Assembly (NCBI GenBank): GCA_014584465.1
Contig: JACTMU010000071.1
Span: 1 to 49,499 of the forward strand
Direction of reading: 5' to 3'
Length of the DNA: 49,499 nt
From: Pseudomonadota bacterium
GTDB taxonomy: Bacteria; Bdellovibrionota; Bdellovibrionia; Bdellovibrionales; JACTMU01
Positions 1 to 49,499 of the stretch are shown piece after piece. Below the pieces are notes generated by a model. That model was not told the origin of the DNA, searched no databases, and saw only the letters and a list, made by a program, of their open reading frames with translations. The position numbers were made by a program, and so were the translations under genes. Positions within the stretch are counted from its first letter, which is position 1; each line of letters starts with the position of its first letter.

Positions 1-1
1 A

Positions 2-67
2 GAGTGGATTGATCTCGCGCTTCTTATTGCTCAAACTGAACGGGAAGAAGCAAAAAAGAAAGCTTAA
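2..67 (+). CDS. 3' end of an unidentified gene
   Basis: The first bases read as an open frame that enters from the left edge and stops at TAA 65-67. The visible tail is about 21 residues, acidic and then lysine-rich (ending EEAKKKA). A second frame is also open but gives a less protein-like basic tail. Too little is present to name a family. The following 200 bases carry the promoter of the next gene. Confidence 0.35.
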   Translation, partial: EWIDLALLIAQTEREEAKKKA

Positions 68-120
68 AAAATAGGCTGAGAACTCGGTACTCTCAAGTTG
101 AAACATCGGAAAAGATAAAA

Positions 121-150
121 TTGGAAATGCGTTCATCCTTATGTTATGCT
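121..150 (+). promoter_or_regulatory. Putative sigma70-type promoter of the DUF4038 lipoprotein gene
   Basis: TTGGAA (121-126) and TATGCT (145-150) are 18 bases apart. The same arrangement, with clearly similar spacer sequence (..CAT.CTTATGTTA), lies in front of the paralogous leader at 2812-2840. Conservation between the two copies supports a shared promoter. No transcript data are available. Confidence 0.4.
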
Positions 151-278
151 GATTGAGTGTGCCATCGTCTGTTCGTTTGATCATCTACTTCCCGTTTGTT
201 CTTAAAAAATCGGTTTTTGAACATCATGTTGATTCAAGTTACCCGTGCAACATGAAACAGAGGACCAAAAGAGAGTTT

Positions 279-1988
279 ATGTTTGATAAAATGAGAAGAA
301 AACGAACTTTCGTTGCGGCACTTTCTACGATATCCTCATCGCTCCTACTCTTAATCGCGTATCAGAATTGTGGAGGACCACTCATCGCATTGAGTTCCTT
401 CGAAAGAACCAGTGAGTCTCTTTGCGAAGGAGAGTGTCCTTCGGCCGTCGGTGATGGTGACGGGGCTCCTCAGCCTTCTGAAGGCAATGATGAGGAAGAG
501 GTGAATGATCTTGATCCGGTCGGAGGGATCCCTCCTGACGACGGTGATGTTCCCGTGGTACATCCTATGCTACCTCCCGATGACGATGGCGTTGTCCCTG
601 TACCCATCCCTATTTGCGTAGGAGAGTGTCCTCCTCAACAGTCTGGCGATGAGGTCGAGGATGAGCCGGAGGTGCCTGCCACTTCGATGGGACCCTTGCG
701 AGTGTCCGTATCGAATTCACGGTATTTTGCCGACAGTGCAGGAAAGGCAATTTACCTTACGGGATCGCATCATTGGAATACCTTAATAGATAAAGGCACA
801 ACAGATCCTCCTCCATCTTTTGATTATACAAGCCACTTGAATTTTCTTCGCAATCACAACCACAATTTCATCCGATTATGGACATGGGAACTATTCAAGA
901 GCACATCCAACAAAGATGGGACATTCAGCTATTCACAGCCCTTACCGTGGAAGCGCACAGGAGTAGGCAAAGCATTGGATGGCAAATTGAAGTTTGATCT
1001 CAACCAATTTGATGAATCCTATTTTGAGCGTCTTCGTTCAAGGGTTATTGCTGCTCGAGATAGAGGTATCTATGTCTCGATCATGCTGTTTGAAGGATGG
1101 GGATTTCAATTTATTAAGTCCTCCTGGCGCTGGGATGGCCATCCCTTTAATGCGAACAATAACGTCAATGGCATCGATGGAGATCCGAACAAAGATGGAA
1201 CAGGACTTGAGGCCCATACGCTTCAGATTGCCGCAATCACGGCAATACAAAAGTCCTATGTTAAAAAAGTCATTGATACGGTCAATGATCTGGATAATGT
1301 ATTGTATGAAATATCCAATGAGGATCATGCCAACTCAATTAATTGGCAGTATTATTTTATCAATTTCATTAAGGATTATGAAAAAAAGAAATCAAAACAA
1401 CATCCTGTTGGAATGACAACGCATAATGGAATGGGAAATGACGTAGTATTCAATAGCCCTGCAGATTGGATTTCACCGGCAGCAGAAACCTGGGGCGACC
1501 CTAACGACGTCTACAAAGTGGATCCACCGTTGGCTGATGGCAAGAAGGTACTTCTGCTCGATACAGACCATATCTGGGGGATAGGAGGAAACAGGGTTTG
1601 GGTCTGGAAAAGTTTTATGAGAGGATACAATCCCCTGTTTATGGATGACCTTGATTCAGGCGCTGATAAACAGGGCGCCCGTCAAGCCATGGGACATACG
1701 CTTAGTTACGCAGAAAGAGTCAATCTGACTGCAATGATTCCCAGCACTAGCTTATGCTCAACAACTTACTGTCTGGTTAGCTCAGGTTTGGAATATTTAG
1801 TTTATCAACCCAGTTCAAATACCGCGTTCACAGTGAAATTAGAGGCAGGAACCTATGATTACGAATGGTTTAATCCCGCGACGGGGAAAATAGCGTCAAC
1901 TGGTACATTTACAGTGATCTCAGAAAAGAAATCTTTTACTGCTCCGTTTAGTAACGACGCAGTTCTGTTCATAGTGGCCGTCCGGTAA
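279..1988 (+). CDS. Lipoprotein with DUF4038 (apiosidase-like) glycoside hydrolase barrel
   Basis: Predicted surface or periplasmic lipoprotein (569 aa) likely to hydrolyse a glycan. Basic start, hydrophobic stretch and an atypical lipobox YQNC (Cys31) form a lipoprotein signal. An acidic, proline-rich linker of about 110 residues follows. A (beta/alpha)8-type module begins at YFADSAGKAIYLTG, which resembles DUF4038. YEISNED, with Glu348, is the likely catalytic glutamate motif. The C-terminal 75 residues (EYLVYQP..., YEWFNPATGK) resemble the PF12904 beta domain usually paired with DUF4038. ATG 279 is chosen because it and ATG 291 are conserved in the paralogous leader at 2952, whereas ATG 252 is not in frame there; a GAGAG lies upstream. 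The last codons and the stop fall inside a sequence resembling the end of the MITE-like repeat, so the true C-terminus may have been altered. Confidence 0.75.
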   Translation: MFDKMRRKRTFVAALSTISSSLLLLIAYQNCGGPLIALSSFERTSESLCEGECPSAVGDGDGAPQPSEGNDEEEVNDLDPVGGIPPDDGDVPVVHPMLPPDDDGVVPVPIPICVGECPPQQSGDEVEDEPEVPATSMGPLRVSVSNSRYFADSAGKAIYLTGSHHWNTLIDKGTTDPPPSFDYTSHLNFLRNHNHNFIRLWTWELFKSTSNKDGTFSYSQPLPWKRTGVGKALDGKLKFDLNQFDESYFERLRSRVIAARDRGIYVSIMLFEGWGFQFIKSSWRWDGHPFNANNNVNGIDGDPNKDGTGLEAHTLQIAAITAIQKSYVKKVIDTVNDLDNVLYEISNEDHANSINWQYYFINFIKDYEKKKSKQHPVGMTTHNGMGNDVVFNSPADWISPAAETWGDPNDVYKVDPPLADGKKVLLLDTDHIWGIGGNRVWVWKSFMRGYNPLFMDDLDSGADKQGARQAMGHTLSYAERVNLTAMIPSTSLCSTTYCLVSSGLEYLVYQPSSNTAFTVKLEAGTYDYEWFNPATGKIASTGTFTVISEKKSFTAPFSNDAVLFIVAVR

Positions 1989-1993
1989 TTCGC
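1972..1993. repeat. Possible diverged end of the MITE-like element
   Basis: TAGTGGCCGTCCGGTAATTC and the next two bases differ at two positions in 22 from the left end of the palindromic element found intact at 30115. It covers the stop codon of the preceding gene. No matching second arm follows, so it is a remnant or a chance match. Confidence 0.35.
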
Positions 1994-2045
1994 ATTATAG
2001 TCTGGACATTTTTTTAGTTGCTCCCTGAGGTTCCGATAGGGGGGA

Positions 2046-2276
2046 GTGAAATGGACTTCTCGATCCTTAATCTATCTCTTCACGGTCATCAACCACGGTC
2101 TTTTGTCATCATCTCTTGCCTTTGCAGAGGATAGGGCTTCAGGATGGGTGGTCAGTTCTGCGCTACTTTATAAAGAAGAGGTGCGCAGTCGATCCGAAGA
2201 AGCCAACTTCGATCTGTGTCTTTTGGAGTTGCGGCTGGGTTATCTCTTTGCCAACTCGCTTTTTGTCGGAGGATAG
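2046..2276 (+). pseudogene. Possible N-terminal fragment of an outer-membrane barrel protein
   Basis: A 76-codon frame starts at GTG behind GGGGGGAG. It has a signal-peptide-like start (SLIYLFTVINHGLLSSSLAFA) and then a segment typical of the first strands of a small beta-barrel (LRLGYLFANSLFVGG). It stops abruptly where such proteins usually continue. The bases after it show no long continuation in any forward frame. It is best read as a truncated remnant between the two lipoprotein genes; a genuine short secreted peptide is less likely. Confidence 0.35.
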
Positions 2277-2317
2277 GACATTCAAAGCGTGGTTTTGATT
2301 TTTTAAGGAGGTATGGC

Positions 2318-2838
2318 TCAACCTGAGCACAACACGAACGAGCCCGGTACATCCTGGTATATACTGTATGAGCCCTGACTTTTGGTGGCAACGTCATGTT
2401 TTTGCAACGATATTTGAATGTTCAAACGAAATTGAGTGGAGCATTCATGTCTGACAAGCCAAGAAAGTGAATGATCGCTCTTTTCTACGGAATCAGGAAA
2501 TCTCCTGTAGATTCGGGCGAGTCCTTGGCGGAAAGGTCCGCCGTCTCCCCCTTGGTACTCTAAAATGAACTGAACCATCTGGTCCAAGAAGTCGAAGCAG
2601 ACCATTTTACGCTCTTTCTTTGTTAAAATTTCCACAGCTCGCTCAAATGCAGGAGCAGGTGATTTCCTTCAAACTCAACAAAATCACGCTCGAGGTCGGG
2701 TCCGTGGGGTTCTCACCATTTTTACGATAAGTGATAAAGTAGTGGTTCAACCAGTAGTTGCGAAGTCTGCAGAAGATCTGATTCAATTTGAGACAGGTCC
2801 AACGATGATATTTGAAATGCACCCATTCTTATGTTAGC
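2318..2838 (-). pseudogene. Decayed minus-strand gene, family unknown
   Basis: Protein-like stretches lie one after another in different minus-strand frames: LRNYWLNHYFITYRKNGENP, then DLERDFVEFEGNHLLLHLSE, then AFERAVEILTKKERKMVCFD running to a stop near 2318. The breaks between frames are close together (about 2640 and 2700), as expected for a gene with frameshifts. In another frame an ATG near 2838 opens a further plausible start (MGAFQISSLDL) that meets stops near 2730. I do not recognise the family. The upstream end overlaps the promoter of the next plus-strand gene. Confidence 0.35.
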
Positions 2839-2840
2839 TT
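2812..2840 (+). promoter_or_regulatory. Putative promoter, copy of the one at 121-150
   Basis: TTGAAA (2812-2817) and TAGCTT (2835-2840) are separated by 17 bases. The surrounding bases (AAATGC..CCAT.CTTATGTTA) match the promoter region of the first lipoprotein gene, indicating that promoter and leader were duplicated together. Confidence 0.4.
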
Positions 2841-2951
2841 TAAAGGGTGCGCGGGGAAAAACTGCGAACTCTCAGTCTGTAAAGAAGTCCTAGGTCACCG
2901 AGTTGATTCCAGTTTGAAGTGCAACATGAAATAGAGGATCAAAGTGGGATT

Positions 2952-5449
2952 ATGTTTCATAAAATGAAAAAAAAACGTTCTTTCGAGATTGCACTCTCTA
3001 CAATATCCTCACTACTCCTTCTTTTAGTTTCCTATCAGAATTGCGGAGGATCACTCACCGCATTGAATTCCGCCGCCAGTACACACAGCTCTGTTTGCGA
3101 AGGACTGTTTGCGAAGGAAAAGATTGTTCTTCGGTCGGAGGCGGTGGTGACGAGACTCCTCAGCCCTCTGAAAACAATGATGAGGAAGAGGTGAATGATC
3201 CTAATCCAATCGTCGTAGAACCTCCTGAAGATGATAATGGTATAACACCACCTCCCGATGAAGACGAGATCCCTGTGGTGCCCCAACCTGACCCCCCTCC
3301 TAATAGTGACATTGAACCACCCTCTGAAAATCAATGGATCCAGGTAGCAAAAAGAACGAAGGCTCAGAAGACGGCGGGACTTTCAGGTGGTGAAGGGCAG
3401 CAAATGATCTTGGGAATTGCCTATGCGCCATCTGATCCAAATATTGCACTTTTTGTTACCGATACAAGTCAGGTTTGGAAGAGCATCGATGGAGGTGCAA
3501 GCTGGCAGAGAAAATCCAATGGCTTCGGGGCAACCGGCGGGACTTCTGTCGTTTTTGACCCAACCAATGCAGATGTTGCTTATGTATCAGGTATGAATGA
3601 GAATGGAGGTGGGTGGACACCGTTCCCGGATGTTGTACAGGGTATATTTAGAACTACAGATGGCGGGAACAACTGGACATTAGTAAAACGTGCAAATTTC
3701 CGTAGAGCTCCCCGTTCAGATGGTGTTCATATCGCTTTTTCTGGAAGCAATATCTATGCAACGCCCAGTGCACAAGGTGTTTTAAAATCAACGAACGGTG
3801 GAACTACGTGGAATTTTCTAACTACATCTGGCGGCGCGAAGATTTTGGATACCTTGAATCTTAATAATATAGCAGCTCATCCTACGGATGATACCATTTT
3901 ATATGTGTCTGCTTCTAATGGATTGTATAAGATTGTGGATCGTGGCGGCTCTGCGACTGTGACCAAGATAGGAACGGGTCTACCTTCGGGAGCTGTACAT
4001 CAGCTACAGATTGACCACAGTTCGCCAAGTACAATGTATGTTGCTGCCAATTCAAATGGTGTTTGGAAATCGACAAACGGTGGGACAAGTTTTACAAAAA
4101 TCCTATCTTCCCCCATAAAGAATACTAACACTGGCGATGCTAGGTTTATAGCAATGAGTCCAGTAAATTCGAGCAAACTCATAGTTACTTTCAGGCGTTT
4201 GTTTGGTAATTATATTTATCATACCAGCGATGGAGGTGCAAATTGGACACAGACAACCAATATGGATGAGTCCAATGCAGATGGGTGGATTGCGGGTTCT
4301 GTCTTTGGCTATACAAGAAATCAGTCTGGTGTTGATAATGATTTCTCGCCTGTTTGTTTTCATCCAACAAATCAAAATATCGCTTTGGCAATTGGATGGG
4401 GTAATCAAATTAAGAAAACTACGGATGGCGGCGTTACATGGAAATATTCCAGTACAAGCTATACAGGATCAGGCGTGGGTGGTCAGGAAAGCTCCAGTGC
4501 GATTGGGTGGGATTCCACTAATTATAATAGAGCGGTTTATTCCCAGGGCGATTGGGGGAGTCTGCTTACGGAGGATGACGAAGATACTTTCGCATTAAAA
4601 GCCACGGTTAGTCATAATGATCGGCACGCAACTGCGGCAGCCGCAATGTATAAGAATATTATTATTGAAGCAGTTGGAGCTACAAATGACGTCAGTACTA
4701 ATTCACAAGTAATAGCCATATCAAGGGACTCAGGGTCAAGTTGGGAGAAACTTGAAAGCGTATACGGGGCCTTTAAATTGATTTCTTTTCATCCTCAGGA
4801 CAATAATATTGTATACGCAGGGAAATACAAATTTTACGATATACAGACAGACAAAAATTATATAACTCTTGACAAACCTATTGCTGCTGTATTTAAGGGG
4901 AAAAGTGGCACTCAAGGGGATACAGTTTACTCGTACAGCGGGAGCACTATCTATAAATCGACTGATGCCGGAGTCTCATGGACAGCGCCATATCCCTCAT
5001 TAAACCTTCCCTCTGGGACTTCTATAAGACAGATTGCCATAAGTCCTGCAAATGAAAACCGTATTTATGCGGCAGTAGTGGGTAAAGGTATTTATATCAT
5101 CAACAACACTTCTGTCAATGGTGGCACAGTCGTATTGAAAAACGATGCGCACGGAATTACATTAGACCAGTTTGGAGAAATAAATACGAGTACGATCGCA
5201 ACAGATCCTAATAACGCGAATGTTGTTTATGCAGGCACAAGGGCCAACTGGAAGGGCATGACAAATGGTCTTTTTCGTTCGATAGACGGCGGCAAAACAT
5301 GGACTAACATAACTTATGATACTTTCGGCACCATGTTTGGAATCAAAAATATAACGGTAAGACCTGACAATAGCTACGTTTACATAAGTTCATTTGCCGG
5401 CTCGTGGAAATTGCCACCGCCGTCATCAACCTCCAACGTAGAAAAATAA
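2952..5449 (+). pseudogene. BNR/VPS10-type propeller lipoprotein, split by a 14-bp duplication
   Basis: Leader and body lie in different frames. ATG 2952 opens a lipoprotein signal almost identical to that of the gene at 279 (YQNC, Cys31) but stops at 3192-3194. The body, open from 3041 to 5449, lacks a signal of its own. The break is an exact tandem repeat of CTGTTTGCGAAGGA (3091-3104 and 3105-3118). Dropping one copy joins the two frames and restores the acidic linker seen in the paralog (QPSENNDEEEVND). The body has about nine Asp-box motifs such as KSTNGGTTW, RTTDGGNNW, HTSDGGANW and RSIDGGKTW, typical of sortilin/GH74-like propellers that bind or cleave glycans. The body looks intact, so it may be phase-variable rather than dead. 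Confidence 0.75.
3091..3118 (+). repeat. Perfect 14-bp tandem duplication causing a frameshift
   Basis: CTGTTTGCGAAGGA occurs twice with no gap. Fourteen is not a multiple of three, so the second copy shifts the downstream frame. The duplication falls just after the lipoprotein signal of the propeller gene. Confidence 0.95.
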
Positions 5450-5853
5450 AGTGGACTCAATGTCCGAGATATCCAATTCACACTTTCTGCTAACGCAGGC
5501 GCTCGGGAGAATGCACTCAGGGCGAGAGAACTATTCATTTAGTTTGATGGTCTTATGAAATAGCAGTCAATGTGTCATGCCTGACGACAATTTTCACTGA
5601 TTCGAGTTGAAGAAAAGAGTGCCAGCATTAAAAACGGTAAACCTTCTTCTTCAACTTATAAATAGGGGCTGTCCGGTAATTCCATTTTTGCCGATTTCTA
5701 TAAACTGGAGAATAAGCGGATCCCCGTGCTTCTCACTGTGTAACTCTCCTTGTCATGCGTGTATACAATCTCACCTGGCGGTGTCTTCGTCGATGGTCTT
5801 TAACTCCATAAGGTTTTGACAAAACAGTCACGACGGATGGAGACTCTCACATT
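5450..5853. other. Intergenic region with a solo MITE arm and a long-loop inverted repeat
   Basis: Contains the solo arm of the palindromic element at 5665. Upstream of it AGTTGAAGAA (about 5605) and TTCTTCAACT (about 5648) form a perfect inverted repeat with a loop of some 35 bases. No convincing gene is present. The sugar-cluster promoter presumably lies here, but no clear sigma70 pair was found. Confidence 0.4.
5665..5705. repeat. Solo arm of the MITE-like palindromic element
   Basis: Starts GGGGCTGTCCGGTAATTCC and continues ATTTTTGCCGATTTCTATAA, matching one arm of the complete copies at 27420 and 30115. It is preceded by TAAATA, which fits the TANNTA target pattern of the other copies. 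The core and second arm are missing. Confidence 0.8.
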
Positions 5854-6903
5854 ATGTCTATAGCAGTAATCACCGGATCGAGCGGCCTGATTGGAAGCGA
5901 ATCCGCCTCTTTCTTTAACCATCAGGGATTTGAAATCGTTGGAATCGACAATGATATGAGGCGCCTTTTTTTTGGAGATGATGCCTCCAACGGTCGCAAC
6001 CACGAGAGGCTGAGCAAAACTCTGAAATCCTATACCCACTATCCCGTTGACATTCGAGATGAACAATCCATTTTTAGGATCTTTGCCAAACATGGTAGCA
6101 ACATCTCTGCGGTCATCCATACTGCAGCTCAACCAAGCCACGACTGGGCTATGAAGGAACCCTTTACGGATTTCTCAATCAATGCATTGGGAACTCTCAT
6201 TCTACTGGAAGCCACACGTAAGTATTGCCAAGATGCCACTTTCATTTTCACCTCAAGCAACAAGGTCTATGGCGACTTTCCAAACCATCTGAAGTTCGTA
6301 GAGCGTGAAACCCGATGGGAACTTGATCCTGAGAACAGATGGGCAAAATGGGGTTTTGATGAACAGGTCCCCATCGATCAATCAAAGCACACTCTCTTTG
6401 GAGCAAGCAAGGTCTCTGCCGATGTCTTGGTTCAAGAGTATGGGCATACTTTTGGTATGAAAACCGTTGTCTTTCGAGGTGGTTGTCTCACCGGTCCTGC
6501 CCACTCAGGCGCTCTTCAACATGGATTCTTATCCTACCTGATTAAGTGTGCTCTCAATGAAGTTCCCTACCAGATTTTGGGATATAAGGGCAAACAGGTA
6601 CGCGATAATGTACATTCCTACGATCTTGCCAACGCTTTTTGGCAATTTCATCTCAATCCAAAATGTGGCGAAGTTTACAACATTGGTGGATCGAGGGCAA
6701 TCAACTGTTCCATTCTTGAAGCGATCACAATGATTCAAAATATCCTTAGGCGATCGATGATTTATTCACTTTCTGAGGATCATAGATCGGGAGATCATAT
6801 ATGGTGGGTGACCGATGTCAGTAAGTTTCAAAGAGACTATCCCAAATGGAAGTACAGATACGGCCTCAGCGAAATCATTCAAGAGATGATCGATCATCCT
6901 TAA
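5854..6903 (+). CDS. NAD-dependent epimerase, CDP-paratose/tyvelose 2-epimerase-like SDR
   Basis: Extended short-chain dehydrogenase (349 aa) likely to act on a nucleotide sugar for surface polysaccharide. The Rossmann motif TGSSGLIGS is at residues 7-15, TSSNKVYGD at 133-141, and GGCLTGPAHSG, GYKGKQVRDN and VYNIGG follow, the set seen in the CDP-paratose 2-epimerase group. The usual catalytic YxxxK reads FGASK (Phe182, Lys186); to my knowledge some members of this group share this, but it leaves the proton-transfer residue unclear. First gene of a tightly spaced sugar cluster; 19 bases separate it from the next gene. GGAG lies about 11 bases before the ATG. The natural sugar substrate cannot be read from sequence. 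Confidence 0.85.
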   Translation: MSIAVITGSSGLIGSESASFFNHQGFEIVGIDNDMRRLFFGDDASNGRNHERLSKTLKSYTHYPVDIRDEQSIFRIFAKHGSNISAVIHTAAQPSHDWAMKEPFTDFSINALGTLILLEATRKYCQDATFIFTSSNKVYGDFPNHLKFVERETRWELDPENRWAKWGFDEQVPIDQSKHTLFGASKVSADVLVQEYGHTFGMKTVVFRGGCLTGPAHSGALQHGFLSYLIKCALNEVPYQILGYKGKQVRDNVHSYDLANAFWQFHLNPKCGEVYNIGGSRAINCSILEAITMIQNILRRSMIYSLSEDHRSGDHIWWVTDVSKFQRDYPKWKYRYGLSEIIQEMIDHP

Positions 6904-6922
6904 TTCCAGCGAACCTCAAGCG

Positions 6923-9115
6923 ATGACTCACAAAACCACCAACCCACAGGGTATGACCAAAAGCGTTTCAAACTTCTTAAAGAACAGAGGTGATCTTATT
7001 TTTATCACCTCTATCTTCACCATTCTGTACTGGCTGCTTAAATCCCTTCACTCAGTGCCACATCTTGATGATTGGGCTTACATTCAAACTGTAGAACAAG
7101 TTTACCATACAGGCAAATGGAAAATCTCAAATTGGAGTTCAACCTCCTTGCTTTTCCAGATCGTTTGGGGCCTTACATTCACCAAGTTATTTGGCCTGTC
7201 CATCTTGAGTCTAAGAATGTCGACTCTCTGTCTCAACTTTTTAGGTGTTTGTGCGCTGTCGTCTCTTTTAAAGGGACTTAAGGTCAGCATCTTTTACAGA
7301 TGTTTGGCGATTCTCCTGCTTCTCTTTAATCCCATCTACTTTGATCTTTCGAACAGCTTTATGAGCGATGTGCAATATACATCTTTAAGCCTTCTGACCA
7401 TCTATTTCTATTTCAAAGGGATGAAAGAAGATCGCAGCCTCCATTTGGTTTTGGGATCTGTTTTTGCTTCTTGCTCCTTTTTAACGCGACAACTTGGCAT
7501 TTTCATCTTTCTTTCTGTGGCGTTCTACCTTTATCTCAATCGAAAAAAGTTCACAGTAGCACATGTAATTTTCGCGCTCCTTCTGCCAGCTGGAACACTT
7601 TTCTCATATGCTTATTGGTATGCAAATGGGGGTGCGACATGGCATCAAAAACAGTTGGCTATCAGCAACTCTTTATCTCAATTTGCTACTCCTCTTGCTT
7701 TTCTACCGGAATTGATCCTCCGGGCCTTCCAATTTTCCACGACTCTAGGCCTATTTCTGTTTCCTCTTCTTGCAATTCATGCAGTGTTTGGACAACCTCA
7801 AAAGAGAGAATTCATGATCTATTTGGCTTGGATCATGATCACTTTGCTCGCAATATCGTTGCAGATCATGATGGGCAAGAGTTCCGTTCTACCCATTCTA
7901 GATGGCCTATTGGCTCACGGAAACTCTGGTTCATTGTCCGGTGGCTTTTGGATTGCAATAACCCTATTGGGATACTTGGGAAATGTTTTGTTTGGATCGT
8001 TTTTAACCAAGCAGTATCTAATGGCTCGGCGCCGCTTCGACTTCTCATCCCAAACCACCATAATTGGTCTTTACCTTGCCGCAGTCTTTGCCTTTTCTCT
8101 ATTTCATTTTCACGTTTTTGATCGCTATCTAACTCCCCTATTGCCTTACCTGATGCTTTGGATTGCACCTTCCATCACAGACTTTTCTCCCGGGGTTCGG
8201 TTAGGGTCAATTTCTTCGATGAAAACATTCAAAGCTCTAAGTTATGCAGCCCTGATGCTTCTATTCTTCCTCATTGGATTGATCATTGTTCAAAATTGTT
8301 CATGGTTTGAATCGAAGGTCACACGGGCGCTTGAACCCTTAGACGTACATGAAGATGGAGGTTTCGCCTACATAACATCCACGAGCGATCTCCCTAATCC
8401 AAACGATGAAGGGCTCATTCGGAGTAAGATGCTTCTCTTTGAAGGCAACTTTCAACTTGGACCCATTTCCCATATCCACAAGGAGATTCGAATGCTAGGA
8501 TCAGGACGATATTCCCATTGGAAGCAAGACTTGTGGTTTAGCACCTCGGACAACACCGATCCCCGAACAAACGGAAGGTCCTACCGAATAGAATACACCC
8601 ATCCTCCGTACACACTTTGGGTGCTGATGGGCCTTATCTGCAGTGCTTCACTCCTCTTTCTTTTTCAATCCATTATGTGCCTCTTTAGCTTTTCACGAAT
8701 GGGTATCGTGATTTTCATGCTCCCCTATTTGGGATTTCTATCTATCTATTCGATCTCAAACACATCTTCCTTTATGCAAAGAGGTGACTTAAGATGGCAT
8801 GCAGCGCAATCCTTGATCGAAAATGGTGTTCAACCCAAGGAACTCTATGTGGATTTGAGCTGGAATGGCTATCACCTGTATGAGGAGACTTTGAACTATT
8901 TGATGGAGAACACTTCAGAACCTATAGGCCAGATGACTCCTTTTCAATTGATGAAAAGCAGAGCTCAATTCTCTTTTGAAAAGGAAGATCGTTTTACTCT
9001 TTTATCACAAGAAAAATTTCCGACTTCTTGGTCCTATAGATTACTTCATTTTTTGTTTGGAAAACGAAATTTAGACTATGAATTTCTAACTGTGGATCTA
9101 TATCAAAGGGATTAG
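6923..9115 (+). CDS. Polytopic membrane glycosyltransferase, GT39/ArnT-like (GT-C)
   Basis: An inner-membrane protein of 730 aa with roughly a dozen hydrophobic segments and a soluble C-terminal part. The first transmembrane helix is followed by HLDDWAY, the acidic loop motif of GT-C enzymes that move sugars from polyprenyl phosphate carriers. Further segments (FNPIYFDLSNSFMSDV, FLTRQLGIFIFLS) match the PMT_2/ArnT layout. It lies between two nucleotide-sugar epimerases and before a polyprenyl-phosphate type GT2 enzyme, so a role in decorating lipid or surface glycan is likely. Its acceptor is unknown. The stop is adjacent to the next start. Confidence 0.75.
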   Translation: MTHKTTNPQGMTKSVSNFLKNRGDLIFITSIFTILYWLLKSLHSVPHLDDWAYIQTVEQVYHTGKWKISNWSSTSLLFQIVWGLTFTKLFGLSILSLRMSTLCLNFLGVCALSSLLKGLKVSIFYRCLAILLLLFNPIYFDLSNSFMSDVQYTSLSLLTIYFYFKGMKEDRSLHLVLGSVFASCSFLTRQLGIFIFLSVAFYLYLNRKKFTVAHVIFALLLPAGTLFSYAYWYANGGATWHQKQLAISNSLSQFATPLAFLPELILRAFQFSTTLGLFLFPLLAIHAVFGQPQKREFMIYLAWIMITLLAISLQIMMGKSSVLPILDGLLAHGNSGSLSGGFWIAITLLGYLGNVLFGSFLTKQYLMARRRFDFSSQTTIIGLYLAAVFAFSLFHFHVFDRYLTPLLPYLMLWIAPSITDFSPGVRLGSISSMKTFKALSYAALMLLFFLIGLIIVQNCSWFESKVTRALEPLDVHEDGGFAYITSTSDLPNPNDEGLIRSKMLLFEGNFQLGPISHIHKEIRMLGSGRYSHWKQDLWFSTSDNTDPRTNGRSYRIEYTHPPYTLWVLMGLICSASLLFLFQSIMCLFSFSRMGIVIFMLPYLGFLSIYSISNTSSFMQRGDLRWHAAQSLIENGVQPKELYVDLSWNGYHLYEETLNYLMENTSEPIGQMTPFQLMKSRAQFSFEKEDRFTLLSQEKFPTSWSYRLLHFLFGKRNLDYEFLTVDLYQRD

Positions 9116-9121
9116 GTGGAT

Positions 9122-10189
9122 ATGAAGATTTTAGTCACTGGCGGTGCTGGCTTTGTTGGCTCATCTTTAGCCATGGAGTTTAGAAAATGCTTTCCAAAAG
9201 CAAAGGTTGTTGTTTTTGACAATCTTCGACGAAGAGGAGCCGAACTGAATCTGAATCGCTTCAAACGATCTGAAATAGAGTTTGTCCATGGAGACATTCG
9301 ATGTTCAGAGGATTTAACAGGTTTGGGGGACAAATTTGACTTTTTCATTGATGCTTCCGCAAGCTCATCGGTGCATGACGGTCAAGATGGTCACCTCTCC
9401 TATTTGGTCCAGACCAATCTTCTTGGAACCATGAACTGTTTGGAGTTTGCAAGGAGGTACTGCGGAGGATTTGTCTTTCTTTCTTCTTCAAGAGTCTATT
9501 CTATCCCTGAGTTGTTGAAGATTCCTCTTCAAGAGTCAAAGGGCCGATTTGAAATCGACACAGACAAAGAGCTCCCCCATGGGCTTTCTGGAAGTGGAAT
9601 CAACGAAACATTCAGCACCGCGGAGTTTCGTTCCTTGTACGGGGCAACAAAGCTGGCCTCTGAACTTCTGATTGAGGAATATGTCCATTCCTTTGGTTTA
9701 AATGCGATCATTGATCGTTGCAGCGTCATTGCAGGACCAGGACAGTGGGGCACCTCCGAGCAGGGAGTTTTCACACTTTGGGTTGCGAATCATTTCTTTC
9801 AGAAATCGTTGTCCTATACTGGATTTGGTGGATTTGGGAAGCAGGTCAGAGACCTGTTACATCCATCAGATCTTTTCGCTTTGATTTTGCAACAGTTGGA
9901 CAGCGTGGACCGATACAGAGGAAAACTCTACAATGTGGGAGGCGGAATGGAAAATTCTACATCACTCAAAGAGTTGACTGAGATTTGCAAGAAAGTCACA
10001 GGCAATTCTGTTCAAATCGATCCTATTCCTAACACCACAAAGGTGGACATCCCCTTTTTTGTATCCGACAGCGCTCAAGTAAGGAGTGATTTCTCGTGGA
10101 AACCTGAGAGAACTGTTTTTCAAATTGTTGAGGACATTTGGACTTGGCTAAAGCATGAACGTGAAACTGTTAAGGATATTTTCTTATGA
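9122..10189 (+). CDS. NAD-dependent nucleotide-sugar epimerase/dehydratase (SDR)
   Basis: Extended SDR (355 aa) for nucleotide-sugar interconversion. GGAGFVGS (residues 7-14) binds NAD; SSSRVY and YGATK (Tyr173, Lys177) form the catalytic set. IAGPGQWG, QGVFTLWV and GKQVRDLLH resemble the CDP-paratose 2-epimerase group, so this is a distant partner of the gene at 5854 but with the canonical tyrosine. ATG 9122 is preferred over GTG 9116 because AGGTGG lies just upstream and MKILVTGG is the normal N-terminus. It ends with an ATGA overlap onto the GT2 gene, so the two are translationally coupled. Confidence 0.85.
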   Translation: MKILVTGGAGFVGSSLAMEFRKCFPKAKVVVFDNLRRRGAELNLNRFKRSEIEFVHGDIRCSEDLTGLGDKFDFFIDASASSSVHDGQDGHLSYLVQTNLLGTMNCLEFARRYCGGFVFLSSSRVYSIPELLKIPLQESKGRFEIDTDKELPHGLSGSGINETFSTAEFRSLYGATKLASELLIEEYVHSFGLNAIIDRCSVIAGPGQWGTSEQGVFTLWVANHFFQKSLSYTGFGGFGKQVRDLLHPSDLFALILQQLDSVDRYRGKLYNVGGGMENSTSLKELTEICKKVTGNSVQIDPIPNTTKVDIPFFVSDSAQVRSDFSWKPERTVFQIVEDIWTWLKHERETVKDIFL

Positions 10190-10917
10190 AGCTGTCGGTG
10201 GTGATACCTGTTCATAATGAGGAGGGATGCATCCGAGAAACGGTGACGGATCTTCATGATGCACTGAAAAGCAGTGACATCAACCATGAGATCTTGGTGG
10301 TCAATGACCACAGCGACGATCAGACCCGACTTGTCCTTTCATCCCTCCAAAGGGATGTGCCAACACTCCGATTCATCGACAACGACTCACCTTGCGGATT
10401 CGGCCTAGCTGTTCGTAAAGGGTTGGATGCCTTCACTGGTGATGCCGTATGCATCATGATGGGAGATGGATCTGACTTTCCAGAGGATCTCATAACGTTT
10501 TTTAGAGCTTTAGAACGAGGTTATGACTGCGTTTTTGGCTCCAGATTTAAACGAGAATCAAATCTGATCGATTATCCTTGGAAAAAGCTCATTTTGAATC
10601 GCATGACCAACATTTTGATCTCGCTCTTGTTTCAGATCAACTACTTCGATGTCACAAATGCTTTCAAAATGTACCGTGCACATGTGATCCACGCAGTGAG
10701 ACCATTTTCGAGCCGCAACTTCAGTTTGACGGCTGAGCTTCCATTGAAATCGATCATTCGAGGATACTCCTACGTTGTGGTCCCAAACAGTTGGAGAAAT
10801 CGAAGAACAGGGCAATCGAAACTTCGAATTCTTGAACAGGGGACCTCCTACCTTCACGTCATCATTGAGTGCTTTCTGCAGAGGCTCTTTGCCCGAAAAG
10901 AGAGATTCGGGACCTAA
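10186..10917 (+). CDS. GT2 family glycosyltransferase, dolichol-phosphate-mannose-synthase-like
   Basis: GT-A fold transferase of 243 aa. It begins KLSVVIPVHNEEGCIRETV, has MMGDGSDFPED as the metal/nucleotide-binding acidic motif and GSRFKRES after it, as in DPM1-like enzymes that load a sugar onto polyprenyl phosphate. No C-terminal membrane helices are obvious. Its product would suit the GT-C transferase encoded two genes upstream. It overlaps the epimerase stop by four bases (ATGA) and is the last gene of the sugar cluster. Confidence 0.85.
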   Translation: MKLSVVIPVHNEEGCIRETVTDLHDALKSSDINHEILVVNDHSDDQTRLVLSSLQRDVPTLRFIDNDSPCGFGLAVRKGLDAFTGDAVCIMMGDGSDFPEDLITFFRALERGYDCVFGSRFKRESNLIDYPWKKLILNRMTNILISLLFQINYFDVTNAFKMYRAHVIHAVRPFSSRNFSLTAELPLKSIIRGYSYVVVPNSWRNRRTGQSKLRILEQGTSYLHVIIECFLQRLFARKERFGT

Positions 10918-11029
10918 CCCAGGTTCCTACCCTGAATTTTAACGACCCTCTTTCGCCTATTTTCGCCACAGAGGTGGGTTTTAGGGCAATAACTCGTCGC
11001 TCCATCGCACGAATGGCTCGATTCCCCTA

Positions 11030-11059
11030 TTGACAAGACTGTTGCAGCGTGACAGATAT
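11030..11059 (+). promoter_or_regulatory. Putative sigma70 promoter of rplU-rpmA
   Basis: A consensus TTGACA (11030-11035) is followed after 18 bases by AGATAT (11054-11059), about 20 bases before the rplU start. It is the strongest -35 match in this intergenic region. Confidence 0.5.
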
Positions 11060-11079
11060 GAGGTCTTTTGGAGGAGACT

Positions 11080-11487
11080 ATGTACGCCATCATTAGAAGC
11101 GGTGGAAAGCAACATCGTGTGCAAGTGGAGGATCGACTTCGTGTGGAGCTCTTGAATGTGGCTCTGGGAGAAGAGATCGAACTTTCGGATGTACTGTACC
11201 TTGGTAACGGTGAGATTGGGCATCTTGGACATCCCATCGTGAAGAATGCAAAGGTTGTTGGAGTTGTAGTTCGACAATCGTTGTCGCCAAAGGTGTTGGT
11301 CTTGCGCAGAAAGCGTCGTAAAGGTTATCGTAAACTTCGAGGGCATCGTCAGCCATTTACTGAGATCTTCATTCAAAAGATTGTGGCTCCCGATGGATCT
11401 GAAGTCGTTGCAAAAGTCGCAGCGCACGTCATTGATCCGGCAAAGAAGTTGGAACGAAAGAAGAAGTTTGAAGAAAAGAGCGCCTAA
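11080..11487 (+). CDS. rplU: 50S ribosomal protein L21, with C-terminal extension
   Basis: Large-subunit ribosomal protein (135 aa). The N-terminus MYAIIRSGGKQHRVQVED and the block KVLVLRRKRRKGYRKLRGHR are typical L21. Bacterial L21 is usually about 103 residues; here some 30 extra residues follow the TEIFIQKI strand, ending in a lysine/glutamate-rich tail. The ATG at 11080 follows GGAGGAG; an in-frame TTG 12 bases earlier would sit inside that ribosome-binding site. Cotranscribed with rpmA, 25 bases downstream. Confidence 0.95.
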   Translation: MYAIIRSGGKQHRVQVEDRLRVELLNVALGEEIELSDVLYLGNGEIGHLGHPIVKNAKVVGVVVRQSLSPKVLVLRRKRRKGYRKLRGHRQPFTEIFIQKIVAPDGSEVVAKVAAHVIDPAKKLERKKKFEEKSA

Positions 11488-11512
11488 TTGAAATTTAGGA
11501 TGAGGTGAATGT

Positions 11513-11773
11513 ATGGCATCAAAAAAAGCTGGTGGAAGTACAAAGAACGGACGTGACAGCCACGGACAGAGATTGGGTGTGAAGCGATTTGGTGGCGAAG
11601 CAGTGCGCTCGGGTACGATTTTGGTACGTCAAAGAGGAACCAAGTTTCATCCGGGAAACAACGTAGGTCTGGGTCGAGACTTTACGATCTATTCGTTGAT
11701 TGATGGGCAAGTTCGTTTCGAGCGTGTGGATAAACAAAGAATGCGAGTGAGCGTCTACCCTCAAAGCGCCTAA
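11513..11773 (+). CDS. rpmA: 50S ribosomal protein L27
   Basis: Large-subunit protein (86 aa) near the peptidyl-transferase centre. The sequence [16 protein letters not shown] and [20 protein letters not shown] is nearly consensus L27. It has no cleavable N-terminal extension of the Firmicutes kind. Starts at ATG behind GATGAGGTG; follows rplU directly and precedes obgE, the conserved bacterial order. Confidence 0.97.
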
Positions 11774-11806
11774 AACCACCTTATCGTCCGTAATGAAAAA
11801 AAAATG

Positions 11807-11850
11807 AACGAAAAATCCCTACGCAAAATCTATGTTGCTTTTTTTTCGTT
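11807..11850 (+). terminator. Possible terminator or attenuating hairpin after rpmA
   Basis: AACGAAAAA (11807-11815) can pair with TTTTTTCGTT (to 11850), with an inner GCAA/TTGC pairing. The run of T lies inside the right arm rather than after a GC-rich stem, so this is a weak candidate. Confidence 0.3.
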
Positions 11851-11885
11851 AGGGACGGTGCCTCGGGTGGGAGGTCTCTTTTTTT

Positions 11886-12911
11886 ATGAAATTTATCGAT
11901 GAGGTCAATCTCACATTAAGTTCTGGAAAAGGTGGAAAGGGATGCGTGAGCTTCCGGCGGGAGGCTTTCATTCCGCGTGGAGGCCCAGACGGCGGAGACG
12001 GCGGACGCGGCGGAGACGTCATCGTCCGGCCCACTCATCGACTCAACTCCCTTAATCCCTATCGATTTAAAAGGATTCTCTGTGCAAAGGCCGGTAATTC
12101 TGGAGAGGGTCACAAACGAAAAGGGGCCGATGGCGAAGATTTGGTCCTTGAAGTGCCCTTTGGCACCCGCATTCGAAATGAGCAAGCTGAGATCGTTGTG
12201 GACATTAGCGAACCCGGAGACCACCTCCTTCTTAAAGGGGGCCGCGGCGGAAAGGGGAACTTTTTTTTCCGCTCAAGTGTGAATCAGGCTCCAACCTATG
12301 CACAGCCGGGAGAGGGCGGTGAAGAGGGACGATTTTTGTTTGAACTCTCCCTCATTGCCGATGTTGGACTCATCGGTTTTCCCAATGCGGGGAAATCGAG
12401 CTTGATCTCGAGCCTTTCGGCGGCACGACCTAAGATTGCGGACTACCCATTCACAACACTCTCTCCTTTCCTTGGTGTTGTGACCGTGGACGATGAGCGA
12501 AGTTTCGTCCTTGCCGACATCCCTGGATTGATTAAGGGTGCTCATGAGGGAGTTGGGCTTGGTCTTCATTTTTTACGTCACATCGAACGAACCCGACTTC
12601 TCCTTCATGTGATTGATGTAAGTCAGTTCAGTGGTCGAGACCCTCTTCAGGACTACCATGATATCCTTGGGGAACTTGAGGCCTACGATGAACTTTTTGC
12701 GGAAAATCGTGGAGTTGAAGAACTCTCTAAAAAGCCGCAATTGGTCCTTCTCAATAAATGCGACACATTGACACAAGAGATGTTGGATGAGGTCGAAGCC
12801 AAGTTCTCCTCTGCAGGAGTTCAAACCCTCAGCCTTTCCGCCGTGACTCGATTTCATCTGAAAGAGCTGACTTTTCAAGTTGCGGAGGTTCTTTTTGACC
12901 AAACACGGTGA
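11886..12911 (+). CDS. obgE: GTPase ObgE/CgtA
   Basis: Essential ribosome-assembly GTPase (341 aa). The first ~155 residues form the glycine-rich Obg fold (GGDGGRGGDV, KGGRGGKGNFFF). The GTPase domain follows with P-loop GFPNAGKSS, switch II DIPGLIKGAHEGVGLG and NKCD for guanine specificity. The C-terminus is short, with no OCT domain. GGGAGG lies about 10 bases before the ATG. Its 3' end overlaps the start of the nadD-rsfS fusion, suggesting coupling of 50S assembly genes. Confidence 0.97.
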   Translation: MKFIDEVNLTLSSGKGGKGCVSFRREAFIPRGGPDGGDGGRGGDVIVRPTHRLNSLNPYRFKRILCAKAGNSGEGHKRKGADGEDLVLEVPFGTRIRNEQAEIVVDISEPGDHLLLKGGRGGKGNFFFRSSVNQAPTYAQPGEGGEEGRFLFELSLIADVGLIGFPNAGKSSLISSLSAARPKIADYPFTTLSPFLGVVTVDDERSFVLADIPGLIKGAHEGVGLGLHFLRHIERTRLLLHVIDVSQFSGRDPLQDYHDILGELEAYDELFAENRGVEELSKKPQLVLLNKCDTLTQEMLDEVEAKFSSAGVQTLSLSAVTRFHLKELTFQVAEVLFDQTR

Positions 12912-13911
12912 ACGCATTGGCCTTTTTGGTGGAAGCTTTGATCCCATTCACAGAGGCCATATCAACAGCATACTCAGTGTACGAAAGAGAATGGGACTCA
13001 ACAAGATCGTGGTGATTCCAGCTCATCAAAGTCCTCTAAAACCTATATCCTCGAACCTTGATCCTGAGTCTCGGCTTGAACTTGTGCGAATCGGACTTCG
13101 AGACTTCGAAAATGAGGTTGAAATCGATGATCAAGAGATTCGACGAGGTGGTTTGAGCTACACCATCGAGACGATTGAGGACTATGCTCGTAAGGTTGAT
13201 GAGGGCTCGCTCTTCTTGATTGTGGGCATGGATCAGTTTCTCGTGTTTGACCAGTGGCAAGACTTTGAAAAGATCTTGAAACTTTGCAACCTGATTGTGA
13301 CCAGTCGTCCGGGCAGCCATCTTCCTTTGTCCGTTGACGAACTACCGCCAAAGATTCAAGAGCTTGTAAAGGCTTTTCAGCGCTCTCATATTGAACTTAC
13401 AACAGGTCGCTTTATTGAGATTTTACCTCTTGATGATCTTGAAATCTCAAGCGAAGAGATTCGCCGTGCCCTTAGAAGACGACAGGATGTCTCGAAATAT
13501 TTAACTTTGGAAATTGAAGAGCACATTCGTGAGAAGAGACTCTATGAGCCCATTCAGATTGATGATGCCAAAGAGTTTTGCCGATATTGCCTCGGTGTGA
13601 TTGACGACAAAAAGGGCTTTAATGCCAAGGGCTTTGACCTTACCGATCGACAGACCATTTGCGACTTTGCTGTGATAGCGTCAGGAACAAGTACGAAGCA
13701 TGCGGCCTCGATTGCCCATGGCATTCTTGAGGCGGTCAAGAATCATTATGGAATCACCCCTCAAAGTTTCGAAGGGATCGAAGAGGGTCGATGGATTCTG
13801 CTCGACTATGGTGTTGTCATGATCCACATCTTTTATGATTTTGTACGTCTGGAGTACAAGCTTGAATCCCTCTGGAAAGGAGCTCAAGAGTTCACCGGTG
13901 AGAGCGTTTGA
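12895..13911 (+). CDS. nadD: NadD-RsfS fusion: nicotinate-nucleotide adenylyltransferase plus ribosome silencing factor
   Basis: Two proteins normally encoded by adjacent genes are joined in one 338-aa frame. Residues 8 to about 215 are NadD, which makes nicotinate adenine dinucleotide from NaMN and ATP: GLFGGSFDPIHRGH with the HxGH motif at 19-22, and EISSEEIR near the end of the nucleotidyltransferase fold. Residues about 218-330 are RsfS (YbeB/Iojap), which binds L14 and blocks subunit joining: KGFNAKGFDLTDRQ, CDFAVIASGTSTKHAASIA, WILLDYGVVMIHIF. No stop or frameshift separates them. TTG 12895 is chosen since GGAGG precedes it by 7 bases, inside the obgE end. The stop overlaps the rlmH start. 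Confidence 0.92.
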   Translation: MTKHGERIGLFGGSFDPIHRGHINSILSVRKRMGLNKIVVIPAHQSPLKPISSNLDPESRLELVRIGLRDFENEVEIDDQEIRRGGLSYTIETIEDYARKVDEGSLFLIVGMDQFLVFDQWQDFEKILKLCNLIVTSRPGSHLPLSVDELPPKIQELVKAFQRSHIELTTGRFIEILPLDDLEISSEEIRRALRRRQDVSKYLTLEIEEHIREKRLYEPIQIDDAKEFCRYCLGVIDDKKGFNAKGFDLTDRQTICDFAVIASGTSTKHAASIAHGILEAVKNHYGITPQSFEGIEEGRWILLDYGVVMIHIFYDFVRLEYKLESLWKGAQEFTGESV

Positions 13912-14378
13912 AGCTGGTCGTCGTAACGGTCGGTGGGTCTCTCCCAGGCTGGGTCACAGAATCCATCCAGGTGTACAAGAAGAAGATTTCTCAGCTCGTC
14001 CGCTTTGAGTTCGTCCAACTGAAAGGGGAGCGAATTGGAAGAAAAGAAAACGAACGAAAAGTAAGATCAGACTCCCAACAGCTCGCATCTTTTTTGACCA
14101 GCCAGGACTTCGTTGTGCTGTGTGATGAACGAGGAGATCTCCTTACTTCAACTGAGTTTTCAAAGAGACTTCAACAATATCTTGAATCTCAGAGTCGACG
14201 AATTGTTTTTGTCGTTGGCGGTCCATTTGGAGTTGACGACACCATTCGAAACCGCGCCCAATGTCTCTGGAGTTTTTCTTCATTGACTTTAAACCATTGG
14301 ATCGCTCAAATGGTTCTTATGGAGCAGCTCTATCGCGGATTGACTTTATGGAAGGGTATTCCTTATCACAATGATTGA
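13908..14378 (+). CDS. rlmH: 23S rRNA (pseudouridine1915-N3)-methyltransferase RlmH
   Basis: SPOUT-fold methyltransferase (156 aa, normal length) that methylates pseudouridine 1915 of 23S rRNA on assembled ribosomes. VVGGPFGVDD is the SAM-binding knot loop; SLTLNHWIAQMVLMEQLYRG and the terminal GIPYHND are family hallmarks. In many relatives the residue corresponding to Ala-Gln after HWI is Ala-Arg. Start is TTG 13908, overlapping the stop of the fusion gene upstream (TTGA). Eight bases separate it from gpmI. Confidence 0.93.
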   Translation: MKLVVVTVGGSLPGWVTESIQVYKKKISQLVRFEFVQLKGERIGRKENERKVRSDSQQLASFLTSQDFVVLCDERGDLLTSTEFSKRLQQYLESQSRRIVFVVGGPFGVDDTIRNRAQCLWSFSSLTLNHWIAQMVLMEQLYRGLTLWKGIPYHND

Positions 14379-14386
14379 GATTCTAA

Positions 14387-15910
14387 ATGACAGGTGGTCG
14401 TAATCGAGTTCTTCTCATCATTCTGGATGGCTTCGGGATCAATCCGAGCAGAGATCACAACGCCATTGCCCTTGCCAAAACTCCCTATTGGAATCAACTG
14501 ACAAAGAGCTATCCTCACTCTCAAATTCTCACCTCAGGAGAGGCTGTAGGCCTTCCAAAGGGCGTCATGGGCAATTCTGAAGTAGGCCACCTCAATATCG
14601 GTGGCGGGAGGGTGATCCAACAGGATATCACACGCATTTCAAAATTGGGTCAGTCCCAGGGTTTTGATTCTCTCCCGGAGGTTCATCGTGCGCTTACCTC
14701 GGGAGGGACACTTCATATCATGGGGCTCCTCTCGGATGGGTGCGTCCACTCCGACCTGGAACACCTCATTTTACTCCTGAAGATGATGGGCAAATATCCA
14801 AACAAGAAGATCCAACTGCATCTGATCACCGATGGCCGTGACACAGCTCCTCGAAGTGCCCTTCGCTATCTTGAAGAGGTGGAGAGAGAGCTCCTGCCAC
14901 TCAAAAATGGGAAGATTGCCTCCATAGTTGGTAGATATTACGCAATGGACCGCGATCGTCGTTGGGAGAGGGTTCAGAGAGCCTACGACTTGATTGCGCT
15001 ACGACAGTGCCCCTACTCCTTTTCATCCGCCAAAGAGGCCATCGAGGCTGCCTATCTGCGCAATGAAAATGATGAATTCATCCAACCCTCCTCGATCGGG
15101 AACGCTCAGGGAGTCGCTGTGGGTGATCAGTTTCTCTTCTTTAACTTCAGATCTGATCGGGCACGGGAGATTTCGATGGCCTTTGCCCTCCAGAGCTTCA
15201 AGGAGTTTGAGACTCCAATAAAAATTGATGAGGGCAACTGGCTTTGCATGACTTGTTACAATGAGGCTTTTCCCTTTCCCGTTCTCTTTCCAAAGGTATC
15301 TCACAAAAACATACTTGGCGAAGTTCTTCAAAACCATGGCTTGCAACAATTGAGGGTCGCTGAAACTGAAAAGTATGCTCACGTGACCTACTACTTCAAT
15401 GGCGGACACGAGGAACCCTTTGTGGGTGAAGACCGGACGCTCATCCCCTCCCCAAAGGATGTTCCCACCTATGATCTTAAACCCGAGATGTCCGCTGAGG
15501 GGGTGACTGAAGCCATCGTTCACGGAATACGCAACCTGGATTACGACTTGATCGTCGCAAACTACGCCAATGGCGATATGGTGGGTCATACCGGAGTTGA
15601 GAGTGCCGCAATCAAGGCTGTTGAAACCTTGGACCAATCACTTTTTCAGGTCATTACCGAAGCCCTTTTGTTCAAATGCGAAGTGCTGATCACGGCGGAC
15701 CACGGCAACTGTGAACTGATGGTGGACCCGAGCACGGGGGTTCCCTTTACTCAACACACCACATTTCCGGTGCCCCTGGTCTGGGTAAGTCCACGTGCAA
15801 AAAAATCAAAGCTTCGCGATGGCATTTTGGCTGACATTGCGCCTACAGTTCTTGACTTGCTGACGCTTTCGAAACCCCAAGAGATGACAGGTTGCTCACT
15901 CATAAGTTGA
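14387..15910 (+). CDS. gpmI: 2,3-bisphosphoglycerate-independent phosphoglycerate mutase
   Basis: Glycolytic enzyme (507 aa, usual size) converting 3- and 2-phosphoglycerate through a phosphoserine. The alkaline-phosphatase-like metal site begins with ILDGFG, and GNSEVGHLNIGGGR carries the catalytic serine. DGRDTAPRSAL, FNFRSDRAREIS and TADHGNCELM complete the two-manganese site. ATG 14387 follows rlmH closely. The four genes from obgE to gpmI look like one transcription unit. Confidence 0.96.
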   Translation: MTGGRNRVLLIILDGFGINPSRDHNAIALAKTPYWNQLTKSYPHSQILTSGEAVGLPKGVMGNSEVGHLNIGGGRVIQQDITRISKLGQSQGFDSLPEVHRALTSGGTLHIMGLLSDGCVHSDLEHLILLLKMMGKYPNKKIQLHLITDGRDTAPRSALRYLEEVERELLPLKNGKIASIVGRYYAMDRDRRWERVQRAYDLIALRQCPYSFSSAKEAIEAAYLRNENDEFIQPSSIGNAQGVAVGDQFLFFNFRSDRAREISMAFALQSFKEFETPIKIDEGNWLCMTCYNEAFPFPVLFPKVSHKNILGEVLQNHGLQQLRVAETEKYAHVTYYFNGGHEEPFVGEDRTLIPSPKDVPTYDLKPEMSAEGVTEAIVHGIRNLDYDLIVANYANGDMVGHTGVESAAIKAVETLDQSLFQVITEALLFKCEVLITADHGNCELMVDPSTGVPFTQHTTFPVPLVWVSPRAKKSKLRDGILADIAPTVLDLLTLSKPQEMTGCSLIS

Positions 15911-15942
15911 CACTTTGGGGAGAGTTCCTTTAGACTCCGGGA

Positions 15943-16683
15943 ATGACTCGTCGTTTCTTTTTACTCCTTGCTTTTGCCCCTCTCTTTCTGATCCACTGCT
16001 CATCCAGCGAGGTCTCCGAAAGCCATTCGGCCGAGGGGAAATTTAAGACTGCCGAAGAGTTGGAAAAAGATGAACGCTTCGAAGAGGCCCTGGCCCAATA
16101 TGCAGAGGTAAAAAACAAACACCCCTACAGCAATCTTGCCGTGGTCTCAGAGCTGCGGATTGCAGACATCCATTTCAAACGAGAAAATTTTGTAGAGGCC
16201 CAGAACGCCTATCAACTCTTTAAGGATTTCCACCCAAAGCACCCGAAATCAGATTACGTCACCTATCAGATTGGCCTGAGCTACTTTCACCAGCTTCCAG
16301 ACAGCATCGATCGTGACCTCTCGCTTGCCCACAAGTCCATCCAATCCTTTAAGGAGACGGAAAATTCCTATCCATCGTCTGAGTTTGCAAAACCTGCCTC
16401 CGAGAAAAAACGTGAAGTCCTTCTCATGCTCGCCCAGAAGGAGCTGTACATTGCAAATTTCTATTTTAGAAATGATCAGTTTGATAGCGCCCTAGGCAGA
16501 TATCAAATTCTTCTCAACCAGTACTCAGGGTTGGGTTATGACAATGAAGTACTCTATCGAGCTGCTCTCAGTGCTGCAAAGATTGGAGAACGGGAGCGAA
16601 GTCGAAAGTTGTATGATCAACTTCTCAAGACGGCTCCAGGAAGTTCAGAAGCAACCAAGATCAAAGAGGAATTGAGTTTTTAG
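15943..16683 (+). CDS. bamD: BamD-like outer-membrane assembly lipoprotein
   Basis: Lipoprotein of 246 aa with signal MTRRFFLLLAFAPLFLIHC (lipidated Cys19). TPR helices follow. The stretch DYVTYQIGLSYFHQLPDSID then RDLSLAHKSIQSFKE, YPSSEFAKPA and LAQKELYIANFYFR matches the BamD/YfiO pattern. BamD is the essential lipoprotein partner of BamA in outer-membrane protein insertion. A second TPR gene follows with one base between. Confidence 0.85.
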   Translation: MTRRFFLLLAFAPLFLIHCSSSEVSESHSAEGKFKTAEELEKDERFEEALAQYAEVKNKHPYSNLAVVSELRIADIHFKRENFVEAQNAYQLFKDFHPKHPKSDYVTYQIGLSYFHQLPDSIDRDLSLAHKSIQSFKETENSYPSSEFAKPASEKKREVLLMLAQKELYIANFYFRNDQFDSALGRYQILLNQYSGLGYDNEVLYRAALSAAKIGERERSRKLYDQLLKTAPGSSEATKIKEELSF

Positions 16684-16684
16684 T

Positions 16685-17404
16685 ATGGCCCGTATTGACC
16701 ATGATGAGCTCTTTGCAACAGCGAAAGAAAAATTTGAAGAGGGTCAATATAAGGTTGCCGAAACACTGCTTCACCAAGTTCTCGCGGTGAACAACCGCAT
16801 CCCCGATCTCTTCTACATGTTAGGCACCATCTACTACGATCAAGGAAAGTTCAGTAAAGCCATCAAGGCTTATCAACGAGCCCTTGAGATTGATCCAGCT
16901 CATACCGATTCCAGCATTGGGCTTTCGGTGATCTACAATGACTTGGGCCGATATGAAGAGGGTAAGGAGATCTTTGAGAAGGCTCAAACAAACCTTCATA
17001 CGGTAGCCCCTCATAGCGACCCCTACATTGAAGAGCAATTTGCTAAGAAGCATTGTGAGCTTGGGGAACTTTACTTTCAATACCAGAGATACAATGAAGC
17101 AATAGATCAGTTCTATAAGGGCTTTAAGCTTACCGTTCATAAGGCTGAAGTTATGCTTAAAATCGTTGAGTGCCTGATCAAACAAGGGACTGTGCGAAAA
17201 GCCATCAAAGAGCTTCGAAATTTGGTCCGAGAGTACCCAAACTTTACCCCCGCAAGGATCAAATTGGGTGTCCTTCTTTACGAATCCAAACGTGTTGCTG
17301 AAGCCGTAGAGCAGTGGGAATCTGCGTTGGCTCGAGATGGGTCAAACAGTGAAGCTCGAAGATATTTGGAAATGGCTCGTTATTCAGAATCCACTCTCTT
17401 ATAG
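16685..17404 (+). CDS. Tetratricopeptide-repeat protein
   Basis: Cytoplasmic TPR protein (239 aa), no signal peptide. About five to six repeats can be seen, for example DLFYMLGTIYYDQGKFSKAI, SIGLSVIYNDLGRYEEGKEI, ELYFQYQRYNEAIDQFYKGF and RIKLGVLLYESKRVAEAVEQ. It starts one base after the bamD-like stop and is 9 bases before hpt, so it is in the same operon. Probably a scaffold for protein contacts; the partner is unknown. Confidence 0.8.
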   Translation: MARIDHDELFATAKEKFEEGQYKVAETLLHQVLAVNNRIPDLFYMLGTIYYDQGKFSKAIKAYQRALEIDPAHTDSSIGLSVIYNDLGRYEEGKEIFEKAQTNLHTVAPHSDPYIEEQFAKKHCELGELYFQYQRYNEAIDQFYKGFKLTVHKAEVMLKIVECLIKQGTVRKAIKELRNLVREYPNFTPARIKLGVLLYESKRVAEAVEQWESALARDGSNSEARRYLEMARYSESTLL

Positions 17405-17413
17405 GAGCATTCT

Positions 17414-17929
17414 ATGTCACAGATCAAAGATGATATGGTTCCTTACATGACACAAGATGAGATCAGAGAGATTACAATCTCACTTGCTCGTGAAATTGAA
17501 ACTGATTATCGAGGAAGTGAGTTGGTTCTTGTGGGCCCCCTTAAAGGCTCTGTCCTTTTCTTGGCCGACTTGGTTCGCCACCTGACTCTTCCCTTGCAGG
17601 TTGATTTTGTCTCAGTGGCCACAGACAGAGGCGGCGCTCTTCGAGTGATCAAGGACATCAACACGAACATTCGCGGTCGTCATGTTTTGATCGTGGAAGA
17701 GATCATCGATTCAGGTCGAAAACTCAGTGCACTCAAGAGCTATCTTCAATCTTCTCATCCCGCCTCCATAAAAGTTGTCACGCTTTTGGATAAACCTGCT
17801 CGACGGGAATTGCCCGTCGTGGCCGACTACATTGGTCGCACGATTGATGATCGATATGTTGTAGGGTATGGAATGGACAACGAAGAATTGGGGCGTAATT
17901 ATCCAGATATCTACTATCTGAAACATTGA
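17414..17929 (+). CDS. hpt: Hypoxanthine (guanine) phosphoribosyltransferase
   Basis: Purine salvage enzyme (171 aa) transferring PRPP ribose-phosphate to hypoxanthine or guanine. The PRPP loop reads VLIVEEIIDSGRKL (usually VEDIIDTGxTL), so the first conserved aspartate is glutamate and threonine is serine. LVGPLKGSVLFLADL and RYVVGYGMDNEELGRNYPDI match HPRT. GGAGC lies upstream of the ATG. Last gene of the plus-strand housekeeping run; the CTGAT/ATCAG hairpin just after the stop lacks a T run. Confidence 0.9.
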   Translation: MSQIKDDMVPYMTQDEIREITISLAREIETDYRGSELVLVGPLKGSVLFLADLVRHLTLPLQVDFVSVATDRGGALRVIKDINTNIRGRHVLIVEEIIDSGRKLSALKSYLQSSHPASIKVVTLLDKPARRELPVVADYIGRTIDDRYVVGYGMDNEELGRNYPDIYYLKH

Positions 17930-17946
17930 GCCCCTGATCTGAAGAA

Positions 17947-18024
17947 TCAGATGTGTACGACGACGTTGAAGACAAAAAAGAGCATTACAGACACTACGAA
18001 ATAGACAAAGAGTCGACTGGACAC
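17947..18024 (-). CDS. Possible 25-aa single-pass membrane peptide
   Basis: On the minus strand GTG 18024 is preceded by GGGGGGAG at about 7 bases. It opens a 25-codon frame that is almost entirely hydrophobic (SRLFVYFVVSVMLFFVFNVV then VHI and a stop). The same frame is open back to a TTG at 18108, giving 53 residues with a charged N-terminal half (ENLKEEAAFGADF). It lies downstream of rimO on the same strand. Support is the ribosome-binding site plus the membrane-helix character; the family is not recognised. Confidence 0.35.
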   Translation of the reverse strand: MSSRLFVYFVVSVMLFFVFNVVVHI

Positions 18025-18161
18025 TGAATCACTCCCCCCCACGCTGAAAAAGTCTACAAAAGTCCGCACCAAAAGCTGCTTCCTCTTTAAGGTTCTCGAA
18101 AAATAACAAGGATAGTCAATAAAAAAGTGAATCGTTTGAAGGTCTTAATGCGATGAGTTTT

Positions 18162-19493
18162 TTAATGCGAAGATGTGATTGCTCCAATCAAGTCATACTC
18201 AAGAGCCTCGTGGATCACAACCGGGACGATGGTCCCGACCTCAGCTTGGCCATCATTGATCAAAACCACACCGTCAATATCTGGAGCCTGGGTTGCCAAT
18301 CGACCCTGAAGCAGATGTTCACTCTCCTCGCTCACCCCATCAATGACGACGGGCAAGGTTTTACCAACCAGCATTTGATTCTTTTTCCGACTGATGGGCT
18401 GCTGAAGTTCCATGAGTTGGTGGTAACGTCTCTCCTTGATCTCTTGTTCAACCCGGTCCTCCAATGCAGCCGCCTTTGTCCCCTCCTCAGGCGAAAAGAT
18501 GAACCCACCGACACGATCAAACTCATACTTTTCTACAAAATGAAGAACCTCTTCGAACTCCTCTTCACTCTCACCGGGAAAACCCACCAAAAACTGGGTT
18601 CTAAGCACCGCCTCAGGGATCTTCGATCGAATCTCTTCCACAATTCGAGAGAGCTCCTCTTTGGTCGTTCTTCGATTCATCAAGGATAGAATGCGATCAC
18701 TCACGTGCTGAAAAGGAAGATCAAAGTAGGGGATCAGATTCTCCCTCTCTTTGATGAGATCTACCATCTCAGAGGTCACTCCATCTGGGTAGAGATAGAG
18801 AAGGCGTATCCACTTCAAGCCCTCCAAGTCACTTAAGCCTCTAAGAAGCTCTACCGGCCCCTTTCGATCTCGACGAAGATCCCATCCATAGTCCGTGAAG
18901 TCATGAGAGATCACCGTGATCTCCTGAACGCCCGTTGAGATCAGGCGTCGAGCCTCCTCAATGACCTTGGACAAAGGTCTTGACTGCAGGCTTCCTCGTA
19001 TATGGGGGATTGCACAAAAAGAACAGCGCTTTAGACATCCCTCGGAGATCTTAAGATAGGCTCGATAAAAGGGCTCCGAGTTGATGCGAAACTGACCATC
19101 AAGATCCAAATAGGTCTTCTGGTCAAAATAACCCCTCTTCGTGGTCTCTCCATTTCCTAAAATGTCGACAATGTTCTGAAACTCGCCGGTTCCTACAAAA
19201 ACATCCACTTCGGGCAGGTTCTCAACCAGCTCTCCCTTGTATCGTTGGGCCAAGCACCCCGTCACCACAAGTTTTTGAAGGTTCCCGCCCCTCTTGTACT
19301 CTGCAACCTCCAGAATTTTCTCAATGGACTCCCTCTTAGCCCCTTCGATAAATCCACAGGTGTTCACCACAATCGCCTCAGCCGAAAGAGGGTCGGTCAC
19401 GACACGATGACCAGAATTCAAAAGTTTTCCCATCATCAATTCACTGTCGACGAGATTCTTTGGACAACCAAGACTGATAAAATGAATTCGCAA
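18162..19493 (-). CDS. rimO: Ribosomal protein S12 methylthiotransferase RimO
   Basis: Radical-SAM enzyme (443 aa) that adds a methylthio group to the aspartate of ribosomal protein S12. The N-terminal UPF0004 domain has Cys10, the cysteine of VVNTCGFIEGAK and that of VTGCLAQRY, which ligate one [4Fe-4S] cluster. The radical-SAM motif is CLKRCSFC. A C-terminal TRAM domain (residues ~375-440) follows. The sequence GRLATQAPDIDGVVLI favours RimO over MiaB. Third gene of a minus-strand unit after the LolA-like and YajQ genes; 39 bases separate it from yajQ. Confidence 0.95.
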   Translation of the reverse strand: MRIHFISLGCPKNLVDSELMMGKLLNSGHRVVTDPLSAEAIVVNTCGFIEGAKRESIEKILEVAEYKRGGNLQKLVVTGCLAQRYKGELVENLPEVDVFVGTGEFQNIVDILGNGETTKRGYFDQKTYLDLDGQFRINSEPFYRAYLKISEGCLKRCSFCAIPHIRGSLQSRPLSKVIEEARRLISTGVQEITVISHDFTDYGWDLRRDRKGPVELLRGLSDLEGLKWIRLLYLYPDGVTSEMVDLIKERENLIPYFDLPFQHVSDRILSLMNRRTTKEELSRIVEEIRSKIPEAVLRTQFLVGFPGESEEEFEEVLHFVEKYEFDRVGGFIFSPEEGTKAAALEDRVEQEIKERRYHQLMELQQPISRKKNQMLVGKTLPVVIDGVSEESEHLLQGRLATQAPDIDGVVLINDGQAEVGTIVPVVIHEALEYDLIGAITSSH

Positions 19494-19532
19494 ATGTCAC
19501 CTCAACGGCTCACAAAGCCAAAAATGGCTCAA

Positions 19533-20018
19533 TCACCTCATATTCTCAAATTGAATGGGAATGCCAAAGTCAGTGCCTTTGCACAAACTCATGCATTCAC
19601 GAAGCGTGTCAATGCTCTTTGAGGTCACTCGGACCTTTTCCCCTTCAATCTGGCTTTGAACCTTCAACTTTGAGTCCCGAATGGTCTTCATGATCTTCTT
19701 CGAGACCTCCTTATCAATTCCCTGAACTAAAGCAGCCTTTTGTTTCAAGAGCTGGTTTCCTACGGGAGATGGCTTGTCAAAACTTACAGCCTGAATGTCC
19801 ACCCCTCGACGATGAAGCTTACTCTGAAGAATGTCTTTGACCGCATTGATCTTGTACTCATCTTCCGCCATAAGAGTAAGCTCTTTCTTATCCCATTCGA
19901 TGGCAGCTTTACTCCCTCTTAAATCATATCTTGATTCAATCTCTTTCTTTGCTTGTTGAACCGCATTGTCGACCTCTTGAAGGTCAATCTTGGATACAAT
20001 ATCAAAAGACGCCACCAT
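19533..20018 (-). CDS. yajQ: YajQ family nucleotide-binding protein
   Basis: Small two-domain protein (161 aa, normal size) of the DUF520 family. It starts MVASFDIVSKIDLQEVDNAV, has ESRYDLRGSKAAIEW and ends FGIPIQFENMR, all diagnostic. Some members bind cyclic di-GMP and act with transcription factors; whether this one does is unknown. ATG lies 6 bases after the stop of the LolA-like gene with GAGGTG in between, so the two are coupled. Confidence 0.93.
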   Translation of the reverse strand: MVASFDIVSKIDLQEVDNAVQQAKKEIESRYDLRGSKAAIEWDKKELTLMAEDEYKINAVKDILQSKLHRRGVDIQAVSFDKPSPVGNQLLKQKAALVQGIDKEVSKKIMKTIRDSKLKVQSQIEGEKVRVTSKSIDTLRECMSLCKGTDFGIPIQFENMR

Positions 20019-20024
20019 TACACC

Positions 20025-20747
20025 TCACTCATAAACGGTCACCTTCGCCCCTTTCGGTGGAGTAAAGGCAAATAGATTCTCAGAGAACTTCTTATTAAAG
20101 ACCGTGGATGAAAAATCGTACTTCGTCTCATTCTCCAAACTGTCCCAGTAGTAAATCTGGACGATCTTAACGCTCTTTGGATCAATCACAATCTTAACTT
20201 TTTTGAGCTCCTCCTGCTCCTCCTTGGGAGCCATGACATAGTAGAATTTGTCGCCCACTCGACCACCCTCTTTAGGCAAAAAATGCTTGTTGATCCCATT
20301 ACGGCCCAATAGGGAGAGAAGGGTCCAACTCTTATCCTGCTCTCGCTTTTTGCTGTTTAAAACCTTTGTAACTTGAACCCCATCTTCAAATCCTTTGGAA
20401 AGATAACTTACCAACCACATTTGGGTTCCATCAAAGACCACCAGAGACTTTTCAGGGGTTTCGGTTTCCATACGAAGATGCCGGCCTTGAATTGAGATCT
20501 TTCCCTGAAACGTCTTCACCTTATCTAAAAGCGCGTAGGTCACCTGCTTTTCAAAAGAGATGAGCACCGAGTCCATATTCTTATATTTAAGATCAATCTG
20601 ATTTAGAACGGTCACATCCAACTTTGCCTTGGTCTGCGTCGCTTTGGGTGGGGCCACGGGTCGTTTTTTTGCAGTCTCCTTGGGGGCAGCGGCCCAAGCC
20701 CAACTTTTCATCCAAAGCACCATGACCATCAATGGCAAAATCTTCAC
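20025..20747 (-). CDS. LolA-like outer-membrane lipoprotein carrier protein
   Basis: Predicted periplasmic protein of 240 aa. The signal peptide VKILPLMVMVLWMKSWAWAA is followed by a lysine/proline-rich linker. A half-barrel of LolA type comes next: NMDSVLISFEKQVTYALLDK, GKISIQGRHLRMETETPEKS, and FVNK-like strands such as KIVIDPKSVKIVQIYYWDS. GTG 20747 is preferred since AGGTGTAGGAAA precedes it and it begins the signal; the frame is open further upstream but without signal character. It likely ferries lipoproteins or binds lipid at the outer membrane. Confidence 0.75.
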   Translation of the reverse strand: MKILPLMVMVLWMKSWAWAAAPKETAKKRPVAPPKATQTKAKLDVTVLNQIDLKYKNMDSVLISFEKQVTYALLDKVKTFQGKISIQGRHLRMETETPEKSLVVFDGTQMWLVSYLSKGFEDGVQVTKVLNSKKREQDKSWTLLSLLGRNGINKHFLPKEGGRVGDKFYYVMAPKEEQEELKKVKIVIDPKSVKIVQIYYWDSLENETKYDFSSTVFNKKFSENLFAFTPPKGAKVTVYE

Positions 20748-21206
20748 TTTCCTACACCTCTTCTGACTTCTTCCAACTTTATCACACAAAGAACCCCGCC
20801 CCATCATGAGCCCTGGTCCCATCCGAATTCAAGTTCAAGCATCTCTAACACTTATCAGCGCCTAGGACCAGATTGCACAAGCCATCTAGCGCGCCGCGCT
20901 ATAGCCAGGAATCTCCAATTGAACCAAGAGCTTGATCGAACTGGGTTGCCACAAACCCACGACAACTCTATAAGTTCAGACAGATACGGCAACCCAAATT
21001 TGGGTTACAATCTCAATAAGAAATTTTCCGCCTTTTCGGTTGGGAAAAACCACTCAATGAAACAAGAGTACTGTCATGATGTCTGCCCAAACAGCAAAGA
21101 CCGTGACTCAGGGCCGAGCAGCTGTGGAGGCTGTGCTCTGTCTTAGACCCGGATTTAAGAGGCGGCATTGCAATGTTTTTGGCCCATTTCTAATGTCAGA
21201 TGTGGG
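20748..21206. other. Intergenic region rich in short palindromes
   Basis: Holds AGCGCGCCGCGCT (20888-20900, dyad), the pair GGGTTGCC (20943-20950) and GGCAACCC (20988-20995), and the perfect 16-bp palindrome AACCCAAATTTGGGTT (20991-21006). A 75-codon plus-strand frame (20919-21146) ends in a cysteine-rich stretch but has no ribosome-binding site or recognisable family. The start and promoter of the minus-strand LolA-like gene lie at the left edge. Confidence 0.5.
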
Positions 21207-21854
21207 TTAAAGCGGGATCTCTTTGGGCCGAAAGGCGATCGTCCAAACTTCGAATTTTTTTGGGGCGCCTAAGGCAATGTGAGCTGCCTGGGCGGTCGCT
21301 CCAGATGTGATCACGTCATCCACAAAGATGATCCTTGAATTTCGATTCGAAAGAGTTTTGGTCTTCTCAAATCCCAGTGAGCGTCGCTCACGGATCTTGG
21401 CACTCTTTTGCTCCCACCCTTGAGGCCGCTTAAGGCAGGGTCTGCAACTGCCTCCCCAAAACAACGTCAACGCCTTTGCCCACATCATCGCATGGTCGGA
21501 GCAGTTTGGAACTTTTCCCGGTGCCGGCACAAAGATGAGTGGCTCCTCCGTCACACTCCTCTCCATAATCGAAATGGAGAAGATCTCAGCAATTCTCTGA
21601 TAGGCAGACGGCACGCCTCCTCCCTTTAGGGTATGAATGAGATGGGTCACCAGGTTCTCACCGGAGGGCCAAAGATAGAGTGACGACACGGGAAATGGAT
21701 AACCCGTAATGCGGTAGTTGGATGGAACTCGAAAAGGCTCCAACCGCGTCCAACATGATTCACAAAGAAGATCTATGGAACACGAACTCATGCCACATAG
21801 AGAACAGCAGCGCAAATGTTTCCAAAGAGGCTCTAGATTAAGTTTCCATATCAT
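21207..21854 (-). CDS. comF: ComF family phosphoribosyltransferase-like protein
   Basis: Protein of 215 aa related to ComF/GntX, needed for DNA uptake in competent bacteria, with a PRTase fold. Paired cysteines in CCSLCGMSSCSIDLLCESC near the N-terminus suggest a zinc site. The PRTase motif is IIFVDDVITSGATAQAA near the C-terminus. FVPAPGKVPNCSDHAMMWAK and RQxxRS-like QKSAKIRERRSLGFEKT fit the family. No partner com genes are visible in the window. Confidence 0.88.
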   Translation of the reverse strand: MIWKLNLEPLWKHLRCCSLCGMSSCSIDLLCESCWTRLEPFRVPSNYRITGYPFPVSSLYLWPSGENLVTHLIHTLKGGGVPSAYQRIAEIFSISIMERSVTEEPLIFVPAPGKVPNCSDHAMMWAKALTLFWGGSCRPCLKRPQGWEQKSAKIRERRSLGFEKTKTLSNRNSRIIFVDDVITSGATAQAAHIALGAPKKFEVWTIAFRPKEIPL

Positions 21855-22119
21855 CCAAACATCCCCTTCTGTCCGATGTGAGCAAGATCAAATGCTTATC
21901 CTAACTGATGCCTACTCATCTCTCGTGGGTTGGACGACGCATTTCGGATCTCTAGATTCAAAAACAGACCTGCTCCTGTTTGCGCGCCACCTTAACTTTC
22001 CAACAATGTCCTATTTTAGGAATGGCGACACTCAAGAAGACACTTTCTGTCTCACTCTGATCCATTTAATAAATGGAAGTTGAAAAGCCGTTGCAATGAT
22101 TTAACGTAGTAGGAGTGCC

Positions 22120-22483
22120 ATGTTTCAATCATCTGTCGCGGAGTTGGACGTATTTCGAATTCTTCATGAGGACTCCATAGAGGATCCTCGAAAGGAAGTT
22201 ATGGGAAAACATATCCTTCGTCCGCGATTTCAAGTGCAATTTCGATGCAATAAAAGCGATCCTAACGATCAATGCCTCTTCCCCTTGGCCATCATCAACG
22301 TTGACTTTGACCAAGACCCGCATCAAACTGCCTCGACAAGATCGTTACACGACCTGCAGCAAGGCTGTTGTTGGCCCTCCAGATGTGAACCTGGTCAACT
22401 ATTGTAAGGGCGATCTTATGCCTGATGGCCGCACGTTCAAACAATATTGTTTAGAGGATCGAAACCTCGGATCATTTAGTTAG
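22120..22483 (+). pseudogene. Frameshifted, repeat-truncated hypothetical gene
   Basis: ATG 22120 follows a TAGGAG ribosome-binding site and opens a frame with DSIEDPRKEVMGKHILRPRF and CLFPLAIINVDFDQDP. Near 22310 the protein-like reading passes to another frame (LPRQDRYTTCSKAVVGPPDV, then LMPDGRTFKQYCLEDRNLG), which stops at TAG 22481-22483. That stop is formed by the junction with the palindromic element. The pattern suggests a small cysteine-containing protein broken by a frameshift and truncated by the repeat. Family not recognised. Confidence 0.35.
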
Positions 22484-22574
22484 GGGCTGTCCGGTAATTC
22501 GCTTTTTGATCGATTTTGATAAGTTTTTCTTATACCGAGGCGGGCCGACGAAGGGCTAGCCAGAGGCGCTAACT
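22483..22574. repeat. Left arm and core of the MITE-like element (right arm missing)
   Basis: Begins GGGGCTGTCCGGTAATTCGC and is identical by eye to the copy at 30115 through the left arm and the core to GAGGCGCTAACT, where similarity stops. Preceded by TAGTTA, fitting TANNTA. The missing right arm implies a deletion after insertion. Confidence 0.9.
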
Positions 22575-22646
22575 GCAGCAATCTCTACAGTGATGAAACC
22601 ACACTCGCATGTCCTCCCAGTTCGATCACCTACGGCTATCAAGATT

Positions 22647-25385
22647 TTAGTTTAAACAATTAAGATTTGATTTCAAAATTTGATCTTTGAGCATTTGAAC
22701 TCGTTGGAATTCTGAATCAAAAAGTTGATCCATCTCGCTTACAAAAAGATCCAACTTTGTTGTACGACCTTTTTGGGACCTGGAAGACACCTTAACAATC
22801 TTTTTCTGTAGAGGTGCAAATTTCTTGCTGAAGAGCTCACTTGCTTCGATCTGATCATTGCGAAGTCTCTGGATCTCATTGGTCTCCTTTGCTCCGTCTA
22901 AAAGACGATAGATCTCACCGTACCGTATGAGTAGATCTGTGGACCTCTCGTGATTTTGACCGATCTCCATTGCAATCTTTGCGATTCTTGGTGATGGCCG
23001 GTAGTAGTAAAAATAGTGATCGACCGGGTTGCAAAAGAGCGACCGAGCCGGAATGTCGGTGGCCTGTCTTGGCACGGGAGGACCTCCTGCACCAGGGACC
23101 CAAGAGGCTGAGCCAAAAAAGAGGTGAGTGTCATGATCGCTAAAACCATTCCATAGCCATGAGTTGTCAGGATAGTTGGTATGCAAAATGTATTTCTGAT
23201 TTCTCGGATCCAGTAGACCCACCTTACGAAGCTTTTCTTTTAACACTCGGGAAGCTTCGGAGGGCTCTTCGAGATACTCATAGGTTCCATCTTTTCTTGG
23301 TATTCGTTCATCGCCACTTTTGGACATCCACGGATTGTAAACAGGAGAAAGGCGAACAATGGCGTTCTCCTCTTGCGCACTTGGGCCACTGTCATCCTGC
23401 TTGGCCAATGGGTCTTTTCCTGGAATGGGCGCATGATCCAGTTGTTCACTCAAATTCGAATAGAGTTTCCACATGCTCGGTGGCTCCAAAATCGCCATCT
23501 TTTCTGAAAAGGGCGCCTGATCATCGTCGTCCGACCTTAAAACACCCATACTCTGATAGGCCTTTTGAGCAACATAGGGCCCCTTTTGATTACTTCCTGC
23601 AAAGTGAAAACCTGGAATCATATTCAATGCATGAGATCCAACAGAAACGTAGATGTTGAAGGGTCTCTTGCGCCTCCAGTTGCCATCTGGACTTTTCATA
23701 AAGGCATCGGGATCGCTACTGATCTGCTCCTTATGAAACCAACTGTTGGGATAGGATGTTCCATAGTAGTGCTGTGTGCATTCACTTCCAAAATAGTGAA
23801 GGTCAGAATCACTTGAACCAAGTGGTTTACGAAGCAGAATCTGGCACTTTTCAGTATCTCCGTCATGCCATCGAACCTGACCTCCGATCTTGATCGATTC
23901 TGGCAAGAAAGAGTTCAAGTGAAAAAAGTGAAACTGCAGAGATACATAGTGATAACCGTCACCATGATCGAGAATGTCTCGAACAACACCATAAACGTTG
24001 GCCTCAGACTCCTTATCTAGAAGAATGCTGTCCGTTTGATTTGCATCTAGACTTACATATCGACCGATGTCCAACCGTTTCTTACCATCAAGATCAAAAA
24101 CTTCTTGAGCCATGGCTTGAATGTCATAGGATAGAAGCTCTCGAGGGTCCCGAACACCGCTCTCCAAGGATCGATTCACCAGTTCTCTCCTTCGACGATC
24201 CAATTTGGACAGGCATGATTTGGTCTCTGAAACTTGCGACTCCTCTGGTGATGCCGTGACGTCCGCAGAAGAACGTTGGCCGTTCACTTCACAGGCCGTC
24301 TTCTCTTCGATATAGCCCGCATCGCGCTCCAAATAACGATCCACCATGGTCGGAAGAGCCTCTTTAAGACATTCCTTCATCGTATTTACTTTGTACTTTC
24401 CTAGCTCTGGACCAAACGAACTCTCAAGTTCAAAAGAATGAAACTCTTGATTTAAAAAACGCTGACCACCTAACCCCGCATCCTTTTCCCCACGAGCGTT
24501 TTCATGACACTGCAAGACCAAATCACCGCGAAACAGATAGTCCCCCATCGATTGAACCCTCAACGTCTCCTGCTTGACACACTTTTCGAAGGGCTGAGTT
24601 TCACAACGATTCATGATGTGCTTTGAAAACTTTGAATAGATAGCAACCCAGTCACTCTTTTTGACCTCTCCAAGTTTGAGATTTAAGAAATCAGTTTCAA
24701 GTTCATATCGATTGCCTTCAAGACCATAGTCTCCATTGACCATCACGTTGGCAAATCGTATCGCTCGAATGAAGAGAAGAGTTGTGATATCTTTAGGTTC
24801 CGTCTCATAGAGTCCCATGTTTCCAATGGTTCGACTCGCCTTTTCTTTCACTCTTCCTAAAACGACATCTGTCCCTGGTCCCTCCACGGCAACAGGATCA
24901 GAGGTCAAAATAGTCAAAGTGCTCTTTCGAAACATATTTGGGAGGGAGATGGGTTTGAAATCATTGTAAAACATATGGACATCAGGGGCCCATGTATGAA
25001 GGAGGCTGCGATTTCTCTCATACCGATCTTCAATATGAGTCCAAGATCTATCCCAATACTTCTCACTCTTGAGATTTCGAAAGAACGACTCATCCAAGAG
25101 ACCGTTACTTCGATATTTCTTATGGACAGGCTTCAATCCCCCTAGAAAGATAAGATAATCAAAACTTCGATCTTCTTCTTGACTGACAGGATTGATGTAA
25201 AACTCAGGATTGAGCCAGAGTCGTGATGCAGAATCCTTTTCAAAGGTCTTCGTGACAAGTTCATTCACCCAGGTGTCATCTTGGATCACGCACTTTTGAG
25301 CTGCAGTCCCACTAAATCCAAAGGCACTGCCCCAAGCCATCGTGGCTGCGACTCCCATCACTAGGAGAATCTTCGAGTTTCTCAT
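22647..25385 (-). CDS. Large exported protein with a Vps62/DUF946-like region
   Basis: A 912-aa secreted or periplasmic protein; the signal peptide MRNSKILLVMGVAATMAWGS (through AFGF) is clear. Residues about 480-620 resemble the Vps62 family: a strand YVSLQFHFFHLNSF, then HDGDTEKCQILL (His507, compare HEGDWE), YYGTSYPNSWFHKE and VSVGSHALNMIPGFHF (His585). The N-terminal third and the C-terminal third (SRSQKGRTTKLDLF, coiled-coil-like) have no family I recognise. It stands alone, with a repeat remnant after its end. The function of Vps62-like domains in bacteria is unclear, so none is assigned. Confidence 0.7.
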   Translation of the reverse strand: MRNSKILLVMGVAATMAWGSAFGFSGTAAQKCVIQDDTWVNELVTKTFEKDSASRLWLNPEFYINPVSQEEDRSFDYLIFLGGLKPVHKKYRSNGLLDESFFRNLKSEKYWDRSWTHIEDRYERNRSLLHTWAPDVHMFYNDFKPISLPNMFRKSTLTILTSDPVAVEGPGTDVVLGRVKEKASRTIGNMGLYETEPKDITTLLFIRAIRFANVMVNGDYGLEGNRYELETDFLNLKLGEVKKSDWVAIYSKFSKHIMNRCETQPFEKCVKQETLRVQSMGDYLFRGDLVLQCHENARGEKDAGLGGQRFLNQEFHSFELESSFGPELGKYKVNTMKECLKEALPTMVDRYLERDAGYIEEKTACEVNGQRSSADVTASPEESQVSETKSCLSKLDRRRRELVNRSLESGVRDPRELLSYDIQAMAQEVFDLDGKKRLDIGRYVSLDANQTDSILLDKESEANVYGVVRDILDHGDGYHYVSLQFHFFHLNSFLPESIKIGGQVRWHDGDTEKCQILLRKPLGSSDSDLHYFGSECTQHYYGTSYPNSWFHKEQISSDPDAFMKSPDGNWRRKRPFNIYVSVGSHALNMIPGFHFAGSNQKGPYVAQKAYQSMGVLRSDDDDQAPFSEKMAILEPPSMWKLYSNLSEQLDHAPIPGKDPLAKQDDSGPSAQEENAIVRLSPVYNPWMSKSGDERIPRKDGTYEYLEEPSEASRVLKEKLRKVGLLDPRNQKYILHTNYPDNSWLWNGFSDHDTHLFFGSASWVPGAGGPPVPRQATDIPARSLFCNPVDHYFYYYRPSPRIAKIAMEIGQNHERSTDLLIRYGEIYRLLDGAKETNEIQRLRNDQIEASELFSKKFAPLQKKIVKVSSRSQKGRTTKLDLFVSEMDQLFDSEFQRVQMLKDQILKSNLNCLN

Positions 25386-25616
25386 CTTGGACTCTCTCCT
25401 GTCTCTTAAGCTTCTAGAAATTCCTATCCATCATCGAGTGCCTGGCACCATCTAGCTGTATCCCTTTCTCGACTGCAAGTTTCTCGCCAAAAACCTCCCA
25501 TCTGCACGCGAATGACCTGGCATTTGCTTTTATCTGATCATCACCTCGCCGTTGTGGCCGTCAAAGACCCATGCAGATGGACAAAAAACGTCACCAGGCA
25601 TATGCATAAAATCTTC
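25386..25616. other. Intergenic region with a GTGCCTGGCAC palindrome
   Basis: GTGCCTGGCACC at about 25438 is an 11-bp dyad that shares the GTGCC.GGC motif of the long hairpin at 48107. No gene was found here. It probably includes the promoter of the 912-aa gene. Confidence 0.4.
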
Positions 25617-26214
25617 CTAAGAATACATAAATTCAATAAGCATTTCGTACTTCTTAGCTTGTCTGGCTCGGTCAAGCGCTTCGATGTACTTCTCACGCCG
25701 TAACTTTGGATTGCCTCTTAGAGCCCCCCCATGTGGGCATTCTTTGCTTTGCCTTCTGACAAAAAAATTCCACCAGAATTCTGCCAAAGCGCCCATTACC
25801 ATTTGGAAATGGATGAATCGTTTCAATTCGTTCCTGAAAGCGTACCGCAATTTCATCGAAAGGGATTTCATTTCGATCAAGCCAATACTTCAAATCATCT
25901 TCCAGATTCTTTAGAGCTGGTCGGATTTGATAGGGCAAAAGAAAATAGGGATTGTGCAGCTCATGATCTCGCATTTTGCCTGCCCATGTCCAAACATCTC
26001 CAAAAAGTTTTTTATGGAGTTTCTCCCAGAAGCTGTACCTCAGACAATCTCCATTGCTCTTTTTGAGCCAGACAAGTCCCTCAGCAATATTTTTCTCTTC
26101 GTATTCATCAAGCTCTCCCATGTTTTGGATGTGTTTGAGTTTTAGCCCTTTCTCCAATTCTGGAGGAAGGGGTGTTTGGCCATCTCGACCTTTGAACAAA
26201 AAATGATTCACCAC
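25617..26214 (-). pseudogene. Fic-domain protein (mobile mystery protein B), frameshifted at a G7 run
   Basis: The frame from GTG 26214 encodes a Fic protein that would AMPylate or otherwise modify targets: LWKLHKK-like FWEKLHKKLFGDVWTWAGKM, then the Fic motif HPFPNGNGRFGR. The family normally continues TWG, then a conserved tail with YI.AL..A. Here the frame leaves at a run of seven G (C7 on the plus strand, 25724-25730) and stops at 25693. The proper tail (LRREKYIEALDRARQAKKYE) is intact in another frame down to 25617. Six G would give a full ~198-aa protein. The motif itself is intact. The start overlaps the antitoxin-like gene upstream. Either phase-variable, inactivated, or a homopolymer sequencing error. 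Confidence 0.85.
25724..25730. repeat. Seven-base homopolymer at the Fic frameshift
   Basis: CCCCCCC on the plus strand, GGGGGGG in the coding sense. One base fewer restores the Fic tail in frame. Homopolymers of this length slip during replication and are also a typical place for sequencing error. Confidence 0.9.
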
Positions 26215-26654
26215 ACATCTCCTCGTTCGATGAGCAAATCTGCCAGTTGCTCAATCCTAGAATCAAGATCTTGCTCAACTCTTTGATCCTCCAATGTCAT
26301 GTGAGTGTCAGCTTCAGAAATTATTTGTTTTGCTTTTTCCCATGCCTTTTCTTTCAATATTGCTTTGAGACTACCTTTAGGTACGAACGCGTAGACGAAT
26401 TCACATTCCATAGCTGCGGCCATTTTCTTGAGAGTCTCAATGGTTACTTTGCCTTTTGCCTCATTACGCTCAGCTTGTTGTGCTGTGGCCTTTGAAACCT
26501 GTGCTCGGTCAGCAAGCTTTTGCAGGGTAATTCCCAATGCTTTGCGCATATAGTGAATCCATCCAGGTTTGACCCTGGCATCACTGAAGGACCTCCGAAG
26601 ATTCTTCAAACGACGTTCAATCTGAGTAAGTGCAAGTTTATCTTGTTTTTTCAA
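26208..26654 (-). CDS. HTH regulator, mobile mystery protein A family (antitoxin-like)
   Basis: A DNA-binding protein of about 148 aa. The helix-turn-helix is GITLQKLADRAQVSKATAQQ followed by AERNEAKGKVTIETLKKMAA and the family marker CEFVYAFVPKGS, then MTLEDQRVEQDL. The family is always paired with a Fic protein (B), here directly downstream with overlapping start. It probably represses its own promoter and may neutralise the Fic partner. TTG 26654 has GGGGAG at the right distance; ATG 26669 has no ribosome-binding site but would add five residues. Two large dyads lie just upstream. Confidence 0.85.
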   Translation of the reverse strand: MKKQDKLALTQIERRLKNLRRSFSDARVKPGWIHYMRKALGITLQKLADRAQVSKATAQQAERNEAKGKVTIETLKKMAAAMECEFVYAFVPKGSLKAILKEKAWEKAKQIISEADTHMTLEDQRVEQDLDSRIEQLADLLIERGDVW

Positions 26655-26682
26655 TATGTTACTCCCCATTGAGGATTAATAA

Positions 26683-26713
26683 TTACATATATACTATCAT
26701 AGTATGTATGTAA
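26683..26713. promoter_or_regulatory. 31-bp near-perfect dyad upstream of the HTH gene
   Basis: TTACATATATACTAT, a central C, then ATAGTATGTATGTAA: 15-bp arms with one mismatch. It lies about 30 bases upstream of the HTH gene start, where a repressor operator would be expected. Confidence 0.6.
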
Positions 26714-26714
26714 A

Positions 26715-26749
26715 TAAACATATATTTATTATAAATAAATATATGTTTA
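26715..26749. promoter_or_regulatory. 35-bp perfect dyad upstream of the HTH gene
   Basis: TAAACATATATTTATT, spacer ATA, AATAAATATATGTTTA: perfect 16-bp arms. It abuts the first dyad. The two together give 67 bp of almost pure AT with two-fold symmetry, a candidate autoregulatory operator or promoter region. Confidence 0.6.
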
Positions 26750-26904
26750 AATATACTTATTTACTCTGTAACGAATTGATACATCCTTCAGGCAGGCTAT
26801 AGCAAAGAACAATTGGACATGGCCCTGCAAAATTCGGCGGCCCTGGTGGCCGCACGGACTTTAGCTCCATTCCTAACTTCAGACTGGACCATCGCAAATC
26901 GCAT

Positions 26905-26968
26905 CGACGAAGGGCTAGCCAGAGGCGCTAACTCGAGGAGGCTCAACGAAGGTATAAGGAAAACTTAT
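26905..26968. repeat. Core and inner arm of the MITE-like element
   Basis: Matches the complete element at 27420 (reverse orientation) from CGACGAAGGGCTAGCCAGAG through GGCTCAACGAAGGTATAAGG to AAACTTAT. It retains the GGAGGCTCAACGAAG segment that the 30115 copy lacks. The outer inverted repeats have been lost or diverged. Confidence 0.85.
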
Positions 26969-26975
26969 GACAAAT

Positions 26976-27392
26976 TCACCGAAATGAGGTTTCGCGCCAA
27001 GCAGAATCGAGTTTGCGAACAACTGGACGGTCAAATGTGGTCAACATGATTTCACAAGTGACCCCCACCTTGGCCGTAAAGAGATGGCCTCCAAGACAAG
27101 AGAAATCAGCTCGAGCAAGAAGAGCGTGCAGATGAACAAAAGGTTTATCATTCAGAAAGGAGATGTTTCCATTGAGACTGATCAATTCCGCCTCTTCAGG
27201 ATAGAACGACTTTTCATAACGTCTCTCGTTCAAATGGTAAAAGCCAAGCTCAAACTCTTTGAGAACGCCGACGCCTGTTAAGGAGCCACTCTTCAAATTC
27301 TCATCCAAAATCACCTTCTGTAGCTGCGGGATTAGATCCTCATCGCGATCGACCCGCACCAAAATCTGTGGTCCATCTTTCAAATGTTTCAT
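26976..27392 (-). CDS. PPC/DUF296 domain protein
   Basis: A 138-aa single-domain protein. SLTGVGVLKEFELGFYHLNE, LISLNGNISF and PFVHLHALLARADFSCLGGH are the PPC (DUF296) pattern, a trimeric fold best known from plant AT-hook proteins; bacterial single-domain members have unclear function. ATG 27392 is chosen since GGAGGAG lies just upstream; a GTG 21 bases earlier is possible but has none. A complete palindromic element is inserted 22-28 bases upstream of this start, so the original promoter has been separated from the gene. Confidence 0.85.
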   Translation of the reverse strand: MKHLKDGPQILVRVDRDEDLIPQLQKVILDENLKSGSLTGVGVLKEFELGFYHLNERRYEKSFYPEEAELISLNGNISFLNDKPFVHLHALLARADFSCLGGHLFTAKVGVTCEIMLTTFDRPVVRKLDSAWRETSFR

Positions 27393-27419
27393 TCTGCTCC
27401 TCCAAACGATCACTATGTA

Positions 27420-27554
27420 GGGGCTGTCCGGTAATTACATTTTTGCCGATTTCTATAAGTTTTCCTTATACCTTCGTTGAGCCTCCTTGAGTTAGCGCCT
27501 CTGGCTAGCCCTTCGTCGGCCCGCCTCGGTATAAGACGAATTACCGGCAGCCCC
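27420..27554 (-). mobile_element. Complete MITE-like palindromic element with TATGTA duplication
   Basis: 135 bp. Left end GGGGCTGTCCGGTAATT; right end AATTACCGGCAGCCCC (one base deleted from the inverted repeat). TATGTA stands on both sides (27414-27419 and 27555-27560), the signature of transposition. Orientation is opposite to the copy at 30115. The long arms pair into a hairpin topped by a core of about 55 bases. One inner arm has a deletion relative to the 30115 copy. There is no coding capacity, so it must be moved by a transposase encoded elsewhere. Confidence 0.92.
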
Positions 27555-27693
27555 TATGTAGGATTGTCCATGGTGAAATTAACCTCTGATCATAAAAATG
27601 GGGACTCCATTTTGTGAAATTGACGCTTCTTGACTCAAAAGAAATTAGTTGAAATTAAAATAAATTGGGATGAAAAGCTGACTTAACGATAAG

Positions 27694-27786
27694 CTACAGG
27701 GGTGCTCGCGTTGATTCCTCAAAGAATGAACAAGAGCTGAGAATACACCCTCGACCTGAACAGGATAATGCCTGCGTAGGAAGTAG
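27694..27786 (+). ncRNA. TPP riboswitch (THI element)
   Basis: CTAC/GTAG close the outer stem. The conserved blocks are present in order: GGGGTGC, GAGCTGAGAATACACCC, GACCTGAACAGGATAATGCC and TGCGTAGGAAG. This is the thiamine-pyrophosphate aptamer. It precedes thiC and thi4, both thiamine-precursor genes. In Gram-negative bacteria the ligand-bound form lowers expression by termination or by hiding the ribosome-binding site. Confidence 0.95.
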
Positions 27787-27808
27787 TCGAAGAGTTCCGT
27801 TCTTGAAT

Positions 27809-27832
27809 GCAGACCGTCTTCTGCGGTTTTTT
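27809..27832 (+). terminator. Riboswitch expression-platform terminator
   Basis: GCAGA (27809-27813), a short loop and TCTGC form a stem followed by GG and a run of six T. It lies 23 bases after the aptamer, where a TPP-controlled intrinsic terminator would be expected. Confidence 0.55.
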
Positions 27833-28013
27833 GCCTCTACGAACCCTCCTGTAATTTTCGTTGTACAGTTTGAATATAAAGTGACCAAGTGCTTCGTTGC
27901 CTTGTTCATATCGGACCTTGTCGCTCGTTTAGGGAGACTCTGATTTGAGCATTGAGGCCTTGTCACTCACCACCATTGCCAACCAACGGTGGCCGATCCA
28001 ATGGGGAGGTTCT

Positions 28014-29285
28014 ATGACTCAAGTACAAAAGGCGCGAAATGGAATCTTCACCTTTGAAATGGAGTTCATTTCAAAGAGTGAAGGGATTTCGAAAGAGCGA
28101 CTTCTTCAACTTCTTTCCGAAGGAAAACTCATCCTACCTAGAAACAATCAACGAGAGCTAAAGAATTTCAAAGCGATCGGATCTGGCACGACCGTCAAGG
28201 TCAATGCAAATCTTGGTACCTCTGCAACTCATGGAAGCATTGAAAGTGAACTAGAGAAACTTAGAACCTCTTTGAAGTTCGGCGCCGACACCGTCATGGA
28301 TCTCTCAACGGGCCTAATGATCGAAGAGACTCGGGCCACCCTTCTCAAAGAGTGTCCAATTCCTTTTGGCACTGTTCCGATCTATCAGGTCGTCAAAGAT
28401 CTCAAAGGAGACGAAACGTTTCGACCCGAGGATCTCTTGGACATGATCGAACATCAGGCAAAGCAGGGGGTCGACTTTATGACTCTCCATTGCGGAATTC
28501 TCCGAGAGCATCTCACTTGGCTCGACCAGCGACTGTTAAAAATCGTGTCCCGCGGAGGGGGAATTCTTGCGCGTTGGATGGTGAAAACTGGAGATCAAAA
28601 TCCGCTCTACACTGAGTTTGATCACCTCTTGGACATTCTCGAAAAATATGATGTGACCCTTTCGTTGGGTGACGCCCTTCGCCCAGGTGCTCTATGTGAC
28701 TCTTCTGATCGAGCCCAACTGAGTGAACTGCAAACACTGGGAGAACTTACCAAGCGAGCCCTAAAAAGGGGGGTTCAGGTGATGGTGGAAGGACCTGGAC
28801 ACATCCCTTTAGATGAAATTGAGTTCAATGTGGCTCTTCAAAAGAAGAGCTGCCTGGGTGTTCCCTTCTTCGTCCTTGGCCCGCTGGTGACCGATCTTGC
28901 CGCAGGCTACGATCACATTTCAGGAGCCATCGGTGGAGCCGTTGCAGGTTGGTTTGGTGCAGATCTTCTCTGCTATGTAACTCCGAAGGAACACCTCGGT
29001 CTTCCTGATCGCACCGATGTCGAAGAGGGTCTCATCGCCTTTAAGATTGCAGCTCACGCAGCCAATGTGGTCCGGCACCCTCAACAATCCCGAAATCTTG
29101 ATGATCAGATGTCCAAAGCTCGACGAGATTTTGATTGGTCCAAACAGATGGCGTTGAGTTTCAACCCCGATCGTGCCCAAGCCTTTCACGACCAAACACT
29201 GTCGGCAAGTAGTTTTAAGAATGCCCACTTTTGCTCGATGTGTGGCCCCCAATACTGTCCCCTGAGAGAAGAGAGTAGAACTTAG
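28014..29285 (+). CDS. thiC: Phosphomethylpyrimidine synthase ThiC
   Basis: Radical-SAM enzyme (423 aa) turning AIR into HMP-P, the pyrimidine half of thiamine. [45 protein letters not shown] are conserved ThiC blocks. The iron-sulfur motif is at the C-terminus: [12 protein letters not shown] 28014 is chosen since GGGGAGG precedes it and [11 protein letters not shown] matches the family start; the frame is open upstream to 27945 without support. Expression is controlled by the TPP riboswitch; thi4 follows after 55 bases. Confidence 0.96.
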
Positions 29286-29340
29286 CCCCAAATCTGCAGT
29301 GGAAATCTCTTCACTGCAGTTTCTATTAAGGAGAAGCGAC

Positions 29341-30111
29341 ATGTTTGCAAAGATCGATGAAAAAGTGATTACTAGAGCCATCGTCTCAACCTATTCTAAA
29401 CAACTCGAAGAGGCTGCAGACTCAGATGTTTTGATTGGCGGCGCAGGGCCATCAGGCCTGATTGCGGCTGCTCAACTTTCGAGCTTGGGACACAAAGTTG
29501 TCGTCATTGAACGCAACAATTATCTAGGCGGTGGAATGTGGATCGGTGGATATTTGATGAACAAAATCACTGTTCGTGCTCCCGCAAATCGAATCTTAAA
29601 GAGTCTTGAGATTCCTTATGAGGAGTACTGCAAAGACCTCTATGTGGCTGATGCCCCCTTCTTTGCTTCGCGCCTCATCCATGCCGCCTGCCAAGCTGGC
29701 GTCACCTTTTTAAACATGACCATCATTGAAGATGTCATTGTCAAAAATGGGGAGGTGGCGGGACTTGTGATCAATTGGACTCCTGTTACGACACTGCCAA
29801 GATCCATCTCTTGTCTTGATCCGATCCTCCTCGAATCCAAAGTGGTCATTGATGCCACTGGACACGATGCCATCATTGCAAAGCACTTAGAGAGGCGAAA
29901 GTTGGTCACAATGAGGGGAATGGGAACACTCAATGTCGAGATGTCTGAAGAGGCTGTCGTTGAAAACACTCAATCCATCTTCCCACGTCTGTTTCTCTGT
30001 GGGATGGCGGTCTCTGAAGCTTATGGAGTGCCACGCATGGGTCCCACCTTTGGATCTATGTTGATCTCGGGCCAGCGGGTTGCCGAACAAGTTCACCAAT
30101 TTTTGCGTTAA
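29341..30111 (+). CDS. thi4: Thiamine thiazole synthase, Thi4 family, with active-site-type cysteine
   Basis: FAD/NAD-fold enzyme (256 aa) that makes the ADP-thiazole half of thiamine from NAD and glycine. [17 protein letters not shown] is the dinucleotide motif; [27 protein letters not shown] and [11 protein letters not shown] follow. [15 protein letters not shown] aligns by eye with the QSCMDP motif of yeast and plant Thi4, so Cys158 stands where those enzymes give up their own sulfur. Many prokaryotic Thi4 proteins have His there and use free sulfide. ATG 29341 has AAGGAG upstream. The stop codon is inside the target duplication of the repeat that follows. Cotranscribed with thiC, which fits the riboswitch. 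Confidence 0.92.
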
Positions 30112-30114
30112 CTA

Positions 30115-30259
30115 GGGGCTGTCCGGTAATTCGCTTTTTGATCGATTTTGATAAGTTTTTCTTATACCGAGGCGGGCCGACGAAGGGCTAGCCAGAGGCG
30201 CTAACTCGTATAAGGAAAACTTATAGAAATCGGCAAAAATGGAATTACCGGACAGCCCC
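30115..30259 (+). mobile_element. Complete MITE-like palindromic element with TAACTA duplication
   Basis: 145 bp between GGGGCTGTCCGGTAATTC and GGAATTACCGGACAGCCCC. The arms extend inward some 55 bases each with few mismatches (ending at CTTATACC and GTATAAGG), and the core contains GGCGGGCCGACGAAGGGCTA. TAACTA repeats at 30109-30114 and 30260-30265. Before insertion this TAACTA would have carried the stop codons of both convergent genes, thi4 and the ATP-grasp gene. The element leaves both proteins unchanged and its hairpin could end transcription from both sides. Confidence 0.95.
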
Positions 30260-31125
30260 TAACTAGTGCCCGCGACCATTTCGGAAAAGGTTCTTACAAA
30301 ATGCTCCACGGATTCGGGAGCATAAGTAAGAAAAAGAGAGGGTTCGATCAGTTCAAGTTCCATCAACACAAAACCCCCTCGATCCTGGGGCACAACATCG
30401 ACACGTGCATAGAGCAAATCCTCTTCAACACAATTGAGAATTTCCTGAGCCATTTCAATTTGCCTTTGACTTGGAACACATCTTGAAATCATAGCGCCAT
30501 ACTCCGCTTGAGTTCGAAAATCCATCTCCGAAGGCTTCTTTAGTACGGCATGGCTGAATCTCTTACCAAAGAAGATCATCGACATTTCACCTGACCTCTT
30601 GATTTCACCAATAAATGGTTGGACAAAGTAGTCACTCTGAAGATTCCTCGGCAACTTCGCGTACGACGCAGGATCATTTCGATGGACCAAGACAATGTGA
30701 CTTGACTTGGCCCCCACAATGGGCTTCACCACCAGGGTCTCGGTCTCAAAACTCTCAAAGAACTCTGAAATCTGCTCACGAGAAACCTTGTACTGCGTTG
30801 GTACTACTGAAATCCCCTGTGAGGCCAAATCACCAAGATAGGTCTTGCGACCGTTCCACCTCACAATCTTTGGTGGATTGAAAAGCTTGCATCCGGACTG
30901 TTCAATCTGATCGGTCATCTGCAAGAAGTCCTCAATGTGGGTTGTGTAGTCCCATGTTGAACGCAGAACTGCGCAATGGTGACTTTTCCAATCAACATCA
31001 ACGGCGTTCCACGGAACCTCCTTCACCTGCCATCCGGCCTTTCCCATCGGCTCAAATAGGAGATGATCGTCAGGAATCGCATGACCCAACTGCTTACACG
31101 TTAGAAAGAGACAACTTCTCATCAT
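30259..31125 (-). CDS. ATP-grasp enzyme, RimK/DcsG-like
   Basis: Protein of 288 aa predicted to ligate a carboxylate and an amine using ATP. VLRSTWDYTTHIEDF marks the DcsG-like subgroup; TLVVKPIVGAKSSHIVLV holds the ATP-binding lysine, FVQPFIGEIKRSGEMSMIFF the grasp strand pair, and LYARVDVVPQDRGGFVLMEL then ELIEPSLFL the metal-binding glutamates. Substrate is unknown; there is no amino-acid biosynthetic partner next to it. Its stop codon is partly made by the inserted palindromic element. Lies 23 bases after the AI-2E permease gene on the same strand. Confidence 0.82.
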   Translation of the reverse strand: MMRSCLFLTCKQLGHAIPDDHLLFEPMGKAGWQVKEVPWNAVDVDWKSHHCAVLRSTWDYTTHIEDFLQMTDQIEQSGCKLFNPPKIVRWNGRKTYLGDLASQGISVVPTQYKVSREQISEFFESFETETLVVKPIVGAKSSHIVLVHRNDPASYAKLPRNLQSDYFVQPFIGEIKRSGEMSMIFFGKRFSHAVLKKPSEMDFRTQAEYGAMISRCVPSQRQIEMAQEILNCVEEDLLYARVDVVPQDRGGFVLMELELIEPSLFLTYAPESVEHFVRTFSEMVAGTS

Positions 31126-31148
31126 CGTGGCAGCCGCCCCATTCTGTT

Positions 31149-32195
31149 TTACTGATTGACCAGATGATTATAGACTGTGTTCACCGTCAGTTTCAGAATG
31201 CTCGTGATCGGTATCGAGATGATCATTCCTAAAACCCCCATCACTTCAGATCCAATGATGATGGCCAAAATGACAGTCACGGGATGAAGATTCACAATCT
31301 TGGCCACAACCAAAGGAATGATAAAGACAATGTCAATCAACTGAGAAACTGCATAGATAATTGTAATAAGCATCAACTGCAACCCGGAATCACCGTTGAT
31401 AAAAGCCACCAAATAGGTTGGAACAGCTCCAATAAAGGGGCCGACGTAGGGAATCAAATTGGTCACAGCTGCAAAGACCCCCAGTAGCGCTGCATAGGGA
31501 AATGAGATGATCGCAAGGCCCACCCAAACAACGGCTCCCACAATCGCCGCCTCAAGAAGACGGGCCCGAATGAATCCTCCCAATTGTATGTTGATCTGAT
31601 GCTGAAGGTTCAGGGCCAACTCAAAAAGGTTGTTAGGGACAAGATTTAAGAGAGATCTCATAAACTTCTGCCCATCCTTCAACATGAAATAGGCAAAAAG
31701 AGGAGCAAGAAGTGAAACGGTGAACATCCGGCCAATGATTTGGGGCAGATCTCCGAAGATGGTTCCCGCCCATCCCGAAAGCTTTGCCTCGACGGTGGAA
31801 CTGAAATCGACTCTGTAAAAAGATTGAAAAAGTACGTTTACATACTCTTCAGTTTCCGACATGAGTTTGGTGATGCCCTCAATGTACTTTGGAACCTCGG
31901 CCTTAAGATGCCCAAACTGAGCACTCACCATAGGAACCATAATGATCGTGCCAAGGAGGATGAGAAGCCCCGTAACGCAAAACGGAACAAGAACAGCAAC
32001 ACTTCTTGAAAATCCTGCTCTCTCAAGCCGGTTTGCAAATGGACCTAAAAGGTAACTGATCACAAAGGCCAACACAAACGAGAGAAGCATGTTCTCAACC
32101 GCAAGCAAAATGGTCGCCCCAAGAGCAAGCACTGCCAAAACGGAAATCAACTTAATGATTCGCTCTCTTCTCAAAACTTTTTGAAAGCGTTTCAC
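31149..32195 (-). CDS. AI-2E family transporter (PerM/TqsA-type permease)
   Basis: Polytopic inner-membrane protein (348 aa) with about eight helices. GAVPTYLVAFINGDSGLQLM, LLAPLFAYFMLKDGQKF, ISFPYAALLGVFAAVTNLIP and VIVLAIIIGSEVMGVLGMII-like segments match PF01594. Family members export autoinducer-2, ions or small solutes; the cargo here is unknown. GTG start overlaps the stop of the cyclic-nucleotide-binding gene (GTGA), so the two may be coupled in function. Confidence 0.88.
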   Translation of the reverse strand: MKRFQKVLRRERIIKLISVLAVLALGATILLAVENMLLSFVLAFVISYLLGPFANRLERAGFSRSVAVLVPFCVTGLLILLGTIIMVPMVSAQFGHLKAEVPKYIEGITKLMSETEEYVNVLFQSFYRVDFSSTVEAKLSGWAGTIFGDLPQIIGRMFTVSLLAPLFAYFMLKDGQKFMRSLLNLVPNNLFELALNLQHQINIQLGGFIRARLLEAAIVGAVVWVGLAIISFPYAALLGVFAAVTNLIPYVGPFIGAVPTYLVAFINGDSGLQLMLITIIYAVSQLIDIVFIIPLVVAKIVNLHPVTVILAIIIGSEVMGVLGMIISIPITSILKLTVNTVYNHLVNQ

Positions 32196-32752
32196 TTGCC
32201 CCCCGCAGAACTTCCGGCTTCACCGTTGTTTTGAATGTGATTGCGTAGCTGAGAGACCTTTTCTGTCGTAGCTCTAAGTCTCTGACCTAAAATCTCTGCC
32301 AACCGAAATGTGATCTTCACTCCCATCACAGGATTTCGATCGAGAACCTCCAAGAGGTCCGGCTTAAAGAAACCAACCAAGACCGCCTCTTCCTTCGCGC
32401 AAGCCGTCGCACTTCGTTTACCATTGTCTTCCACAAGTGAAAGCTCTCCAAAAAAGGTTCCCTCATGAAGAGTTGTAATGAGCACACGTTCGACATCTTC
32501 AGCTTCCGGAGCCTGCCTTTCTTGAAAAATGTCAACGATTCCATGAATGATGATGTACATCCCAACACCAATCTCACCTTGGCGAAAGATCGTCTCACCG
32601 GGACGATACTTCCTAACGTGAACAATCTTTTCAATGAAGCGCAGCTCTTTCTTTGACAGTTCCGCAAAGAGAAAATTTTCTTTCAAAACAGAACCAATCT
32701 GTGTCTCTTTCTCTTTTGACTTAATGATATCTTCCCAAATGAAATTCACCAT
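32192..32752 (-). CDS. Cyclic-nucleotide-binding domain protein
   Basis: A 186-aa cytoplasmic protein with one cNMP-binding fold: RKYRPGETIFRQGEIGVGMY, IIIHGIVDIFQE, and the phosphate-binding cassette FFGELSLVEDNGKRSATACA (the usual RTA(S)A arginine is represented as RSATA). No helix-turn-helix follows; the C-terminus is a short helical tail. It may therefore regulate the permease encoded next to it rather than DNA. ATG 32752 is preferred over the in-frame GTG 32764, which lies inside the upstream gene end; GGTGGGTAGG precedes it. Confidence 0.85.
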   Translation of the reverse strand: MVNFIWEDIIKSKEKETQIGSVLKENFLFAELSKKELRFIEKIVHVRKYRPGETIFRQGEIGVGMYIIIHGIVDIFQERQAPEAEDVERVLITTLHEGTFFGELSLVEDNGKRSATACAKEEAVLVGFFKPDLLEVLDRNPVMGVKITFRLAEILGQRLRATTEKVSQLRNHIQNNGEAGSSAGGK

Positions 32753-32756
32753 ATAC

Positions 32757-33584
32757 CTACCCACCTGATGTAAGAAAGATCTTAGACTTCAAAACCCAAC
32801 CTGTCCATCCTCGACCAATTTCGACCTGGATCCAATCACTTTGCACTTTCTTAACCTGAACTTCCATGCCAGAGACCAGCTCACTCACAGTCGCAAAACG
32901 TTCATCGGGCCCTGACCTTAATTCCGCAGCTTCAATGACCGTTGCGCGACTCTGAAACTCATCACTCAGTTTCAAACCCACAACTCCCAGTAAAAGGAGA
33001 AACATCGCAAAAGAGAGCATCGATCGCTTGGGCCAACCACGAGGCCGCACAGCCTCTTCTGCCTCTGCGCTTTGCTTCTTCAAATGGTTGATCAAGTTCC
33101 AGCCCGAAGAGAAGAGAGCCAATCCACTGAGCACCACAAAGATCTCGTAGGACCATCGCCTCAGTGGCACTTGAAGAGACTCAATCAAGTTCGTTGAGCG
33201 ATGGAGGTTTGGATTTTTTTGCTCTAAGGAATTGAGTGCGTCATGGACTCTCTGAGAGTCTGGATGGAGCAATAATGCCTTGCGCAAATACGCAACAGAT
33301 CGACCTTCTCTATTTGTTCGCCCATAGGCCAATCCCAAATTAAACAAGATCGTCTCATTCGTTGGCTCCATACTTAGGGCTCTTTCAAAAGACTCTATAG
33401 CGTCATCGTAGGATTCAGCCCTCCACAATTCAAGGGCCTGACCAAAATGAGTCTCAACATCGACGGCTCTCTCCTTGGCAGCTCCTTCATGCTCTGTAGC
33501 AAAGCCAATCAACCCAAATGGACCCAGCAAAAGGACCAAAACAAAGGTAGAGACAAACGTAAATGGAATCCACTGTGAAGACAT
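32757..33584 (-). CDS. BatE-like TPR and SH3 membrane protein
   Basis: A 275-aa membrane-anchored protein with signal or anchor helix (FTFVSTFVLVLLLGPFGLIG), three TPR units (HFGQALELWRAESYDDAIES, ILFNLGLAYGRTNREGRSVA), two central membrane helices (EIFVVLSGLALFSSG and MLSFAMFLLLLGVVG), and a C-terminal bacterial SH3 domain (LRSGPDERFATVSELVSGME, GWTGWVLKS). This arrangement is that of BatE in the Bat aerotolerance complexes, but no BatA/B/D or VWA genes are nearby. First gene of the minus-strand unit. Confidence 0.75.
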   Translation of the reverse strand: MSSQWIPFTFVSTFVLVLLLGPFGLIGFATEHEGAAKERAVDVETHFGQALELWRAESYDDAIESFERALSMEPTNETILFNLGLAYGRTNREGRSVAYLRKALLLHPDSQRVHDALNSLEQKNPNLHRSTNLIESLQVPLRRWSYEIFVVLSGLALFSSGWNLINHLKKQSAEAEEAVRPRGWPKRSMLSFAMFLLLLGVVGLKLSDEFQSRATVIEAAELRSGPDERFATVSELVSGMEVQVKKVQSDWIQVEIGRGWTGWVLKSKIFLTSGG

Positions 33585-33791
33585 CTTGAGCTTCTATTGT
33601 GCTGGACCCACTCTGAGAGTTCAACTAAAAGTACCCAAAAAAGTGACCTCAAGTTATAGTTTCATAGTGATTGACGCAAAACCGACCCAAGTGGCTCACG
33701 ACCATGGACAGTTACTTCATAAGGTGGCGTTGACACTTGCTCTATGCAGTACTTACGAATATACAGAAGTAGCCAATAGGAGGAGTGAGCA
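33585..33791. promoter_or_regulatory. Divergent promoter region of the BatE-like gene and the succinyl-transfer operon
   Basis: A 207-bp gap between divergent genes. On the plus strand TTGACA (33732-33737) is followed at 18 bases by TACGAA, a passable promoter, and then GGAGGAG as ribosome-binding site seven bases before the ATG. I saw no recognisable ArgR box. Confidence 0.35.
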
Positions 33792-35168
33792 ATGGAAATT
33801 GTTGCCGGTGAGGAACTAAGAGACTCAAATCGAATCAAATCCCTGATCGACCAACTTGTGGGCGAGATGGCCCTTTTATCTTCGACCGTGAAGAGCCCAA
33901 GACCGACTGCAAGTGAACGCTCATCCATCTACCAAACTCTTTTGGAGGAAGTTGCCAAGACAAGGGGCCGTGGACTCTACTATCCCTACATTGGAAGTGG
34001 CGTTGGCCGAGGACCTTACGTTGAACTTGAAGATGGCAGCGTCAAGCTTGATCTGGTCAATGGAATCGGAATCCACATTCTTGGCCACAGCCATCCACAA
34101 CTCATCCGCGCGGCCATTCAGGGCGCCCTCTCCGACATTGTAACGCAAGGGAACCTACAACCCAATCGAGAGTATTTGACCCTTTCTCAAAAACTGGTTG
34201 CCCTTGTACAGGGTAAAAGCCGACTGAAGCACGTTTGGATCACCACGTCGGGCTCCATGGCCAATGAAAATGGACTTAAGATGATCCGACAGAAAAAGAG
34301 TCCAGCAAAACTCATCGTGGCGATGAACGATGCCTTTGCAGGGCGAACCACCTTGATGGCTGAGATCAGTGACAACCCGAAATACAGAGAGGGACTTCCA
34401 GAGTATCACGAAGTTCTTCGGGTCCCTTTTTATGACTCTAACAATCCTCGAAGTGGTGAAGAGACACTGAGATCTCTTAAAGAACATGTTGCCAAACATG
34501 GCAATAACATTGCTGCATTTATGTTTGAACCCGTTCAAGGAGAGGGCGGCTTCAAAGTTCCTACCCGTGAGTTTTTCATTCCTCTACTGGATTTTTGCAA
34601 GGAACAGAAGATCGCAATTTGGGCAGATGAGGTTCAGACCTTTTGTCGCACAGGCCATTTTTTTGCTTTTGAAACGTTTGATATTGGCAATTACATTGAC
34701 GTTTGCACCGTGGCCAAAACCGCTCAGGTAGGAGCCACTCTCTACACAGAGGAGTACAACCCGAAGCCCGGCCTGATTGCAGGAACATTTGCTGGAAGCA
34801 CGGTCGCCCTTTCTTGTGGTATTGAAGTTCTAAGAGTTCTCTCAACGGAAGGTTTTATGGGCTCTAAAGGTCGTATTGCTCAAATTCATGATGAGTTTGT
34901 ATCGATGCTTCACAACCTCAAGGAGACGAGCTGCAAAGGCCTCATTGGTGAAGTCGGTGGCATCGGCCTTATGGTTGCAATGACCCCCTTTGATGGAAGC
35001 CAAGAGAAAGTTACAAAGCTCTGTCATGAACTCTTTAAAAACGGCTTGATCGCGTTTGGCTGTGGGCATGGTCCTTATCGCATTCGATTTTTGCTGCCTG
35101 CAATTTTGACCTTCCAAGATATATCCATTGCAAAAGAGATCATTGAAAAATCGCTTTTGAACCTTTAA
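33792..35168 (+). CDS. Class III aminotransferase, probable succinylornithine aminotransferase
   Basis: PLP enzyme of 458 aa. WITTSGSMANENGLKMIRQK binds phosphate, IWADEVQTFCRTGHFF has the PLP-contacting aspartate, and TVAKTAQVGATL carries the probable Schiff-base lysine (Lys309). The closest named relatives are ArgD/AstC, which exchange the delta-amino group of N-acyl-ornithine. The usual DEVQxGxGRTG and GTHGTTYGG motifs are altered, and about 50 extra N-terminal residues are present, so the assignment relies on the astA and astD neighbours. First gene of the operon, with GGAGGAG before the ATG. Confidence 0.75.
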   Translation: MEIVAGEELRDSNRIKSLIDQLVGEMALLSSTVKSPRPTASERSSIYQTLLEEVAKTRGRGLYYPYIGSGVGRGPYVELEDGSVKLDLVNGIGIHILGHSHPQLIRAAIQGALSDIVTQGNLQPNREYLTLSQKLVALVQGKSRLKHVWITTSGSMANENGLKMIRQKKSPAKLIVAMNDAFAGRTTLMAEISDNPKYREGLPEYHEVLRVPFYDSNNPRSGEETLRSLKEHVAKHGNNIAAFMFEPVQGEGGFKVPTREFFIPLLDFCKEQKIAIWADEVQTFCRTGHFFAFETFDIGNYIDVCTVAKTAQVGATLYTEEYNPKPGLIAGTFAGSTVALSCGIEVLRVLSTEGFMGSKGRIAQIHDEFVSMLHNLKETSCKGLIGEVGGIGLMVAMTPFDGSQEKVTKLCHELFKNGLIAFGCGHGPYRIRFLLPAILTFQDISIAKEIIEKSLLNL

Positions 35169-35175
35169 GGACTCT

Positions 35176-36516
35176 TTGATGGAGTGGCTTGAACTTTGTC
35201 GAAAGTTTATCTCGATCGATACAACCCCTTCGCTGGGGACATCAGATCTTGTCGAGCTCATCGCAAAAGTCTCAAAGGAGGAAGGGCTCTTTTGTGATAT
35301 TCAAGTCGACGAATCTCAGCCTCATCAAGAAAATATCGTCATCCGGCCGAGTGCAGAGATGGGTGAGAACGAACTTTTGCTTGAGGCTCACTTGGACACC
35401 AGAGAACCTGGATCATTCGGGCTTTGGGAGATCACCGACTGCAACCCCTTTAATGCGACCATTATGGATCAGAAGATCTATGGACTCGGCAGTTGTGATG
35501 CCAAGCTGGATTTTGTGTGCAAGTGGATTGCCCTGAGAGATCTCGTTCGAAGCGGGTACAAGGGACCAACGGTTCTCGTTGGAACCTTTGGGGAAGATCA
35601 CGGGCGCACAGGAACATTAAGACTGATGAGAAAGCGTAAGATCAAAGCTTCCCGTGCATTTGTAGGAGCCCCGACCCAACTCGACCTATTGCATACTGGG
35701 AAGGGCGTTGCCGACATTGAGATTTCACTCCCATTTTCCAGGGAGGAGATCGAGTATCGCCGTGATCACGACCTGCAAGAAAGTGCGACCACACAAAGCA
35801 AGATCTTTTCCTCCCGTCCAGGCATGGCAACCTCCCCTCAAAGGGTGGAAAACGCAATTCATAAGATGTTCGAATACCTGAGCAAGCTTCCTGAAAGTCT
35901 CGTCGTAATGGAAATGGAAGGTGGAATCAGTTCAGGATCAATACCAAACTACGCGATCTTGGAGTTTGATGTTGTGGGAAGTCTCAAAGACAGTCTCTTG
36001 AAACGGCTGGAGATCCTCCTCAAATCGATTCAATCAATTGAGAATGATCTGATTCGCTTTAAGGATCCCATCTTTGCCCCCCCTTTCCCAACTCTCAACA
36101 TTGGGATGCTCCGCACTTATGAAGATCACATCAAGCTTAGGGGCTGCTGTCGACTCACACCTTGCGTACCACAGGAGACCTACGAACGCTGGATGGAACA
36201 ACTTCGCATCGCTTGCACTCAAATTGAGGGCTCCTTTCGACTCATAGATTATAAGCCCCCCTTTGCAACTTCGCTCAAATCTGACTTCGTTCGTAAGTCT
36301 CAGGAGATTTTGTCAAGCTTAGACTTAAACCCCAAGTGTGGTTCGATGTCTGTGAACAATGAGGCAAGCATTTTCAGTAGGTTCGGCGTGGATTGCCTTG
36401 TTTTTGGCCCGGGAAAGCATGACCTTTCCGACACACCCGAAGAACATGTCCCGTTAGACCAGATTCAAAAAGCCATAGAGTTCTATCGACTCGCCATAGA
36501 TCGTATGGGTAGGTAA
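35176..36516 (+). CDS. M20 family metallo-deacylase (possible desuccinylase)
   Basis: Two-domain zinc hydrolase (446 aa) of the ArgE/DapE/CPG2 family. Metal-site motifs are LLLEAHLDTREPG, GLGSCDAKLDF and TFGEDHGRTGT; in the last the usual Glu-Glu pair is Glu-Asp, keeping the catalytic glutamate but changing the metal ligand. HDLSDTPEEHVPLD provides the C-terminal histidine. The dimerisation domain spans about residues 180-320. It lies seven bases after the aminotransferase and three before astA, where an AstE-type step would be needed. AstE proper is an unrelated M14 enzyme. Acylornithine, acylglutamate or acylarginine are all possible substrates. Confidence 0.8.
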   Translation: MMEWLELCRKFISIDTTPSLGTSDLVELIAKVSKEEGLFCDIQVDESQPHQENIVIRPSAEMGENELLLEAHLDTREPGSFGLWEITDCNPFNATIMDQKIYGLGSCDAKLDFVCKWIALRDLVRSGYKGPTVLVGTFGEDHGRTGTLRLMRKRKIKASRAFVGAPTQLDLLHTGKGVADIEISLPFSREEIEYRRDHDLQESATTQSKIFSSRPGMATSPQRVENAIHKMFEYLSKLPESLVVMEMEGGISSGSIPNYAILEFDVVGSLKDSLLKRLEILLKSIQSIENDLIRFKDPIFAPPFPTLNIGMLRTYEDHIKLRGCCRLTPCVPQETYERWMEQLRIACTQIEGSFRLIDYKPPFATSLKSDFVRKSQEILSSLDLNPKCGSMSVNNEASIFSRFGVDCLVFGPGKHDLSDTPEEHVPLDQIQKAIEFYRLAIDRMGR

Positions 36517-36519
36517 TGA

Positions 36520-37545
36520 ATGAGTTTTTTGATTCGTAATATTAAAATGTCCGATCTTGATCCCATTTTTGATTTAGCAAGTCAGTTTAACCTTTTAAAT
36601 CTGCAGGCCGATCGTGCGGAGCTCACAAAGAAGATCGAGCGCAGCGAACTTTCGTTTCAAAGCTCACTTCCAAAGGAAAACAGTGAGTATCTTTTTATTA
36701 TGGAGGAAACGGAAACCAATCGCATTGTGGGTGCATCTCAAATCATTGCCAAACATGGGACCGCAGAGTCTCCGCACTACTTTTTTAAAGTCTTCAAACA
36801 AGATCGATTTAGCAAAGAGTTGGGAGTTGGCTTCATCCATCAGGTCCTTAAATTGGGCGAAAATTGCAGTGGTCCGACCGAAATCGGCGGCCTGATCGTG
36901 GATCATGATTACCGGGGACGCCCTGAAAAACTAGGACAACAGATGAGCCTCATTCGGTTCATGTTCATCGGTATGGATCTCTCCCGATTTGAAGATCATG
37001 TTCTTTGTGAGCTCTCACCATCTCAAAATTCTGATGGCCGTAATGAATTTTGGGAGGCTTTGGGCAGACGTTTCACAGGAATGACCTATCGTGAAGCTGA
37101 CGAAGTCAGTCAAAAACATAAGGAGTTCATAACTACGCTCTTTCCCCATGAGGAGATCTACCTCTGCCTCCTTGAAACCAAAGCCCGATTGATGGTGGGA
37201 CGTGTGGGTGAAGACACGGCGCCAGCTCAACATTTTTTAAGAAAAATAGGATTTCAATATCTCCACGAAATCGATCCCTTTGATGGTGGCCCACACTGGG
37301 GAGCTCAGACACGTGACATAAAAGTGATTCGTGAGTTGAAAAACTATGAGTGCTCTGGCACAATTTCTAATGAGTTTCCGTTTTATGGAATCATTGCCCA
37401 CTTCAACCAGATCGAGGGTGAATTTCGAGGAGTGCTTGCCCGTTATCACCTAGATGATCAACAAAGAATCTCGGTCAATGCTGCGGCGATGACTCTTTTA
37501 AACGCGAAGCCGGGCAGTAGACTCTACGTATACTCTGACATTTAG
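36520..37545 (+). CDS. astA: Arginine/ornithine N-succinyltransferase AstA
   Basis: GNAT-type enzyme (341 aa, family length) moving succinyl from succinyl-CoA to the alpha-amino group of arginine or ornithine. Diagnostic blocks are EIGGLIVDHDYRGRPEKLGQ, ELSPSQNSDGRNEFWEALGR, FTGMTYREADEVSQKHKEFI and IDPFDGGPHWGA. The usual end of the family is complete. Starts two codons after the M20 stop with GTAGGTAATG overlap region, within the same operon. Substrate preference (arginine versus ornithine) cannot be read from sequence. Confidence 0.93.
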   Translation: MSFLIRNIKMSDLDPIFDLASQFNLLNLQADRAELTKKIERSELSFQSSLPKENSEYLFIMEETETNRIVGASQIIAKHGTAESPHYFFKVFKQDRFSKELGVGFIHQVLKLGENCSGPTEIGGLIVDHDYRGRPEKLGQQMSLIRFMFIGMDLSRFEDHVLCELSPSQNSDGRNEFWEALGRRFTGMTYREADEVSQKHKEFITTLFPHEEIYLCLLETKARLMVGRVGEDTAPAQHFLRKIGFQYLHEIDPFDGGPHWGAQTRDIKVIRELKNYECSGTISNEFPFYGIIAHFNQIEGEFRGVLARYHLDDQQRISVNAAAMTLLNAKPGSRLYVYSDI

Positions 37546-37557
37546 GAGAATTTTAAG

Positions 37558-39063
37558 ATGAATGCTGTTCAACCGATGAATCAGAAGGGTGACTTTATTG
37601 ACGGCCATTTTGGGATTCCCAAGAATCCCGATGGTGAGTTTATCGATGTAAGTCCTGCCGACAGTAGAGATCAGATTCTCTCGGTTGCCTTCAAATACTC
37701 CCATGTTGACGAAGCATGCCAAGCTGCAAAGGCGGCTTTCCCCATGTGGTCCCAACTCTCTTTAGAAGCTCGTAAAGATAATCTTTTACGTCTCAAGAAT
37801 GTCTATGAAGCCCATAAGGAGGATTTGGCATTGGCCATCGCTCGTGACACAGGCAAGCCTCTCTGGGAGGCAAAGACGGAAGTCGCAGCGATGATCGGGA
37901 AAATCCCCGTGACGCTTGATCAATCTTTGAAGTTGGTAGAAGAACAGCATGTTCCCAATGCACTTCCTGGAGTGGACGGTTACACGAGATTTAAACCTCG
38001 GGGGGTTATGGCAGTTTTGGGGCCCTTCAACTTTCCTGGACATCTTCCAAATGGTCATATTGTTCCCGCTCTGGTCACTGGAAATACGGTGGTCTTCAAA
38101 CCGTCTGAGTCGACCCCTGCGGTCGGACAACTTATGGCCGAGCTCTTTGAAAAGGCTGAGTTCCCACGTGGGGTTTTCAATCTGGTTCAAGGAGATGGCG
38201 AGCTAGGACGACGCTTGATCAAGTCGGAACACATTGAGGGAATTCTCTTCACGGGCTCCTATGATGTTGGGCTCAAGATCAAACAGGAGACTCTCACCCA
38301 TTTTTGGAAGATTCTTGCCCTTGAAATGGGCGGCAAGAATGCCTCGATTGTCTGGGAGGATGCAGATATCGATAAGGCGATCTATGAAAATATCATTGGA
38401 GCCTTTCTCACATCTGGACAGAGGTGTTCATGCACAAGTCGCATCCTTTTGCATAAGACGATCAAGGATCAGTTTGTAGATCGTTTTTATGAGATCGCAA
38501 AAAAACTCAAGATCGGTCACTGGTCAGAATCCCCCTTTATGGGTCCTTTGATCAATAAGGCTTCCGTTGAGAAATACATTCGATTCCAAGAGATCGCAAA
38601 GCGCGAGAATTGTGAACCCCTCATGCGCGGGAAAGTGCTAAAAACCAAGTGGGATGGACACTATGTCACCCCAAGCATCAATCTGGTGGATCAATTTGAC
38701 GCCAATTCAATTTACCAAAAATCGGAGATTTTTGGACCCAACGTCGCCATCTATGGTGTCGATGATTTTGATGAGGCTCTGGAAATTGTCAACTCCTCAA
38801 GTTACGGCCTTGTTATGTCCATCTTCTCGAAAAACAGACGGTTGTACGAAAAATCTCTTCTTCGAGCCCGCGTGGGACTGGTCAATTGGAATCGCACCAC
38901 CAACGGGGCAAGCTCACGACTCCCCTTTGGAGGTATGGGTAAATCCGGCAATGATCGCCCCTCGGCCCACTTTGCCATCTACTATTGCACGGTTCCCGTG
39001 GCCAGCCTTGAAGACACGACCCCCCTAGACCCAACTCAAATACTTCCCGGCGTAGAACTGTGA
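37558..39063 (+). CDS. astD: N-succinylglutamate 5-semialdehyde dehydrogenase AstD
   Basis: NAD-dependent aldehyde dehydrogenase (501 aa). The N-terminal block GDFIDGHFGIPKNPDGEFID and the strand FKPRGVMAVLGPFNFPGHLP are typical of AstD. LEMGGKNASIVWEDADIDKA contains the catalytic glutamate and FLTSGQRCSCTSRILLH the catalytic cysteine. NRTTNGASSRLPFGGMGKSG also fits the AstD subfamily. ATG follows AGGAGAATTTTAAG. It would oxidise the product of the aminotransferase to succinylglutamate. The stop overlaps the mltG start. Confidence 0.93.
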   Translation: MNAVQPMNQKGDFIDGHFGIPKNPDGEFIDVSPADSRDQILSVAFKYSHVDEACQAAKAAFPMWSQLSLEARKDNLLRLKNVYEAHKEDLALAIARDTGKPLWEAKTEVAAMIGKIPVTLDQSLKLVEEQHVPNALPGVDGYTRFKPRGVMAVLGPFNFPGHLPNGHIVPALVTGNTVVFKPSESTPAVGQLMAELFEKAEFPRGVFNLVQGDGELGRRLIKSEHIEGILFTGSYDVGLKIKQETLTHFWKILALEMGGKNASIVWEDADIDKAIYENIIGAFLTSGQRCSCTSRILLHKTIKDQFVDRFYEIAKKLKIGHWSESPFMGPLINKASVEKYIRFQEIAKRENCEPLMRGKVLKTKWDGHYVTPSINLVDQFDANSIYQKSEIFGPNVAIYGVDDFDEALEIVNSSSYGLVMSIFSKNRRLYEKSLLRARVGLVNWNRTTNGASSRLPFGGMGKSGNDRPSAHFAIYYCTVPVASLEDTTPLDPTQILPGVEL

Positions 39064-40100
39064 GATGGATCATTAGGGTATCTCTGCTTTTTTTCGCCCT
39101 TTCGCTTGGTGGGATTGGGTGGATGGGAGTGGCGTTTTTAAATACAAAGCCCTCACAAGAGGCGCAGAACGTAATTTATGAGGTCTCCTCGGGAAAAGGT
39201 GTTCGAGCGATATCGCAAGAGCTCGTGGAGTTGAATGTTCTCACAAGTTCAGAGCTTTTCTCATTGTTTGTCCGTATCACAGGAAACTCCAAACACATTC
39301 GTGTTGGAGAATATGCACTGACAACATCCATGTACCCCAGAGATGTTCTTAATGTCATTTTAAGCGGAAAGAGCATTGAGCGCCCGATCACAGTCCAAGA
39401 GGGTCTAAACAAATATGAAATTGCAGATCTTTTTGAACGTTCCAATCTGGGATCGAGAGCGGAGTTTTTGAACCTTGTGGATGACTCTCGATGGGCTTCC
39501 GAACTCTTGGGGGAAAGCATTCCTTCTTTGGAGGGCTATCTCTATCCTGAAACCTATCACATTACAAAATATGAGGGAGCGCGTGGCTTGATCAAGCAGA
39601 TGGTTCACACCTTTCTCAAAAACTTTGAAACAGTTCCAAATTCTCCGAGAATGAGTCGCCACGAGATTGTCACTCTTGCAAGCATCATTGAGAAAGAGAC
39701 GGGTGCCCCAGAGGAACGTAGAATCATCTCCTCTGTTTTTCATAATCGTCTTCAAAAGAACATGCGACTTCAAACAGACCCGACCGTTCTTTATGGGCTT
39801 ATGGAAGAAACGAAGGTGCCTCAAATCAACATTCGTAAAGAGGATTTACGACACCCAACCCGTTACAACACCTACACCTTCAGTGGACTTCCTTTTGGAC
39901 CCATTGCCAATCCAGGAATCAGTGCCCTTCAGGCCGCGGTCCTTCCCGATTCTACCCCCTATCTCTACTTCGTCAGCCGAAATGACGGCACTCACGTCTT
40001 CTCCGAAAGTTACGAGAGCCATTCCAAGGCCGTCGACCACTTTCAAAAGCGAAGCTCCTCCCGCAAGGGAAAATCCTGGCGCGACCGCCTAAAAAAATAG
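39060..40100 (+). CDS. mltG: Endolytic murein transglycosylase MltG
   Basis: Inner-membrane anchored peptidoglycan lyase (346 aa) thought to end nascent glycan strands. One N-terminal helix (SLLFFALSLGGIGWMGVAF), a LysM-like region, then the YceG catalytic domain: LEGYLYPETYHI, TLASIIEKETG with the catalytic glutamate, RLQTDPTVLYG-like MRLQTDPTVLYG, and YNTYTFSGLPFGPIANPGIS. GTG 39060 overlaps the astD stop (GTGA), so it is read from the same message although its function is unrelated to arginine breakdown. Ends in a basic tail. Confidence 0.93.
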   Translation: MRWIIRVSLLFFALSLGGIGWMGVAFLNTKPSQEAQNVIYEVSSGKGVRAISQELVELNVLTSSELFSLFVRITGNSKHIRVGEYALTTSMYPRDVLNVILSGKSIERPITVQEGLNKYEIADLFERSNLGSRAEFLNLVDDSRWASELLGESIPSLEGYLYPETYHITKYEGARGLIKQMVHTFLKNFETVPNSPRMSRHEIVTLASIIEKETGAPEERRIISSVFHNRLQKNMRLQTDPTVLYGLMEETKVPQINIRKEDLRHPTRYNTYTFSGLPFGPIANPGISALQAAVLPDSTPYLYFVSRNDGTHVFSESYESHSKAVDHFQKRSSSRKGKSWRDRLKK

Positions 40101-40250
40101 GACCTAGGCAGAGTCCCTGAAATGTCATAAGTTCTTGATCTTCCTATCTTTGTCCAGGTTCACTCTTCACGGTTTGAGAACGTTTTGCAAAGAAAACCAT
40201 TTATCAGGCAAGATGAGGTAGAGTCATAATGATGACTACCTCGGGGTGAG

Positions 40251-41363
40251 ATGAACAAACGGCAATGCAAATCGAATTTCTCTCTTGTCATAATGAGATC
40301 ACTTATTCTCACTCTTCTTCTCAGTGGTTGTCTTCAACGCACCGGTGATCGTTACCAAATTCAACGCTACATCTATCCCAATTGGATGGTGGCCCTCATG
40401 GAACCCGTTTCGGGGAACAACACACTGGTCACATTCTCTACAGATACTACGTTTGCCCTTTTTGAATCAGCATCTGATACCTACGATCTTGGCCAAGGTG
40501 CCACGACCATGGAAGCTGTAATTGCCTACGGATACATCTACGTCGCCAACGCCACGGATGGAACACTCACAGCTCTGAAAGTCAACCTAAGCTCTGGATC
40601 GATCACCCACCTTCAAACCATCACAGGTCTTACCTCAATTCAAAGCGTCGTCTTTCTCTATCCCTCCTACCTCTATGCTGGCTACAGTGGGGGCGTTCAG
40701 CTCTACAACCTGGACTACACGACGGGTCTTCTTACTGCATCGGGAAGTGCCACCTCCTTTGGCGGTCCCGTTTTAGACATGGCAGTAATCTCCAACGGCA
40801 AGGGGCTCTACGTGAATCGAAATGGGAATACTCTCTATGAAGCCTCCATCGGAAGCAATGGAACACTCACTCCCAACAACTCTTTTGGGCATTCCTCCAT
40901 AACTTCAATGGATGCCGCCACCTCCGTTTCCAGCGGCAACAGCTTTCTCATGGTCTCCGACGATGGCGCCAATACGCTCACAAGTTATTCCATTTCAAAC
41001 ACCACAGGTTATTTGACCTATGCGGATAGCATCTCATCCACCTCGCCGGTTGCAATCGGTTACTTGAACTATTATGATTCGATCTCAGTTCAATCCAATG
41101 ATGGGACCATGCGAATGTACGTTCACGATGCCAATGGAAACCTCACTCTCAACTTCACTCACACCGCAGTTTCCGACACTCCTCTTGATGGTCATATCAC
41201 TTCAACGGACGAATCCCTCTATTTTTCTCTGGGCCTCTTGGGTGTTTCAACTTGGACCATCGGCAACTCCGGAAACGGCGCCGACCTTCTCTTTCGACGG
41301 ACGACGTCGCTGACGGACTATGGTCAATATGCAAAGAAAATCGCCTTTCTCTTGAGAGAGTGA
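40251..41363 (+). CDS. Lipoprotein with lactonase-type beta-propeller repeats
   Basis: A 370-aa predicted lipoprotein; RSLILTLLLSGC gives a good lipobox (Cys27). The body consists of repeated blades of the pattern hydrophobic-strand, x-tG-Lt: ALKVNLSSGSITHLQTI, YNLDYTTGLLTASGSA, YEASIGSNGTLTPNN, YSISNTTGYLTYADS, YVHDANGNLTLN. This looks like a 7-bladed lactonase-like propeller with no catalytic motif I can assign. CGGGGTGAG lies before ATG 40251; ATG 40293 would also keep the signal. One base separates it from the protease gene, so the pair probably work together. Confidence 0.75.
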   Translation: MNKRQCKSNFSLVIMRSLILTLLLSGCLQRTGDRYQIQRYIYPNWMVALMEPVSGNNTLVTFSTDTTFALFESASDTYDLGQGATTMEAVIAYGYIYVANATDGTLTALKVNLSSGSITHLQTITGLTSIQSVVFLYPSYLYAGYSGGVQLYNLDYTTGLLTASGSATSFGGPVLDMAVISNGKGLYVNRNGNTLYEASIGSNGTLTPNNSFGHSSITSMDAATSVSSGNSFLMVSDDGANTLTSYSISNTTGYLTYADSISSTSPVAIGYLNYYDSISVQSNDGTMRMYVHDANGNLTLNFTHTAVSDTPLDGHITSTDESLYFSLGLLGVSTWTIGNSGNGADLLFRRTTSLTDYGQYAKKIAFLLRE

Positions 41364-41364
41364 C

Positions 41365-44055
41365 ATGATGAAGTATCTGATTCTCATTACAGCTCTATTG
41401 CTTTCAACCTCTCAAATTTTAGCCACTCCCCTTCTTTACGATTCCGATTTAAGCCAGAAAGACCTTCAACTCTTCTTGTATAAAGAGACCGATTTTCGGA
41501 TCACCGCTCTCAAAAAACATGCGGGCTTTCACCGATTTGAACTGCGTCGTGTCCGTACCGATCTTGTTCGATTCTCTACCAATGCCCAGGTTGAGGAGGA
41601 GTACAAGACGTTTGAACTCGATCTTTTTGAAAATGAATCCTTCAATATTAAGTTCAAACGTCTGTTCAACCAACTCAATGGTATCATCTCCTGGGTGGGC
41701 CATGTTGAAGGCGATCACCACAGTCTTGCCGTCCTCACGGAACGCGATGGTCACATGGCCGGTGAGATTCATACCTTTGGCAAAGTCTTTTCAATAAAAC
41801 CGATTGCCAAAGAGTGGATCGCCATTCGTGAACTCAAATCTGAACTGATACAATCCCAAGCAGACGATCAAATCATCGTCGAGCAGCACCAAAGTGACGC
41901 CCACCCTTCCGATCTTCACACATCCTCTCTTGAAAATGATGGAAGAGTCATCGATGTCTACGTCTTCTTTAACGACGAAGCCTTTGCGGGATCCAGTGAC
42001 ATAGTCACAGAGATCTCAAATGATATGGCCTTTACCAACGCGGCGCTCGACTCGAGTTGCACGGAGACCTATCTGCGCCTACTTGGAACTCAACAGATCA
42101 CCTTTGCCGAATCAGGGCAGATTCAGGACGACACTGAGGCCTTTGCAGATCGCTATGATGGAAACATAGATTCAATTCATGACACACTCGACGCGCAAGG
42201 GGCCGATCTTGCCCAACTTTGGGTCGAAAATGTCTCGACCGGTTTCGACGGATCCTCAACGGTCAGCGCTTGTGGTGCTGGGATCACCTCCCTTCCCTTT
42301 CCAGGAAATGCACCGGTTTTTTCGATCAAAGTGCGACCATGTTCATCCTATGCTACAGCCCATGAGTTTGGCCACAACTTCACGGTACTTCACGATCGAT
42401 TTCAATGTTATGGCACACAACTTCAAGCCAACTACCCTCAAGAGACTGGATGGGGCTTTGTCAATCTCAATGAGAAGATTCGTGATATCATGTCCTATGA
42501 TACCGAATGCAATGTTCACGGCTTTAGCTGCACCCGACTTCCCTACTTTTCCAATCCTCGAATCTTTCTCAATGGCCAACCCTTCGGGATCACAACTCAA
42601 GCAGATGCCGCTACCCAGATCATTCGAAACAAAATTCATATTGCAAGAATTCATGGCGCAAAGACGACTCCATCTGAACCCACCTTCTCGCTTTGCGCTG
42701 AGACCACTGCGAACTCTCTTAAGATTGATAAGTGTTTCATCGCAACTGCTGCCTACGGAAGCTTTCTCGATCCCCACGTCACTCAGTTTCGTCAATTTCG
42801 AGATCACTTTCTCTCCCAAACCAAATGGGGGCGGAAGTGGATCGATCTCTACTATAGATATTCCCCAGGGTGGGCTCAACTTCTTAGAGATCATGCGTGG
42901 CTAAAGCCTCTTGCCAGAGCAATCCTTGGATTCATTCTCGTTGGCATTGAACATCCCTGGCTTGTTGCAGCGATGTTTCTTCTTCTCTTGCTATTGATCG
43001 CACATCTCATGCAACCCATTTCTTTTCGAAGGGGGGCTAGAACCAACTCACTTCTTGCTCTAGCCCTACTCACCCTATCTCTTCTTCACCCCTTTGATCT
43101 TGAGGCCTCCTACCACAATCCATCGCTCTTTCGCCACAACCTACACAATCCCTCATCGCTTCCTCTCATGGAGAGCTCTCACTCACTTGCCTTAGACACC
43201 TCCAACTACTCCCGCACCTATAAGACAGCCAACCGCGACATCAACACGTCACAGACCAACTTTGCAAGCACTCTCTCCTATGTGATGTACAGCCCCTACT
43301 TCTCATTAGGCTTAGAGGCCACCCTGCCGGCCACTGAGAAGTTCTCGCGTACGATGGCTCTTGGGAATGTGGATGAGTGGGAAGTTTCCCACCAATCCTA
43401 CAAATTTATGGGATCCTTTGGCCTTGAAAACCTCCTCTTTGGTCTCGGTGTGGTTGATAAGAGAGACACTTTAGTTCGCGATGCCATTACGACCGATTGG
43501 AACGTGGTCAGTACAACTCACATCGAAGAAGAACTTCTTGGTCTCTTTGGAGGTCGCCTCACAGTCTACAAACCTCTCTCCATTGGGGGTCTCATTGAAT
43601 ATGGCCAACGCACGTCAACCGATGCCGCCACCGCAAACGTAACCAAGTTTTCAGGAAGCTTTGGGTTTTCTTCAAACGACAAGGACATGCCCCTCAAGAA
43701 GGCCGACCTTACCTACATCTTTGTGCCCGAGTCTATCTTCTCTGAATCTGATCCCATGGGGCCAACTTGGAATTCGAAAAAAAATGGCTATGACTTGGAT
43801 GTCGAGGTTGGCTTTGATCTCGACATGCTCTTAAAATCCATTAACCTAGGCGCAGAATATGAGACCCTTACCTACAAAGGCCTCAATGGTGAGGGTGACA
43901 CCGCCACAGAGACCAACCTCTATCTTCGCCTTGGCATGGGATTTCTCAACAACCTCCTCACCGTGAAGGTGGAGTCTCTTCAGAGGTCCATTCGCTACTC
44001 GGTGACCGAGGAGACCGCTCAATCTCTACACCTCTTGGCCGCCTATCTTTTCTAG
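41365..44055 (+). CDS. Exported reprolysin-like metalloprotease fused to a CFI-box and beta-barrel
   Basis: An 896-aa multidomain surface protein. Signal peptide (residues 1-20), a propeptide-like region to about 190, then a metzincin protease of the M12B/reprolysin type: TAHEFGHNFTVLHD (zinc ligands His333, His337, His343) with Met-turn DIMSYD. A CFI-box follows (CFIATAAYGS, Cys457; then RQFRDHFL and YRYSPGWAQLL), then a hydrophobic segment (~512-548). A second signal-like sequence (LLALALLTLSLLHPFDLEA, ~558-580) precedes some 310 residues with alternating strands ending LHLLAAYLF, as in outer-membrane barrels. The second signal suggests that a protease gene and a porin-like gene have fused. 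It starts one base after the lipoprotein gene. Confidence 0.82.
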   Translation: MMKYLILITALLLSTSQILATPLLYDSDLSQKDLQLFLYKETDFRITALKKHAGFHRFELRRVRTDLVRFSTNAQVEEEYKTFELDLFENESFNIKFKRLFNQLNGIISWVGHVEGDHHSLAVLTERDGHMAGEIHTFGKVFSIKPIAKEWIAIRELKSELIQSQADDQIIVEQHQSDAHPSDLHTSSLENDGRVIDVYVFFNDEAFAGSSDIVTEISNDMAFTNAALDSSCTETYLRLLGTQQITFAESGQIQDDTEAFADRYDGNIDSIHDTLDAQGADLAQLWVENVSTGFDGSSTVSACGAGITSLPFPGNAPVFSIKVRPCSSYATAHEFGHNFTVLHDRFQCYGTQLQANYPQETGWGFVNLNEKIRDIMSYDTECNVHGFSCTRLPYFSNPRIFLNGQPFGITTQADAATQIIRNKIHIARIHGAKTTPSEPTFSLCAETTANSLKIDKCFIATAAYGSFLDPHVTQFRQFRDHFLSQTKWGRKWIDLYYRYSPGWAQLLRDHAWLKPLARAILGFILVGIEHPWLVAAMFLLLLLLIAHLMQPISFRRGARTNSLLALALLTLSLLHPFDLEASYHNPSLFRHNLHNPSSLPLMESSHSLALDTSNYSRTYKTANRDINTSQTNFASTLSYVMYSPYFSLGLEATLPATEKFSRTMALGNVDEWEVSHQSYKFMGSFGLENLLFGLGVVDKRDTLVRDAITTDWNVVSTTHIEEELLGLFGGRLTVYKPLSIGGLIEYGQRTSTDAATANVTKFSGSFGFSSNDKDMPLKKADLTYIFVPESIFSESDPMGPTWNSKKNGYDLDVEVGFDLDMLLKSINLGAEYETLTYKGLNGEGDTATETNLYLRLGMGFLNNLLTVKVESLQRSIRYSVTEETAQSLHLLAAYLF

Positions 44056-44474
44056 GCATGGCTCTTCCTACTCATAAATCTATTCCCACCTGAAGGACAT
44101 CGCCGACCAGCCAGCCTCTTCGATGCCAAACTGGGTAGAGGTACCCCCTTTGGCTTTGTATCTGGATCCGAAGTTAGATGTAGTGTTTTTGGGTTGACTA
44201 CGGAAAACTACTATTGCAATTCGATTGCACTAGATTGGAGTGAATCAGATGATTTAAGAAACTAGACTTTCAAAAGTCGTTGCGCAGTAAAGTTTTATCC
44301 TGATACGATGGAAGGCCAAAAAATGTCTCTCCTGAAAGTAATCTTTTCAATCCAATCTCTTGATCCTGTACGATTCTATAGAAATCCAGTATGTTTGCAC
44401 TAAAGATTAATTATTGATGAGGCCTTCTCGGATCTTGCTATAACTTGAGTTCCTTTGAAACAAAGAGGTTATCT
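44056..44474. other. Intergenic region upstream of the exported trio
   Basis: No gene seen over about 419 bases. TTGACT near 44194 and the extended -10 promoter at 44414-44444 are the only candidate sites. AT-rich in its second half. Confidence 0.4.
44414..44444 (+). promoter_or_regulatory. Putative extended -10 promoter of the exported trio
   Basis: TTGATG (44414-44419), then TGCTATAAC with TATAAC at 44439-44444; spacer 19 bases, compensated by the TG extension. Transcription would start around 44451, which rules out TTG 44445 as the translation start and supports ATG 44475. Confidence 0.45.
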
Positions 44475-46067
44475 ATGAATCTATTTAAAGTACTTCTCTT
44501 GAACGTTGTCCAAAGGTACACCTTTTTGCATTGGGTCACATTGCTATCCATAGGACTTTTGATTTCATCCGCAAATGCCGATTCCAATTCGGAACGATCG
44601 TCCAACTCCGACAGTTCCTGCAGTGCGAATGCGATGAGCTGCGAAGATATTGATCGTCTCGAAGCGGAGATTTGCGATACAACCTCCTATTTCAAACAGT
44701 GTCAATATCGATTGAAGCATGCTCATTTCAATGACCTTCAAACCTACTTAAGAGATCGAAACCTCACGGTCCTTGGCTCTAACTCTCAAGATCGTCTCTT
44801 TCTTATGGGTGATGGAAAGACCATCGAATTTTGGCTTGACAACCCGACTCGAAGAAAAGTTTTGATTGATGCCATTGTCCGATTTGATCAGGATCGACCA
44901 GTTGATCTTGTCACTCTTTCTATAAAGATCTTTGCAGTGAGGGATTCATCCGAGTCGGGCGCAAGTTTCGATCCTGTTCGCGCTGTGACAAGCTTTGTGG
45001 ATTCTTTGGACCTCTCTTACAATTTCGCAAATCAAAAAATGACTCTGGACACAAGCTTTAGTGGCATTGACGTAGACAAGATTCTCAAGGTTGGCAACAA
45101 TGCAGATGTGATCTCTGAGGTTCTTACGATTCCCCTTCCTCAGGTTGCTCATGACTCATCCATTGCCGTATCAAATCAATCAAGCTATTTTATTGATACA
45201 GGCGCTGTGAATGCTGAAAAACTCAAAGATGGAGTTGTGATCAAAGGACAAGCCTATCTACCTGGTGGAGAAGAGAATATTGTGGTCATTGAAGACTTCT
45301 CTTTTGAATTCGGCGTTCCTGTTTACGAGGTTCAAAACTATAAGAACATCACGGTTCAAGAACTTAGACGAAACACGATCAAGCAAATGAGAATTCAGAA
45401 AGGGAATTACATTCCATTTTTTAGAAGTGACCTCATGCACTTGGCAACTGAAAAGAGTAAAGGGGCACTTTCATTCAAAAATATTCGAAAAAATGAACGA
45501 TCTACGATCTATGGTTTGATCGGTGCATTTGACAATGGAAATGATTTCTCTGCCTCAAAAGTAGAAAGAGAAGGCGTGAACGTTTCCAATCGTGAAAATG
45601 GACGAAAACGCATCTCCATTTCTGAGGAGATGTTGAATCTGGCACCCATAGACCCCAAGCGTGTCTGCAATTCACTCGAGGTGGATCTCATTGAAAATCA
45701 GTTTGGAACCCTGTCATTTAGCATTGGCTTCAATCCGCTCCTTGCGCGAAAAGATAATGTTGATTTAGTGGTGAAGACTCGGATGGAGTTAAAAAGAATT
45801 GGTCTTTTTCGTCCATGGAAACATGAAGATTTCCTAACCACAGAGAAACTCTTCACTCATGACGCCCTTGTTTCTGACCTTCCACTGGATGCCTTTACAG
45901 AAAAGAAGGAGATCCCATTTGAAATTTTAGTTGAAGAACAAGATAAGATCTTTGAGCGTAGAAAAGAGTCTGGGGATCGAAACATTAAGCGCTTCAAGTG
46001 TGAACGCAAGGGATTCTTCTATCCACAAATGGACGGTGGAAAGATTGTGCTGTTGGACCCTAAATGA
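44475..46067 (+). CDS. Exported protein of unknown family (trio gene 1)
   Basis: A 530-aa protein with signal peptide FLHWVTLLSIGLLISSANA. A serine-rich stretch with SSCSANAMSCEDIDRLEAEI and several cysteines follows, then a long mixed alpha/beta body (VDLVTLSIKIFAVRDSSESG, VIKGQAYLPGGEENIVVIED). I recognise no family; a remote similarity in layout to secretin-associated proteins cannot be tested by eye. GAGG lies ahead of ATG 44475. It overlaps gene 2 by four bases (ATGA). Gene order, overlaps and a signal on all three proteins suggest one envelope-located complex. Confidence 0.65.
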   Translation: MNLFKVLLLNVVQRYTFLHWVTLLSIGLLISSANADSNSERSSNSDSSCSANAMSCEDIDRLEAEICDTTSYFKQCQYRLKHAHFNDLQTYLRDRNLTVLGSNSQDRLFLMGDGKTIEFWLDNPTRRKVLIDAIVRFDQDRPVDLVTLSIKIFAVRDSSESGASFDPVRAVTSFVDSLDLSYNFANQKMTLDTSFSGIDVDKILKVGNNADVISEVLTIPLPQVAHDSSIAVSNQSSYFIDTGAVNAEKLKDGVVIKGQAYLPGGEENIVVIEDFSFEFGVPVYEVQNYKNITVQELRRNTIKQMRIQKGNYIPFFRSDLMHLATEKSKGALSFKNIRKNERSTIYGLIGAFDNGNDFSASKVEREGVNVSNRENGRKRISISEEMLNLAPIDPKRVCNSLEVDLIENQFGTLSFSIGFNPLLARKDNVDLVVKTRMELKRIGLFRPWKHEDFLTTEKLFTHDALVSDLPLDAFTEKKEIPFEILVEEQDKIFERRKESGDRNIKRFKCERKGFFYPQMDGGKIVLLDPK

Positions 46068-47209
46068 GAGGAACATTCCAAAAAATGTTGTTGCATACTC
46101 GAAGAACACTCCTTCTTGCTCTTATGTCCTTGAACATGACGCCGTTTGTCGTGAGAGCCAGAGAACTTCCGCCTCTCTTTAAGACGATTCCTCGCGCAGA
46201 TTCGGTCATCAGTGAGGCACGGAGTCTCATCAAAACACGCATTCGAGGGCTCTTCAACACCTACTCTTATGATCTCACAGAAAACGAGTCTGATATAGGA
46301 TTTGAGACATCCATCTATTTTCACTCTCAGCTTGAAATGAAATGTGCATCAAGGGAGATCCCAAAGCAGGGCCTTGTTGCCACGATTCACTACAGCATGG
46401 AACGGGGTGACGGCGTCCTTCGAGAAACGTTCACCTATATAGGATGTTCTCCCGATGAGGGAATGGTCGAGGTCATTGAAACTCGTGGCCGGGATCTCAA
46501 GGGCATACCTAAGGATCAATTGGTTCGAAGTCTTAGTGTTGACACGCGATCTTTTGAGCTCAAAGAAAATGAGACCAGAAGATTTTATGGTCTTTATGAT
46601 CTGCAGAACGTAGAGATCTTTACAACCCTCATTGAAAAACCATCTGAACTTAACGAGTCAGCCCAATTTTATGTCCGAACCATCGACTTCCTTTCCATGG
46701 CACTTGAGAGAGATGCATCTGAAGACAACATCCGATGGCGCTGCTCTCTCTCGCCAATAACCTTTACAGATAAAAAAGAGAGTGGAAGCCATGGACCAAG
46801 GCACTATCGACTTTGGCGTCCTGAAAGGGTTTCAGGTCGATCTATGGAGGAACTTCAGGTCGAATATCAAAAGCGCCCATCTGAACATTTGACCTTCTTG
46901 AGTTCAAAAAGCACCTCGCCAATCTCAGAGAATGCCTTTCAAAAGGAATTTACCGAATCGATCCTCAATTTGACCATGTCGGAAGTTGCGGCGATGGTGG
47001 AGTACATCATCTACACTTTTCCTTCAGTTGAGGAGAAGGGCGTCAGCAAGCTGAAATCGGCCAGACTGATTCAAGAATTGCAGAATCAAGTCAGGTTGAT
47101 CGAGAGAAGAACAAACCTTGATGCAGTCGTTGACTATCTGAGATCCTTGATCAATGCGATCGATAGTGAGACCATCCTTATTGAGGATCGTCGACAGAAG
47201 GAACGGTGA
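46064..47209 (+). CDS. Exported protein of unknown family (trio gene 2)
   Basis: A 381-aa protein; signal peptide TRRTLLLALMSLNMTPFVVRA. The body is mixed alpha/beta with three cysteines (MKCASREI, YIGCSPDE, WRCSLSPI) that could form disulfides in the periplasm, and ends in a helical region (EVAAMVEYIIYTFPSVEEKG, VRLIERRTNLDAVVDYLRSL). Family not recognised. It overlaps gene 1 (ATGA) and gene 3 (GTGA). ATG 46064 lacks a clear ribosome-binding site, as expected for coupled translation; ATG 46085 is an alternative. Confidence 0.65.
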   Translation: MRGTFQKMLLHTRRTLLLALMSLNMTPFVVRARELPPLFKTIPRADSVISEARSLIKTRIRGLFNTYSYDLTENESDIGFETSIYFHSQLEMKCASREIPKQGLVATIHYSMERGDGVLRETFTYIGCSPDEGMVEVIETRGRDLKGIPKDQLVRSLSVDTRSFELKENETRRFYGLYDLQNVEIFTTLIEKPSELNESAQFYVRTIDFLSMALERDASEDNIRWRCSLSPITFTDKKESGSHGPRHYRLWRPERVSGRSMEELQVEYQKRPSEHLTFLSSKSTSPISENAFQKEFTESILNLTMSEVAAMVEYIIYTFPSVEEKGVSKLKSARLIQELQNQVRLIERRTNLDAVVDYLRSLINAIDSETILIEDRRQKER

Positions 47210-48102
47210 TCTCGATGATCATGAGATTTGCCATTTCGTTTCTTATTGTGATTGGTTTTGAAATCGTTCTTGGAGAACCACGTCGAGAAGATCCTAGTAA
47301 ACTTCTCAATGTGACTTTTGACGGTGCCGTCATCTACCAGCTTCTCTTTGGGGACTTTCAAAGAGAAAACTATATGGCTGAGGTCACAAAAGAGAGCCAA
47401 GTCGAGTTTGAAGGGCAAAACTGCAGGGTGCATCTCTTTTCACAGGGATCTCAAGCTTACTCCCATCTGAATTCAGGAAGTTGGATCAACGGCGAAGTGC
47501 GGTTTTCAATTTGCGTCACGCAGTTCAAAGAGGATCTCTACAAAGATGATCCCCTGCCTCACTTGGAGAAGTTTCATATCCTTGAGGAGATCTTCTATGA
47601 GTTTAATGGAAAGCTTGTAACTCAAATCTCTATAGATCGAGTTGGAACTCAGATCGATCTATCCAGTGTCGAACAACTGTGGAACTTTGATTTCCCGAAG
47701 CCCTCAAACGCAGATGATGAATACAGGCTGACTATTTTGGCTCAACCGATCTATGGAGAACTTTTCTACAGTAGACGTAAGCGAGTGACCTCGGTGGCTC
47801 TCAATGAGCGTGGCGAAGGGATCCTGATCTCTGAACAGCCCATAGACCTCGACATGCTTCGAAGCCGCAGAACTCTCGAGTGGGTGAATTGCAGTCAATG
47901 CGGCGACGTACCACAGCTTGCTGTCGTAGAAGATGTCAAAGAGCCCAACTACCACCCTCAGACCTATTTTATCGGATCTCAAGAGGTTGGACGTGGCAGT
48001 TTTCTTGCCATCCTCAACCAGGCCTTTGCCGGACCCCTGGTCGGCATTGGAAAGGGTCTAAAGAAGCACCTCATCTCCAATCTGAACTGGCCCAACCGAT
48101 AG
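47206..48102 (+). CDS. Exported protein of unknown family (trio gene 3)
   Basis: A 298-aa protein; the signal peptide MRFAISFLIVIGFEIVLG begins at the third possible start. Beta-rich body with cysteines in GQNCRVHLF, RFSICVTQF and the pair WVNCSQCGDVP, and a C-terminal amphipathic helix (FLAILNQAFAGPLVGIGKGL). GTG 47206 overlaps the gene 2 stop; ATG 47215 and 47221 follow in frame. Family not recognised. Ends immediately before a long inverted repeat. Confidence 0.65.
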   Translation: MISMIMRFAISFLIVIGFEIVLGEPRREDPSKLLNVTFDGAVIYQLLFGDFQRENYMAEVTKESQVEFEGQNCRVHLFSQGSQAYSHLNSGSWINGEVRFSICVTQFKEDLYKDDPLPHLEKFHILEEIFYEFNGKLVTQISIDRVGTQIDLSSVEQLWNFDFPKPSNADDEYRLTILAQPIYGELFYSRRKRVTSVALNERGEGILISEQPIDLDMLRSRRTLEWVNCSQCGDVPQLAVVEDVKEPNYHPQTYFIGSQEVGRGSFLAILNQAFAGPLVGIGKGLKKHLISNLNWPNR

Positions 48103-48106
48103 TTCG

Positions 48107-48163
48107 TAGGTGCCAGGCGTATTTTTCGGATGCAGTGAATCCGAAAAATACGCCTGGCACCTA
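48107..48163. repeat. Perfect 25-bp inverted repeat with GTGCCAGGC ends
   Basis: TAGGTGCCAGGCGTATTTTT with CGGAT forms a perfect 25-base arm (48107-48131), a 7-base loop GCAGTGA, and the exact complement to 48163. It has the size and symmetry of a REP/BIME-type palindrome, and its outer motif GGTGCCAGGC is shared with GTGCCTGGCACC at about 25438. It lies between the trio and the phosphoesterase and could also act as a terminator or mRNA-stabilising hairpin. Confidence 0.9.
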
Positions 48164-48193
48164 GTGCAGAAGTTTTGCTAGAATCGCAGAGCT

Positions 48194-49378
48194 ATGATTT
48201 GGAAGTGGATTGTCTTTGTGACAGTGATCACGCTTTTGATGGGATCGGGTCATCTCTATCTCTATCGTAAGATGGTGCGGAACTCTGGGCTTTCGAGGGG
48301 GCTTCAGAGGGCCTCTCAGATTGCCATTTTGATCATTCTCCTTGGTTTCCCACTCAGCCGTTGGCTCAATCGAAATGGGATCGACACCGTGGTCTTCACC
48401 CCGCTCTTCCTGTGGATCGGACTGGCTTTCTTTCTTACACTCTATTTCTTTGCTGCCGATGTTTTTCTTATCTTCTATCGAGTCACGCTTTATGTTCGAA
48501 ATAGACTCAGGCCCTCTCAAATGTCCAAAGTTCAGCTTGATGACCCCGTTCGCCGCCAGTTCATTCACCGCTCTTTGGCCGCTGGGGGGCTCTTCTCCTC
48601 AACCTCCATTCATGCCTTCGGTTATCAAGAGGCGTTTGATCCTAAGATCGTAAAGATTGAAGTTCCGATCTTAAATCTCCCTTTAGAATTTGAACGATTT
48701 CGTATTGCGCAGATTACAGATCTCCACGTCGGCCCGATCATCAAAAGAGATTTTGTGGAAAAAGTTGTCGATTTGGTGAATGAAACGAAACCCAATATGG
48801 TTGCATTGACCGGAGACTTTGTGGATGGCTCGGTCACAGATCTCCAACACGATGTCGAACCACTTGGTAAAATCCGCTGTCCAGAGGGAATTTATTTTGT
48901 CACAGGAAATCACGAATTCTACTCAGACGCCGATCCCTGGTGTGACCATTTTTCAAAAATGGGATTTCAAGTCCTAAGAAACGAGATGAGAACCCTAAAG
49001 AGATCTGAAGCCTCTCTTCAAATTGCTGGCATTGAGGATTGGTCCTCGTCCGATCTAGGAGTTGGCCCCGATCTCAACGAAGCGCTTAAGGAGCGAGATC
49101 CCAGGTACCCAACCATTCTTCTTGCTCATCAACCTAAAGGATTTGAAGAAGCCTCTCTTTTGGGAGTGGATCTGCAGATCTCAGGACACACCCATGGTGG
49201 TCAAATTTGGCCACTCCCCTACGTTGTACCTCTTTTTATGCCCTACGTCCGTGGGCTCCACCGGTTGGGCTCCAGTCACATCTACGTCAGTTGCGGAACT
49301 GGTTTTTGGGGACCACTCATGAGGCTAGGAGCTCCCTCAGAAATCACGCTCCTAGAGCTCCGTCGCGGTGGGGGTTGA
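48194..49378 (+). CDS. Membrane-anchored calcineurin-like metallophosphoesterase (YkuE-like)
   Basis: A 394-aa protein with three or four N-terminal membrane helices (WIVFVTVITLLMGSG, ASQIAILIILLGFPLS, TPLFLWIGLAFFLTLYF) and a large soluble phosphoesterase domain from residue ~145. The dimetal motifs are all present: ITDLHVG, ALTGDFVDG, VTGNHEFY, LLAHQP and SGHTHGGQIWPL. Such proteins hydrolyse phosphodiesters or UDP-sugar lipids at the membrane; the substrate is not predictable. The start lacks a strong ribosome-binding site; ATG 48194 sits 31 bases after the inverted repeat. Confidence 0.88.
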   Translation: MIWKWIVFVTVITLLMGSGHLYLYRKMVRNSGLSRGLQRASQIAILIILLGFPLSRWLNRNGIDTVVFTPLFLWIGLAFFLTLYFFAADVFLIFYRVTLYVRNRLRPSQMSKVQLDDPVRRQFIHRSLAAGGLFSSTSIHAFGYQEAFDPKIVKIEVPILNLPLEFERFRIAQITDLHVGPIIKRDFVEKVVDLVNETKPNMVALTGDFVDGSVTDLQHDVEPLGKIRCPEGIYFVTGNHEFYSDADPWCDHFSKMGFQVLRNEMRTLKRSEASLQIAGIEDWSSSDLGVGPDLNEALKERDPRYPTILLAHQPKGFEEASLLGVDLQISGHTHGGQIWPLPYVVPLFMPYVRGLHRLGSSHIYVSCGTGFWGPLMRLGAPSEITLLELRRGGG

Positions 49379-49408
49379 AACCCAGATCCGGGCTCAAACT
49401 CAGTCAAT

Positions 49409-49490
49409 GACCGGGCCCCAAGGACCCGGCATGGACTTGCCCCCTCAAAGGGGGCTGTTGGTGCCGCCTTTGGACCCTGAAGGGCCCCCA
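49409..49490. other. GC-rich hairpins at the right edge
   Basis: CCGGGCCCCAAGGACCCGG and GCCCCCTCAAAGGGGGC are strong inverted repeats in a GC-rich stretch unlike the rest of the window. No T run follows, so terminator function is uncertain. The window ends before any further gene can be judged. Confidence 0.45.
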
Positions 49491-49499
49491 AACAGGTTC

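Follow-up and report, generated by a model that had tools for sequence, protein, structure and literature searches.

A 14-bp tandem duplication parts leader from body in a GH74-like surface protein gene, probably a recent loss within an expanded lineage-specific family

The genome considered here comprises 3.75 Mb in 120 contigs and is 99.7% complete. The window, by which we mean the whole stretch of 49,499 nucleotides that was analysed, carries two genes with a common leader, at 279–1988 and 2952–5449. The first is intact, and in the second the leader and the body lie in different reading frames. The features at the locus, all on the + strand, are as follows.

279–1988, +: intact paralog, with the common leader and linker holding one copy of the unit and a DUF6298/apiosidase-like body
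2619–2951, +: upstream region common, by alignment, to the sibling leaders C112, C79 and C60a (nearer part only), presumably with the promoter
2952–3194, +: leader ORF of 80 aa by translation, with a signal peptide bearing the YQN-C motif, an out-of-frame tail and TGA at 3192–3194; 15 further leader copies lie in the genome, and [FYW]QNC leaders occur in order-mates
2967–2975, +: A9 tract directly following the second ATG of the leader frame
3091–3104, +: first copy of CTGTTTGCGAAGGA
3105–3118, +: second copy of CTGTTTGCGAAGGA, identical and directly adjacent
3119–3322, +: linker, acidic and rich in Pro, that can be read in the body frame
3191–3193, +: body-frame GTG that overlaps the stop of the leader frame (GTGA) and is preceded by GAGGAAGAG; a candidate site of re-initiation
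3323–5449, +: body of 708 aa, a GH74-like double beta-propeller, open and constrained but lacking a signal in its own frame (Pfam, profile, AlphaFold2 fold and omega)

Two side observations concern the neighbourhood. The intergenic stretch 2041–2280 resembles a decayed membrane-protein gene, readable in fragments but without a full ORF. Downstream, at 5854–10917, lie genes for sugar epimerases, a mannosyltransferase-like protein and a glycosyltransferase, so that polysaccharide synthesis genes adjoin genes for polysaccharide-active surface proteins.

The preliminary description of this locus reported a perfect 14-bp tandem duplication that coincides with a break between signal and body, and both observations hold. 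The two directly adjacent copies of CTGTTTGCGAAGGA at 3091–3118 are identical; the array, at exactly 2.0 copies, is the longest perfect two-copy repeat of the window, and its unit boundaries show no microhomology. Because 10 shuffles of the window yielded no perfect tandem repeat of period 10–40, the repeat is a genuine mutation and no product of chance. The leader starting at ATG 2952 translates as MFHKMKKKRSFEIALSTISSLLLLLVSYQNCGGSLTALNSAASTHSSVCEG and continues as an out-of-frame tail to the TGA at 3192, 80 aa in all. The body frame, in another register, stays open across 2963–5446, ends in a stop at 5447–5449 and has no signal of its own. Fourteen is not a multiple of three and the two registers differ accordingly, so a change of one unit shifts the frame. 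For the analyses below, leader and body of the gene at 2952–5449 were treated apart, each as it stands.

The body contains Sortilin-Vps10/BNR matches in Pfam, and a profile built from eight relatives in the same genome matched GH74 xyloglucanases in the PDB (2cn3, E 7e-28). An AlphaFold2 model of the body (mean pLDDT 77.8, pTM 0.78) had GH74 enzymes as all of its 24 best PDB fold matches. Fold and profile searches thus point to tandem seven-bladed propellers as in GH74, an assignment made for the domain as a whole. The resemblance to the GH74 xyloglucanases (2cn3, 6p2n, 6mgj, 7kn8) is one of profile and fold, whereas identity is only about 17–18% and TM about 0.6–0.67, and the profile alignments do not cover both sites of the two GH74 catalytic Asp residues in register. 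Its nearest counterpart outside the genome is the propeller domain of a protein from Candidatus Brocadia pituitae (L081, a 1573-aa ORF), which matches the whole body at 42–44% identity but has another N-terminal part, extra C-terminal sequence and no common leader.

The gene had been described as encoding a lipoprotein. Its leader has an n-region, a hydrophobic core and a conserved Cys, but positions −3 to −1 read Y-Q-N, which is not a canonical lipobox. Leaders of the form [FYW]QNC recur across order-mates, and because of this recurrence a lipoprotein remains the likely reading of the gene despite the unusual motif.

The match to the leader and linker of the gene at 279, also reported earlier, is real and reaches further: 16 leader copies are present in the genome, the two window genes included, with the others on contigs C112, C47, C60, C78, C25, C57, C118, C93, C102, C109, C6, C5 and C79. 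They have in common a module of upstream region, signal with YQN-C, SLCEGEC motif and acidic linker, and they differ in their bodies. Behind this one module lie at least four unrelated carbohydrate-active body types. Most are GH74-like double propellers (propeller matches occur at about 20 places in the genome); the others are the DUF6298/apiosidase-like body of gene 279, laminin-G plus alginate lyase in C47, and the DUF4962/heparinase-like bodies of C5 and C60a. Upstream regions fall into a few types. For the broken gene, alignments of the upstream region with the adjoining leader show 91% identity to C112 (486 bp), 95% to C79 (416 bp) and 86% to C60a (351 bp), and in the 160 bp directly upstream of the start codon identity among the sibling leaders aligned is 89–94%. 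The C60a leader is a mosaic: upstream and as far as +52 it is 92–96% identical to the leader of gene 2952, and past +52 it is 89% identical to C5 and leads into its own body type, with a breakpoint inside the signal peptide. The C60a and C5 proteins are 58% identical.

No close relative was found among same-order genomes; of those searched with the body only G010 matched, weakly, and leader matches in the order were remote. Scans of the genome and viral collections likewise returned remote bodies only, the best at 42% in Brocadia. By sequence, this is a lineage-specific, expanded family of predicted surface-anchored, carbohydrate-active proteins. An attempt to use contig-end overlaps for joining orphan bodies to cut leaders gave only common stretches of 97–99 bp (C60/C4, C12/C99) and no useful joins.

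At the site of the duplication, 14 of the 14 other leaders readable there have a single copy, and the ancestral state was thus one copy and an intact gene. In agreement with the earlier claim that about 2.3 kb show no other damage, the body frame holds 0 stops and the body aligns over its full length to intact paralogs. Pairwise omega between the body and its nearest paralogs is 0.17–0.19, compared with about 0.18–0.22 for intact paralog pairs, values obtained with dS near saturation. Lineage-specific changes by codon position number 40/25/68 in the body, 37/32/43 in intact C57 and 71/50/93 in intact C25, so the body is no more relaxed than either. Single-base changes in the body would produce a stop in 3.9% of cases, and the absence of stops limits neutral divergence since the break to at most about 3.6% (95%). 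Since dS to the nearest paralog is about 1, the break occupies a small, late part of the history of the lineage. Lack of stops, normal constraint and lack of relaxation together mark it as young, and the undecayed body is consistent with a very young break. As in a pseudogene, the ORF is disrupted relative to intact relatives, but further decay and relaxed constraint are absent.

Several siblings are damaged in other ways. C78 has a nonsense codon where its body begins, the rest being readable; C4 is 5′-truncated and frameshifted, C6 lacks the YQNC Cys in its leader, C79 has A10 where other leaders have A9, though at a contig end, and C72, C12 and C99 are 3′ fragments. C102, which has a TTG start, carries its own perfect 14-bp tandem duplication, AGAAAACGATCTTT, in the leader (L055:2034–2061), and its frame is kept by a nearby 5-bp deletion relative to its siblings. 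Because this deletion offsets the 14-bp duplication, C102 did not keep its frame by losing a copy. The sibling lesions are heterogeneous, and slippage could not undo most of them, a pattern that marks birth-and-death turnover and not a common switch. Two further features of siblings were seen in passing. The C102 tail has matches in short stretches scattered through the rest of the genome, and its truncation may accordingly be real or an assembly junction; in the C5 linker (L020:4083–4203) a 33-bp unit, which keeps the frame and encodes an Asp/His-rich stretch, is present in 3.7 copies.

How common such duplications are was estimated from 793 kb of sampled stretches of the genome, for perfect repeats of period 10–60. 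About 11 distinct loci were found, the period-32 and period-59 entries at L240 being parts of one 27-bp array, and every one that lies in a long ORF preserves the reading frame. Across about 0.94 Mb of sampled genome, the repeat at 3091–3118 is the only one to break the frame within a long intact ORF. Relatives yielded 0 such repeats in a sample of 400 kb and 2 in each of two samples of 200 kb. The family genes together span about 30 kb and hold five perfect short tandem duplications against 0.42 expected (P about 8e-5; about 9e-4 without the index case), a comparison that is post hoc, to which low-complexity linkers contribute and in which two of the five cases lie in a pseudogene. The five comprise the duplication of gene 2952, one of 14 bp in C102, one of 33 bp in C5 that keeps the frame, and two that lie in C4, the pseudogene. 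Family genes thus seem enriched for short tandem duplications, a hint that such events arise in the leader/linker, or are tolerated there, more than is usual.

The gene at 2952–5449 is probably a recently inactivated member of this expanded, lineage-specific, surface carbohydrate-active family, an ordinary loss that may be revertible at low frequency. Identical copies, an undamaged and constrained body, intact single-copy paralogs and independent sibling lesions all support recent inactivation. A spontaneous tandem duplication of 14 bp, placed where leader and linker meet, put the body out of frame. The product would then be only an 80-aa stub with an export signal, and re-initiation at GTG 3191 would give at most an unexported body. 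With the copies perfect and adjacent, rare replication slippage could restore the frame, by analogy with pneumococcal capsule genes; gene conversion from intact sibling leaders may offer another route. Loss of one of about 16 paralogs is likely to be buffered, and the family as a whole turns over through duplication, leader exchange and loss. Hairpin-provoked slippage is unconvincing as a trigger: sibling 279 shows a perfect hairpin of 7 bp at this position (z −1.96), but the version in gene 2952 is weak (z +0.56).

The family-wide enrichment for short tandem duplications and the second 14-bp event in C102 hint at something beyond pure ordinariness. In a broader interpretation, which we regard as unlikely, the leader/linker is a mutation-prone contingency region in which tandem duplications, the A9/A10 tract and leader exchange between the roughly 16 copies turn single carbohydrate-active surface proteins on and off and so yield a shuffled repertoire. 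The A9 tract recurs in C112, C60a and C93, and C79 has an out-of-frame A10 at its contig end. As a slippage tract A9/A10 is more classical than the 14-bp unit, and the C79 contig (L056 3′ end) stops there.

A narrower proposal is phase variation at the duplication itself, with slipped-strand mispairing taking the 14-bp unit from one copy to two and back and so turning surface display on and off in the population. The preliminary description offered this alongside very recent inactivation. It would suit a unit length that is not a multiple of three, a surface protein, an intact and constrained body and a family enriched for short tandem duplications, and it has a precedent: in pneumococcal cap3A, cap8E and tts, phase variation through spontaneous tandem duplications was reported from experiment (Waite et al. 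2001, 2003, as cited in PMC4022640). There too a short perfect two-copy duplication within an ORF shifts the frame, abolishes a surface structure and is revertible in principle, but the pneumococcal evidence is experimental, whereas gene 2952 is known from sequence and is one of about 16 paralogs. The authors of PMC4022640 expect insertions of up to 9 bp to revert at about 1e-5 at most, a rate that would be slow for a dedicated switch. Simple-sequence-repeat phase variation in Neisseria and Campylobacter (PMC5084427, PMC6321876) likewise depends on a frame-altering repeat unit in a surface-protein gene, but those tracts are hypermutable homopolymers or many short units, in contrast to two long units in a single paralog. 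Thus, as in contingency genes, each unit shifts the frame of a surface gene, but a hypermutable tract is lacking, and in place of a conserved repeat with varying copy number 14/14 comparable paralogs have one copy and 0/14 the doubling. The siblings, moreover, were broken by a nonsense codon, truncation and frameshift, none of which slippage would undo. With two copies only, no flanking microhomology, restriction to one paralog and different sibling lesions, a dedicated on/off switch at 3091–3118 is not supported, and toggling is quite improbable. Chance reversion by loss of one copy is physically plausible on the pneumococcal analogy; nothing shows frame restoration here to be either frequent or selected.

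The true sequence might instead have one copy, the second being an artefact of assembly or sequencing. With 120 contigs the assembly is fragmented, many family members lie at contig ends, and common stretches of about 97–99 bp occur at the breaks. The locus, however, is 3 kb inside a 49-kb contig, and its 28-bp array is far below the ~99 bp of the contig breaks and should resolve in single reads. No paralog contains the doubled sequence, so a chimera would have no source, and the absence elsewhere in 793 kb of frame-breaking duplications in long ORFs shows that artefacts of this sort are not general. An artefact is very unlikely.

Recoding, in which a −1 ribosomal frameshift or transcriptional slippage joins the frames and the gene is still expressed, has even less in its favour and is highly improbable. 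A −1 shift does lead from the leader to the body frame, and both are open over 2963–3191. However, no canonical X XXY YYZ heptamer lies between the signal and 3191 (only G GAA AAG at 3116), the sole A7 heptamer (2969) precedes the hydrophobic core so that slippage there would lose the signal, the stretch 3080–3145 has no notable structure (DNA folding parameters, z +0.56), and intact paralogs use no frame change.

Least credible of all is a 14-bp target-site duplication left after excision of a mobile element, which would fit exact copies without microhomology, the second 14-bp event in C102 and the mobile-element activity evident from a repeat of ~100–150 bp at no fewer than 40 genome places, but for which no element remnant lies between the copies, no Ku end-joining gene was found and a spontaneous duplication requires no element. 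Ku-dependent end joining was set aside as an origin of the duplication for the same lack of Ku. The mobile-element-like repeat, TAGGGGCTGTCCGGTAATTC... with inverted ends (~100–150 bp), occurs in the window at 22481–22574 and 30109–30260 and sometimes at contig ends, and a partial copy follows the propeller gene at about 5664–5690.

Under the preferred reading, inactivation by a recent duplication, the locus clearly exemplifies early gene loss in an expanding surface-protein family, seen before the body has decayed. Should copy number prove polymorphic, duplication-mediated phase variation would be extended beyond the pneumococcal capsule, to surface proteins that act on polysaccharides in an unrelated lineage. 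Of more lasting interest is the family, in which a single upstream/leader module precedes at least four unrelated carbohydrate-active bodies and leaders are mosaic.
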